From positions 12,386,148-12,450,147 of the forward strand of contig CM061914.1 in NCBI GenBank assembly GCA_031002005.1: a stretch of DNA of 64,000 nt, read 5' to 3'. Each line of letters starts with the position of its first letter. The first letter of the stretch is position 1. This document shows positions 1-64,000 of this stretch, piece by piece. The position numbers were made by a program, and so were the translations under genes. The notes beneath the pieces are model-generated. The model did no database searches. It was not told the origin of the DNA and worked only from the letters and a program-made list of their open reading frames with translations. The stretch is from Vandiemenella viatica. Taxonomy: Eukaryota > Arthropoda > Insecta > Orthoptera > Morabidae.

Positions 1-340
1 GGCAATTTCCCCACACACCAAACTTCCCCCTATCCTGCACCCACCTAAATTTGCCCTCTACAAATTTCAACTTTAAATTCTTTTAACGTATTGGGTAAGT
101 TATTCATCATTTTCCTTGGTAACTCACTTTTGGTGCACTTTTCCTGGCAATTAAAGAGTACATGGATCAGTAATCAAATCTACAACCAGCCGTCTTTTCA
201 TACCTCTATTGCATACAACAAATACTATGAAAATAAGTTAGATGAAATTACCCACATAATGTGTTCAAATTTCTGATTGCCATTTTCTGTAAACAGCTTG
301 AAGTGTGCATGGCAGCCACCCCAAAACCTCAGTATGCAAA
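1..340. other. Intronic sequence, no feature seen
   Basis: AT-rich sequence inside a BMS1 intron. Short open frames show no recognisable motif or splice-supported exon. Confidence 0.5.
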
Positions 341-1207
341 CTAACAAGCTGTGCTTTGTATACAAGTTGCTTAGTGAGGAGCCAGGGATTCGAACTAACA
401 AGCTGTGCATTGTATACAAGTTGCTTAGTGAGGAGCCAGGGATTCGAACTAACAAGCTGTGCTTTGTATACAAGTTGCTTAGTGAGGAGCCAGGGATTTG
501 AACTAACAAGCTGTGCTTTGTATACAAGTTGCTTAGTGAGGAGCCAGGGATTCGAACTAACAAGCTGTGCTTTGTATACAAGTTGCTTAGTGCTAACAAG
601 CTGTGCACTGCATACAAGTTGCTTAGTGAGGAGCCAGGGATTCGAACTAACAAGCTGTGCACTGCATACAAGTTGCTTAGTGAGGAGCCAGGGATTCGAA
701 CTAACAAGCTGTGCACTGCATACAAGTTGCTTAGTGCTAACAAGCTGTGCACTGCATACAAGTTGCTTAGTGAGGAGCCAGGGATTCGAACTAACAAGCT
801 GTGCACTGTATACAAGTTGCTGAGTGAGGAGCCAGGGATTTGAACTAACAAGCTGTGCTTTGTATACAAGTTGCTTAGTGAGGAGCCAGGGATTCGAACT
901 AACAAGCTGTGCTTTGTATACAAGTTGCTTAGTGCTAACAAGCTGTGCACTGCATACAAGTTGCTTAGTGAGGAGCCAGGGATTTGAACTAACAAGCTGT
1001 GCACTGCATACAAGTTGCTTAGTGAGGAGCCAGGGATTCGAACTAACAAGCTGTGCACTGCATACAAGTTGCTGAGTGAGGAGCCAGGGGATTCGAACTA
1101 ACAAGCTGTGCACTGTATACAAGTTGCTTAGTGAGGAGCCAGGGATTCGAACTAACAAGCTGTGCATTGTATACAAGATGCTTAGTGAGGAGCCAGGGAT
1201 TCAAACT
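341..1207. repeat. Minisatellite, 54-bp unit with 36-bp short units
   Basis: Seventeen head-to-tail units begin with CTAACAAGCTGTG. Most are 54 bp; the units starting at 557, 701 and 899 are 36 bp because they lack the segment GAGGAGCCAGGGATTCGA, and the unit at 1043 has one extra G. Both lengths are multiples of three, so long open frames appear on both strands; they are artefacts of the period. Two sequence classes (TTTGTATAC and ACTGCATAC) alternate in blocks. The minus strand of each long unit contains GTTCGAATCCC, like the B box of a tRNA. The array sits in a BMS1 intron. Confidence 0.95.
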
Positions 1208-1478
1208 CATGTCCTACTCCTGATTGCCAGCTCTAAGTGTTACCAGTCAGTTCCTGTATGCAATAGTAACTATAGCCCTTAATGTTTTACAGTGACAAAA
1301 GGCAAAAACCAAAATGAACGTAATTTTCTTATTTTTAATTCTTATATCTCAATCAAGTAACTACGTAACTTCCACACACCTTTGGTATCATGGAGTCCCT
1401 TTAAAACAACTTCCAAAAGTCATAGGTCAATTTTCTGTATTTGAAAAAACTACCAACTATCATTGGGTATTTACTCAC

Positions 1479-1752
1479 CACTGAGCTGTATTTTGTCTTC
1501 AAATGTTGCCCTAAATGCTCCCTCTGGTTTTGATGCTGCCTTCTTGATCTGCCCTCTTATACCTGATACAGTTCTGATTTTAGCACCCTCAAACTTAGCC
1601 ACCTCTAATGTAGAGGTAAACATCCCTTTGATAAATGCAGTCTTTTTATAAATTTTAAGGGGGGTCCCCAATAACTTCAGCTTTTTCATTATCTGAGCTG
1701 ACTTATCAAGTTCTACCACAGCGCCTGTTGCAGCTATCCGGAATGACTGTTG
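1479..1752 (-). CDS. Bms1: BMS1 exon ([13 protein letters not shown] block), last one in window
   Basis: Acceptor TTTTTCAG, donor GTGAGT after one base of the next codon. It encodes [35 protein letters not shown] and [13 protein letters not shown], then [12 protein letters not shown]. The following exon should encode the conserved block that begins near IVFxRTW; I do not see it between 1 and 1478, so it lies beyond the left edge. Confidence 0.96.
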
Positions 1753-4700
1753 CTGAAAAAGGTTAAGTTAATTATTATTAATATTACATACAGTGCAATG
1801 ACACCCATCATCAATGAAAGTACTTCGACAGTAGAAGTTTCGCATTTTGTTGACACAGACATTGAAAAATGCTGTTTGAGAAGGCTGTGCAAAACATACC
1901 TGTGAGTCAATGCTTTGAACAGCCAAAAAACCAGTGCCTTGTGGAGTAATTGGACCCCAAAAATGTATCATGCAGCTAATATGTTTTGGTGTATACTTAA
2001 GGTACCTGAATAAGATGATATAAAAATGAGGCACAGCAAACAAAACATACAAATGTACTAAACTAGCAGTTCAAAGACCAAAGGAAATTTTTATACCCCA
2101 TTACATTTATTGTAGACAACCAATAATGAATAAGAAACCGATACTTATAATTTCACGTGTTTTTAATAAATAATCTACAACTACTGAAAAATCCTTCACA
2201 AAATATTATCATCAAAATGGAGACTTTTTTCATCAAAAATTGCATATTTCACTTTTAGCATTCAGTAAGCATTTAATATTCAGCTATTTATAACCACTGT
2301 CCGTGTTTACCTATGCCGTAAGTTATCCTCAAGTTTAGCATAAATGGGTAATGTCTGGAAGCGTCTCCAGCCCAAGGAAACAATCAATGGATCCTTGGTC
2401 TTCAAAATTTTAGGAAACCACCGGTGTATCTTACCACGCACCTGAAGAAAATAGAAATTGGGTAATGACATAATTTAGCCTCTATTCAAGGGAATAAAAG
2501 ACTGATGCATATGAAACATTTTCAACTAATCCACTCCAAACCTATTTAAATATAACAATAATCATTATAACAACACTTGAGTCTTTACAAGAATAAATAT
2601 AAACTTTGTATTTGTACTAACCTGCACATAACCAACATTTTCCTCACCAGGCTGAAGTCCACCTACTACAAGTGGGTATTCTGGATCAAAATTTGTTATT
2701 AATTCACAAGGAACTTCTGCCAATTCCACACGAACATACATCCCTGGTCGGTAGCCTTCAAGCTCTACTCTGAGGTTATCATCTAGTCCTTCAAACTGGC
2801 TCTTGTTCAGCTGTACGGGGATAACGTCATAATAAAATATTTGAGAACTACTACATTACTAAAAGCAATCAGTACTATAGAAACAGCAACAATCAGAAGT
2901 TAATAATTATTCATAAACTAGCAAGTTCTTCAAACAAGACTAGAGAATTCAGAATGAAATAGTCATCCTTTATTAAAATGTAATTTACTTACACCCATTA
3001 CAATTCCAGAATATTGTTTCCACACAATCCTGATGGTTCTATGTCATGCGATGTAACTAAAGTTTTACAAATAAAACAAAGGATAGGGAAAATGACTCAT
3101 CAGACACCAAAATTGAAGGTTGTGATGAGTGAAAACTATATGTGACGAACAAAAACATATACAATATTTCAATTTTATATGTTATCGGTGCGATAAGGAA
3201 TGAGCGATACGGTTCGGGAGACATGCACGTGCCGACATTTGCCACGAGCCATGTGGTAAACTTCAGCGTGTGCATGCCTCCCGAATCATATGGCTCGTTC
3301 CCTATCACACAATAAGGTGTAAAACCGAAACATTGTATATGTTTTTGTTCATCACATGTTTTTCACTCATCACAGCCTACAACTTTGGTGAGTGATGAGT
3401 CATTTTCCGTATCCTTTGTTATTTATATTGCCTAAACGCTGTTTCCTTAGTACCAAGATTAATTGCATGTACAACATACATTGACAATATTTTGACCACT
3501 TTCTTGTTCGGATGTGAGATAGATGACACCAGAGAGGTTTTATCAATTATTTAGACCATCCTCTAGCCGTTTATTTCTTGTTGATCTATGAAGTGATATA
3601 TAAACTCCACAGAATCATAGGTTGTTCACATCAGTGTTTCCGTCAACTGCATAATGTATTTTCTTTATCAGTTAGTATAAAGTGCCCCGCTCTAGATGAC
3701 CATAACACGACTTGTTGAAAATGGCTCAATATTGAAATCTCTTTCTATGGCAGTCAGCAAACCGTTTCTTCCCCCATTTTTAACAATATTATTGGCAATC
3801 ATCCTTAAGTCTGAAGAGGGCACAAAAACATTTTCAGTTTTTCCAGCAGTGCGATGACTAGGTGCAGTTCTGTCTGCAGCCTCATTTTCCATCACTGGAC
3901 TGGCACCCATTGAAACCGCACTTTTATGGCTGATGTCTTCTGAAGTTCCATATCTATGTTGTAATCTAGATAATACTAACAATAAGCAGGAAAATGCTTT
4001 AAGGCAATAAAACTAAGGACGGATAGGGAAATATGACCCAACACTTCCAAAGATGAAGGCGGCTGGGATGACGAACCAAAAAAAACACACACACACAAAA
4101 CAGCGCAATATTTTGGCAACAGCCTTATTTGTTTGCAATCTAGATAGTTACACCTTCCTTTTGGAAATCCCATAGTTGAAAAAGTAAGTTAAATTTTACA
4201 AACATTCTCCTCAGATCTTTTTGCCATTCTAAAAGTGCTGCAATATACATCTGTCAGTTCAATCAAACATAGTGATATGCACAGATAATACAGCTGGCTG
4301 GTGGAAAATCAGTAATTAGCCTCGCATGCAGTTGAATGATGAGGTGTTGCAATCAGCCATCAGCAGATGATAAATCAGCTCCAAATGTATCGGTTCATGG
4401 AAGAAGGGACTTAAGTCCATATTTGGATGGTTTTGAGTTGGAGGTTGATTTTAGGTGTTGGAGGGTGTAGGAAAGGACCTTCTGTAGTCAATCACCGAGA
4501 CTTTAAAAGATATCACATTTCATTGATGTGTGTAAGAAGGAGCCCAAGTCCAGGACTTATGTCGCTCCTTGCACGAATACTCATAAGTGTGCTTCTTCTA
4601 TCCATTAATGCAAACTGAAAAACTTCCAGGGCCCAGTTTGTTTCATGACTTTTTTTTTTTACTACTTCCAGAAAAAAAATAATCTAAGATTTCAGCAACA

Positions 4701-7700
4701 ACAATTAGATTATTGTTGTGAGTGCAAGATGTTAGAAACAAATATTAAAAACTGCCACATTAGTCACTCGGCAAAAATAAATTCTGAAATTGAGCTAATG
4801 ATTCATAAGCGCATAACCATTTTTTAAAAAAACAAAACCTGCTTGCACCTAAAATAAAACCATTGTTGCCTTATGTTTCCATCTCACACAGAATCTTATG
4901 ATACTTAATATACCTGTTCTAGACAGATTTTTCCACTGATAGGTGCATTTTGCAACAATGATATTAAAAATGAAATTGCTAAATTCTAAATACATCATGA
5001 GGGCGAAGGAGATAAATGTTCAAACCAAGTTTGCTTTTCCTGTGGGACTACATTATGAACGAAACTAATGCAGCTGTGACAATCTGCACCTGTACAGTGA
5101 TAACTGTCAAGGGCAGAATAAAATGAAACTTTGTTCAAAATCCTGTTTGTCCTTGTTAAAATAAGACGATTTGTTAAAAATGAGGAATAATGCCCGAATC
5201 GAGGGCTCAGGTTCTTTCCCTGTGAATGTGATTTTAGTGAGATAAAAAGTAAGTACCAAAAATTTGTCAGGATATCCTCCACGAGACAGCTAACCAACAT
5301 AATCCTGCAATGCTCGAAATCCTGAAACAAATTTCTAGTAAAATCGGTAAAAGCTGGAGACATACTGGATGCGTCAGTACTTCAAGAGAAATCTAGTCTC
5401 TCCTGAAACTAGAAAGGAACACATAAAATGAAGATAAGATGTACTTTGAAATATCCTGTTCCCACCAGTTCAGATTCGATTCACCACCCCCTGGAACTGT
5501 TAGCTTACATTTTCATTGTGAGCCATTATTTTTTTTTTAGAAAACAATGCATCCTTGACAAACACCGGTTATTTTTAACTTACTTATCAACTGGCTCATT
5601 AAAAACGAAAAGGAACAGGAAAAAGATGACTAATGAAATATGTATTTGTACTTACAGCAATGTTTTAATAATTATTGTTTTGAGAATTTGTAATGCTCAT
5701 ACAAAGGAAATAGCGTAGAAAACACTAATGCATCCGCATTTGGAATACTGTTGTGGAATTTGGGATTCATATTCCATATTGACAAGTTAGAGAAAGTACA
5801 GAGGAGAGCCGCTCGATTCATGACCGCTAGTTACAGTCCTTATGTAAGTGTCAGAGCTGATACGTGAGTTAGGCTGGGATTGTTTGGCAGACAGACGACG
5901 TCATTTTTGTTTGAATTTGTTGGAGAATATGCAAAAATCTTTAATTTACGAGTGCAACAAAATACTTCTTCCACCAACCTATTTAGGTCGCAATGACAGG
6001 AGGGATAAGATGCAAGAAATAAGATGCAATACTGATACATTTATGTATTCTTTCCTTCCTCATTCTGTTCGGGATTGGAATGCACTGAATTAGGATTGGT
6101 GCTTAGCACCTTCTGCCACCCACAGTATTTGTGATTTGCAGAGTATAGATGTAGATATACATTTTTTCAGCATAATTCTATTTCCTTATTATACCACCCA
6201 CAATAGTTCCTGCAAAAAGGGGCCTAAGTCCAGGGTCATTTTTGATAAAAATTATTATCGTAATTACTCAAGGTTTAAAAGCAATGCTCTTTTAAATACC
6301 CCTTGCCATAATGAACATTCTGTGGTAGTTTGGTTGAAAACTTCTTAGTACATATGGTAGCATACAGTCCCCCCCCCCCCTCCTCAAAATGCATCAAGAT
6401 GGACTAAAGTCCCTTCTTGCATGAACCGATACAAATAGCCCCAAGGAAGGCCCAAGGTTGGGTTCCAAAACATTGGCAGTAACAACACCACTGAAACAGT
6501 GCCAAGCCCACTGAAAGTAAGCAGAATTTTACAAACATTATGTCTGCTAAAAGCATAAAATTTTTATATCTCTAAGGAGAATGTCAAAAACTATGATGTC
6601 AACCTGTGAGCTTTGTAAACGAAGTGACCTGTGTCCATAACAGCAGCGGCACTAGTGGATCTGATTTCCTTCGAGCCATCTCTAAAAATTTCGTATTTAT
6701 TACTTCTAATGAGTAGCTCTGTATTTTGTCATCGCTATATCTTTTTATACAAATGTGAGTTTGAAAGGAAATATTTGACCCCTGGCATAATTCTTCCTCA
6801 CTGCACATGTCATTGACGTATATGCCATAAATGGTACATAGGGGTGTTGTCGTCAAGGATTTCGAGACAAGGAGGTTTGTGATGCTTTCTAGAAATCTCA
6901 CAGAGATGCACTTTTGTATCCATAAACTCAGTGCTACCTTACTCCTTAATTCTAATAGAAATGTTGCTGCTTTTACCTCGATTGTCACAATTGGCGTAGC
7001 TTTCAGAAAACCACTTACCATCTGCAAAGCTGTCAATTGGATTATGCTAAACTTTATGAGGGTAGACTAAGATGAAGTCTCCATATTCCATTCTGCTTAA
7101 GTTACAATAAATGCTTCAGAGAAATTTGAGATCCATACCCCAAGTCAGTGCTGCAAGAGCTTGTTTATCTTTTGTATTTCAGCTGCAAATCTTTGCCACA
7201 AGAGCTTAGAATCCAGCAACATACCAAGAACTTCACTTTGTTTAACACTTACATAGCAGATCCACTTATTGTCATTTCAAAGATACTACTGGTGAAATTA
7301 TATGAAACATAATTTACTTTTTTCCATCGATAGTCTGCTATCCGTCAATCTGTTTTGTATTTCAATTACTTAATTTGTGGCTTTTCTTCATTTGGAGGAG
7401 AAAAAAAATACAAAAAAACTGTCAGCATATTGAAGATAAATTATAATCTCACATTATGTAACAAACATTTGAAGAATAGGTATTAAATAGAATATGACTG
7501 AAAGGTAATTTACACGAGTTGAAACTAAAGCAAGTTTAATTTCGTAACAAGAAATTTTGATCAAGTAGCCCTCAGAATACATGTCGACTGAGTTTACAGC
7601 CGTCTATAGCAGATATAATGTGCACTCCGTGGGCAAAGTAGTGGAAACATTGTGAGGATTTATTGAGACTCCAATACTTTCCACTATTTTCCTGAAGAAT

Positions 7701-10700
7701 TTTTATATGCATATTATTGCAGCCATTCTGAAGTCAATAAAAGTGTCAAGAAGGAAGTTTCCCCTAACAGCGCTCAACTGTGTAGCAGTATCTACAATGC
7801 CCACGCTTCCTTTATCGAGCTTCGCTACAGTTCTGCTCAAAAACCCCTGAGCAATTATTTATTTAAATTAATGACACGATAATAGCAAATTCTTAATTCT
7901 TGGACGATATAAAGGAGGAAAGTAGTCTTAAATTGCACGATACATAGAATACTCTAGCACACTACAAATCACTTCCCTCCCTCCTCATTCCAGACTGGGA
8001 GAAGGCACGCACTGTGTTGGTGCAGGACATCTTATTCCGGGATGCAACTCCCTCTGGAAAGCCTGTTATTCACTGTATAAATCTATAATTCTACTTTGAC
8101 TACAATTTTGTTTCTTACCAAACTAGATACACAAAATTAAATACACCAAACTATGGGGGAAGGGTATGCCAACAAAAAGAAAATATCAGAAAATTTTATC
8201 CTTAAAATGAGAAGGAAGGATAAGTGGGCTAATATTCTGATGCTTGAGTGAGATAACAACCTTTATAAGATCAAATTTTTTTTGTTACAAGCTTAACTTG
8301 GTCCATTTGTTGTATATCTCATTTCAAGAATGACACTAAAACAGCAGTAAATAATATGAAAAATATTCACTCTTTCAGTTGTCTGTAACTGCGTTGGAAA
8401 TATTTAAAGGAACTATCTATCCACAAGGAAGGGTTGAAGTTTTTGCAATGAGATAATTCCTTCAAGTGACTGACAAAAAATAAGAATGGGAAAAAAAAAT
8501 TATTTAAAGCATACCTGTGCTTGCATGTCAACTTCCTGCTTTAATTCATCATAATAACTTTTACTTCCTTCTTGGTTGTCATACTCTGCATCAAATTTTT
8601 CTTTCAGCTTTTTCTTTTTCTCCATCAGCTCTTCTCTAGACATTTTATCATTTGCATCTTTAGATGCTGCAACAGAATTCAAGAATTTACAAAATAGTAT
8701 ATGTTGCAACAAAAGCATGTGTTCAGAAGATACTGAAAAAAGAACATCAGAAATTTATTGATTTAATTTGAAAAAGAAGAAAAGTGTTTGATTGTACACT
8801 TGTATAATTATTTTAAAAATATGTGATGTTTTGATTTGTGAAAATGGTTTAAATGAACTGAGTAAGTGTTGTAAATGTGATAAAGGTATTACAGTTCCTG
8901 CAATATTACTTAACAGAGTGTAACTGGGAATACAATATCAGCAAATGTTTTGATTACTTGGAACTGTTTTGTTTTGTCAGTTTGTGATTTAAATGTCTGT
9001 AAACCATTTTGTATAAGTTTTAATAGTTTTTGTTAAAATAAGGAAAAAGAAAACTTCCTTCCTTGCAATTTTTAATAGTTTTTGTACAATTTTTGACAGC
9101 TTAATTATTAGAAAAGAAGCTATCTGTAACTGAAAATGTTTAAGAAATTGTGTAATGTACTTTTGCGTTCAGCAGATCTGCAAATCTTCAAGCATTTAGA
9201 AGATTGCTAAAGCTACATGAAGATTCAGATGACAAGGACTCACAGCACTTGCATAAAATGAGATCCTACATGTGCCGACTATCGTGGACCTCTTTGAATA
9301 CATCTGAGAGTGCACAGATATTGACATCACAGTAAAAGGATTCACAATTTAGGCATACTCTGGCAGTAAGTCAACAAGGGCAATTACTCCTCGCTAATTA
9401 CAACGGTCCAACAGAAGCATTCGATGCAATTGGAAAGTTGTGTGGAATTGGTCAACTTGGTAATTATTCCAACCTAACAATGAGTGAAGGAGATGGCCAC
9501 AGGTGACAATATGAGACCAGCTGAGTGACAATAAGCAGCCATAAAGACTGGCTCCAAGACACGTGAAGGCAGCGGAATCAGGAGGACGGAATTTTGACTA
9601 ATGACACGTGGGATGAATCCATTTTCACAACCCTTTGTTATTTATACAAATCCCACTAACTGAGATTCGTATGAATATCCTTGCCTAAAGTCCTGCTGCT
9701 AACTTGAAAACCATTTACACTCCGTACATATATTTCCGATGTGGTTGCATATCAATCTCTCCCTTAATTTAACTACTACTGATGACAAACTGAAAGGCCT
9801 ATAATTTTTTACTCTATTTCTCACCCCTCCATTATGTACTGGTACTATTGCTGCACTTTTCCAGTTATCTGGTAAGCATCAAGTATCTACACCCAATTTA
9901 AGTAATATTCCAAGATAAGGTGCAATGTCACATGCTGCTACCTTTAAGATAACTGTAGTACTCTAGTTCTCCGAGTGTTTACATTTTGTAGGCAGTGCTC
10001 GTTAGTAGTGTTTGAACAATCGCAGAGTGCAGTAGCGTATTATCTTGGTGCGTAGGTTTGGTTAGTGCAATCTCAGTGTGTTTATATTTTGTAGGAAATA
10101 CAGGTTATTTCGAGTTTCTGTTCTTTTTTTCATTTTCACTTTTTTCAAAAGCAGTATGTCTAGGGACTGTGAATGCTGTGTGCAGACACGAGCTGAGGAG
10201 GCTGATCTGCGCGCATAGCTTGCAGCAGTGTTAGCGAAAGTTACACAGCTGGAATCTGCCGTAAAAGGTTGCAGCAGATGTGATATTGGGGAAACTGATG
10301 TAGCCATGCCTATAACAGATTCTCCCATATCGACCATCGAACCTGCAACCTTACTCGGGGAAGAAATCCAGCGTCAATTCGGTGTGTATTCCGAGTGGCC
10401 TGATCTGAGATGTGGAACAGGCCATCCCGGATGCCATAGAAAGGACGAGGTGTATCCAACTACAGATTGTGGCTCATGTCGGCACCAATGATGCTTGTCG
10501 CCTTGGGTCGGAGGTTATCCTCTCTTCCTTCCAGTGGCTGGCTGAAAGGGTGAACTCTGTGGCCAGTGGCCGCAAGATACCGGCAGAGCTAACCATCTGT
10601 AGCATTGTGGACCTCTGGTTCAGAGCCATATTGAGGGGCTGAACCAGAAACTACGACGTTTCTGTGATGAAATTGGCTGCAGATTTCTCAATCTTCGCCA

Positions 10701-13700
10701 AAGGGTCAAGTCACGTAGGGTTCTCCTTAATACAGTGATGTCAAAGAAAGGGCCCGTGGGCCGCATCCGGCCCCCGGGCCCTATCAATACCGCCCGCGAT
10801 CGCAATGTGTGTACTATACCAATTAAATAAATAAAATGTTACAATAATCAGTACATCTTTTTTATTTGAATCTGGCCCGCACATTTAATATATGGCCCTC
10901 TGCAAAATTAAGTTTGACATCTATGCCTTAATAGGTCGGGTGTGCAATACACACGTGAATCGGCTACATGGGTCGCAGGGTCTGTGTGGAATGCACTGGG
11001 TGGTTTTTTAGGCTGAGGGAGGAAGACCTGAAACACGAAATACAGCTACGCGCAACCCAATCAGATGCAACACCGGAATATAGGAGGAAATTAAACGAAT
11101 CTCGACAGTTAAAAGTTCTTGTAAGTAACTATAGAAGTGTTTGTAATAAACAACCGGAACCTCAAAGCATTATTTGAAGCACAAAAGCAGATATCGTTAT
11201 TGGTACAGAAAGTTGGCTGAAACCGGAAATAAGTTCTGCCGAAACTTTTAAAAATAGCATGGACGTTTTTCTTAAAGACAGATTACATTCACGTGGAGGC
11301 GGGGTATTTATAACTGTGAGTAAATTTCTCCCATGTAATGAAATAGACGTTGAAACGATCTGTGAAATCGTAAGGATTAAACTCAATGTTACTGGGGCAA
11401 AACTCATCATAGGCGCCTTCCCCAACCACTGAAGAGTTAAGAAATAATGTAAATAGTATAGCTAGCCGTTTTCAGGATCATGCTATGATTCTAGGAGGTG
11501 ACATCAATCTGCTTTATATTGACTGGCGTAATTACGTTCATATTACAGGTACCAGGGATAAGGCAGTTTCTTAAGTAATTCTCTAGTTGTTGTCAGATAA
11601 TCATCTCGAGCAGCTAGTTAATGAACCTACGCGGTGTCATAACGGTAGCGAAAACATTTTAGACTTGTTACTTACCAACAGCCCAGAATTATTCACCAAC
11701 ATTTCAACGACCACAGGAATAAGCGATCACAAAGTGGTAATTGTGACTATGAAATTAATGACCAAGCGAAAAAGGAGAAAAGGGCGGATTGAATACAGAT
11801 TCAGTAAGGCCTCAAAGGAGTGTTTCAGAACCTACCTGAGGAATAATTACCATAACATCAACAAAGTCAACACAGGACACTGTTGAAGATATGTGGCATC
11901 GATTTATACATATAGTCAGGGAAGGTACGGTAATACATATACCGAAGTGGACAATAAAGGGGGAGAATGATCCACCATGGTACACATGCGAAGTAAAAAG
12001 ATTACTCAAAAAAACAAAGGAGGATACATGCACACTCAAGAAGGAAGGGGGGTCTCAGCAATTTAGAAACCTTAGCTGAGTTAAGAGGACGTATTAAGAA
12101 TGTAATGTGCGAGGTCTTCAACGATTTTCATTGCAACTCTCTCTCTAAGAGTCTCACAGTAAAAAAACAAAGAAATTTTGGTCATATGTACGAAAAGCCA
12201 ATTGTACCAACAGTAATATTCTAGCACTAATTCGTGAAGGTACCGAGGTTAATGAAGCCCTGATAAAGCTAACGTACTAAATGTTGTATTCAAAAATTCA
12301 TTTACTGATGAAAATAAGGATAGTATTCCTGTTTTCCCACGCCGTGTCGAGTTGGTGATGGAACCATTACAAATAGATACTGCAGGTATCATTAAGTAAT
12401 TAGAGCATCTGAAGTGGGGGCAAGCACTGGGCCCGGATGGAATTCCAGAAAGGGTATTTTCAGAGTATGTGGAGGAAATCTGGCCATTTCTGTCTGATAT
12501 ATTCAGTAAATCATTAGAAGAGTGAAAAGTACCTTCAGACTGCAAATCACGCAAGTAACTCCGATTTTCAAGAAAGGTGATCAAAGTGGTCCTGGAAATT
12601 ATCATCCCATATCTATAACATCTGTTTGTAGTAGAGTTATGGAGCACATTATATGCTCGAACATCATGAATTTTCTAGATGAAAATAATTTGCTTCCAAC
12701 AAATCAACATGGATTTCGGAAGAAAAGATCATGTGAAACACAGCTGGCCCTACTTACACACAATGTAATGAAAGTTATTCATGCAGGTTCACAAGTAGAT
12801 GCGATTTTTTTAGATTTTCAGAAAGCCTTTGACTCTGTGCCACACAACCGCCTTTTAGCGAAGCTGCGAGTGTACGGTATATTGGATCAGCTTTGCGAAT
12901 GGATAAAGGATTTTCTAACTGGTTGGTCGCAGTATGTCGTCATTGAAGGAGAAAGTTCTTCTAATCTAGATGTTATATCGGGTGTGCCTCAAGGAAGTAT
13001 AATAGGACCACTTCTTTCTTTATCTTATATATATGAAAATAGATGTGTGATTTCCTATATTTCTCTTTTCAGCCACCACTACCTACCACAGATCACTGGT
13101 CTTTGTGTGTGGAAGTAGCATGGAGTTTCCTGTCGTGCACAACGTTGGCCGAATGTTGAAAGCTATGGGGATGTGGGAGATATGATGGTTAAAATAGAAC
13201 GATGCACAGCATTTTCGTATTTCAACCAAAGACACGTGTCTCTGTATATATCACTCTGCTGCCACAACTACATAGCTCAGACCAATGGTGTTTGTGTGTG
13301 ATAGTGGTATCATGTCTCCTATCGTGTACTATGGTGATTAGATGTCGGTAGCTATTGGGGTGTGGGAGTTATGGTGGTCGACCTGCGGCAATTTCATATT
13401 TCTACCAAAAACGAATGTGTCATGGAGTATCACTTTTAAGCCAAAACTATCTAGCGCAGATCACTCGTGTTTGTGTGTGGTAATAGCACAGAGTCATGTG
13501 TCGATCACAACGTTGGATGAATTTCGGTAACTGTGAGAGTGTGGGAGATACGGTGGTTGAAATTGGTCGATCAAGGATATTTTCGTATTTCGACCAAAAA
13601 CGTGTGCCAGTATATTTAACTTTGCTGCCTGAACTACTTAGTGCAGATGACTGGTGTTTGTGTGTGGCAAAAGCATCGAGTCTCCCATTGCGCACTATGG

Positions 13701-16700
13701 TGGTTAGATTTCGGTAGCTGTCAATCCAAATTCTTTACAAACATGAACGAAGTCGTGGGTACCAGCTAGTTTTTAGAAACGATCTTGGAGACAAAGTAAA
13801 AAGCATTTTTAGATTGTTTGCTGATGATGCGGTTATTTATAGGGAAGTAAGGAATTTAGCCGATTGCTTAGAAATTCAACGTGATCTGGTTCTTATTTTG
13901 GCATGGTGCGCTGAGTGACAACTTACACTAAATTGTTAAAAGTGTAAGACAATGCACATAACTAACAAAAAGAAATACGAGTTAATCAGTTGAGTTATTG
14001 ATATGGTCAATTCTATGAAATATTTCGGAGTAACAGTACAAAGTAACATGAAATGGCAGAGCTAATTCTAGGCTGCGATTCCTAGGTTGAATCTGGAAAA
14101 ATTGTAATGAACAAACAAAGGAGAAAGCATACAAATCTGTTGTGCGCCCACATTTGGACTATTGTTGTGCCACTTGGGATCCGTTTCGTACAGGTTTGAT
14201 CGAAAGAATAGAGAAAGTACAGAGAAGAGCCGCTCGATTCGTGACCGCTTGCTATAGTCCTTATGAAAGCGTCACAGAACTGATTAGTAAACTAGGCTGG
14301 GAGTCTCTGGTACATAGACGACGCATGTTTTGTTTAAACTTATTGGTAAACATGTGTACTCCCACTTTCATTTATGAGTGTAGTGAAATACTTCTTCCAC
14401 CAACCTATTTGAGTCGGAATGACAGGAAAGATAAGATTAGAGAAATAAGGTGCCGCACTGATTCTTATATGAACTCTTTTTTCCCTCGTACCATTAGTGA
14501 TTGGAATGCACAACAAAGAGATTAGCTTTGGTGCTGAGCACCCTCTGCCACTCACAATTTTGTGAATTGCAGAGTATATATGTAGATGATATCCTCAGGA
14601 TTAATTTCAAATCTTTTGGTCTGTTTATTCCTAATTGTGTTGCATAGGTCAATCTCCGATTTACACCCTCGCATTTCTGATTTTTTGTCCTTAAAGGTCT
14701 CAATACACCAGTAACTTCTTCTCCATCCTTACCTATAACTGTCTCAACACCCTTCCACTCCCTCAGTTTTCTAACATAGCCATAGAAATTTATAGATACA
14801 TGAGTCAGTATTTCTCCTGCACTGACAATACTCTTCAAAAACCCATCTTTAGCCACTTTCTTTGCTGTTTTTAAGTCCTTGTTTAGTTGTTTTAAATATT
14901 CCCTGTTGTCTCCTAACTCTGTTATGTTCTCTTCTTACCAAGCTCTTTAACCAACTCACTTCCCATTATAATATACAGGTTCTCTACTTTTCTTTATTTT
15001 CTGTTTTGGCACAAATATTTCTTCACCCTTTCTTATAACGAAGTTGGATTGATGAGTCAGTGACTTTGACAATAGTTGGCAAGCGAATCCAGGTTGCTCT
15101 GAAGTCATACATACGTGTATTTTCACTGCAATTTATTGTCACTTGTTTATTACAACACTGTTGAGAGCGTCTGACAGGGCAGTACACATGTTGGTTAGTG
15201 AAAATGAAGAAAAAAGAATTTGAAGTTCTGATAAAGCACTACATTTTGTGTGGCAAAATGATTAAGGAAATGGAAAAAAAAAACTGAGGAAGTATTATAG
15301 GAACTCTGCTCTGTCACACGGTATTGTACATAAAAGGTTAACAGAATTTTGCTGTGGCCGCTCGAGCACAAGTGACGCCGAGTGCTCAGGGCAACTAGTT
15401 GAGGTCACAACTGAAGGAATGGTGAGCAACGCTTATGATATTGTGCTGGAGATGGACGAGTGATATCTGCGAGATAGCAGAGATTTAAATTTCTCAGATG
15501 AAATTGTTGTAACATTTTATATGAACACTTGTGTACGAGAAAGCTTTCGGCAAGAGGGGTGCCGCGACTGCTGACAACAAGTGGAATTGCGTGACCATTT
15601 CACAAGAGTGTTTGAACATGTTAAAGCACAATCCAAATGAGTTTTTGCGGCATTATATCACAGTTGACGAAATGTAGATCCACTACTTTCAACCTGAGAC
15701 TAGGCTGCAATCCAGGCATTGCATTCCTATAACAAAAGACCTCCAAAGAAGGCAAAAACAGTTCCATCAGTGGGAAAAGTCATGGCAACCACTTTCTGGG
15801 ACTCACAAGGTGTGATCTTTATCGATTATCTAGACCAAAGTAAAACAATCACAGGTTCATATTATGCTGCATTACTGGATCAATTTCATGTCAAATTTTT
15901 GAAGAAATTACCCCTTTTGTTGAAGAAAAAGATTCTCTTTCACCATTACAACACGCCCACACACTATGAACTGGTACCTCATCCACGCTATTCTGCTAAT
16001 TTGGCCCCAAGTGACGTCTTTCTCTTCAGAAACCTGAAGAATTTGCTTGGTGGGAAGAGATTCACAACCAATGAAAACATTATAGCTGATACAAACTAGT
16101 ATTTTGCAAATTTTGAAAAATCGTATTTTTTGGAAGGCGTAAAAAAATTGGAGAAACGTGGGGCTAAGTGTAATGAATTGAGAAGAGACTATCTTGAGAA
16201 ATAGAGGTGATTTTTTTTAAAAATTTTCTTTATTAAAAGTCACAGACTTATCAATCCACCCTCATATCTCCTTGAATTCTTCCCACCTTGACTACTGTAC
16301 TTGGGCCGTCCTTTCATTTGCTGAAATTTTCCTTGAAATCTCTCTTCAAGCTCAAAATCTGCGTCTTTTTATGATTATACCCATTTCCACCTTCAATTCT
16401 GACCACTCATTTACTGAATCCTCTAATATCCATCAGAACAGCTTCCTTCAGTTGGTTGACATCCTAAAAGGTTATCATCCGGCTTTATTAGAAAGATATC
16501 CAAAATTTTTTGTTCCCTAGTGTTCTGATCAACAGTTTGTGTAAACCTTCCTTCCATTATTAAGACATTTACAAATCTAACAAATCTCTGTTCCTTTTGT
16601 TATTTACCTTATGTCCTACTCAGTTTATACCTGGTAAATTTAAATCCCCGTCAATGACCGTTCTATTCTCACCTCTGAATCTGAGTATGAATTTTATTTC

Positions 16701-19700
16701 TCCACAAGAGCATCATCTTCATCAGCCATTCTTCCACTGTGGTATGTAGTCAACACCCTCATTTTTTCTGTTTTATTACCCCAGAAATCTACCCCAAGTA
16801 ACTCATGGTCAAGATTTATGAACACTAGTGAACTGTAATAAATTTCGCTAACCAGGTACACTTTGCAATCTCTGTTAAAAACCTCATTGTCTAGTACCTC
16901 TTCTTTTAACCAAGACTCTACACCTATAATTAGTTGAGTTTTGTGTTTCTCTATTAAGTTGGCAAAATGGTGGGACATATCCTAACATTTTGGTCTCTAC
17001 TAACTCCCTCTACCCTCCAGGACCTTTGAGTCTGCAATGAAAATGCTGTGATGAGTTCCAGACATTGGAAAGGGATATGAATCGTATAATATAAGGTTCC
17101 TGTTTGTAATTTTAATGCTAATATTAACCTTAGAATCTATTTTTAACTTTTGTATATGGCATACAACTTTAAATTTTACTTTCAAATGTATTTTATTATA
17201 TCTATATATGTGATGTAATTCATGAATGATAAAATAAATTGCAACTTAACATATTAAATTCAATTAAAAATGATAGTTTGAGAGAGGATCAGTTGGTACT
17301 GATTCAAATAATGTTAGCTTTATAATAGCACAGAGGTTAGTTTCAGTTGGAATCATGCACACACAATTTTTGTGATTTTAATTAACTTTGGAGTGGATTT
17401 TTCAACTCACTTGCTTCATTTGATTTATTGGTTTTCTGCCTAGAATTTGAATGCTTCTCTCCAGTTTCCAAGTCTTCAAAATCACCATACAGCTCATCAT
17501 CGCTCAAAGCATCATCCAAACGCAACAGATCTTCAGCATCTTCTGACTCTTTCCAAGTTCCAGTAACAAAGCAGTCTTTAATAAGTTCCTGTACCTGAAA
17601 CATTTATAATAACAAAATAAAAATAAAGGAATTTTCTTATATCACACTATGGAGAGAGAAAATGGTTGAATATGCACTAGTAAGCAAGTATGGATTGCGG
17701 AACTCGTATACTGCAATTATGATATACGTCTATCTATACTATTATAAATTTGTAAGCCAGCTGTCTTTGAAACCACATCACACAAAAACTGCCACAGTAA
17801 ATTGGATGATGTTTTTACATTTTTAGAGCTTATGGTCAAGATTTAAATCTCTGAAAATAGCTTATGACTTATATCTACTGAGGGATGAAGCAAGAAATTA
17901 AAATAATGTTGAGATTGGACAAATATAGGACATGGATCAAACTATATTTGGGATGAACACTCCTTTTAAGAAAAAATTACAAAATATTAAACTACTTATC
18001 TTAGGATTCTGTTTTATTTCTTGAATCTGGTTATTAAGTTCTTCATTTTTGTGAAATACAGTACATTAAAATAAATGGAATATTTGAATCACACATAATA
18101 CAAGAAAGCATGAGTAATATTTAATTTACTGTAAGCACAAACATTGACATGCCATCATAACAGGTACGCTACCATTTGGAATGTGTTAGAGTGTATTAAC
18201 ATCTTTGACAGTTAAAAAATTTGTCTTTGGTATGACATGTTTGCTACAGTCGATGAACGCTGTACTTTAAAAACATTAATGTGTGATACTTCTCCCCTAC
18301 ATGTCATATGGATGCAGAATTCATTGTTTCCTCGAAGAAAGATGCCAGAAAAAAGAGCTACAATAAACATCAAAACGTAACATTACATATGTGCAGAACT
18401 GCCCACATTTTTAACAATTTTACGCAATTATTATTATTACTCTGTGATTCACTAAAAGTGTGTGGCGGAGGGTGCATTGCACCTATCCAAATGGGTAATA
18501 GTTTGGAAGGGCTATACGGGCTATGACAGGAGGCGCCCATGGGCTATTGAGAGGAACCATCCCGGCATTCACGTAGAGTGATCTGGGAAAACCATGGAAA
18601 ACCCAGATCAGGATGGCCGGAGATCTTTATCCAGAACTACTCCTGTGTGATTTTAAGTTTACTCGCCCGGTAAACCCTTTCTATTCCATTTCCTAATGGC
18701 TCGTGGAAAAAATGAGTACAGAAATAAATTGTTTGTGGCCCTGATTTCTCTTACTTTATTTTCGCAGTAATTCCTAGATATGAATGTTGCTGTTAGCACC
18801 AATTGTTTGCTATCATTCCCAAATAAGTCAGTTGTGAATTTTTCAATTAGCTCACGACAGACGTGAGCAATGCCTCCAGTGTTTTAGGTCTTCCCAATCT
18901 AACTCCTTCAACATCGCACTTACACTTTCCTTACAACTATACATACCTGTCACAAATTGGGTGTCTCTTCTTTGGACCTTCTTTAATGCTTCAATTAACC
19001 CGTTTTGATGGGGACTCCATACAGAACAACAATATTCTAAGTGAGGACGCATTAGTGGCAAGAATTTAACTTCCGGAGTGCATTGTTTTAAACTACTATT
19101 TGCTTTCCCAATTACCTTCTCGATATGCCCATTCCACGACAAATTATTACAAATTGTTACCCCCCCCCCCCCCGTATTTAGCAGAATCTCCTGTTCTAAA
19201 GACAATACCATTAATTGTATATCCAGAGCTAAATGGTGTCAAATCTTTACTTACATGGATGACTTGGCACTTTTTATCATTTACACCATGCAATTATTTT
19301 CATATCATCATTTCGTAACAACGCGCAGTCGTCCTGGGTTTTGATTTAACTATAAATAATAGCATCATCAGCATATAACCTTTTCTTTCCCTTATTATGT
19401 CGTACAAATCATTAATGCAGACCAGCAGTCGCATCCTGGACTGCATTCTTCACGCCGACCACTGGGCGCTACCTGAAGATGATGGCATGTTACGCCATCA
19501 AAAATTCGTACATCTACGACCAAATGATCCGGCTGCATGCCTGAGAGATCTTCAAACATCAGAAAACTTACGATTACATATATGAGAAACAACAGAGCCC
19601 CTATCATGCTTCCATGGGAAACCCTGGATCTCACTTCATTAAGTGATGGACGCTTAATGCTGAGAACTACACACTCCGTTCTGCCCTTCAGAAAGTCTGC

Positions 19701-22700
19701 AACCCAGTCAAATATTTGTCTAGATATGCTAAAAGCATGAAGTTTCCTAAGTAACCTAGTGTGAGGAGTGTCAAAAGCTTTTTTAAATTCTAATAGAACA
19801 AGTCAACCTAGGATTGCTCATCTATAATATGACATAAGTCGTGAATTAAAAGTGCAAGTTGTGTTTTGCAGCATTGGCCTTTTCTGAATCCATGTTAATT
19901 TGGGTTTAAAAAATCACCTTCATCCAAAAACTCCATGAAATTTGAATAGATTATAGAGAATATATTTGATCATTACAATGTGCAAATATTCTTGAATAAT
20001 ACTGCCCAAGGAACATTGGTACAGATTCTGACTGATGTCCAAAACACGGCCAGTGGAAAAATTTGTTATTTTGCGCTGGAAATATGGTTAGCACATACCG
20101 CAGACATTAGTATTAAAGAAAAAGTGCACTTAAAGCATAAAAAACACGTAAGAGAGAAATAATACAATGCAAATCACCGGGTTATGTGCGATATTAGCCA
20201 ATGAGTAGCAGCCATCATTATCGTGAATGTGTTTTTTCGTGTGTGCTACAAGTGCTGATTTTCAAGAAAGTGGAGGTTGGGTTGAAATGCTGCCTGGACT
20301 AGAATGATGACTAAGATTCTATGGTATAAAGTTGATTTTGAGTGAAGAAAGTGGCCGACATGCCGAATTCTGATTATAATGATTTCAAAAGTGGCTGGAG
20401 GTGACTGCTGCTAAATCAGTAATCTGCATAACCATGTTGTGGTTAGATTGAAATGCTGCCAGGACCGAGATGACAGATAATATCTGTGAAGCATAGTGGA
20501 TTTTGAGAGAAGAAGGTGGGTGCCATGCCGAATTTGGACTATAATGATGTCAGAATCAACTCAAGATGACTACTGGCGCTAAGTACCCATAAGTAACCAT
20601 ATTTATCTTTTAGCTTTCACCTTCAGGAGTAAACGCCAAAAAAACAGCTAACCATATTTTAAACCAGAAAGGATAAATTTTTCTGAAATACATATTAACG
20701 AAGTAACTTTATTCCTTACTTACAGCTTTACACATGATCAACATTTAGGTCTATAGAAGAGGTGAAGGGCTGGGGGCACGGTATGAGAAAGAGTTTGGTC
20801 ATAGCCCTTTGAAGGAGCCATCCTGGTATAGTTTTTTTGGCAAACCACAGAAAACCGAAATCTGGATGGCTGGAAAGGGATTTGAATACTTATACCTAAA
20901 ATGGTGGCTGATATAGGGCATTTTGGGGATTGTTTCCTAATGCCCTCATCAGGATGATACAGGTGGTTAGAAAAATCACACAATTTGTTTCTGCATAAGG
21001 CACCCCATCGATAACTTAAACTCACTTAATTTTTGGGTTACAATGTACTGGCAGCCTATAGGTTTATGCGTATTATACGTAGAGTACTATCCCCAGTTAA
21101 TCTGTTGGTCCAAGATTCCAATTCCAAAAATTGCATCTGTCTCAAGATAAGTGCAAGGTAAAACCTTGATTTCTAGGTTCCCCTGGTTTTGGCTTTGGTG
21201 GGGGAGGTTGAGCCGTGCTCGGCTCTTGTTGTATCTTTGCCTTCTCTTCTCTTCCGTTCACGATTGTTTCCTCTTTGGTGTTCCCCCATTAGAGAGCGCT
21301 GGGGCTTCTGGCGATAGCGGGTATATATGTGGGGTCACGGAAGGAGTGAGTCAGTTGGAGGCATGCGATCGGCATTCCGCTAATGTTTCCAGGAGTGATA
21401 GCTTTGCGGGAGTAAGGAGGAAGCAGTCAGTGAGGCAGTCAACAGTCGATTGGTTATGCCTGGTATTTCTCACAGTGGCCGTGACGCAGCTTGGTGGTTT
21501 GACCGGGCCGCCCAAGGATTATACTTCTGGTGAATTGGTGGGTCCCTCGCGACCGTGCTTCGACCACCTGCAGAGAGGCAATTTCTCCGATACACTCTTC
21601 ACCGAGAGTGCTGTGCCGAAGCTTCGGGAACACCGTGGCGATCGACCTGGGTGGTACTTTTCGAGCTGAAACCTGCCTTCTCGCCCTAGGAGGGTATTGG
21701 AGGTAGTGGCCGTCAACTGCAACCACAAGTGTCGCCTTCTGCCTCGTCGTTAGCGGTCTGCCTCAGCCATAAATTGTGTTTGCTCCTACTGGCAGAGTGT
21801 TAGATGCTGGTAGATGAGAACGAGCCGGTCTTGTTATTTATTGATCTACGTGGAATTGTCGGTGAGTACAGGATTATTCATACGTTAATCTACAAGATCG
21901 AGGCCGGTGTTATTTGACATTATATTAGTCATTTTCTCTGTCAATTACTACTACGAGTGTGTCGCTTTTTACCTCGTCGTTAGCAGTCTGGCTCAAATAT
22001 AAAATTGTATTTGGCTAGTAGATTATTAAGAGCCAGTCTGGTTATTTTCTATAATTTGGTATAAGTAGGATTGTTTGTAATTATAAGGGTCATTCAAGGT
22101 ATAAGTTGCAAGACCAAGGTTTGGTCCATAATATTATATCATTTTGTGATAACAAGATTATTCATATCTTCGTTTGCAAGACCAGGATTGGTGGTATTTG
22201 ATATTATAGTTGTAACATTTTCTGTAAGTTTCAGCATTATCATTAATAATTGTAATACACCAATGTGTAAACAAGGCTTGAACTGCTAACCATGTTCCCA
22301 CTGTATCCTTGTGGATAATTACTGTCTGTTAGTAGTAGTAGCACCGCCTCAACATACATCACTATCAAATTCATGTAAACTTGGCCACTGAATTAAATTT
22401 GTTATAATGGCATAGAAATATATTCATATGGTAACATTAGTTTACATACTATTGGTGGTATCAAACGTGATTAGAAATTGCCACCAACTGTACTGCTGAG
22501 GGTATCGTATATGGTAAATTTCATGTACAATTATGTCTAAGGTACAATTTTTTTTGGTGATAATGATATCAAAATGAATCAAATTAGGATAGGGAAATGA
22601 GCCACCACTTACCTCTAGATGATGGATGTGGGGTGCGAACACACAGAAAAGACACAAACTGAAATAATAAAGTAATTTTTGGGATAAACCTTTCGTCAAC

Positions 22701-25700
22701 GGGAGAACATTATGAGAGGTGGGCGCAGTTGGAGACTGCCTCACAGAAAGACCGCCTGTCGGGAAAATGGTGGGGGTAAAATCAAACATCGGGAAAGTAG
22801 AGGGACAGTGATTCAGAGCTAATACCCGAGCATAGATAAATAACCAAACTAATCTTGGTCGGTGGGAAGAGCAAAGTATAATTAAAACTAAATATGAAAA
22901 ATAATCTATAATATAAAAATGAATCGCTAAATGTGTTGGTAAGCGCATAACTCGGCTAATTCTTTTTTTTATATTTTCATTAAGGCACAAGGAAGGTTCT
23001 TATGGAGAGAAAAAACGCAAAAATTGGAAGGAAAATAGTAAAAACAACACTTTTCTTCTCCCTCAATCAAAACAAAACACAGGCGCATTAGGATTATCTT
23101 TGGTATGACTTCAAGTTGATTAGGCTCTATGGATATTAATCTATGCCTGCGTGTGATCAGTGAAAATAATATCACTGACGTACCTGTTATCATTATTTCC
23201 TCCGTGCGTGGTATTTTCATGGTTGCTTTTAAATTTTCGCTTCTCTCGAAAACCTATTGTTTGTTTATTTGTTCAGTGTGTTTTTACATTTACACCCATG
23301 CCACCTACCACGAAAGTTTCGACTATGAAAATGAATGCATCAGTTTAGAAGTATGCAATATTAAGAATACCTAAAAAGCAAAATCGATTACTGGTATTTC
23401 AGTTGAGAAGCGATATGCATTATCGTCTGACGATTGAGCCACATTTATCCTATTATTTTAAGAATGCAATGTTGTGGTAAGCCTTGTGGTGATGGGTTCC
23501 ATTCGTTTTAAACTATGTTCAGGTAGAATTCACGATGATTGAATTGGCTGCCAGTAATAATACTTTCTAACTTCTAAAATCTTCTATATAAATAAAAACG
23601 AATCGCCAAATGTGTTACTAAGTGCAAAACTCGAGAACGGCTCGACTAATTCGACTAATTTTTTTTCCTTTATATTTTCGTTAATCCACAAGGAAGGTTC
23701 TTATGGAGAGAAAAAAACGTAAAAATTGCGAGGAAAATAGTGAAATCAACACCTTTCTTTTCCCATACAAACCAGCCAATCAAAACAAAACAAATCAAAT
23801 GCGTGTTAGGATTAGCTCTGGTATGTCTTCAGGTTGATTAGACTGTATGGATATTAATCTATGCCTGCCCAAAATAAAATTCGAAGGAAAAAAAAGGTTT
23901 GTGTGTCATCAACGAAAATAATATTACTGCCAGTCAATCAAACAATACAAAGGTGCTTTATGATTATCTTTGGAATTGCAAAATGATCGATCTGAAGAAA
24001 TGTTTTCAAAACAACTCATTGGCATTGGTAATGACAAAATCCCTGTAAACGTTTTGACTGACTGCATTATATTTCCTGTCAATTTATATTACACAGACAA
24101 ATACACGGACGTAAATTATCTAAATTTCGAAATTCAAAATGAAGTTGTCGGTGGATTAAGGACATACAAATCAGTTGATTGCGCAACTAACCAAGATGAA
24201 ATCGTCAACTACCCACCAGAATTTTTGAACTCACTGGTTTTTCCAGGATTCCTGCCTCATAATCTTCAATTAAAAGTAGGATCAGTGGTCATAATGTTGC
24301 AAAATATCAACCAACCGCGTCTTACAGTGAAAAAATTACTGAACAATGTGATCGAAGCAACCATTCCAAAGGGAAAATATTAAGGAGAAGATGTGGTGAT
24401 ACCTCGCATTCCAATGGTACCAACTGACGTACCATTTGAATTTAAACGATTGCAATTTCCAGTGCGGCTTGCTTTTGCTATGACCATAAATAAATCCCAA
24501 GGTCAGTCTTTGAGTGTTTGCGGTGTTAATCTTTAAAACGCATGCTTCTCTCATGGACAGTTGTATGTTGCCTTCTCCCGCCTTGGAAAACCGTCAGCTT
24601 TATTTGTTTACGCACCAGATAACCAAACGAAAAATATAGTGTACCACAAATGATTACAATAAAAATATCATCACATTATTAATAACGTCTTGCAGTGTAT
24701 GAAATAGAAAACTTATTTTTGTTAGTAATCATTGTGTATTATTGAGACATTAAATCAAGTGATCACTCTGTAATACGTTTTATTTATTTATTTTTTGTAT
24801 TGGACTACAATAGGACAATAACTTTTGACAGAAAGAAGTCTTTCGGGGCAGCTAGTAATAATATAAAATATTATACAAATTTTAAAAAATATAGTAAAAT
24901 AATAAAATAATTTTTATGAAGTAAACATCACCTTAGGTTAGTGGTGGTTCAATATAGGTAATGGAAAAGAGAGGATTAAAAAATGTTAAACATACGTAAT
25001 AATAATAACAAAAATGATGACCGGGTATTATCTCAAGTTGGGACCAGGTGGTTGCCTTGTGCCAAGTTTGTACTGGTAGGCAAGTTCCCACCTTCTGAGT
25101 TCAGAGAAACTGCTGCTATTAGGGAGAACTCTGATAGCACGGACTGTGTAACAAGAGTTGAAATTATTCAAGTCATGGGTTATGGCATGGGCAGCAACTG
25201 AGTGCTTGGGTTCTGTATGAACACCGTCTGTCGGTGGCCATTCATTCTTATGGAGAGTGCATTTGTGGTCAAACCTATATATGAAGCCAGGCAGTGGTTG
25301 CATGTTAACTGGTATATTACATGAGTGGTTTCACAGGTGGCGTGTCCTATGATAGGGAAGCTTGGTGTATGTCACACATCTTGCAGCGTGGTCTGTTACA
25401 TGGGAAAGAGCCTCGGGGTTGACTGTTAGGAAGAGGAAGACTGTGTTTGTGGACTAGAAGTTCGCTGAGGTTAGGAGGTCTGCTGAAACAAGTTCTAGGA
25501 GGGGCAGGGAGGATTTTAGGAAGAATGGTTCTCATTTCAGGGCACGTTTGTAAGAAATCATAGCCCTGCCGGAGGATTCTGTTGATGGATTCGAGGCCTG
25601 GGTAGTACTGTGTGACCAAGACTGGATTGTGGTTGGTTTTTGTGGGTTTGGGATGACTGATAGGCTGATTCAGTTGTAATGTTGCACGTGAAAGCTGTTT

Positions 25701-28700
25701 GTTAACCAAAGCTGGAGGGTAGTTGCAAGATATTAATGCTTTTTAAATACTGTTTGAATAATCCATGAGAGACCGTTTGGTTGGAGCACATGCGAATAAC
25801 TTCGAGGGGAGAGAACGTTTGGTATGGTATGGGTGGCAACTGTCGAAATGGAGATACTATTGAAGATTGGTTGGTTTGATGTGGACTGAAGAGTTGAGAT
25901 AGCCATTGGATAGAGACAAATCCACATCCAAGAATGTGGCCTGGGTATGGGAGTAGGACCAAGAGAATTTCAGGATGCTAAAGTTATTGAGATGGTTCAG
26001 GAAATTTAGCAGTTCATTTTCTCCATGTGTCCAAATCATAAATATATCATAAATGAAACGAAGTCAAATGAGAAGTCTGAGAAGTACTTCCAGCAGAAAT
26101 GTCTGTTACAGACGGCCCATGAACAGATTAGCATAAGAGGGGGCCATGCGGGTGCCCATGGCAGTTCTGCAGGTTTGGTGATAGAAGTTGCCTTCGTAGG
26201 AGAAGTAGTTGTAGGATAAGGTGGGCTAATTTGATGAGGAAGGATGTCACAGGAAGGCTGTTGGGAGGGCACTGGTCCAGAAAATGTTCCCTGGCCCTGA
26301 GGCCATGCCAGTGTGGAATGTTTGTCTACAAGGACGTGATGTCAACGGTAATCAGTATTGAGATGAAAGGAAGAGGGGTGGGTATGGTAGAAGGCCAGAA
26401 GAGAAATTGTTGGGTGTCCTTTATATGAGAAGGGAGCTGACTATCTATCGGCTGTAGGTACTGGTCAACCAAGGCAGAGATGCGCTCAGTTGGCGATCTG
26501 TAAGCTGCAACGATAGGGCATCCTGGATTGCCAGGTTTATGGATTTTGGGCAAGAGATAAAGGGTGGGTTTACGTAGATTTTGGAGAGTAAGAAGTGAAA
26601 TGGATTGTGGGGTACTATAAAGTGTTAAAATATAAGTGTTACATAAAAAACCTTTTAGACAGCAGTATGAAAAATGAATCTAAGGTAACAAATAAAAGTC
26701 TTTACATGAAATTTACATTTTCTGTTTCTCTATGTTAATATTTGGTACTTGGGTAAAAAAAAAAAGTATTCTACACACACTATGGTCTGCCTTCATGAAG
26801 CATCCGGTAAATGCTAGTTTTACACGATTTCTGTTTATATAAATTGTTTAATATATTTTGGAGATTATTGCCCAATTAGTATGATTGATCTTCTATATGC
26901 TAAATTTAACATTTATTAATAGGTATTAGTTTAAAAATTATTTGTTGGTTTATGGCAAGCAAGAGAGAGATTAACAGTGAATGCACTAGGAAGTATATGC
27001 AGAAACGAATGGCTCCCCACTATATAAGAACGTTTAAACGTTTTCAGTGTGTAGTTTTTGTTTACTGAATTATATCAGCGAGGATATTGAAGAACTGAAA
27101 TGGACTAATGTTAATAAGTACATGAATAACAACAAAGGCAGATGTGGCCAACAATTGTCTTATATTGATGCTGGTTTAAACTAAATCAAAGACTAGAAGT
27201 ATTTTTTATATATTTTTGTGTGGTTTAAGTCTGATAAATAATTGTGTAATTTATTGTCAATGTTTCCTAAATCAGTTTATTTCATAGGACGTTGCTGCTA
27301 TTGCCTGCAACCAACACAAATCTGAATGAGTTTACAGCTGGAAGCTTAAATTTTTTTTACCACAATCATGAAAAGAATAAGGTATTTTTAACAAATAATT
27401 CACAAAAAAGCAAGGGCATAAAAATTAGGATTTTGCTATGTTTGTCTCCTCTGGCTCATATCACCACCATAAAGCATTAGTTCACTTAGTTTCACTTTCT
27501 TTGGTTTACAACAACAACTATATTGTATGTGTATTGTATTTTCTGGACAGGAAAAGGTGGAAAACAATCGTCTATAACAACCAAGGCTCGTAAACCACAC
27601 CCGGGAAAGTGGAGATGGTCCCCAACGATAATGATGATTATATTGTATTTGTCCTTCTTTTCTTATTTTACAATGTCATGTTAATAGTTCAGAGTAGAAA
27701 AAAATTACGTTCAGGACAGGAGCAAGGCAAAAATGCAGTTACATATTCAGTTGCAGTGGATTTTCGGGGCAAGTGGATTCGTCAGCTATAACTGGTTTTA
27801 TATTAAACTTTTAATGCACCCATCTTTAAGAAGTTGTGCTAAGAAATCTGCTCTTTTATATACCTGGCCTTTAACACTAAGCATAATCTTTACTGAAAGT
27901 TACAAAGACTCCGCACGATTTCTCTTGGTGTGTCGAGTTATGTCATCCAACTTTTTTAGTACTTAGTTGATACGTATGATGTTATTAATTAATACTGTAT
28001 TGAGTTATTTGTCTTACTTACTATTTTTCTGAATATTAATCCCTGATCTGCACTTGGGTGCAAAGAAAATCCTTACTGGGATAGGTGCAGATGAATTGTA
28101 AATATTATAATAATTATGTGTGAATGCAGGCTTTCCCAGTGAATAAATGACAACAAATCTTCTCGGGTTTGCAGCTGGATTTTATTCAAAAGCGACAAGC
28201 TTTCGGCAACTATCTCAGTAGCCATCATCAGGTTAATTACGTACCGGCGATCTTGCTGTTACAAATACCAGGAGTTTACTGGTGTCGCCTAGCAACCTCA
28301 CGACGCTCGCAGTCCCGCTTCACTGTGATTGGTCGTAGGCAGCGGTCACCCATCCAAGTGCTCACCGCGCTCAGCATTGCTTAACTACCTGAGCCTAGCT
28401 GTGGCGGTCACCCATCCAAGCACTAACTGTTCCGCCACACGGGACTTGATTGTGCGTACGGTCTGTCCAAAGTAAGATTTCCCACATTCCCATATACCCC
28501 CAGAGTCTTCAACCCCAAGTCATCCTTCACAGAATGTAAGAGGTCACGTATATTGGCCGGAGGATGAAATACGCTTTTAATACCATGTCGACCTAGTATC
28601 CTGCCTATTCTCCCGGATATGTTACCGGCAAATGGGATAAATGCCAGATATTTATACAGTTCTCAAGGTTTCATTACCAGTTTGTTTGGCATTTTTTGTA

Positions 28701-31700
28701 GTGCCGTTTCTACTTGCAGGTTACAATATCCATTTCTCCTGAACATAATACGAAAATGTTCCAGTTCCATCGGCAGACTGTCAGCATCAGAGATTTCTAT
28801 GTACCGTGTGGTGGAACATCAACACTACATCCGGCTTTTCAGATGGAGAAATCTGCTGTTGTTCAACATGTAATTGAAAATGGCCACAGAATGAACTTTG
28901 ATAATGTGAAGGTGCTGACAAAGTGTTCATTCTTTTGGGAGTCGGTGGTTAAATTTTTTTTATTTGCCTAACGTCTCTCTAACAGCGAGGTCTTTAGAGA
29001 CGGGAAAGGATGGTGGGGAAGGAATGGGAAGGAATTTGGCCATGGCCTTTTGAAGGAAGCATCCCGGCATTTGCCTGGAGTAATTTGGGAAACCATGGAA
29101 ACCCCAAATCCGGATGCCCGGATGGGGATTCAAACCGCTGTCCTCCCGAATGCGAGTCGGTGGTTATGAAGCAATAGAAATACAGTTACATTACAACCTG
29201 GTTAACCGTGACTTGGGTTATTTGCTGAGCAGCGCTTGGAAACCAGGGTTATCTATACTGTGCGGGCCACGTTTCCTGGTTGCTGGCGATCCGGTGGAGT
29301 GTGGAGTGTGGAGAGAGAGGGAGCCGATTGACCAATCAGGGTGCGGTCTCGACGACTTCCTAACTGTGGTACTTATTGGTTGCGTACTACAATAGCTACA
29401 CTCCGGCAGTTAAGTAATGCTGAGCGTGGTGAGTGCTTTGATGGGGATACCGCCACAGCTAGGCTCCGGCAGTTAAGCAACGCTGAGCGTGGTGAGCACT
29501 TGGATGGGTGACCGCTGCCTACGACCAATCACAGTGAAGTGGGAATGCGAGCGTCGTGAGGTTGCTAAGCGACACCAGTAAACGCCTGGTATTCCTTACG
29601 GCAATCGCCAGTACATAATTGATCTAATGATGGCTACTGAGCTAGTTGCCGAAAGCTTGTAACTTTTTAATAAAATCCGGCTGAAAACCCGAGAAGATTT
29701 GTTGTCATTATAATAATTATTACAAATTACTTATTTCTTATTTTTATCATACTAATTATTAAAAAAGTTACCACATTAGTCCAAACTAGTGGGAATCACC
29801 AAAATCTCACTGACTATTAACAATAATAAGTTTGCTTATTTCATTTTATTTTTTACCACCTTACATTCTCTTTTAAAAAAAGGTAAGAAAGTATTCACGA
29901 AAACACCGAAGAAATTTAATTGTATCAAGAACATATTTTGAATTGGTATCTTTGGATCTTATTTTTAATGTTTTAAATATAGGTTTTGTCAACAAGGAAG
30001 GCATTTCAGTTGTTTATTATTTTCTATTTTCCTTTTCCTCACATCTTCTGATCTGGCGAAGGAAAACGTGCATAAGTCGGCGAATTTTTTTCCATTTCAA
30101 GCCATCCAAAGACCAAATAAGTCATCACTGAACAGACTTTGTAGTAACCCCTATGCTGCTCTAGAGCAGAATTAGTGATAAAGAAAAAGGCTACATATGT
30201 GCTTACCATGTTTCGCAGGGACAGTGCGGATAATGGTCCTTCCTTTGTTTATTTACTTTAAAAATTCAAATCTGTTTAAATAAAATATTTTGAACATATG
30301 TTTGTAAGGAGAAGATTCTGCTGTTTCAACCAACCATTTTTTTCAGGATCAGTCAAAGCTGAACATAATAATTTGTGATCCACACTTATCCCGACACACC
30401 TTAACTGTACTTTATTATAGTTTGCAAAATGACAAATTGGGAAACTTTTTTATTTCTTCATGCCTCATAGGGAAAAGGTTGTGTAGGTAAGAGTAGTAGA
30501 CAAAGGTTAAGTATGAACAAAGCTTTGCTGGTAGGTAGTAGTCATGGAAGAGGTGTGGGCCCATTGGTGCTGGAAAAACTAGGATTAGATTTCCAGGTCA
30601 TTAGTTTATTTAAACCAAGGGCTTCTCTTGATTAGGTGGCAGAAGATATAGGTTCTTTGTGTAAGGACTTTAAATATCACGATCATGTAGTTACAGTGGG
30701 AGCTGCTGCAGGGATGATAGGTATAGTTTTACAGGTGATCAGGAGAAATAGCAACAGCAACATGCCACAATCGGGTCAGTAAGATGCCAGTCTTGAGATG
30801 CAGTGATAGGTGACACATAAACTCTGGTGTGAGGCCAGTGAATCTGGAGCTGGAACAGCTTCTTATGTCTGGCATCGGTTTTGGCATTTTGGCATGGACC
30901 TGGTACCTGTAACTGCTATTGATAGGTGCAGTTATAATAGGCATGGCCTACACCTAAATAAATTCTTTCAAATTTGACAGCTGGACATTTAATTGGAGCC
31001 ACAGCTTCTCATGAAACGATTTCTGCAGTTAATGGTGTTAGAGCAGGTCGTTTTTTAGATTAAAGTTTTAGGCAAAGAGTATTAACAGAAATTAGTTTAA
31101 GCAGTAATGAACTCTCAGAACCCAAAATTAATTATTGTATTATTGTATTATTATTTTACATCAAATACAAGAGGGTTATTGAACAAAGTGGAATTGCTAG
31201 TCCATGTAAATGAATTGTATACTTTCAATAGAACTGATGTTTCACACTTATCTGAAGCCCCTTAGAATTTGAGTAAATTCTAGTTTTCATAGTTTGAAGC
31301 AGGAGGGAGGGAGTAAGCTTTCCAGTAAACATATAATTTTAATTGCAAGTATAGGAAGTAAGAAATGTTTCATGCAGAAGCTGATACTGCTACCTAATTC
31401 AATAAATAGACCATTTTAAAAATAGTAAAAGTCATTCAACATATTACATAAGTGCTATATAAAAAATTTTAATAGTAAAGAATCTTTTAAACTAACCTGG
31501 AATAAGGTAATCAATTATTTTCTAACTTATAAACAATAGATTTGGTTGCGTGATAATTTCACCAATTCTTAAGACTTTTGGATGCAATATAGCAATTTCA
31601 TAATAATAATAATTTAAAAGAAAGTTAAATTCATTAAAATTCCATAGTTTCAGCCCATATAAATAGCACAAAAAAAATTTTAAACACCTTGTGGAAAACA

Positions 31701-34700
31701 CTTTCACTTTTAACATTTTTTTATCAGATGTTTTCGATAATTTCTCAAACTAAAAATTAGATTCCCTGAAAGAACTAAAAATCTAGTATAACATATTTAA
31801 ATTTCAGAACATTCCATCCAGTAGAATAGATTTTATATAAATTTTAAAGTCATTTCGTCATATATCACAACGTGGTTTCATTCGATAATTATCTGCGACT
31901 AAACCAACCATTTCCGTAAATAAAACACATAATTAAATTAATAGAAAATTCTGATAACTTCACTTTTTAGATATAAGCAGCAGAAGGATAATTATGAACC
32001 AGAAACTAAGTGTTTGCAAAACAGTTTTCAAACCCACTCTTGTTAAACAGATAACTTTGCTATTACACCACCGATAATAATAAAATTTACACCACTGAAA
32101 TCAGGAATTTTTATAGAACACGATGACACCAATCTTGTCACGATAATTTTAAATTCAACAGGGTCGCCTAAAATTTATCAATACGCCTGAAAACTAAATT
32201 CATTTACAACCAAGATAATTATTTGAGAATTTTCACTAAATACTTTTCATAATGTGTGAGTGGAGACTTTCCCGGTGTAGTGATGAAATATAATCTTCAC
32301 AGGTGTTCAGCCAAATGGTGTCAAAGTAACACGACGTTTCGACAGTAAGCTCGGCTGCCCTCATCAGGTATCGGTGTGTGCTGGCTGTCACCGCGTCCAC
32401 TGACTTAGCTCCTCGACGCACCTCCTTATCTACCTGCCTGCGTGGGGCGTCCGACCAATCAGAGCGCACCCGCCCCACCAGGGAGTGCCAGCGGTCCCGG
32501 CCGGTGGGAGACCCCTCCCCCCCTGATTGGTCGATGGCTAGTCCCCGGATACCCGCGGCGCCCAACTGGTGTCATTAGCCGCTTTGACGGCGTGTAGTGT
32601 CCTGCTTTGCTCTCGTCGGAGGTCGTTAATAATGGGCCTCCAGGATTCGCTCAGAAAGAGCCCGCCGTCCCTATTTATTTTCTGGTCGTTCAGTCAAATC
32701 TCCAACGCCTCCTTTATGACCGAGTCTTAGAAAGTGGAGGCCCTGGTCAACACTACCGTTTTGTCAAACTCAATCATGTGCTCGTGGTCGAAAGCATGCT
32801 CCGCTACGGCCGACTTTTCAAGCTGTCCCAGCCTTAGACGACGATTATGTTCGGAAAGGCGCTCTTCAATGGTTCTGGTGGTCTGTCCAATGTACACCTT
32901 GCCGCATTCACACGGTATGGAGTAAATGCCTGGGGACCTCAAGCCTAGGTCATCTTTGACTGAGACGGCCGGAAAATACTTTTTATACCAAACCGCGCCA
33001 GAAGTCTACCTGTCTTTCCTGACGTGTTTGCGGCATATGGCAGGAAGGCAAGAGTTTTTGGAGGTTCTTCTTGCTCCGATGGTGTTCTCGGTGGTTTCTG
33101 CGTAAAGGCCCGTTCGATCAGCCGCCGGGAATAACCGTTTCGTTCGAAGATCGTCCTAAGATGCTTCAATTCACCAGGCAAGCTCTCCTTGTCGGAGATA
33201 GCTCTCACCCTTTGCACCAAAGTGGACAGCACAGAGTTGCGCTGGGCCGGGTGATGAAAGCTCTCTCCACCCAAGTAACGATCCGTGTGGGTGGGCTTGC
33301 GGTACACGCTGTGCGATAAAGTACCGTCAGATCTTCTTTTCACCAGGATGTCCAGGAAGGGGAGGCACCCGTCAACCTCTACCTCCATCGTAAAACGTAT
33401 ATTAGGATGAATCCCGTTGAGATGTTTGAGAAATTCATGTAGTGCCTCGATGCCTGTGGCCACACAGCAAAAGATTCATCCACATATCGGTAGAAACAAG
33501 ATGGCTCGAGGGTGGCATTCTCTAGTGCCCTCTCCTCGAACTCTTCCATGTAACAGTTCGCTACTACTGGGGAGAGCGGCGACCCCATCGCTACTCCGTC
33601 GGTCTGTTCAAAGTATTTCCCTCCATAAATGAAGTAGGTGGAAGTCAGTACGTGCTCAAACAAGTCTGCGATAGCTGGTTCAAAATCGCGGCGAATCAGC
33701 TCCAGTGTGTCCCTCACCGGTACCCGGGTAAAGAGGGATACCACGTCGAAGCTGAATGGTATTTTGCTGTGGTTTACTTCCGTGAAACACCACATTAACA
33801 GCAGATCCGTGAAGAAAATATTGCATCGAGCCAGCTTCTCTCTATTACGGGAAAGAATTCATTTCACGCGCTTCGAACTCGACCGTAACGCTCGGTCGTT
33901 ATTACCTTGTCACTACAACCTGTCGGCAAACCTCGCCCCGATCTCCTGGGACTGGGTGGACACTGCTACTTCAGCGCAAATGAACCTGGAATGGGAGAGA
34001 ACTACTACGAGGCTTATCGCCAAATACGACCGACTGGCGGGCAGCTCACAGGTTTGCAGATCTGCTGAATCTGATAGGGTTGTGGTCAACCACACCGGAT
34101 TGCAACTTGATGAAGCCACTACCTCCGTATTGGCCCGGGGGCTAAAATTCGAACCAGCTCCTAAGCGAGTTCCCGTGAAGGAGATGGTCTGCGCGGTAGA
34201 ACAGGCTGTGCGTGACCTACCGGCGGAAGAAGCTGAAGAAATACGACGTGAGACCTGTCGGGTCTTGAAGAAGGCCAAGATACCTAAGAACAACATTACG
34301 ATAGCAGAGCGGAAGGCACTAGATGCCTTACACCCCAGAGACGACATAGTCGTTCTTCCAGCGGATAAAGGCAACGCGACTGTCCTTCTTTCCGCCAAAC
34401 AATACGAGGAAAAGGTATTGAAATTACTTGACGACGCTTTTTACACTCTGCTGGACGCCAACCCTACTGCAAAAGTCGTAAGGAAGACGCTGGCCCTCAT
34501 CAAGAAGGCCAAACTACCGGAACAGGTGGCCAAGATGATCAAACCACACACTGCAGGACCTCCAAGACTGTGTGGCCTACCCAAGGTCCACAAACAGGAT
34601 GTCCCATTGAGACCTATTGTCAGTGCCATTGGGGCACCAATCTACCAGCTTTCAAAGTATTTGACACGCCTTCTCAGCACCCTGGTGAGCCGGTGTTGTC

Positions 34701-37700
34701 ATCACGTGAAGAACTCAACGGAGTTTATAGAGACCATCTGGTCTTTAAAAGTCTCAGACACGGACATTCTGGTCAGCTTCGACGTGGTATCCCTCTTTAC
34801 CCGGGTACCGGTGAGGGACACACTGGAGCTGATTCGCCGCGATTTTGAACCAGCTATCGCAGACTTGTTTGAGCACGTACTGACTTCCACCTACTTCATG
34901 TATGGAGGGAAATACTTTGAACAGACCGACGGAGTAGCGATGGGGTCGCCGCTCTCCCCAGTAGTAGCGAACCGTTACATGGAAGGGTTCGAGGAGAGGG
35001 CACTAGAGAATGCCACCCTCGAGCCATCTTGTTTCTACCGATATGTGGATGAATCTTTTGCTGTGTGGCCACATGGCATCGAGGCACTACATGAATTTCT
35101 CAAACATCTCAATGGGATTCATCCTAATATCCGTTTTACGATGGAGGTAGAGGTTGACGGGTGCCTCCCCTTCCTGGACATCCTGGTGAAAAGAAGATCT
35201 GACGGTACTTTATCGCACAGCATGTACCGCAAGCCCACCCACACGGATCGTTACTTGGGTGGAGAGAGCTTTCATCACCCGGCCCAGCGCAACTCTGTGC
35301 TGTCCACTTTGGTGCAAAGGGTGAGAGCTATCTCCAACAAGGAGAGCTTGCCTGGTGAATTGAAGCATCTTAGGACGGTCTTCGAACGAAACGGTTATTC
35401 CCGGCGGCTAATCGAACGGGCCTTTACGCAGAAACCACCGTGAACACCATCGGAGCAAGAAGAACCTCCAAAAACTCTTGCCTTCCTGCCATATGCCGCA
35501 AACACGTCAGGAAAGACAGGTAGACTTCTGGCGCGGTTTGGTATAAAAAGTATTTTCCGGCCGCCTCAGTCAAAGATGACCTAGGCTTGAGGACCCCAGG
35601 CATTTACTCCATACCGTGTGAATGCGGTAAGGTGTACATTGGACAGACCACCAGAACCATTGAAGAGCGCCTTTCCGAACATAATCGTCATCTAAGGCTG
35701 GGACAGCTTGAAAAGTCGGCCGTAGCGGAGCATGCTTTCGACCACGAGCACATGATTGAGTTTGACAAAACGGTAGTGTTGACCAGGGCCTCCACTTTCT
35801 AAGACTCGGTCATAAAGGAGGCGTTGGAGATTTGACTGAACGACCAGAAAATAAATAGGGACGGCGGGCTCTTTCTGAGCGAATCCTGGAGGCCCATTAT
35901 TAACGACCTCCGACGTGAGCGAAGCAGGACACTACACGCCGTCAAAGCGGCTAATGACACCAGTCGGGCGCCGCGGGTATCCGCGGACTAGCTATCGACC
36001 AATCAGGGGGGGGGGGGGGTCTCCCACCGGCCGGGACCGCTGGCACTCCCTGGTGGGGCGGGTGCGCTCTGATTGGTCGGACGCCCCACGCGGGCAGGTA
36101 GATAAGGAGGTGCGTCGAGGAGCTAAGTCAGTGGACGCGGTGACAGCCAGCCTACGACAGCCAGCACACACCGATACCTGATGAGGACAGCCGAGCTTAC
36201 TGTCGAAACGTCGTGTTACTTTGACACCATCCGGCTGAACACCCGTGAAGATTATATTTCACTTTTCATAATCCTTGTTTAAAGTTAGAACACATTCTAT
36301 AATTACAACTTTTTACTCTATTTTTGGTAAGCAGTAGAATACATCAAGCAGGCGGCAGAGGGTATAAACCTAGATACTCAGCCCGGCTGGCTGTCTTTAT
36401 TCTTTTGGTCTTCTGTCTTTACTCCGGGAATGTCGTGTGAAAGTAATCTGCACTCGGTATGTTACGTCTGTGTCGGTTAGTCCAAGCAATAACCGGAAAT
36501 TGTTGAACTTGGAGTGTCCACGTGGCTGACGTACCACCTTGCTAAATTTTCTGACGAGTGACTAGCAATGATTATGAACTTTTAAATTTTCAAAATGGGT
36601 TTAGGCCGGTTTTCTTCCTCTTCATAATTTGAAATTTTTTGGAGACGTTTGATTCGATAGCCTATTTGACTGTAAATGCTGTTTTTTTTTTCAAATGTGA
36701 TTTGAATAAACTTTAAATTTTTCAACAAGCAGACTCTTCAAATGTTTTAACCTTGAACAGTAACCTTTTCTAAGCTTTGGGTACAAATAAGCTTAGTGGC
36801 GGCTGATATGCATTACAGTTAAGTTCACTCCAGGCAGGCACATGGTCAATTTAAAGTTATGGATGCAGAATTAGAGAACATTTCACTTCAAGTGAACATT
36901 CAGTTAAGGTACTAGGCCTATACTTCACCCCGATATAGCAGTTTAATCCCTTACAACTATAACTACAGGAATAAAGATATGTTAAATATAACAGAATTTA
37001 ATTTAGCTTCTCATTACTGTAAACCTATCTTGGAGACAGGAGTTGTCACTTATATTAGAAATGGTTATAGTTTCGATGATACAAATGTTAGCAGGTATCG
37101 CCTTGATCAACACACTGAAGCATGTGCTACACAGCTAAATTTCAATAATGAAAATTTTCTAAAAGTAACTTTGCTCTTTTTCTGGGCTATCTTAAACTCC
37201 TATTAACATTTTTAAACAGAAATGTAGCTAACAGTCTTGTGTAGTGATTTTAATCTAAATTTTTTTTTAAATAATTTACCGCGTAAATTCATATTGGAGT
37301 AATTAATCAGCTAATACAATCAAAACCACTGGTATAGTGAACAATACCTACACAGTAAGAAATAATGTTTATCTATACACCCCAATATTCAGTTATATAA
37401 TCATGCCATTTATTAATAGACTTTCAGATAATGATGCCCAGTTATTAACTATCCACAATATAATAAGAACTAACACCAAGAGTAATGCTTTGATGAATGA
37501 AAAATACATCTTAAGTATCATTGTCCTAAATTACTTTGAAAGTTGCTTCTGAATGAAAAGGTGTCATATGTCTTGAAAAGGAAAAGGGAAAAAGATGGAT
37601 ATCTGAAGGCTTCTAACATCACGCATTTTTTTAAAAAAAAGTTATATATTGCCTCTAGGAATAGTCACAATGCTAATATTAAAACACATTACAAGCAATA

Positions 37701-40469
37701 CTGCAAATTCTGAAAAAGGTTAATAAATGATCTAAAAATATGTACTACAAACATAAGATTCATGACTCTGATAGTAAAATTAAGAAAATATGGGACACTG
37801 TAATAAATGAAATACGGAAAAAATAATCAGGCCAGTAAAGACATTTATATAGAACAAAAATTTTAATCAATGCAAGCTTCCAACAAAAATTTGACACTAT
37901 ATCTGTAAATTTAGCTACTCCAAAAGAAATAAGAAAAGTTATTCTCTTAAGAGCAAATACTTGAGTGGTTTTCCAGCAAATTAATGAAACTGTGATCCAC
38001 AGAATTAAATAATATACTAAGCTATATGTTCAATATATCTTTACTTAAGGGTACCTTCCCAGAAAGGCTTAAGTGTGATGTAGTTAAACCACTGTATATA
38101 AAAAAGAATGATACCTCAGTTGTATCAAATTACTGTCCAATTTCATTACTAAAAGACTACTCCAAAATTTTTGAAAAAGCAATGTACAACAGAGTTTACC
38201 AACACCCAAAAATTAAAAATATTCTAACTAAATAACAATTTGGTTTTCAAAAGGTTAATTCAACAGAACAACCTATATTTAGATTCGCTGACAATATTTT
38301 AGAATGAATAAATGAAAAATTAATGCCTGTGACTTGATATAATTTATGTACGTATTCCACATCCCAAAGAGCCAGTCTCTAGCTTGGGGTCCATGGAAAA
38401 TTAATGTACTGTATTGTGTTATTGATTGTAAACTTATGTCACTCTGGGGTATAGAACTGAACAGAAAGTAAATATGTCAATCACTTACCACTGGGTAACC
38501 AAAAGTGACCGGAATCGCCTAGAACATTCACAGTACATGGTTCTCCCACTACGGTAAAGTTATATATGTCCTAAGCCAGTATAATGTTGTGGTTTTGACG
38601 TTTTCTTTTTAGGTATTTTCCCTGTACCTAGTTTATGGTCATGGATGCTTTGAAGGTAAAAAATCACAGGAGATGTTGAGAATAGCTTACAAAGATACTG
38701 CTATGGATAAAACTCAAGGGCTTTCCAAATTCAAAGGAGTTAAAATGACAATTTATAACCAACCCCACTCTAGATGCCCTTCAACTTCTAGAACAGACAA
38801 AACTGTTGAAAAAAATTCTCCAAAACTATGCTTGAAGAGTGACAATGTACAACAGATGACACAGACAAGTTGTATGAAGTGAGCAGGAACTCAGTACAGT
38901 GAACCTGAATGGAAGATTTGAAGATGAAGAGGATGAGTCCACAGCTCCATTTCACACAGTCAGAACAGCTGACCCATTTTTAATAACGAAACAGTATAAT
39001 TCCTTTGTCCATTGCTTTTATTACCATGAATGAAGAGAGACCTGGGCTGGGTGATGGTAAAAATGATGAAGGCACTGTCTGGCATCACAACAAATGAGTT
39101 TACAAAAAGTTCTGAAACAAGGAGAGAAAAGGCTGGATAAGTGTATTAGCCCTAATGAAGAATATTCTGAAGGGATCTAAGGAATGCTAGTAACAATACT
39201 GAATAAGCAAATTCTAAAAAAGAACTTCTGCATTACTGTTGGGTAAAACTCATATGTCTTCCTCATGTGGGGAGTATGAAACTTTCATCTGTAAAACAAC
39301 AGCCTCAAAATACAAGTGAAAATTTCTGCACTCGATTTGCACAACACAACTGATTTAATTGAGGAATGCTGGCCATAAAGTATCCAAGAATCCTGGAAGT
39401 GCTTTCTGTATGTAGGAAGTACAGCTCTTTAATGTAGCTGCAGAAAAATGGAGAAACCAAACAGAAGAAAGTGGAACTATTAGAAATTTGAGGCTCTACA
39501 GAGTATTGAAAATTCGATGTTTCAGTAAAGTAAGAAATCAAAACTTCCTATAAGTACTGGATGAAGAAAGGAATGTACCAGAAAGCTGAGAAGTCAAGAT
39601 AGAATATAGATCTTTTTGAGATTGCAGGAAGACAAAGAAAATGTTTGAGAAGCAAAAAATGTATTTTTAAACAGTATTTTAAGGGGAAGCAATTAAAAAA
39701 TTACCACCGCATGAAATCAGTTGTGACATTAATCAAAATTGAATAAGTAAACACATATGACCAACAGAGAACCTTATTTTTCTGAAATAATCATTTAAGG
39801 AAGTAATAAAAAGTTTGCCTGAGCTTATTCGAAAATCCTGTCTTCAATGTACTAATTTTAATAAATGACAGTCAAAATTAGAAGGCTAGATTGATCCCTG
39901 TTTTATACTCCAATTAAGATTTCCGTGGTGAAACTAGAAGTTTTCCTAATGAATAGTATTCCTTTCGATAATATTGATCATTAATAGCATTCAGACTATA
40001 TTCACTGTCTAAAAACACACTAAACTCAAAATTCTAGGCAACACTGTTGGATGAAGAAAAACAAGAAATTGTTAGTCAAAATAACACTCATAAAACCCAC
40101 TGTCAGAAATAGCATAATTGGAAAGATGGTGTAAAGAAAGGGAACACGATTCCCTTCAATTACACACTTGTTAATTCTGAATATAATAAACAGTTATAAT
40201 CACGTAAAGTCAGTAGCAATTTATTACAAATCTCTCAGTAAAATTCATTTCTCATTGCAAACTCACAGGAGGCAGTGACCAGTCGTGGAGCTGTGACGCA
40301 GGGAAGCGGGCATCGTCCCGTGCGTCACACAGGTCGAGGTGCTCCCGTTGCTGCAGCTGCTGCCGGCTGACTACGTGGAACAGGCCACCTACTTCTGCAC
40401 CCTCACCTGCCATCTCTTTCGTCTGCTCAGATTTTTTCCCATAATCTCCTGTTGATTCAAATATGACTT
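1479..40469 (-). CDS. Bms1: Partial BMS1 gene, seven exons of the C-terminal half
   Basis: BMS1 is a nucleolar GTPase of the small-subunit processome needed for 40S ribosome maturation. Seven exons, read from high to low coordinate, join without frame breaks: 40469-40267, 17594-17411, 8666-8515, 2810-2622, 2441-2311, 2005-1900 and 1752-1479. Every internal junction has AG acceptor and GT donor dinucleotides and a compatible phase. Recognisable family blocks include [56 protein letters not shown] and [13 protein letters not shown]. The GTPase domain is not in the window. The protein stops being visible after FEDKIQLS, short of the family C terminus, so the last exons lie left of base 1. Intron sizes are about 22.7, 8.7, 5.7, 0.18, 0.31 and 0.15 kb, and the large ones hold most of the mobile elements. 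I saw no disabling change in these exons. Confidence 0.93.
1900..2005 (-). CDS. Bms1: BMS1 exon ([11 protein letters not shown] block)
   Basis: Acceptor TTATTCAG, donor GTATGT. The 35 codons read [12 protein letters not shown], then [17 protein letters not shown] and end SIDSQ in phase 0. Part of the DUF663 domain. Confidence 0.95.
2311..2441 (-). CDS. Bms1: BMS1 exon (GWRRFQTLP block)
   Basis: Acceptor TTCTTCAG, donor GTAAAC, ending two bases into an Arg codon. It encodes [20 protein letters not shown] followed by [18 protein letters not shown], a near-invariant BMS1 stretch. The next exon supplies the last base of the Arg codon and continues YLKYTP. Confidence 0.95.
2622..2810 (-). CDS. 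Bms1: BMS1 exon ([11 protein letters not shown] block)
   Basis: This exon is 63 codons in phase 0 on both sides, with acceptor GTACAG and donor GTTAGT. It encodes [32 protein letters not shown] and [12 protein letters not shown], at the start of the conserved C-terminal RIBIOP_C (DUF663) domain shared with TSR1. Confidence 0.95.
3071..3424. mobile_element. Foldback / MITE-like element
   Basis: The two halves are inverted copies of about 150-170 bp around a short centre near 3235. Left and right arms share ACAAAGGATA, GGAAAATGACTCATCA, GATGAGTGAAAA and ACAAAAACATATACAAT. It has no coding capacity. The arm ends carry the GGATAGGGAAA-type motif that also marks the 3' tails of the Penelope-like elements elsewhere in the window, so it may be a tail-to-tail remnant of one rather than a DNA-transposon MITE. 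Confidence 0.75.
3425..4019. other. Intronic sequence, possible PLE-tail debris, no gene
   Basis: A minus-strand open frame of 96 codons at 3692-3982 has no motif I recognise and no splice support. Text near 3480-3530 (CAATATTTTGACCACTTTC) resembles the tail at 4115-4135, hinting at old Penelope-like 3' sequence. Confidence 0.35.
4020..4150 (-). repeat. Penelope-like element 3' tail relic
   Basis: Begins GGATAGGGAAATATGACCC and continues through an A/C-rich tract to CAATATTTTGGCAACAGCC. The same order is found at the ends of the Penelope-like copies at 22590, 41983 and, reversed, 48400. No coding part remains. Confidence 0.5.
4386..6433. mobile_element. Element with inverted ends, about 2 kb
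   Basis: TGTATCGGTTCATGGAAG at 4386 is matched in reverse complement at the right end (6433 leftwards), and the match continues through AAGGGACTTAAGTCCAT for roughly 40 bp in all. Internal copies of the motif (AGGAGCCCAAGTCCAGG near 4537, AGGGGCCTAAGTCCAGG near 6216) suggest subterminal repeats. A poly-C tract sits inside the right end. No transposase is visible. A LINE fragment lies inside at 5690-6165. No clear target duplication. Confidence 0.6.
5690..6165 (+). pseudogene. 3' fragment of a CR1-like LINE
   Basis: Encodes the last part of the LINE reverse-transcriptase ORF: AHTKEIA, then a stop, [26 protein letters not shown], then after a frame change [30 protein letters not shown] and SVRDWNALN. 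It ends with the family 3' signature GCAGAGTATAGATGTAGAT. Frameshifts and stops show it is dead. It matches the LINE copies at 14140-14586 and 52915-53617 almost block for block. Confidence 0.85.
6600..7790 (-). pseudogene. Decayed Jockey-like LINE reverse transcriptase, C-terminal part
   Basis: Read on the minus strand, weak RT text appears first (an ILFNTY-like block near 7460 recalling SPLLFNIY), then [20 protein letters not shown] (the post-RT LGVxLDxxLxW block) and [16 protein letters not shown], matching the Jockey-superfamily segment that reads LRxxTGAFRTSP. The longest frame is 145 codons (7036-6599). Numerous stops and frameshifts. The 5' limit is uncertain. Confidence 0.6.
7791..8514. 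other. Intronic sequence, no feature seen
   Basis: AT-rich; no open frame, repeat structure or splice-supported exon recognised. Confidence 0.4.
8515..8666 (-). CDS. Bms1: BMS1 exon ([12 protein letters not shown] block)
   Basis: Acceptor TTGCAG and donor GTATGC bound a 152-nt exon that completes a split Thr codon from the previous exon. It encodes a lysine-rich helix, [15 protein letters not shown], and ends [10 protein letters not shown] in phase 0. The basic, helical stretch before LNKSQFE matches the order in known BMS1 proteins. Confidence 0.92.
8667..9715. other. Intronic sequence, no feature seen
   Basis: AT-rich intron upstream of the 8515-8666 exon. No repeat or coding motif recognised. 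Confidence 0.4.
9716..9960 (-). pseudogene. LINE reverse-transcriptase fragment (N-terminal RT motifs)
   Basis: Minus strand reads [20 protein letters not shown], a stop, [17 protein letters not shown] and [16 protein letters not shown], the LINE block before RT motif A (consensus NYRPISLLS). It ends exactly where the plus-strand LINE begins at 9961, and a same-orientation LINE resumes at 14590, so it may be the continuation of that element beyond the insertion. Confidence 0.7.
10156..10735 (+). pseudogene. LINE ORF1, SGNH/esterase-like (broken)
   Basis: Starts [20 protein letters not shown] followed by a stop. The later frame reads [20 protein letters not shown] and [11 protein letters not shown], the GTND-type block of SGNH hydrolases used by ORF1p of CR1-type LINEs. 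The parallel minus-strand copy at 63382-63912 is open and keeps the GSSN block that is lost here. Reading frame is interrupted, then cut by the MITE at 10733. Confidence 0.7.
10733..10925. mobile_element. hAT-type MITE, 193 bp
   Basis: Flanked by a perfect 8-bp duplication CCTTAATA (10725-10732 and 10926-10933). Terminal inverted repeats are CAGTGATGTCAAA and, from the right, CATAGATGTCAAA. The interior has the GGGCCCGTGGGCCGCATCC text common in hAT-derived non-autonomous elements. No coding capacity. Inserted in LINE ORF1. Confidence 0.9.
11130..11900 (+). pseudogene. LINE AP-like endonuclease domain (broken)
   Basis: Reads [28 protein letters not shown] (the catalytic Glu block), [17 protein letters not shown], then a frame change, [31 protein letters not shown] and GISDHKVV (the SDH catalytic block). 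Frame changes occur near 11160 and 11430. This is the N-terminal part of ORF2. Confidence 0.8.
12520..14525 (+). pseudogene. LINE reverse transcriptase (broken, split by Helitron)
   Basis: The N-terminal part reads [57 protein letters not shown] (motif A, with Asp) and [13 protein letters not shown] (motif B). After the Helitron the frame continues [20 protein letters not shown] (motif C FADD) and the C-terminal block [43 protein letters not shown]. Catalytic aspartates remain visible but there are several stops after motif C. Confidence 0.88.
13023..13769 (+). mobile_element. Short non-autonomous Helitron with internal repeats
   Basis: Begins TCTTATATATATG after A13022 and ends CCAGCTAG before T13770. 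Removing it restores the LINE reading from CCACTTCTTTCTTTA to TTTTTAGAAACGATC, matching the uninterrupted LINE copy near 53790. This is the A^T insertion with TC...CTAG ends expected of Helitrons. The interior holds about four diverged copies of a roughly 160-bp unit containing GTTTGTGTGTGGTA-like and CTATGGTGGTTAGAT-like text. Confidence 0.88.
15037..16264 (+). mobile_element. Decayed mariner transposon
   Basis: TA dinucleotides at 15035-15036 and 16265-16266 flank inverted repeats sharing GGATTGATRAGTC and GTGACTTTT. The length of 1.2 kb is typical for mariner. It interrupts the minus-strand LINE. Confidence 0.85.
15182..16205 (+). pseudogene. Mariner transposase (inactive)
   Basis: Recognisable blocks in order: [20 protein letters not shown] (helix-turn-helix region), then [56 protein letters not shown] and [18 protein letters not shown] stands where active mariners have HHDNAPAH, so the second catalytic Asp is replaced by Tyr. 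The final Asp block (LAPSD) is kept. Several stops and frame changes lie in the first half; the longest clean frame is 15719-16099. Confidence 0.85.
17001..17410. other. Intronic sequence, no feature seen
   Basis: AT-rich sequence between the LINE fragment and the BMS1 exon at 17411; nothing recognised. Confidence 0.4.
17411..17594 (-). CDS. Bms1: BMS1 exon (DCFVTG / [12 protein letters not shown] block)
   Basis: Acceptor TTTCAG precedes [14 protein letters not shown]. The donor is GTGAGT after NEA plus one base (phase 1). [15 protein letters not shown] is one of the most conserved BMS1 signatures. An open frame continues past the donor to a TAA, but the consensus donor and the matching phase of the next exon decide the boundary. 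Confidence 0.93.
17595..18429. other. Intronic sequence; possible old Helitron 5' end
   Basis: Mostly featureless AT-rich sequence. Near 17732 the text TCTATACTATTATAAATTTG resembles Helitron 5' ends, but I find no matching 3' end, so it is only a relic candidate. Confidence 0.3.
18500..18635 (-). repeat. SINE relic (family also at 20755 and 28952)
   Basis: Contains GGAACCATCCCGGCATTCAC, GATCTGGGAAAACCATGGAA and CCAGATCAGGATGGCCGG, matching the SINE at 28952-29153 in order and spacing. Ends are degraded. Confidence 0.65.
19410..19560 (+). mobile_element. Truncated Penelope-like 3' tail inside a LINE
   Basis: About 150 bp of foreign sequence splits the LINE between the FLIYV block and the IND/YADD block. 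It contains GATGATGGCATG...CGCCATC and ends TCCGGCTGCATGCCTGAGAG then ATCTTCAAAC, which parallels the PLE tail (CATCCGGCTGAACACCC then GTGAAGATT) at 36226-36255. A GATGATGG stem with a complementary GCCATC resembles a decayed hammerhead core. Confidence 0.5.
20272..20605. repeat. Two-copy tandem duplication, about 165-bp unit
   Basis: Two diverged copies share GGTTGAAATGCTGCC / GATTGAAATGCTGCC, GATTTTGAGTGAAGAA / GATTTTGAGAGAAGAA and GACATGCCGAATTCTGA / GCCATGCCGAATTTGGA. No coding motif. Confidence 0.7.
20755..20900 (-). repeat. SINE relic
   Basis: Shares CATAGCCCTTTGAAGGAGCC, GGCAAACCACAGAAAACC and ATCTGGATGGCTGG with the SINE at 28952-29153, in the same order, followed by a degraded B-box-like GGGATTTGAATAC. 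Confidence 0.65.
21150..22330 (+). repeat. GC-rich block, LTR-like or promoter-like, with internal duplication
   Basis: An island of GC-rich sequence in an AT-rich intron. It has a TATA-like GGGTATATATGTG near 21320 and an open frame of 172 codons (21151-21669) without a recognised domain. TGTCGCCTTCTGCCTCGTCG at 21730 recurs diverged as TGTCGCTTTTTACCTCGTCG at 21960, and a downstream segment with GATTATTCAT is also repeated. It could be a solo LTR or 5' leader of a retroelement, but no TG...CA ends with target duplication were located. Confidence 0.35.
22905..24855 (+). mobile_element. Helitron remnant with two 5' ends, nested in a PLE
   Basis: Starts TCTATAATATAAAAATG after A22904 and ends GGGGCAGCTAG before T24856, preceded by a short hairpin (GAAAGAAGTCTTTC). 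A second 5' end, TCTATATAAATAAAAACG, begins at 23583. The roughly 340 bp following each 5' end are diverged copies (shared GAAGGTTCTTATGGAGAG and TATGGATATTAATCTATGCC). Excision would rejoin the flanking PLE tail. Confidence 0.85.
23960..24655 (+). pseudogene. Helitron Pif1-like helicase, C-terminal part
   Basis: [57 protein letters not shown], then after a stop [39 protein letters not shown] (the helicase TINKSQGQ motif), a stop, [18 protein letters not shown] (VAxSR motif). These are the last motifs of the Helitron Rep/helicase protein; the Rep domain and Walker motifs are absent. At least two stops. Confidence 0.88.
24970..26560 (-). pseudogene. PLE reverse transcriptase / GIY-YIG polyprotein remnants
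   Basis: From the 5' side: [31 protein letters not shown] and ITVDITSLY (RT motif A), [15 protein letters not shown] (motif B), [20 protein letters not shown] (motif C with Tyr in place of the first Asp), [20 protein letters not shown], then [18 protein letters not shown], a single copy of the unit [19 protein letters not shown] that is amplified in the 44555 copy, and the C-terminal CKMCDIH and [18 protein letters not shown] blocks. Frames are broken repeatedly; the GIY-YIG part is frameshifted. Confidence 0.85.
26601..28103. other. Intronic sequence, no feature seen
   Basis: AT-rich sequence between two Penelope-like insertions. Short open frames (27292-27480, 27609-27966) show no recognisable motif. 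Confidence 0.4.
28190..28236 (-). ncRNA. Hammerhead-ribozyme-like motif, minus arm of pair A
   Basis: Minus strand has CTGATGA (28231-28225), a stem TGGCTA...TAGTTGCC, GAAA (28204-28201) and GTC (28196-28194), the core order of type I hammerheads. The spacer between GAAA and GTC is only a few bases and includes palindromic AGCT, as in the short-stem-III hammerheads known in PLEs. Core looks intact; activity not shown. Confidence 0.6.
28342..28430 (-). repeat. Two 5S-rRNA-like segments in the minus arm of pair A
   Basis: On the minus strand both segments contain CTTGGATGGGTGACCGC, and the one at 28342-28390 also AGTTAAGCAATGCTGAGCGC. This resembles the 5S rRNA region from GAAGTTAAGCAACGTCGGGC to TACTTGGATGGGTGACCGC, which includes the C box of the internal promoter. 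Confidence 0.65.
28952..29153 (-). mobile_element. SINE insertion with 13-bp target duplication
   Basis: Flanked by a perfect GAGTCGGTGGTTA at 28939-28951 and 29154-29166. On the minus strand it starts GCATTCGGGAGGACAGCGGT, followed by the tRNA B-box-like GGTTTGAATCCCC, the body (CCATGGTTTCCCAAATTACT, GGCAAATGCCGGGATGCTTC) and an A-rich tail CAAATAAAAAAAATT. It splits the PLE reading at FFWESVV. This is LINE-mediated insertion of a tRNA-derived SINE truncated at its head. Confidence 0.88.
29403..29514 (+). repeat. Two 5S-rRNA-like segments in the plus arm of pair A
   Basis: Tandem segments at 29403-29453 and 29465-29514. The second reads AGTTAAGCAACGCTGAGCGT then GGTGAGCACTTGGATGGGTG and ACCGC, a close match to the 3' half of 5S rRNA; the first is more diverged (GTGCTTTGATGGGGATACCG). 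They match the pair in the other arm, so they were in the element before the arms were joined. Confidence 0.7.
29620..29665 (+). ncRNA. Hammerhead-like motif with damaged core, plus arm of pair A
   Basis: Same layout as the minus arm, but the core reads CTAATGA (29624-29630), changing the essential G, and the cleavage triplet is GTA instead of GTC. GAAA is kept at 29651-29654. Predicted inactive. Confidence 0.55.
29721..30500. other. Intronic sequence, no feature seen
   Basis: AT-rich; nothing recognised on either strand. Confidence 0.4.
30510..31290 (+). pseudogene. LINE ORF1 (SGNH-like) and start of endonuclease, broken
   Basis: [20 protein letters not shown] (GSSH as in the SGNH nucleophile block), a decayed [10 protein letters not shown], then [14 protein letters not shown] (the RHGLHLN-type block near the end of this ORF1), followed by [14 protein letters not shown] and VSHLSEAP, recalling the NIRGLxNKxxEL start of the endonuclease. 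Several stops. No RT follows. Confidence 0.6.
31291..32241. other. Intronic sequence, no feature seen
   Basis: AT-rich; nothing recognised on either strand. Confidence 0.4.
32326..32375 (-). ncRNA. Hammerhead-ribozyme-like motif, minus arm of pair B
   Basis: Minus strand carries CTGATGA (32367-32361), a stem with GGCAG...CTGTC, GAAA (32340-32337) and GTC (32335-32333). One mismatch in the stem relative to the plus arm (GGGCAG for GGACAG). Core conserved. Confidence 0.6.
32727..33753 (-). pseudogene. PLE RT / GIY-YIG gene, minus arm (truncated)
   Basis: Starts inside RT motif A ([11 protein letters not shown]) and runs through [72 protein letters not shown] and [21 protein letters not shown] one-base deletion after AVWP breaks the frame near 33455; the plus arm is intact there. 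The frameshift before the GIY-YIG block and the YVDE motif are shared with the plus arm. Confidence 0.9.
33754..35820 (+). pseudogene. PLE RT / GIY-YIG gene, plus arm (near-complete, two breaks)
   Basis: A PLE polyprotein that copies RNA and cuts DNA. The open frame runs to 35443: [37 protein letters not shown] (RT motif 1), [18 protein letters not shown] (motif 2), [14 protein letters not shown] (motif A), [20 protein letters not shown] (motif B), [15 protein letters not shown] (motif C; YVDE where YVDD is usual) and [15 protein letters not shown] at 35441-35443 replaces an Arg codon (AGA) present in the other arm. A frameshift near 35565 precedes the GIY-YIG endonuclease, [20 protein letters not shown]. 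The first 38 or so codons of the long open frame (33638-33753) are antisense of the minus arm and not part of the gene. Confidence 0.9.
36172..36219 (+). ncRNA. Hammerhead-ribozyme-like motif, plus arm of pair B
   Basis: CTGATGA at 36178-36184, stem II GACAG...CTGTC with loop CCGAGCTTA, GAAA at 36205-36208, cleavage triplet GTC at 36210-36212. Stem I can form from GATAC before the core and GTGTT after the cleavage site. Almost no stem III: GAAACGTC contains palindromic ACGT, which would suit a dimeric form. PLE-encoded hammerheads of this kind are known. Confidence 0.68.
36273..36839 (+). other. Promoter-like or LTR-like sequence, unassigned
   Basis: GGGTATAAACC near 36360 resembles a TATA box and is followed by a relatively GC-rich leader-like stretch to about 36550. 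No TG...CA ends, direct repeat or gene follows, so the nature is uncertain. Confidence 0.25.
36840..38340 (+). pseudogene. LINE endonuclease to RT N-terminus (broken)
   Basis: [11 protein letters not shown] and [20 protein letters not shown] with [11 protein letters not shown] and [15 protein letters not shown] match the LINE AP-endonuclease region (GxATHYCRxxxxGGGVAIYVR type). Downstream, [20 protein letters not shown] and [20 protein letters not shown], then [14 protein letters not shown], match the RT block before motif A. Stops and frame changes separate them, and the catalytic RT core is not present. Confidence 0.75.
38620..39180 (+). pseudogene. Mariner-type transposase relic
   Basis: [36 protein letters not shown] and RTDKTVEK match the helix-turn-helix region of mariner/SETMAR-type transposases (LRxAYGDxAMxRTQ...DxPxSGRPSTSRTDExVEK). 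A frame near 39115-39175 reads [17 protein letters not shown], which recalls the KCIxxxGEYFEG end of such proteins. The catalytic middle is not recognisable. Confidence 0.6.
39181..40266. other. Intronic sequence, no feature seen
   Basis: Between the mariner relic and the 5'-most BMS1 exon seen; A-rich, with no recognisable coding or repeat structure. Confidence 0.4.
40267..40469 (-). CDS. Bms1: BMS1 exon (acidic linker and GGLF block)
   Basis: The exon follows an acceptor TTTATAG and ends at a strong donor GTGAGT. It reads [12 protein letters not shown], then [12 protein letters not shown] and finally HDWSLPP. The GGLF/GGMF block followed by an HDW segment just before the DCFVTG motif is the order seen in BMS1 proteins. 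It ends in phase 0 and joins the next exon ([12 protein letters not shown]). It is GC-richer than its surroundings, as expected for coding sequence in this AT-rich window. It is the most 5' exon I could find; upstream exons were not identified between here and the right edge. Confidence 0.85.
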
Positions 40470-41230
40470 CTATAAACTAAAAACATATTTTAATTGACAT
40501 TTTATATTTCTTGAAATTTGCCACTGATCATAATTGTGAGATAAATCTCAATGAAACTTTGTTATTTCGAAAAGGACAGAAGCTATAATAGGAATTAAAA
40601 TTTGAAGAAACATATGAAACTCATAAAGTAAAACTGACTCTTCATTCATGATATACAAATAGAGGGAACTAGCGAACTTAAATTAGGACTCATTTTTTAT
40701 CAAAATCAAATTATTGCAATTTTTACTTTTAAAATCATATGTATTTCACTTTCTGCTCAGAAAACATCAGTGACAAATATATACTGAAAATTTTACATTT
40801 CATTTACTGTTCTGTTACATCCTTTTGAGCATATTGGTAACATTTTTCACTTCAGACTTATCACTTCTCATATCTCAATAACAGGAAAAATACATACAGC
40901 AACAAATCAGTTGCAGCGGAGCAGGAAGAAATGCTGTGATGCGATATTAATATAAAAGGGAAGACAAACTAAGCACATCACTCGCCAAGGTTTCGGATTA
41001 TTACCTTGCTCATGAAAATAGAAATATCTGAGTAGGATCACACAGGCACCCACGGTCAACCCAGACACTTGAATTGCGGTATTTGACTGTCACAAACAGA
41101 GCGGAGGTGGGGAAAAAAACAACAATTTCACTGGAAATGTTAGACACAGGGAAGAAATTTATCACAGGAAACTAAAAATCGACATATAAAAGTGATAAAA
41201 AATAATACATGAAAATAAAAAGCAAATAAG
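40470..41230. other. Sequence upstream of the 40267 exon, no feature seen
   Basis: AT-rich; contains the acceptor of the BMS1 exon but no further exon I can support. Confidence 0.4.
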
Positions 41231-41470
41231 GTAGGATAGAGAAAATAAACCTATCACTCACCACAAACGAAGGCAAGAGGGCCACAACAAACACCAAAAC
41301 CTGAGCACACTTTACAATATTTTTCATGAATAGAGTGAGTGGATGTGTGCACTTAGAGATTCACCACACGACTGAGCCGAAGATGAACCAGGTGGGAACG
41401 GTGGAAATTACAAACATTGGGAGGGGCAAGCTGACAAATGATAATTGTGGGAAAGTATAATCTCCTTAAC
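41231..41470 (-). repeat. Penelope-like 3' tail relic
   Basis: GTAGGATAGAGAAAATAAAC, CACTCACC, ACTTTACAATATTTTTCATG and a downstream GGTGGGAACGGTGG follow the same order as the tail at 41983 and the one at 22590. No coding part. Confidence 0.5.
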
Positions 41471-41623
41471 AATCAGTCAAAATAAAATGAATTGAGTCTT
41501 ATTGTGTACACATCCAATCCCATTTTCATCTATCCTCCTTTATTCATGTCTGTGGTTTAAACCAAAATAGAGTATTCAGGTTTTGCCTTCATCTGAGGTG
41601 AGATACATAATAATCTATCTTAT

Positions 41624-44040
41624 ATATAAAAATAATGTTTGTACATTTGTCCTCTATGCGCTCCTAACCTGTTTATCTGAATACTATGAAACTTTGACGA
41701 ATTGTCGAGTGCGCATTTGCAAATGTTCCTGACAAAAAAAAAATTCACCTAAACAACCCTTAATTTAAACAACCCCCACAGATTTTATCCGATTTTGTTG
41801 AAAATTTGCACACGTATACTTTAAACAAACAGAAAAATAATGCCTGCATATGGTTTCCAAAAAGGCAATCCTTCTTTCCCTTTACATCCCCTTATCTTTT
41901 GCCAATCTTGTTTATGCAAAACTACCAATTTTATCCGATTTTGAAGGAACTTTGGAGACATGTGCTTTCAGTAAATAAGATAGGATAGGGAAAAATAACT
42001 GTTCACTTACCAAAGATGAACACAGGAGGGTGAGATGAGTATAAAAACACAAATATAAAAAACACAAAAACAAACACAAATTGCACAATATTTCCGTAGG
42101 AAACCTTAGACATGTGAAAGGCAAGACATATCCACCACATGAATAAAACAAAGGCGATACATACAGGGTATTGCTGGGGTGGTGTTCTAGTTGTGGTTGA
42201 CAGAATCATATGAGTTGGCATGAATTGCCACTGGATGGTCTGGGTTGGAAGCATAAACTGTTTGCCTGTGGCCGTTCATCCTGTAGGATAGTTGTTGAGT
42301 GGTGAGACCAATGTAGGAGGCAGTGCAATGGAGGCAGGTGAGTTGGTAAATAAGGTGAGTGGTAGCACACGTAGCACGTCCAATAACAGGGAAAGGATTC
42401 TCCTGTGACAGGATAACCAACCAAAATCAATTGATATTTTTTTGTTTTTGTTTTGTTTTACTAGTCTTTGCAGAGGTTATTTTGTTCCACTTTCATCACT
42501 GTTCCACCTTCTTCCCCCACCCCTGGCACTTCCACCACCATCCAGTGTGTTTGTTTTTGTTTCATGCATGTCGCAGGTTGGGATGTGATCAATACTTTCC
42601 CCCTGCCATATGTCTCACCTCTCAAATGATAGGTTTCTTACCGGAATATTGTGCAGTCTGTGTTTGTTTTTGTGTTCATCTAACTCTCCTACCTACATCT
42701 CGGGAAGTGACTGGTTATATTTCCTTATCCTGTCTTATCTTACCTTTCTTTTAGTGCACAACAGCAGTTTCTTTGTTTCCATTATCCTTAAAACTAACAG
42801 AAAAATACTATCTACATTTGGTTTACCCCACTCCTCTCCCCTTTTACCCCTTCCTCTTAATTTCTAATGATCTTTATAGGAAGCCACAGTTATTACCGGA
42901 TTCCAATGCAAATTTTCAAACTTATACTTTAAAACAAGGAGAAAAATGCTGTCTACATTTGGTTTAAAAAAACCAACCTGTCCTCTCATTTCTACCCCTT
43001 AATTTTTCTCAATGTTTTTTTATGCAAAGCTACAAATTATACCATTTGACCGATCATTTTGAAAGTTGGCACATAAATGTACTTTTTCATGGGGTTTCTG
43101 AAGAAATAAAAAATCCCTCTCCTCTCTTACACCCCTTAATTTTTATACAAACCCACACTTTTTATCTGATTTTGATAGAACTTTCCACACATATCCTTTA
43201 AAATAAAGAGATAAATACTGTACACATTAGTTTTACGAAAACCCAATCCCTCTTCCATTTTCCACCACCTTAATTATTGTCAATGTTCTTTACATAAACC
43301 TAGTTTCTATTCAATTTTGAAGGAAGTTTGCACATGTATACTTTAAGACAAACACAAAAATACTGTTTACATTTGCTTTCTCAAAGCCCAACCCCTCTCT
43401 CCCTTAACCCCTCCCCTCTTAATTTCCAGTGATCTTTATAGAAATTCATCTGATTTTGATGGAACTTTGCCTATGTATAATTTAAAACAAACAGAAAAAT
43501 ATTGATTACATTTGGTTTAAAAAAAAAAGCCATTGACTCTCCTCCTTTACCCCAATCCACTAATTTTTGTCAATGTTTTTTATACCATATTGTTTGAACT
43601 TTGCACATACGTACTTTAAAATAAACAGAAAAATACTGTCTACATTTAGTTGCCAAATCCCATCCCCTCTCACCCTCACTTAGTTTTCAATGTTTCTTAC
43701 ACAAACTCACAGTTTTTATTCAATTTGGTTGGAACTTTGCACATGTACACATTAAAGCAAAGAGAAAAATACTGTCTACATTGGTTTAAAAAACCCACTA
43801 CTTTCCTCCATCACAATAATTATGCACAATTTACACTCGAAACCATTCAGTTGTTAATAATTTTTTTTTTGCAAATATTTAAAAAAACAGTGAGGAAATT
43901 AGACAAAGTAAATAGTGATAATCTTACTGGAGACAATCAGACCTGTTCAGAACGGATTTCGATCCTCCAAGTATATATTGAAGGGTATTTACTCCATATG
44001 TCTGTGTTACAATTATTTCTTCAAAATGAGCCCTAGGTAT
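41624..44040. repeat. Degenerate tandem array, about 140-bp unit, interrupted
   Basis: Begins next to a Helitron-like 5' text (TCTTATATATAAAAATAATG at 41624). Units repeat TTATCCGATTTTGATGGAAC, TTGCACATGTATACTTTAAA and ACAGAAAAATACTGTCTACA, a pyrimidine-rich CCCCTCTC tract and CTTAATTTTTGTCAATG. About nine diverged copies: one or two at 41770-41970, the rest at 42765-43820, the gap being the Penelope-like insertion at 41976-42752. No Helitron 3' end was located. Confidence 0.75.
41976..42752. mobile_element. Small Penelope-like inverted pair inside the tandem array
   Basis: The left end TAAGATAGGATAGGGAAAAA is answered in reverse complement at the right end (TTCCTTATCCTGTCTTATCTTA region). 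The minus arm (41976-42425) encodes a GIY-YIG segment, [20 protein letters not shown] then [19 protein letters not shown], in open frame (42420-42187). The plus arm is 3' tail only. Third inverted PLE arrangement in this window; no target duplication could be fixed because the target is itself repetitive. Confidence 0.75.
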
Positions 44041-44117
44041 TGAGAAATTAATGCGCAAACATATGTGCACATCTTTTAAATATTATAGTTTTAGTACATT
44101 ACTTAAAAGTTTCTGTG

Positions 44118-44182
44118 TGGTGTATGCAGTAAGGTGCTTACTTCCCATTTTGCGAACCCGGGTTCAAATCCCCATACTGCCA
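44118..44182 (+). tRNA. tRNA-like sequence, probably a SINE head or pseudogene
   Basis: Ends GGGTTCAAATCCCCATACTG then CCA: a perfect B box (GGTTCAAATCC) in a T-arm with a GGG/CCC stem, and an acceptor-like pairing of TGGTGTATG with CATACTGCCA. The A-box side (GCAGTAAGG) is weaker and the anticodon stem does not pair well. At 65 nt it is short for a functional tRNA. Confidence 0.35.
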
Positions 44183-44941
44183 AATATTTTTATTCCTTTT
44201 TTATATGCAATAATCATTTATCATTGATTTTATTAAAATTCATTTACGAATTTTTATTATGCGAAATAACTTTTAAAACGACATATTACAGAATATACAG
44301 TTCCAACTTTTTTTTTTTTTTAGAAAATCATTATTTAATTGTTTATTGTATATAAGTTTATTGTTTATGTGGTTTTTTTTTTTAAATGAAACTGGTATAT
44401 TTCATGTTCATTGTTTCTATACTTGTATCTCTACAATTAATATCATAAGAGTAAATATATTACAGCCAGAAGGTCAGTTTTCTCCCCCCTACCACAGTTA
44501 TACTTATTTCCGTGCAGTGGTGGTAGCATGTAAATGTTTGAAAATAACATAATGTCTATTTGTGTAGCTGCAATAACTTTAGCATGCTGAAATTCACTTG
44601 GTCCTACTCTCACACCCAGGACACATTCTTGGATGTGGATTTGTCCCTATCCAATAGCTATCTCAACTCTTCAGTTCACATCAAACTAACCAACCTTCAA
44701 CAGTATCTCCATTTCGACAGTTGCCGCCCATACCATACCAAACGTTCTCTCCCCTACAGTCTTGGCATTCGAGGTTATTCGCCTGTGCTCCAACCAACAG
44801 TCTCTCATGGATTATTCAAACAGTATTTAAAAAGCATTAATATCTTGCAACTACCCTCCAGCTTTGGTTGACAAACAGCTTTCACGTGCAACATTACAAC
44901 TGAATCAGCCTATCAGTCATCCCAAACCCACAAAAACCAAT

Positions 44942-47281
44942 CACAATCCAGTCTTGGTCACACAGTACTACCCAGGCCGCGAATCCATCAACAGAATCCT
45001 CCGGCAGGGCTATGATTTCTTACAAACGTGTCCTGAAATGAGATCCATTCTTCCTAAACTCCTCCCTGCCCCTCCTAGAACTTGTTTCAGCAGACCTCCT
45101 AACCTCAGCGAACTTCTAGTCCACAATCCAGTCTTGGTCACACAGTACTACCCAGGCCTCGAATCCATCAACAGAATCCTCCGGCAGGGCTATGATTTCT
45201 TACAAACGTGTCCTGAAATGAGATCCATTCTTCCTAAAATCCTCCCTGCCCCTCCTAGAACTTGTTTCAGCAGACCTCCTAACCTGAGTGAACTTCTAGT
45301 CCACAATCCAGTCTTGGTCACACAGTACTACCCAGGACTCGAATCCATCAACAGAATCCTCCGGCAGGGCTATGATTTCTTACAAACGTGTCCTGAAATG
45401 AGATCCATTCTTCCTAAAATCCTCCCTGCCCCTCCTAGAACTTGTTTCAGCAGACCTCCTAACCTCAGCGAACTTCTAGTCCACAATCCAGTCTTGGTCA
45501 CACAGTACTACCCAGGCCTCGAATCCATCTACAGAATCCTCCGGCAGGGCTATGATTTCTTACAAACGTGTCCTGAAATGAGATCCATTCTTCCTAAAAT
45601 CCTCCCTGCCCCTCCTAGAACTTGTTTCAGCAGACCTCCTAACCTGAGCGAACTTCTAGTCCACAATCCAGTCTTGGTCACACAGTACTACCCAGGACTC
45701 GAATCCATCAACAGAATCCTCCGGCAGGGCTATGATTTCTTACAAACGTGTCCTGAAATGAGATCCATTCTTCCTAAAATCCTCCCTGCCCCTCCTAGAA
45801 CTTGTTTCAGCAGACCTCCTAACCTGAGCGAACTTCTAGTCCACAATCCAGTCTTGGTCACACAGTACTACCCAGGACTCGAATCCATCTACAGAATCCT
45901 CCGGCAGGGCTATGATTTCTTACAAACGTGTCCTGAAATGAGATCCATTCTTCCTAAAATCCTCCCTGCCCCTCCTAGAACTTGTTTCAGCAGACCTCCT
46001 AACCTCAGCGAACTTCTAGTCCACAATCCAGTCTTGGTCACACAGTACTACCCAGGCCTCGAATCCATCAACAGAATCCTCCGGCAGGGCTATGATTTCT
46101 TACAAACATGCCCTGAAATGAGATCCATTCTTCCTAAAATCCTCCCTGCCCCTCCTAGAACTTGTTTCAGCAGACCTCCTAACCTCAGCGAACTTCTAGT
46201 CCACAATCCAGTCTTGGTCACACAGTACTACCCAGGACTCGAATCCATCTACAGAATCCTCCGGCAGGGCTATGATTTCTTACAAACATGCCCTGAAATG
46301 AGATCCATTCTTCCTAAACTCCTCCCTGCCTCTCCTACAACTTGTTTCAGCAGACCTCCTAACCTCAGCGAACTTCTAGTCCACAATCCAGTCTTGGTCA
46401 CACAGTACTACCCAGGCCTCGAATCCATCAACAGAATCCTCCGGCAGGGCTATGATTTCTTACAAACGTGTCCTGAAATGAGATCCATTCTTCCTAAAAT
46501 CCTCCCTGCCCCTCCTAGAACTTGTTTCAGCAGACCTCCTAACCTGAGCGAACTTCTAGTCCACAATCCAGTCTTGGTCACACAGTACTACCCAGGACTC
46601 GAATCCATCTACAGAATCCTCCGGCAGGGCTATGATTTCTAACAAACGTGTCCTGAAATGAGATCCATTCTTCCTAAAATCCTCCCTGCCCCTCCTAGAA
46701 CTTGTTTCAGCAGACCTCCTAACCTCAGCGAACTTCTAGTCCACAATCCAGTCTTGGTCACACAGTACTACCCAGGCCTCGAATCCATCAACAGAATCCT
46801 CCGGCAGGGCTATGATTTCTTACAAACATGCCCTGAAATGAGATCCATTCTTCCTAAAATCCTCCCTGCCCCTTCTAGAACTTGTTTCAGCAGACCTCCT
46901 AACCTCAGCGAACTTCTAGTCCACAATCCAGTCTTGGTCACACAGTACTACCCAGGCCTCGAATCCATCAACAGAATCCTCCGGCAGGGCTATGATTTCT
47001 TACAAACATGCCCTGAAATGAGATCCATTCTTCCTAAAATCCTCCCTGCCCCTCCTAGAACTTGTTTCAGCAGACCTCCTAACCTCAGCGAACTTCTAGT
47101 CCACAATCCAGTCTTGGTCACACAGTACTACCCAGGACTCGAATCCATCTACAGAATCCTCCGGCAGGGCTATGATTTCTTACAAACATGCCCTGAAATG
47201 AGATCCATTCTTCCTAAAATCCTCCCTGCCCCTCCTAGAACTTGTTTCAGCAGACCTCCTAACCTCAGCGAACTTCTAGTC
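44942..47281 (+). repeat. Thirteen tandem 180-bp units within a PLE ORF
   Basis: Units start at 44942 and every 180 bp to 47102. Each encodes 60 residues: [59 protein letters not shown]. Period is exactly 60 codons, so the frame is kept; the only stop is a TAA (46640-46642) in the tenth unit where others have TTA. Units alternate between SINRIL and SIYRIL forms from the third to the tenth, giving a 360-bp higher-order period. Divergence is a few bases per unit, indicating recent amplification or homogenisation. Confidence 0.97.
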
Positions 47282-47740
47282 CACAAACACAGTCTTGCTA
47301 AAAGTCAGCCACAAGGCTCTTTCCCATGTAATAGACCTCGCTGCAAGATGTGTGACATACATCATGCTTCCACCACTTTCATCAACCCTGTCACAGCGGA
47401 AAGCTTCCCTATCATAGGACACGTCACCTGTGAAACCACCCATGTAATAAACCAGTCAACATGCAACCAGTGCCTGGCTTCATGTATAGGTTTGACCACA
47501 AATGCACTCTCCATAAGAATGAATGGCTACCGACAGACGGTGTTCACACAGAACCCGAAGCACCCAGTTGCTGCCCATGCTATAACCCACGACTTGAATA
47601 ATTTCAACTCTTGTTACCATGCTATCAGAGTTCTCCCTAATAGCAGCAGTTTCTCTGAAATCAGAAGGTGGGAACTTGCCTACCAGTACAAATTTGGCAC
47701 AAGGCAACCACCTGGTCTCAACTTGAGATTATACCCGGTC
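47282..47740 (+). pseudogene. PLE GIY-YIG C-terminal region (degenerate)
   Basis: [74 protein letters not shown] and [18 protein letters not shown]. The family block IYxLxCxxCxxxYIGxTTxxLxxRMNGHR is recognisable but the Tyr residues of the GIY and YIG motifs are replaced here (VINQ and CIGL), so nuclease activity is doubtful although the frame is open from 46658 to 47779. Confidence 0.85.
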
Positions 47741-47756
47741 ATTATTATTAGTAGTA

Positions 47757-47965
47757 TTGAGACATGCTGGATTGGTTAATTTGTTTGTAGAGGGAACAGT
47801 CGAAGGTAAGAACTGTAGAGGTAGACACAGATTAGAATATATGAAGCAGATAATTGAGGACGTGGGTTGTAAGGGGTATGTAGAAACTAAAAGGTTAGCA
47901 CAAGATAGGAAGGGATGGAGGATTGCATCAAACCAGTCTAAAGACTGACGACAGCAAAAAAGTAT
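47757..47965 (+). mobile_element. LINE 3' fragment inserted in the PLE tail
   Basis: Encodes the extreme C-terminus of a LINE ORF2: VEGTVEGKNCRGRHRLEYMK, IIEDVGCKGYVETKRLAQDR and KGWRIASNQSKD then stop. The block EGxxEGKxxRGRxRxEY...LAxDRxxWR is common at the end of RTE/L1-like LINE ORFs. AGTATT occurs on both sides (about 47753 and 47959) and may be the target duplication. The uninterrupted PLE sequence is seen near 24960-25025. Confidence 0.7.
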
Positions 47966-48412
47966 TACATATCTTGAACCTTTTTTATTCCTCTCTTTTC
48001 CATTACCTATATCGAACCACCACTAACCTAAGGTGTTATTTACTTATTATATTTGTATAATATGTTAAATAATTTTTTTAATATATATATTTATTTCTAA
48101 TTATATTTTGATCTTCCCACCGACCAGAGATTAGTTTGGATATTTATCTATGCTCGGGTATTAGCTCTGATTCAATGCCCCTCTACTCTTCCGATGTTTG
48201 AATTTACCCCCACCATTTTCTCGACCGGCGGTCTTTCTGTGAGGCAGTTACTGGGTGCACACACCTATAATAATGTTCTCTCGTTGACAAAGTTTTTTTT
48301 TCTCCCCAAAAATTTATTTATTATTTGTGTTTGTGTCTTTTCTGTGTGTTCGCGCCACACATCCACCATCTAAAGGCAAGTGGTTGCTCATTTCCCTATC
48401 CTAATTTGATTC

Positions 48413-48544
48413 CTTTCTGCTACTTAGCGGCTTTTATTTCATTGTTACTATATATATTACTATATATATATATTATTAGTAATATTATTATTGCAGCTAT
48501 ATCGATCCTTTTTTCAGGATGTAGCCTCTTTAAGCCTGATGAGC
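48413..48544. other. Short AT-rich spacer with TA repeats
   Basis: Contains TATATATTACTATATATATA-type simple sequence between the PLE and the RTE LINE. Confidence 0.5.
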
Positions 48545-49920
48545 TACATATTAGAATTTAATTCTACATAGTTTTGCTGTAGTTCTTTCCAGGCCGATCG
48601 ATCCTGAGGCACCCTCTTCCAGTTCACGCCTGTAACTCGAAGTATATACTTATTCCAGCGATCCGGGGATCATCCTCTTGCTCTTTTCAGGTTTCTCGGT
48701 ATCCAATCCAGCACTATCGTAGTCCATCTTTCATCTCTTTTGCGAGCAACATGACCGGCACATTGCCATTTTTGGGTCATGACTCTTTTTAAGATGTCTG
48801 TTACTTTAGTTATTGAACGGATGTGCACAGCCCTTTTCCTGTCTCTTCTTGTAAACCCTAGCATTGCTCTTTCCATACTTCGCTGGGCAGTTCTCAGTTT
48901 TTGCTTCGTGTGACTATTTAGGGTCCAAGTCTGGCAGGCATATGTGAGGACCGGTAATACACATTGTTCAAATACCTGTTTTTTAAGATGTATTGGCATG
49001 TTCGATTTAAAAACTATGGAATTTATTCCATATGCTCTCCAGCCCAGCTTTATCCGTCTGTAGATCTCAGGCTTTGAGTCACCATTCATATTGATCAGTT
49101 GGCCAAGATAGATGTACTGATCTACGAACTCAATACCAGAATCTTTCATGTCTGCCTTTTCTTTATCTTTTTCTGCCCATTTGTTTTGCATGATTTTGCT
49201 TTTTGATATATTTATTTTAAGGCCCACTTCACTGCACGCTGCCTCTAGTTCATTTATCAGTTCTTTGAGCTCTTCCAGACTGTTTGAGAGTAAAACTATA
49301 TCATCAGCGAATCTTAAGTTGTTGAGATTTCTTCCATTTATTCTCAAACCTCTGTTTTGCCATTGGATTTTTGACATTGCCAACTCTAGGACTGATGAGA
49401 ATAGCTTGGGGGATATAGAGTCTGCTTGTTTTACCCCTCTTTCTACTGGGAACTCTTTGGTGACTTCAGCCATGTTGACAAAGGCAGTGGAAGTGGTGTA
49501 GATGTTGTACAGTAAGTCGATATAGCCAGGATTCACTCCTTGTTCTAAAAGGGCTTGCGTGTTTGCTGAGTGATGGACTGAATCAAAAGCTTTTTCAAAA
49601 TCGATAAAGACCAAACAGAGGGGCATCTGGTATTCATTTGCTCGACTTATTACTTCGTGGATGACTTGGATGTGATCTACTGTGCTGAATCCTGACCTAA
49701 AGCCAGCCTGTTGAATTGGTTGCGCTGTGTCCAAGGTGGAACTGATGCAGTTATTGATGACCTATGTAAACACTTTGTATGTGATAGGAAGGAGGCTGAT
49801 GGGGCGGTAGTTTTTAATATTGTAACGACTGTCCTTTTTGTGTAGCAACACAATCATTGCTTTGTTCAAGCTGGATGGGATATTTCTCTCTTCGAGGCAT
49901 TGTGAAAACACCTTAGCTAG
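48545..49920 (-). pseudogene. LINE reverse transcriptase and C-terminal domain, RTE-like
   Basis: LEERNIPSSLNKAMIVLLHK, NYRPISLLPITYKVFT, stop, QQAGFRSGFSTVDHIQV, LCLVFIDFEKAFDSVHH (motif A), RGVKQADSISPKLFSSVLEL (motif B, normally GVxQGDxxSPxLF), NLNNLRFADDIVLLSNS (motif C FADD), VDQYIYLGQLINMNG, WQCAGHVARKRDERW and RWNKYILRVTGVNWKRV. The main open frame is 354 codons (49734-48670). The RT catalytic aspartates are intact, but the two stops and the missing link to the endonuclease make it non-functional as it stands. Confidence 0.92.
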
Positions 49921-50973
49921 TGTAACCTATCTATTAAATTTTGTAACTGCGTGACAAAATTTTGCTCTCAGAACCATGAGTTAGATTGGATAGAATATTA
50001 TTGCATTTCATTTTCAAAGTAATTTTTCTATGTTTATTCAAGTTTAAAAGCAGTTTTACAGTATTAAAGGTAGTATTTTCAATTTCATCAGTTTTCAGCA
50101 TTCGCTGGAGTGGAAGTTTCTATCTAAATTATTTATTTTCAGCTAAAGTATTAAAGTTAGGATATTTTTCATGATAACTAAATTTAACGTTTATTTAAAG
50201 ATCTAGCGATTTGTAAAGTTTCAGAAAGATCGAATTATTTTTAATTTCAAGGTCAGATTAGCCAATGTTAGGACTTCAGGCGTGTGATTTCATATCTGAT
50301 CAGCCACCCCTGGGAACGAGGAAGTAGATACATTCTCACGGTCCGCGTGAGAAAGCAGCAGCTAGGAATATTCGAGAAGCAGGAAGTGCTATGTGAATAT
50401 AGGACCGTGCGTGTAGTTGTTTGCGGCTCAGTCTGCCAGGAACCGCGAACACGATAGCACGTAGCTCAGTAGGCAGGAAAGTTTTATATCTAGCACATCA
50501 GTGATAGTTTATTTTGGAATAATGCCACTTCTTTTATTCAAGTCAACTATTATGTCGTGTTAAAATAGTATTTCTCCAAGTGAGGCCTCGGGATTGTTTG
50601 ATTTTACTAAGCTGTTGAACAATGGGAGCGTGTGATTCTCTTTTGTCAAATTACTACAACTAGAAGTTTGAACTATTGGGGTGTGGTCTGGCTCGGCTGA
50701 TTAAGCGAACTTGTAATACATTACTTTGGAAAAGTCGTCTAATTGCCTGTACAGTTTTTGGCTTTGTGAACTTTTGGAAGAATATACTTATTTAAATGGC
50801 AATGAACTATTTATCATTATTGAACTTTACCTTTTCATAGTTTTCTGGTTAAAAACCTATGTGGCGATCGTATCATCTTAACTAAGTCAAAACTGTTACA
50901 ACCAAGGCTACACACGGTTATAGTTAAGACAACGTGTTTATGCTCCACCCCAAGCATAAGTTCGGTTCTTACA
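49921..50973. mobile_element. Solo LTR, 1053 bp
   Basis: Starts TGTAACCTATC and ends GGTTCTTACA, giving TG...CA ends, flanked by the 4-bp duplication CTAG (49917-49920 and 50974-50977). It interrupts the RTE LINE between its linker and its RT. No open frame of note. A 4-bp duplication fits Ty3/Gypsy-type integration. Its sequence is unlike the LTRs at 57968 and 62317 apart from the TGTAAC start. Confidence 0.82.
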
Positions 50974-51825
50974 CTAGGTGTCTGTAGGTTTCTTCTCCAG
51001 TCAATTGGAGTACGTCAATAGACAGTCCGTCATAACCACTAGCTGATCCTTTTTTTCATTTCGTTCACTGCCCTTCTAACTTCATATGGGAGGACTTCAG
51101 GAATTGGTGAGTCTGGGCTTGATGTCATTAAAGGATTTTCATCTTGCTTGCTGTATAAGGACTGATAGAAGTTCCTGATATGCACCAATACTGCCGTTTT
51201 GTCTGTAATACGCTCATTATCATCATCTAAAGCTATTATTTGTTTCTTTCCTATCATTAATCTTTGTTTTGCTTTCTTGTAGCCTTTCTTGTTCTCTATA
51301 ACTGATCTGACCAGGTTTTTCATTATATTTCTTGATGTCAGCTGTTATTTCTTTTCTAAAGGTCTTGCACAGTTCAGCACATTCAATTAGGTTTTTTTCA
51401 GGTTTTATTTTCATATTCCTCCGTTTATTCAGGAGAATTTTTGTATCATTGCTAATTTTAATTAATTTGGTGGTTTTAACAGTTCCTGCAATTTCTATGG
51501 CTAATGTGTTAATAGTTGAAGCTAAATTTCCTTTGGCGGTGGTAGCTAGTTTCTCCGATAGTGTGCATTAGAAAATGTCTTTCTTTTCAGTGAGATTAAT
51601 TATATTTACTGATGTTTTATTGGTTCCTTTTATTAGCTTTCGCCTTTCCTGTTTTATGCAGATACTAAGTTTCGCTCGGACCAGCCTGTGATCACTTCCG
51701 GTGTTGAATTGATTTAGAACAGTGACGTCTTGAATAAAATGTCGGCTATTGGACAGAATGTAGTCTATTTCATTTTTTGTTTTATGATCTGGACTTCTCC
51801 ATGTCCACTTTCGACTTTGATGTTT

Positions 51826-52533
51826 TTAAAAAAATGTGTTCATGACGTGCATTTTTGTGTGCTCTGCAAACTGCACAAGTCGCTCCCCTCTGTCATTCCT
51901 AGTTTGTATTCCGAACTTATCGACCACAGTGTCTCCTTGTTTCCTGGTGCCTACAATGGCATTGAAGTTTCCCATGATAATGTGTAAATGGCAGTCATTG
52001 CCTCTATTGTGCAATGTCGTGATATCTTTGTAGAAAGACTCTACTTCATCGTCCAAGTGCGAGGATGTTGGAGCATATACCTGCAGTATTTGTATTTTGT
52101 AGCGATTTGATAGTTGTAACACTACTCTTGCTGCTCGATCTGAAATACCTTTTATTAGTTTAACCTTATTTTTCACACTACGGTTTATCAGGAAGCCCAC
52201 TCCATTTAGCTTTCCCAAGGAGTTTCCGTAATGGTACAAGATGTGGCCTGATTTAAGTTCGATACATTCTTCCTCTGGACGTCTAACCTCACTGAGGCCC
52301 ACTATACTCCATTTGATTTTTTGGAGCGCGTCTTCCAACTCTGTAAGTCGGGCTTCTCCTTTAAGAGACCTGCAGTTGTAAGTGCATATATGAATTATTT
52401 GCTGTTTTTCTATTGATGATCTGGTTTGCTCTTTAGGAACTTTGACTGCTGACATTAATGTAGCCCCCTCCCGGAGAACCGAATGGGGGGCTGTTTTACC
52501 TCCGGATTGTTTTCCAATAATGCCGCTCATCAT
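51826..52533 (-). pseudogene. LINE AP endonuclease (open, 5' part of ORF2)
   Basis: An open frame of 235 codons with IHICTYNCRSLKGEARL (Asn block), WSIVGLSEVRRPEE (Glu block), LYHYGNSLGKLNGVGFLINR, QILQVYAPTSSHLDDEVES (YAPT block) and HLHIIMGNFNAIVG (the GDFNA-type block with Asn in place of Asp). It would open a 5'-phosphate nick at the target for reverse transcription. The frame breaks near 51826 after MHVMNTFF. Confidence 0.85.
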
Positions 52534-52919
52534 AGTTGCTTAAAGGGGTGAAGCATAATCGCCACGCTTGCTTCAGAACGGATTGGCGATTTCTTGAACA
52601 GCCGACCACTTTGGGGCAGACGCTGGGTGTAGCCGCTCAACTTGAGACAGACGCTACGATGAATGCACTCATATTAATCCCCGAGTGCTGGGCTGCCTCT
52701 TGCACATCCCTTGCCGTACTGAAGAACTACTTCTCCACCAAGTGATTCGTTGAGGTCTTCTCCGTAACCCTGGTAAGGAGCCCTCACAAGGTGCTGCCAG
52801 CCGGGCCAAGGTTTTTTTAAAGAGGTGTTACTCCTCTATGACTCCCCCTTAGTCCTGACTTGTGACAGGCAGAGCCTGGCTTCCCAATTCTTGCTCCTCA
52901 AATAAGAATAAATTACAAG

Positions 52920-53923
52920 ATTTTTATTTTTAACTTGTTGTGTACATCTACATCTATACTCTGCATCTCACAAATACTGTGAGTGCCAGAGGGTGCTAAG
53001 CACCAGTCCTCATTCTGTTCATTCCAATCCCGAAGATAACGAGGAAAGAAGGAATACATAAATGAATCAGTATGGCATCTTATTTCTCGAATCTTATCCC
53101 TCCTGTCATTGCGACCTAAATAAGTTGGCGGAAGAAGTATTTCATTGCACTCATAAATTAAAGATTTTTGCATATTCTCCAACAAATTCAAACGAAAACG
53201 ACGTCGTCTGTCCACCAAACAATCCCAGCCCAACCCACGTATCAGCTCTGTGACACTTACATAAGAACTGTAACTAGCAGTCACGAATCGAGTGGCTCTC
53301 CTCTGTACTTTCTCTAATGTGTCAAACAATCCCATGCGATACGGATTCCAAATTCCACAACAGTATTCCAAATGTGGACGCATTTGTGTTTTGTACGCTA
53401 TTTCCTTTGTATGAGCATTACAACTTCTCACAATACAACCTATGAATCGTAGTTTAGAATTAGCTTTGCCTACGACGGAAGTTACATGCAAGTCCCATTT
53501 CATGTTGCTTTGAACTGTTAAGCCTAGATACTTCAGGGAATCCACAGTGTCAACAACTGTTTTGTTAACTTTGTACTCGTGAGTAAACGGGGTCTTTTTA
53601 TTACTCATGCCTTGCACTTTCTGCGGTTAAGTGTAAGCTGCCATTTACAGCACCATTCCGAAATAACATCCAGATCACGCTGAATTTCTAAGCAATCGTC
53701 AGAGCACCTCACTTCCCTATAAATAAGTGCATCATCAGCAAAAAATCGCATCCTGCAATTAACGTTGTCACCAAGATCGTTTATAAAAATTAAGAAAAGA
53801 AGTGGCCCTATTACACTTCCTTGAGGAACGCCCAAAGTAACATCTAGCTTAGAAGAGGCTTCCCCGTCAACAACGACATACTGTGACCGACCAGTTAGAA
53901 AAATCTCGTATCCATTCGCAAAT
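52920..53923 (-). pseudogene. LINE reverse-transcriptase core and C-terminus
   Basis: SQYVVVDGEASSKLDVTLGV, PQGSVIGPLLFLIFINDLGD (motif B), MRFFADDALIYREV (motif C FADD), QLTLNRRKCKA, then after a frame change [40 protein letters not shown] and [20 protein letters not shown]. Motif A lies on the other side of the hAT insertion near 56420-56480 ([13 protein letters not shown]). One frame change near 53610. Confidence 0.88.
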
Positions 53924-53931
53924 CTGATCAG

Positions 53932-56378
53932 TAGAGTCCGACCGAAGGTTCGGCTTCGGCTTCGGCCACCTTCGGCCAAAAAAAGCGCCTTCGGCCATAC
54001 ATTCGGCTTCGGCCAAATTCGGCCGAATGTTTGGCCGAAGCCGAAGTTTTACATCCAACCGCCGAAAATGAACCAAATTTTACGAATAGCGTCAACGTAG
54101 CGCGCCAACAGACGATAGCAAAGATAAAGAACCATTTGGAAAACATCATAAAAATCAGTGGGAATTCTAATGTGAAGGCAGTGTTAAATACCAAAGCTTG
54201 ATTAACTTTTTTTTTTAAAATCAGAGATCTTGTATGCGCCCGAAGATTTTGAAAAGGAAGTTTAACAGTCTACTTTACGCGATATCGTAGAAAAAAAGTA
54301 GCGCCACCATGTGCCGATAATCATCAGATTTCTTTGCGGATTAATGTATTACGTATGGACCTGGCCAACGTAAACATGTTTCCGTACAACCTTGTTGAAG
54401 GGGAAGCACTTCCCAGACTTAATTTTACTGATCCTCAAAGGTACGAAAAAGTAAACGGTAAAGTTACATTGTTTTTAGAAAAAAGCTGAATGAATCATTT
54501 TTACCACGAACATTTGAAATGATCAAGCAAACACGTTTTTCAGTGTCACGGCACATGACATTTCCAAAGGTTCCCAAAGAAAAAAATTAAACTGGCTATT
54601 AGTGTGTTGGAAGAAGATAATACAGGGCAATATATTGCACCAAAAAAAATCACAGAAACTGTTACCAAATACAATACAAGAGAAAATATCCATAGGCATA
54701 TACGTAATAATGCTACAAATATGAATGCAACCATGCACTGTGGAAACTTCGTTGTTATTGGTTGTGTTGCTCACACTCTACAGCTCATTATTCACGATGT
54801 AATTTTTAAAGATATTGCTATAATTGCAATAGTCAAAAAGTGTGGTAAAAGGTAAGAAAAGTGAACAAGCCATCTTAATTAATAGAACAGAAAAATGCAG
54901 TAAATCTGTTTATGTCAGAACGGGGTGGAATAGAAATTCCAACTGCAAAAGAATGGATACAAATGAACAATTTTATAACTGTGCTGAAGTGTATTTATCA
55001 AGCAACAGCTTATATTTCTAGCGATTCATAATCATGATGCTATGTTAAATTCAAAACTTGCTCAGAAGGATGTAGGCTGATCATATAGTACTGCTCAAAA
55101 GCCGCTTGTGTGAGTCTGTTAATAGGAGATCTGCTTTCGCAAGAAATACCTTACAGCTGTTGATTGCCGCTCTTCTCGATCCACGGTTTAAAATCAAGTA
55201 TTTGACTAGCAACGAAATTATAAATACGAAAACTGAAGTTTTGGCATTTCTGCGTCAAAACTGTGCACTGACAATAACAAATAAAACAGATCATTTGGAT
55301 GTGGATGTTGGTGAACCTGGACCCTCCTGTTCAACATCAAATTCTACTCCTGAAAATAAATCCCTAGCAGACGATTTATGGGATACCCTTAACAAAATGA
55401 CTTTGACTGAGAATGAATTAGAATATTCGGACAACTGTCACCTGCCGTTTGAAGAACATTTTATTTGTTATTTAAAAGAACCTTTGCTGTTGAGAATCGC
55501 TAATATTTTTCAATATTGGGATTCCAGTACGTATATTTATTTACGAGCGATAACAACCAAATATTTATCAGCTCCTCCCACTAGTCTTCCTAGCGAACAG
55601 TGCTGCTGGTCAAATCTATGACGGCAGAAGAGCTAATTTAAGCTTGAAAATGCTGGAAAACTATTAGTTTTTGCTGTTTGGCTTTGAACATTAAATCTTA
55701 TTTTACTAGTGCTGATCTACTTTTTGTTTTGATTATTTTTAGTACATTTTCAATTAATCTGTATACGTGAAACTACTTTAAAAATATTGGTATTTATTTG
55801 GTTTTAACCGAAAATTTAATATGTGATGCTAATTTAAACAGCAGAATATCGTATTTTAAAAGCTAGAATAGTTTATACTAGGTAAGAAGATTGAAACTTG
55901 TTTTTATTGTTGTTAAAAAACGACAATATTACTATACTTAAGCTACCACGTATTTGATTTACCAAAGCTAAAACTCCAAAAATTAATTATTAATTTAATC
56001 CAAAAGGCAAATTATTCTGATTTAATTCGGGCTTTTACTGTTAGATTTTATAGTTTCTTTCTATTATTACTAAATAAAAATAAATTCTTTTATTTTTGGT
56101 AAATTGCATTGTTCAAAACCTGGTTTGCTACTATATTACTGTTTTATTTTATTCTAATAAATAAATATTAAAACTGTATTTATAATTATGTAATTTATAT
56201 CAACAATACTACATATAAAACAAAATAACAGTTCAGTAATTGCATGTCATATATACTTCGTGTCAGTGTTCTAAGATATATAATTATTTTTGAACCTTCG
56301 GCTTCGGCCGAAGGTTATCCCAAGAGCCGAACATTCGGCTTCGGCTTCGGCCAAAAAATGACCTTCGGTCGGACACTA
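53932..56378 (+). mobile_element. hAT transposon with TTCGGC-rich ends
   Basis: Perfect 8-bp duplication CTGATCAG (53924-53931 and 56379-56386). Terminal inverted repeats TAGAGTCCGACCGAAGGT and, from the right, TAGTGTCCGACCGAAGGT. Both subterminal zones are packed with TTCGGC / GCCGAA motifs in both orientations (to about 54045 on the left and from about 56296 on the right). Carries decayed transposase parts. Confidence 0.93.
54460..55621 (+). pseudogene. hAT transposase remnants
   Basis: Fragments in different frames: FSVTAHDIS near 54540, then VVIGCVAHTLQLIIHDVIFK (54604-54855, the CxAHxLQLxIxD block) and LLIAALLDPRFKIKYLTS (55106-55621, the LLDPRFK block near the C-terminal dimerisation region). 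Further on, LWDTLNKMTL and a tail ending in PSEQCCWSNL. Stops separate the pieces, so no active enzyme. Confidence 0.82.
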
Positions 56379-56686
56379 CTGATCAGATATACCGTACACT
56401 CGAATCTTCGCTAAAAGTTCAGAGTCAAAAGCTTTCTGAAAATCCAAGAAAATAGCATCAACTTGTGATCATGCATCAATAACTTTCATTACATCATGTG
56501 AAAATAGAGCCAGTTGCGTTTCACATGATCGGTTCTTCCGAAATCCGTGTTGGTTTGCTATAGGTAACTTGTTTTCATCTAGAAACTTCATAACGTTAGA
56601 GCATATGACATGCTCCAGAATTCTACCGCAAACAGATGTTAGAGATATGGTTCAATAATTCCTAGGATCTCTCTGATCTCCTTTCT

Positions 56687-57960
56687 TTAAAAAAAAGGAA
56701 TCGCCTGCACTACTTTCCAGTCAGAAGGTACTTTTCTTTCTTCTAAAGATTTACAAAATAAATCTGACAGAAATGGTTCTATTTCTTCCGCGTATTCCGA
56801 AAATACTCTTACTGGTATACCATCGGGACCCGGCGCTTTCTCCCACTTCAGGAGCTTTAATTGCTTTATGATACCTAAACTATCAATTTGTACTGGATCC
56901 ATCTCAAATTCTACACGCTGTGGAAAAACGGGAATGTTTTCCATGTTTTCCTCAGTGAAGGAATTTTTAAATTTGGTGTTAAATACGGTAGCCTTGTCGC
57001 GGCTGTCATCAACTTCCCCACCGTCTTGTAGTAGAACTGGCATATTGTTGTCACAATTGTTTTTTAAGTACGACCAAAATTTCTTTGGATTTTCAATGAG
57101 GCTCTTGGAAAGTGAGTTGCAACGAAAGTCATTAAAGGCCACGCGCATCACATTCTTGACATGTTCTCTTGTCTCAGCTAGCTTTTCTAAATCACTCCTA
57201 TACATCGTCCTTCTTGAGCGTGCATGTATCTTCCTTTGCTTTTTAAGTAACCTTTTAATTTCACGTATATACCACGGGGGATCGTTCCCATCCCTGATTG
57301 TCCTTTTCGGTATATGTAAGTCCATTCCAACCCTCACTATATTTATGAATCGAAGCAACATCTCTTCAACCGAGCCTCTTCCTTCTATAAAGGTAATGTA
57401 ATTGTCCCTCAAAAATGTTCTTAAAATCTCCTTTGGGGCCTTTTCGAACCTGTAAATGACCATTTCTTTTTTCTTTTTGCATGCGACTGTTAATTTTACT
57501 GTAGCATTTACAGCTTTAAGATCACTTATTCCCGTGATGGTAGAAATGTCCATGAATAATTCAGAACTATTTGTAATGAGAATATCTAGAATGTTTTCGT
57601 TATCGTTGTGGCACCGCGTTGGTTCAGTGATGAGCAGCTCAAGATTAAGATCTGAGAAAAGGTCAAGAATAATTTCACAGGGTGTTTCATCCCTCCTACC
57701 AGTAACGTGGGCGTAATTATTCCAGTCAATATACAGAAAGCTGAAGTCACCTCCTAGTATTATTCCATGATACGGAAATTGACGAGGGCCTCGGCAACAG
57801 CTACATCTGCATCTGGTGGACGATAGAAAGAACCTATTACAAGTTTTGTCCTTGCTACTTTTAGTCTAATCCATAGGATTTACAGACGGTATCAATATTT
57901 ATTTTGTTACACGACAGGTGTTTACGAACAGCTATAAATACACCACCTTCATTTGAATGT
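56687..57960 (-). pseudogene. LINE endonuclease C-terminus, linker and RT start
   Basis: IILGGDFSFLYIDWNNYAHV, EPTRCHNDNENILDILITNS, TITGISDLKAVN (SDH block with Leu for His), WYIREIKRLLKKQRK, FWSYLKNNCDNNMPVLLQDG, KWEKAPGPDGIPVRVFSEYA and ERKVPSDWKVVQAIPFF. The last 288 codons (57553-56687) are open. Upstream it is cut by the LTR element at 57968. Confidence 0.88.
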
Positions 57961-57967
57961 AACCTAT

Positions 57968-58670
57968 TGTAACAGCCCTAATACCTGTATTTTGAATAGC
58001 AATATACTGCATGAAGTATTTGTAGTGAGCCAAAGTTTGCTTGAAAGTGATTTGATATGTTTATTTTGTAAATTCTGGTAAATCAGTGTATATAGACTTT
58101 ATTTTATGTAAGAAAAGTATTTAAAGTCCATTTAATATGTTTAATAACCGAATGGTGCAAGAGTATTTCTTAAAAGTTGTATTTCCATGTATTACTGTAA
58201 TTTACGATGTCTACAGGACGATTTTCTACCGTTTGAAAGGATTTCTGTAAATAATTTTGTATTTAAGTATCTCTAATTACCATTTCTAATCATTTTTTAA
58301 TGTTATTAATTAATTTTGTATCAATTCCGATTGTTTTTAATATGTTTGATTGTTTGAGTGATTGTTTATGATCGAGAAATATCGGGCGGATGCCTTTGAA
58401 GAATTCTCGTAAATTCGATAGACTCTATATAAACAGATCGCCTGCACAGAGAGTTTAGTTTGCATTAAGTATTCATTCAGTGTTACAGAGACATTCATGC
58501 AAGTTTTCATTCAGTAAGTCAGTATTGCATCTTTGGATTGTAACAACTATGCTTGTGAATGTCGCAGACTTGTTTTGATTGAAAATAAACGAGCATCAAC
58601 ATAACCTTGTTTTTGGTGGACTTTATTAATTAATTAATGCAGTAAATTAACCCACCAAAGAACCTTAACA
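57968..58670 (+). repeat. 5' LTR, 703 bp
   Basis: TGTAACAGCC...CCTTAACA. Contains a TATA-like CTCTATATAAACAG near 58425 followed by an initiator region, and an AATAAA at about 58584 as polyadenylation signal. Confidence 0.96.
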
Positions 58671-58688
58671 TGGCGACCGTTGACATGA
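58671..58688 (+). promoter_or_regulatory. Primer binding site, tRNA-Arg-like
   Basis: TGGCGACCGTTGACATGA directly abuts the 5' LTR. TGGCGACCGTGACA is the arginine-tRNA primer site of the mdg1/412 group of Gypsy elements; here one base is inserted or changed. Confidence 0.7.
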
Positions 58689-59149
58689 CGAGAAGTTCTT
58701 AAACATCTGTGGGATGTTTATCTTCTAAAAAGAATCTGCAGAAAATTGCGACGGATTATCGGCGATAAGCGAACATAACCTGCGAGGAAATTTCGACCGG
58801 CTACGACACGGATTTGACGCCGAGTGGATCTTCTTCGGCCTAAGGCGGAGAATTTTCATCGGGAATCGGCTGTAATCTTCCGACGTCGAGTGGATTCCCT
58901 TCGGCCTCAAAATCGTCTTCCTACAGTGAATTGTGAAAAGTGTGGTTAAGTGTTTGAAGACAGTGTGGTGTTTAATGGTTAAATAAGTGCTTCTAAGTGA
59001 AATTTAATGTGATACAAAAGTGAGGAATAACTGTAAGTATGGCATTGAATATTCAAGTGATTTCTTTTGCATGTTATCGTGTGGCAGTTTGCAAAGATTT
59101 TAATTTTCCTTAATTTTGTTTTGTATGTTGATTTTGCTAATTACTAAAA

Positions 59150-60577
59150 ATGGCTGATAATCAGAACCTGCAAGCTTTCCTAGAGTCTTTTGTAGCCAGT
59201 TTTAATGCAAAGTTTTCCGAATTTGACAACAAATTTTCTGAACTTGATGGTAAATTTGACAACAAATTTTCTGAAATTAAGTCTCAGTTTTCCGAAATTG
59301 ATGGCAAATTTGATAATAAATTTTCCAAATTTGATAGCAAATTTTCTGAAATTAATTCTCAGTTTGCTGTAATCAATGATCAGTTTTCTCAATTGCAACA
59401 AAACAATGATAAAACATTCTCTGATTTGACTAAATGTTTTGATGTTAAAATCGCAGAGCAATTTCAGGGTTTTAGCTCTCAATTCAAGGAAGATATTAAC
59501 AATTTAGATTCTAAATTGGGGAAGGTAGTAACAGAATGTAAAGAGAAATTTGAAAAGGTTACAAAATTTTGTGAACAGAATAAGGCTGAATGTGAAAATT
59601 TGATTTATAAAGAGGTGAAGGAAGTCAGTGAAAATTGTGATAAGATGAGGGAGGAATATGTCACTTTATTCCAAGCCAATGATAGTAAAGCTGCTCAAAG
59701 GGTCAATGAGTTGAGACAGGAAGTGGTTGGTATAGGGAAAAATGTTAATGCATTGGCAAATCATCAGGAACAACTTACCCAGGGATTGGAGACAACCCAA
59801 TCTAACGTTAATCAGTTAGAGAAAAGGGTTACTGGGTTGCAGATTCAGTTAAGTCAGGTTCCCTTAACAGGTAATCCAAATTTCAGTGTCGATGTAAAAG
59901 AAGAATTTGAATTCTATGATGATAGTGGGAGGCTGCACCCTATTGAATTTATAGATAATTTTGAAAGGTCAGACTACTTTAATTTGTTACCCGATAGTAA
60001 GAAAATTGCACTTGTGGGTAAACATCTAAAATCTTATGCTAGGACATGGGGTGATAGACAAGCTAGGGAAGTGACTGACTACAAGCTGTTTAAAGAAAAC
60101 TTTTTGAAACATTTTTGGTCGACAAGCAGGCAGATTCAAGAAAAGAGGGAGTTGATGACGGGAAGGCCCTATAAACCTGGTAGGGAAACTCAACATGATT
60201 TTTTCCATAAATGTTGGATCCGTTGTAAGTATTTAGACCATCCTTATGGAGAGGAGGAATTTATTGATTTGATAGGAGCTAGGCTACCTCAGCAAACAAG
60301 AAATTTAATTGCCACTTTGGATGTAGTAAATGTGGATAGAGTTTCTGAATTGTTAAGACGCCTGGATGCCCAGGAGTCATTCAATGAACAACATTACCAC
60401 CATCAACACCATAGGAGGGGCAGCAGGAGTCCCCCTAGAAGGGGTAATGGGTCAAGGGATGGTAGATCGAGGGGACGGGATCGTAATAATTATGCAAGAA
60501 GGAATGATAATGGGGAAGTGAGAGAACAGAACCCTCAATCTGAAAGGGAAAGGCAGCATGGGGGGCAGGTAAACTGA
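59150..60577 (+). CDS. gag: Gag protein of the LTR retrotransposon, 475 aa
   Basis: Forms the particle that packages element RNA. Residues about 14-85 are a run of short repeats built on NKFSELDGKFD- and KFSEINSQF-like units with Phe/Leu spacing that suggests a coiled coil. Residues about 85-230 are also heptad-rich. A Gypsy-type capsid follows (FDVKEE region: EEFEFYDDSGRLHPIEFIDN, KLFKENFLKHFWSTSRQIQE, GRETQHDFFHKCWIRCKYLD, FIDLIGARLPQQTRNLIATL). The C-terminus is Arg/Gly/Ser-rich (RRGSRSPPRRGNGSRDG) and lacks a CCHC zinc knuckle. The ATG at 59150 follows a 479-nt leader and opens the conserved frame. Intact, no stops. The C-terminal 34 nt overlap an open minus-one frame that leads into ORF2. 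Confidence 0.9.
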   Translation: MADNQNLQAFLESFVASFNAKFSEFDNKFSELDGKFDNKFSEIKSQFSEIDGKFDNKFSKFDSKFSEINSQFAVINDQFSQLQQNNDKTFSDLTKCFDVKIAEQFQGFSSQFKEDINNLDSKLGKVVTECKEKFEKVTKFCEQNKAECENLIYKEVKEVSENCDKMREEYVTLFQANDSKAAQRVNELRQEVVGIGKNVNALANHQEQLTQGLETTQSNVNQLEKRVTGLQIQLSQVPLTGNPNFSVDVKEEFEFYDDSGRLHPIEFIDNFERSDYFNLLPDSKKIALVGKHLKSYARTWGDRQAREVTDYKLFKENFLKHFWSTSRQIQEKRELMTGRPYKPGRETQHDFFHKCWIRCKYLDHPYGEEEFIDLIGARLPQQTRNLIATLDVVNVDRVSELLRRLDAQESFNEQHYHHQHHRRGSRSPPRRGNGSRDGRSRGRDRNNYARRNDNGEVREQNPQSERERQHGGQVN

Positions 60578-60591
60578 AGACCACCCCTGTT

Positions 60592-61596
60592 ATGGGCCCC
60601 GCAGTGGTGGACAAGAAGGTGGGTCCAGGTACCAACTGCTATAGCGTTAATTCCATTTTTATGAATAATCCCCGAGAAGATTTATTGGAAGAGGTGGGGG
60701 TATCAGCAAGTGAATTTCAGGATAAGGTTATGATAGATGTAATTAATAATGTTGATGATTTAAAGACTGATAATAAGATAAAGTGGGAAGGGGACCACCA
60801 TAGTACCTTATCACTAGAATCAGTGTGCGAAAGTAATAATTTTCATGTAGAAGATTTTCGAAATGGTCACTGCCTAATTACAAAAAGGGGTGCAGAATTT
60901 ATAGTGCATACTACAGTGCGGCTATCAGAAACTTGTAAGGTCCAGAATGGTATAGTTGGGACTATGTGTGCTAGGATAGGTGGTAATGAAGTTTGTAGAA
61001 GTGCTGAAATCGAGGAGTTTCTCAAATATCTTGAAGATGAAGGTGATACAGTGGTGTGGATAGGAGACCCAGATGAGGAGGAGAATTGTAATTCAAAGTA
61101 TTTGTCTTCTGAAAAGAGAGAGGTTGAAAAGCCTTATGTACCAATCCCTAAGTTGGAAAAATGTCCTAATTTTGACCTAGCTGATACGTTATTTAGCTCT
61201 TTATTTGGTGTAGATGATGACATTGAAGAAATGGGTGGGAGTAAGGATTTATTTGAACCAGTTTCTAATTTAGAAAATTGTACAGAATGTGACTTAGATG
61301 ACACTATGTTTTGTACTCTCTTTGATGTGGAAGCTGATAGTGAAGTAGTAGTTGCTGAGAAAAATAATTATTTGGTGGATGAAGTCAGTAAGCCAGATGT
61401 TAAAACAGTTTTAGGTACTGACTCAGATAATTTGGTAAGCTTAAGTAGTAATCAGATGATGAAGAGTGGGGTTGGTAGTAATGATGGACTAAACTGCAGT
61501 AGTGAGAATAATAAATTTGTATTACCAGTTGAGTCAACAGCATTGCTTTTAAGTGACGATCAATTTGCTAAAACAGAACCATTGTATGTTGTCTGA
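60592..61596 (+). CDS. Unrecognised acidic ORF2 of the LTR retrotransposon, 334 aa
   Basis: It stands where pol should begin, in the minus-one frame relative to gag, and the frame is open back to 60544, across the gag stop. I recognise no protease (no DTG/DSG), RT, integrase or envelope feature, no signal peptide and no membrane segment. The protein is rich in Asp, Glu, Asn and Ser. Two internal repeats, KCPNFDLADTLFSSLFGV (about 199-216) and NCTECDLDDTMFCTLFDV (about 237-254), suggest a duplicated short motif. Its intact length in a young element argues for selection, though it could be a remnant. No function is proposed. Confidence 0.75.
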   Translation: MGPAVVDKKVGPGTNCYSVNSIFMNNPREDLLEEVGVSASEFQDKVMIDVINNVDDLKTDNKIKWEGDHHSTLSLESVCESNNFHVEDFRNGHCLITKRGAEFIVHTTVRLSETCKVQNGIVGTMCARIGGNEVCRSAEIEEFLKYLEDEGDTVVWIGDPDEEENCNSKYLSSEKREVEKPYVPIPKLEKCPNFDLADTLFSSLFGVDDDIEEMGGSKDLFEPVSNLENCTECDLDDTMFCTLFDVEADSEVVVAEKNNYLVDEVSKPDVKTVLGTDSDNLVSLSSNQMMKSGVGSNDGLNCSSENNKFVLPVESTALLLSDDQFAKTEPLYVV

Positions 61597-62305
61597 GATG
61601 ATTGGAAGTTTGTGTTTCTGTATGTATATAATGAAGCTTTGTGAAAATAGAAATGTAATATTAAATGAGTATACAAAAGTTGAAGAAAACTGGAAGGTTA
61701 GGGAAAAGTAACTTACATGGTTCTGGGTTTCCAGGGAAATCCTGAAACCCACTTATGAGAATTAATTGAAATGCATGGTTTGGGGAGGGGTCAATAGCCT
61801 GTAAATATCTAGTTTTGTAAATAAGTATGTCAATTGATGCATGTAAATAGTTTGTGTGAGCACTTAAGTTCAGATGCAGATGTAAGCATTTCAATGTATA
61901 ATTTGTGACAGTTTTGTGTAGAAACTTTTGGTATTTTCATGATGTTGTGACTTTCTACATTTTGGTGACAAATTATCAGTTGTAAAATGTAAACAGACTG
62001 GTGTAATTAACAAGCAGACATCAAGTGTGTAATTTGGAGTGAAAATAATTGTAACTTAAGGTGATGGCATTGAACGTTTGTTGAAAAAATGATTGGACCT
62101 GAGAAAAGACAATTATTGTAAACAAAATCAGTGTCATGGACTATGTGCAGATGTTGTATGTGATGAAGAATTGTACTTGTTCATTGTAAAAGTCATTATG
62201 GTTGATTGATTGTAATCTGTTCGTGTCTGCATTATGTGTACATTCAACCTGCTTAGATTCGTGACGGATTCAATCAATTTTATCTGTGTAAAATTAAGTG
62301 AATCC
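61597..62305 (+). other. 3' untranslated region of the LTR retrotransposon
   Basis: AT-rich, without open frames on the plus strand or recognisable motifs, between ORF2 and the polypurine tract. Confidence 0.6.
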
Positions 62306-62316
62306 TGGGGAGGGGT
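62306..62316 (+). promoter_or_regulatory. Polypurine tract
   Basis: GGGGAGGGGT-type run directly before the 3' LTR, the expected plus-strand primer. Confidence 0.75.
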
Positions 62317-63019
62317 TGTAACAGCCTTAATACCTGTATTTTGAATAGCATTATACTGCATGAAGTATTTGTAGTGAGCCAAAGTTTGCTTGAAAGTGAT
62401 TTGATATGTTTATTTTGTAAATTCTGGTAAATCAGTGTATATAGACTTTATTTTATGTAAGAAAAGTATTTAAAGTCCATTTAATATGTTTAATAACCGA
62501 ATGGTGCAAGAGTATTTCTTAAAAGTTGTATTTCCATGTATTACTGTAATTTACGATGTCTACAGGACGATTTTCTACCGTTTGAAAGGATTTCTGTAAA
62601 TAATTTTGTATTTAAGTATCTCTAATTACCATTTCTAATCATTTTTTAATGTTATTAATTAATTTTGTATCAATTCCGATTGTTTTTAATATGTTTGATT
62701 GTTTGAGTGATTGTTTATGATCGAGAAATATCGGGCGGATGCCTTTGAAGAATTCTCGTAAATTCGATAGACTCTATATAAACAGATCGCCTGCACAGAG
62801 AGTTTAGTTTGCATTAAGTATTCATTCAGTGTTACAGAGACATTCATGCAAGTTTTCATTCAGTAAGTCAGTATTGCATCTTTGGATTGTAACAACTATG
62901 CTTGTGAATGTCGCAGACTTGTTTTGATTGAAAATAAACGAGCATCAACATAACCTTGTTTTTGGTGGACTTTATTAATTAATTAATGCAGTAAATTAAC
63001 CCACCAAAGAACCTTAACA
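62317..63019 (+). repeat. 3' LTR, 703 bp
   Basis: Same length as the 5' LTR. I see two differences near the start (CCCTAATA/CCTTAATA and GCAATATA/GCATTATA) and none in the rest. Confidence 0.96.
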
Positions 63020-63381
63020 CTATCCTTATGGAAAACATTCATGCTAAAAAAATTTCTGCTGAACTTATATCCGGTTTTAACCAGCTTTCAGTACCTAATA
63101 CAATATCAGCTTCTGTGCTACTAATAACGCTTTCAAGCTCAGGCTGCTTATTACAAACAATTCTAGTTAAATAACAAGTACCTTTAACAGTCGAGATTGA
63201 TTTACGTTACTCCTAACATATAGTGCCAAATTTAATTGGGCTGCCCGTAACTGTAATCCCAGTTTTGGGTCTTCCTCACTCAGCCTAAAAAATCCCCCAA
63301 TGCACTCCACACGGCCCCTGCCACCCGTGTAGCCGATTCACGTGTGAAGTGCACACCTGATCTATCCGAGGGAGCACTACA

Positions 63382-63912
63382 CTACTCGACCCCAGGGCGA
63401 AGATCTAGGAATCTGCAGCCATGATTATCGCAGAAACGACACAGTCTCTGGTTCAGACCGTCGACTCGGCTCTGAATCAGAGGTCCACAGTCACTTCTAT
63501 CGACAATGCTGCAGATGGTTAGCTCAGCCGAAATCTTGCGGTCATCAACCACAGAGCTCACCCTTTGAGCAAGCCGCCAGAAGGAAGAGAGGATACCCTC
63601 CGACCCAAGGCGGCAAGCATCATTGGTGCCGACATGAGCTACAATCCGCAGCTGGCTACCCCTCGTCCGCTCAATGATATCCGGGATGGCCTGTTCCACA
63701 TCTTGGATCAGACCTCCCAGAATGCACAATGAATGGACATTGGACATCATCCCCGACCTATTCGCCATGTCCCTAAGGGGCTCAGTGAAACGCCTAACGT
63801 TGGAGCTACCTATCACCAGAATCCCATTCTGTGATCGCCCAGACCTAGCGGGCGGGGGGGCTGGCAACTCGCTGATTGACGATTGAGGATCTGAATCAGA
63901 TCCAGATAACAC
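63382..63912 (-). CDS. LINE ORF1 protein, SGNH-hydrolase-like, open
   Basis: A 176-codon open frame with GILVIGSSNVRRFTEPL (Ser block of SGNH hydrolases), [14 protein letters not shown] (GTND block) and a C-terminal GCRFLDLRPGVE. CR1-type LINE ORF1 proteins carry such an esterase-like domain; its exact role in retrotransposition is unclear. It lies upstream of the interrupted ORF2. The true start could be further upstream, past the window edge; the ATG at 63912 is simply the first in the visible frame. Confidence 0.72.
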   Translation of the reverse strand: MLSGSDSDPQSSISELPAPPPARSGRSQNGILVIGSSNVRRFTEPLRDMANRSGMMSNVHSLCILGGLIQDVEQAIPDIIERTRGSQLRIVAHVGTNDACRLGSEGILSSFWRLAQRVSSVVDDRKISAELTICSIVDRSDCGPLIQSRVDGLNQRLCRFCDNHGCRFLDLRPGVE

Positions 63913-64000
63913 ATCTAATCTATTGGGCAGTGGTACAGGCTTGCCTTCCTGGGATTCAGACGTGTACGCCTATCCCCACATACGGCATCGACGTCCGGAT

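What the first reader, a model, noticed from the sequence alone, without database searches (positions are those of the whole stretch)
57968..63019. Young LTR retrotransposon carrying gag plus an unknown ORF instead of pol
Both LTRs are 703 bp and differ at two sites by eye, the 4-bp duplication CTAT is perfect, and primer site and purine tract are present. The interior encodes an intact 475-aa Gag and an intact 334-aa acidic protein with no pol domain I can recognise. Gag-only LTR elements that borrow enzymes are known (TR-GAG type), but the long second ORF is not explained. It may be an accessory protein that helps a defective element exploit an autonomous partner, or may adapt its RNA or particle to the partner.
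Basis: partly seen in the sequence, partly recalled or inferred. Interest (0 to 1): 0.78.

Follow-up and report, generated by a model that had tools for sequence, protein, structure and literature searches.

The report
Pol-less retrotransposon family with orphan gene
This is a young mobile element of an unnamed animal-like genome that keeps a gene for the particle shell but carries an unfamiliar gene where its enzymes should be; a rarer relative with the same ends carries the enzymes, so it probably moves with borrowed machinery.

Summary
The element at 57968-63019 is real: 703-bp LTRs with two differences, perfect 4-bp duplication, PBS, PPT. Its own genome holds three young layouts with the same ends: type N (gag+ORF2; 15 read, window included), type A (gag+complete gypsy pol; 6 examined), type D (no gag or pol, two ORF2-type modules; 2 read). 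ORF2 begins with the pol leader (~52 aa) in pol's frame; a ~1.05-kb block of unknown origin then stands in place of ~3.27 kb of pol. Window ORF2 is not intact: a 32-bp deletion cuts it to 334 aa (family 372-383). Constraint on ORF2 is real but moderate: w 0.52 among N copies, 0.23 (0.10-0.46) for the domain against the type D paralogue, but 0.73 (0.52-1.02) against an older subfamily; 5 of 15 copies are broken. Gag was interrupted or lacked its start in 6 of 6 type A copies, uninterrupted in 7 of 15 type N (p=0.06): perhaps reciprocal dependence. Closest published case found: wheat RLG_Quinta (Gag+DUF1) with RLG_Cereba. ORF2's function is unknown; no expression data.

The parts
57964..57967 (.). 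target-site duplication, 5' copy (4 bp)
57968..58670 (+). 5' LTR, 703 bp
   Evidence: 2 differences to the 3' LTR; 40 of 3025 candidates scored in its own genome, 94-100% identical
58671..58688 (+). primer binding site, directly after the LTR; recalled as tRNA-Arg type with one extra base
   Evidence: same in 4 type N, 3 type A and 2 type D sequences
59150..60577 (+). gag, 475 aa; N-terminal coiled-coil repeats, capsid-like middle, basic tail, no zinc knuckle seen by eye
   Evidence: weak Ty3_capsid match (E=0.0062, below the curated cut-off); lies before pol in type A copies
60544..60577 (+). overlap of gag with the -1 frame that holds ORF2 (pol in type A)
   Evidence: open 60544-61593; same arrangement for pol
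60592..60747 (+). ORF2 aa 1 to about 52: pol leader (pre-protease segment) shared with type A
   Evidence: blastn match to L017, L025 and L032 ends at query base 170, 86-88% identity
60748..61799 (+). block of unknown origin that stands in place of about 3.27 kb of pol; holds the rest of ORF2 and 203 bp of 3' sequence
   Evidence: only chance-level matches to type A interiors
60592..61596 (+). ORF2, 334 aa in this copy; C-terminus truncated by a 32-bp deletion (family length 372-383 aa)
60841..61071 (+). conserved central ORF2 domain (aa about 84-160), also present as a diverged second copy in type D elements
   Evidence: w=0.23 against the paralogue
61153..61227 (+). acidic/hydrophobic motif, first copy (aa about 188-212)
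   Evidence: read; a related motif follows the type D paralogue
61270..61344 (+). acidic/hydrophobic motif, second copy (aa about 227-251)
   Evidence: read; the two copies match as an internal nucleotide repeat in L010
61800..62316 (+). 3' non-coding tail shared with type A copies
   Evidence: tail query bases 204-720
62307..62315 (+). polypurine tract
   Evidence: same in 4 type N, 3 type A and 2 type D sequences
62317..63019 (+). 3' LTR, 703 bp
63020..63023 (.). target-site duplication, 3' copy

Best explanation
The window holds a young copy of a high-copy, pol-less Ty3/gypsy family (type N). It descends from a gag-pol element in which pol after its leader was replaced by an unrelated module, ORF2. 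SHOWN: type N, pol-bearing type A and type D share LTRs, PBS, 5' leader, PPT and part of the 3' tail, and each has young insertions. ORF2 sits in pol's place, frame and leader. It has stayed open in many copies, a diverged copy of its domain replaces gag in type D, and that domain evolved under constraint. INFERRED: type A supplies protease, RT, RNase H and integrase in trans; type N RNA is packaged and copied because it carries the same signals; type N supplies Gag, which particles need in quantity. ORF2 is made the way Pol is made in type A (shift into the -1 frame near the gag end, or its own ATG within the leader), so it would enter particles as a low-level Gag-linked product and be freed by the partner's protease. 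Its likeliest role is an accessory particle or RNA factor that favours the pol-less elements. This last step is a guess.
For: Type A pol (query from L032) has PR, RT, RNase H, H2C2 and rve domains above cut-off; pol follows gag with the same leader. PBS and PPT are the same in the N, A and D sequences compared. LTR divergence is 0-1.0% in the 14 copies with both LTRs measured (11 N, 1 A, 2 D), and LTRs of the types are mixed in the tree. ORF2 search: 3343 first-look candidates; 117 of 120 scored rows have no internal stop (only the best matches are scored, so biased to open copies). Of 15 type N copies chosen by LTR, not by ORF2, 9 have ORF2 of 372-383 aa, one (the window) 334 aa, 5 are broken. 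Changes by codon position in the novel part 38/35/59, p=0.02. Frameshift indels: 8 in 879 bp of ORF2 against 18 in 601 bp of tail, p=0.004. Domain against type D paralogue w=0.23, bootstrap 0.10-0.46. L029 has identical LTRs but broken gag and ORF2, as expected if proteins come in trans.
Against: No expression, particle or protein data. Against the older subfamily copy L042, ORF2 gives w=0.73 (0.52-1.02), with aa 60-160 at 0.73 (0.42-1.52) and the acidic part at 1.04 (0.63-1.76). No codon-position signal in the leader (6/3/8, p=0.33) or the C-terminal 50 aa (5/8/8, p=0.65). Five of 15 copies have broken ORF2 and 8 of 15 interrupted gag. No canonical slippery heptamer was seen at the gag end by eye, and the RNA around it folds no better than shuffles (z=+1.3). 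Both structure predictions were uninformative (mean pLDDT 30.5 and 30.1). The neutral open-frame test is weak: P(at least 9 of 15 open) is 0.70 at 1% per-copy change, 0.12 at 2%, 0.025 at 2.5% (substitutions only).
Confidence: 0.62

Rival explanations
1. Same non-autonomous family, but ORF2 has no protein function: the block is a spacer that keeps RNA length or RNA signals, and its open frame is a fading relic.
For: w 0.73 (0.52-1.02) between subfamilies and about 1 in the acidic part; 5 of 15 copies broken and the window copy truncated; a broken copy still moved (L029); neutral open-frame simulation not decisive.
Against: Central domain w=0.23 against the type D paralogue; depleted frameshift indels (p=0.004); type D has two modules in one open frame, 586 codons without a stop in 7 of 150 scored rows; an open 461-codon frame in the older subfamily copy L042, though its sister L045 has a stop.
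Confidence: 0.22
2. Obligate two-part retrotransposon: pol-bearing elements have lost working gag and live on Gag from type N, while type N lives on Pol from type A. This extends the best explanation rather than excluding it.
For: Gag interrupted or lacking its start in 6 of 6 type A copies looked at (L017, two in tandem in L025/L037, L032/L040, L046, L047), two of them picked because pol was open; gag uninterrupted in 7 of 15 type N copies. Nine of 46 pol rows are full length without a stop.
Against: Small, unevenly chosen sample, Fisher p=0.061; 8 of 15 type N copies also have interrupted gag; type A copies with open gag may exist among those not read.
Confidence: 0.25
3. ORF2 is a captured host gene fragment carried as passenger.
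For: The block has no counterpart in type A and no known family above cut-off; gene capture by LTR elements is reported in rice and sorghum (title and abstract start of PMC3726574 seen in the listing).
Against: Of the four diverged genomic relatives read, three (L042, L043, L045) lie beside gag and the fourth (L044) is a broken fragment without gag in the 2.5 kb held; no host gene was found, but most diverged rows were not read.
Confidence: 0.15
4. Simple internal deletion of pol, ORF2 being a frame of leftover pol or env.
For: First ~52 aa are the pol leader.
Against: The ~1.05-kb block matches no part of the type A interiors beyond chance (best DNA E 0.15, best protein-query E 3.8); no RVP, RVT, rve or env family in ORF2.
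Confidence: 0.03

Closest known systems
RLG_Quinta with RLG_Cereba, wheat centromeric Gypsy pair (PMC11302176; passages read)
   Same: [quoted passage not shown] shares LTR ends and PBS with an autonomous partner; proposed to give Gag and take enzymes.
   Different: Plant; centromere-specific, proposed to act through the integrase CR domain. Here the genome is animal-like, gag and LTRs are nearly the same in both partners, ORF2 is fused to the pol leader in the -1 frame, and a third layout has doubled the module and lost gag. DUF1 was not available for comparison.
RLG_Sabrina / RLG_WHAM / RLG_Wilma, wheat (PMC9744471; passages read)
   Same: Semi-autonomous Gag(-Pro) elements and short variants with unique coding segments, thought to rely on a distinct autonomous family.
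   Different: There the partners share only a few essential motifs; here whole LTRs, leader and gag are shared.
TR-GAG elements of plants (term found listing; definition recalled)
   Same: LTRs, PBS, PPT and gag without pol.
   Different: TR-GAG elements carry gag alone (recalled); here a second ORF occupies pol's place.
Bdelloid rotifer LTR elements with additional ORFs (PMC5408684; passages read)
   Same: Animal LTR elements that acquired extra ORFs; [quoted passage not shown]
   Different: Those extra ORFs are ORF3s (env-like, GDSL, DEDDy); here the extra ORF stands in place of pol.

Membership tests
Ty3/gypsy LTR retrotransposon | LTR pair with TG..CA ends, short TSD, PBS, PPT | tested here: met
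Ty3/gypsy LTR retrotransposon | pol order PR-RT-RH-INT | tested here: not met
   Absent in the window copy; present in type A relatives sharing LTRs and gag, so it is a pol-less derivative rather than a full member
Ty3/gypsy LTR retrotransposon | Ty3-type capsid in Gag | tested here: inconclusive
   PF19259 E=0.0062, 16.4 bits against a cut-off of 29.1
Gag+DUF semi-autonomous element (RLG_Quinta type) | gag present, RT and INT absent, extra coding domain | tested here: met
Gag+DUF semi-autonomous element (RLG_Quinta type) | LTR termini, PBS and PPT shared with a pol-bearing family in the same genome | tested here: met
Gag+DUF semi-autonomous element (RLG_Quinta type) | extra domain homologous to DUF1 of RLG_Quinta | not tested
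TR-GAG | gag as only coding region (definition recalled) | tested here: not met
   ORF2 open in 9 of 15 copies at 372-383 aa and maintained across subfamilies
Errantivirus (env-bearing gypsy) | env ORF downstream of pol | tested here: not met
   No Pfam env hit in ORF2 or pol; pol ends about 30 bp before the shared non-coding tail in L017
Autonomous/non-autonomous pair | trans-mobilisation demonstrated | not testable with these tools
   needs expression or insertion data

The most novel reading that the evidence does not exclude
A three-part retrotransposon society in an animal genome: a rare element that has kept only working Pol, an abundant one that supplies Gag plus an accessory protein (ORF2) in place of Pol, and a third that carries only a doubled accessory protein. 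ORF2 would be a new kind of trans-acting retroelement protein, loaded into particles through the Pol route, by which the pol-less elements win packaging or copying over the pol-bearing one.
Probability: 0.22. Interest if true: 0.85.

Novelty: new variant of a known kind. Interest (0 to 1): 0.62.

Why it matters
Pol-less LTR elements are known mostly as gag-only or non-coding forms (recalled). A high-copy family that swapped its pol for an orphan, maintained gene, beside a rarer pol-bearing partner with damaged gag, would give a natural animal system for asking whether retrotransposons evolve division of labour, and what a gene can do for an element that already borrows its enzymes.

Tried and rejected
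Simple pol deletion or ORF2 as leftover pol/env: rejected. ORF2 homologues outside this genome: none in the protein database with one sequence (0 of 1834 candidates at E<=10) or an alignment (0 of 6693), none in viral contigs or phages. I take these collections to hold few animal genomes, so absence says little. Gag: none in the protein database (residues 235-420) or viral contigs; its PDB hits fall mainly in the coiled-coil part and were ignored. The weak RnlA_toxin match of ORF2 (E 0.22, 0.023 and, for L034, 0.0017, all below the cut-off) is taken as chance. Structure prediction: mean pLDDT about 30 twice, so no fold search was run. RNA structure at the gag end: none; Rfam at gathering score: none. 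Literature: searches listed no animal LTR element that I recognised as Gag plus a conserved non-pol ORF in pol's place; open-access text and listings only, so this is no proof of absence. PMC12992720 was opened for 'without pol'; the hits lay in the reference list and were irrelevant. In one search the ORF2 rows include a partly frameshifted L009 and the gag rows include one type A copy (L017). In one search the stop listed for L033 at codon 6 is an artefact of where the piece was cut; one search shows that it is interrupted near aa 300.
Full report
WHAT IS IN THE WINDOW. The element spans 57968-63019. Its LTRs are 703 bp each, differ at two positions (K2P 0.0029) and are flanked by a perfect CTAT duplication. 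A PBS follows the 5' LTR and a purine tract precedes the 3' LTR; that the PBS fits a tRNA-Arg end with one extra base is recalled, no call shows it. Gag (475 aa) has coiled-coil-like repeats at its N-terminus and only a weak Ty3_capsid match. ORF2 (334 aa, pI 4.3) has no Pfam match above cut-off, no PDB match and no protein-database relative. Its open frame is far beyond chance: 338 codons against a maximum of 141 in 2000 Markov sequences. Its codon usage fits that of gag in its own frame only (0.158 bits per codon, negative in the five others).

COPIES IN THE SAME GENOME. The assembly has 3.72 Gb in 8965 contigs; the LTR gave 3025 first-look candidates, of which 40 were scored. Two of the 40 rows are the window's; the other 38 lie in 28 loci, which I fetched. 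Fourteen are type N, gag+ORF2 (L009, L010, L012-L016, L018, L020, L024, L028, L029, L033, L035), 15 with the window. L030 is a type N copy with an RT-bearing insert inside ORF2 and was left out of the counts. Three loci are type A (L017, L025, L032), two are type D (L011, L034), and eight (L019, L021-L023, L026, L027, L031, L036) showed a lone LTR; in 8 of 8 the four flanking bases are the same on both sides, as for solo LTRs. Both LTRs could be measured in 14 copies, the window included: divergence 0-1.0%. Of these, 9 have matching 4-bp flanks (window, L009, L010, L012, L013, L015, L018, L029, L034), 3 do not (L011, L016, L017), and 2 run into another leader (L014, L033). An LTR tree mixes N, A and D. 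The sample is of copies most like the window's LTR, not a random sample of the family.

TYPE A. L017 shares LTR, leader, gag and the first ~170 bp of the ORF2 query with the window; about 3.27 kb of other sequence follows before the shared tail. That stretch is pol: it is 99.8% identical to that of L032, whose frame has protease, RT, RNase H, H2C2 and rve domains above their cut-offs. Pol lies in the -1 frame of gag with the same leader as ORF2; in L017 pol itself is split over two frames. A genome search with pol scored 40 of 28545 candidates, which I take to include other gypsy families. Nine of its 46 rows are full length without a stop, and further down the list full-length rows fall to 84-92% identity with many stops. 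From this I infer that young type A copies number in the tens, against 3343 first-look candidates for ORF2; both figures are rough.

WHAT ORF2 IS. Its first ~52 aa are the pol leader; the rest, with 203 bp of 3' sequence, has only chance-level matches in type A interiors. In type D the gag start is fused to a diverged ORF2-type domain, followed by ORF2. In both type D copies read, this frame is interrupted; in 7 of 150 rows of the genome search it is one 586-codon frame without a stop. Four diverged relatives were read. L042 and L045 form an older subfamily with gag 82-84% alike in DNA and ORF2 61-66% alike in protein; of the L045 LTR only 62 bp were held, 81% alike. L043 has gag at 70% and ORF2 at 35%, and L044 is a broken ORF2-like piece without gag in the 2.5 kb held. 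So gag and ORF2 have travelled together for longer than the present burst. ORF2 carries two copies of a short acidic/hydrophobic motif, related to one after the type D paralogue; its role is unknown.

SELECTION ON ORF2. Among 11 near-complete copies, pooled dN/dS was 0.58 for the whole ORF2 and 0.52 for the novel part, against 0.255 for gag in 11 copies (one ORF2 row partly frameshifted, one gag row type A). Among 15 type N copies, changes fell 38/35/59 by codon position in the novel part (p=0.02), but 6/3/8 in the leader and 5/8/8 in the C-terminal 50 aa (no signal); 103/65/160 in gag (14 type N plus L017); and 37/32/26 in the tail (p=0.38). Distinct frameshift indels were 8 in 879 bp of ORF2 against 18 in 601 bp of tail, p=0.004 (tail indels were counted only over its positions 20-590). 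Gag had 43 of 65 distinct indels out of frame in 1455 bp, about as dense as the tail, so ORF2 is kept in frame better than gag. Against the type D paralogue the domain has w=0.23 (0.10-0.46, 93 codons). Against L042, ORF2 has w=0.73 (0.52-1.02), its acidic part 1.04 (0.63-1.76); L042 against L045 gives 0.58 (0.38-0.94, first piece); gag of L010 against the same two gives 0.22. These subfamily copies are partly decayed, which raises w. I read this as real but moderate constraint, strongest in the central domain. Nine of 15 copies have ORF2 of 372-383 aa, the window's is cut to 334 aa, five are broken (L009, L012, L029, L033, L035).

WHO SUPPLIES WHAT. The PBS is the same in 4 N, 3 A and 2 D sequences, and so is the PPT; L040, a 5' piece of a type A copy, shows only the PBS and L032 only the PPT end. 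L029 has identical LTRs yet broken gag and ORF2, so a copy seems able to move without making its own proteins, unless both broke at once. Gag was uninterrupted in 7 of 15 type N copies and in none of 6 type A copies, two of which were picked because their pol is open (Fisher p=0.061). In one of the six (the outer copy of the L025/L037 tandem) the evidence is a missing start, since the gag runs over the edge of the locus. Reciprocal dependence is therefore a lead, not a result.

MECHANISM. Most likely: type A supplies enzymes in trans; type N RNA is packaged and copied through the shared signals, and type N supplies much of the Gag. ORF2, in pol's slot, leader and frame, would be made in small amounts and enter particles as Pol does. 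No slippery heptamer (looked for by eye) or downstream structure supports frameshifting in particular, and an ATG in the leader offers another route. What ORF2 does there is unknown; an accessory particle or RNA role is my best guess.

COMPARISON. The closest published case I found is wheat RLG_Quinta, with Gag and a DUF instead of pol, proposed to give Gag and take enzymes from RLG_Cereba (PMC11302176, passages); the RLG_Sabrina variants are similar (PMC9744471, passages). It therefore works like a known kind, but the kind of host, the fusion to the pol leader, the doubled type D and the possible gag/pol split differ.

Noticed in passing
L011, L034 (type D); rows: A third layout under the same LTRs has no gag and no pol: the gag start is fused to a diverged ORF2-type domain and then to ORF2; 7 of 150 rows keep one 586-codon frame without a stop.
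   Followed up: partly
rows with matches to paralogue residues 1-140 and frames of about 148 codons: Possibly a further variant in which the paralogue ends after about 148 codons.
   Followed up: no
G000:C4537:255173982-255174977: One ORF2 match lies in an 877-codon open frame, long enough for gag and ORF2 to be fused in one frame.
   Followed up: no
L025 with L037; L014, L033, L035: Tandem arrangements: an LTR is followed directly by another leader (PBS), or two interiors share an LTR.
   Followed up: partly
L030 1416-3062: A non-LTR retrotransposon piece (RT-like frame of 465 codons, antisense) sits in ORF2 almost exactly where types N and A diverge; related sequence is in the window near 18427-19955.
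   Followed up: partly
L042, L045, L043, L044: Older relatives: a sister gag+ORF2 subfamily, a decayed gag+ORF2 relic and a lone broken ORF2-like piece.
   Followed up: partly
window 56690-57865, - strand: The element landed beside or within a non-LTR retrotransposon (endonuclease/RT-like open frame, identity by eye).
   Followed up: no
window 228-1200 and 44831-47776: Long coding-like tandem repeats; the second repeats a unit resembling a piece of a known retroelement protein (recalled).
   Followed up: no
window 32948-33858, - strand: Open frames that look like a Penelope-like reverse transcriptase (recalled motif, no call).
   Followed up: no
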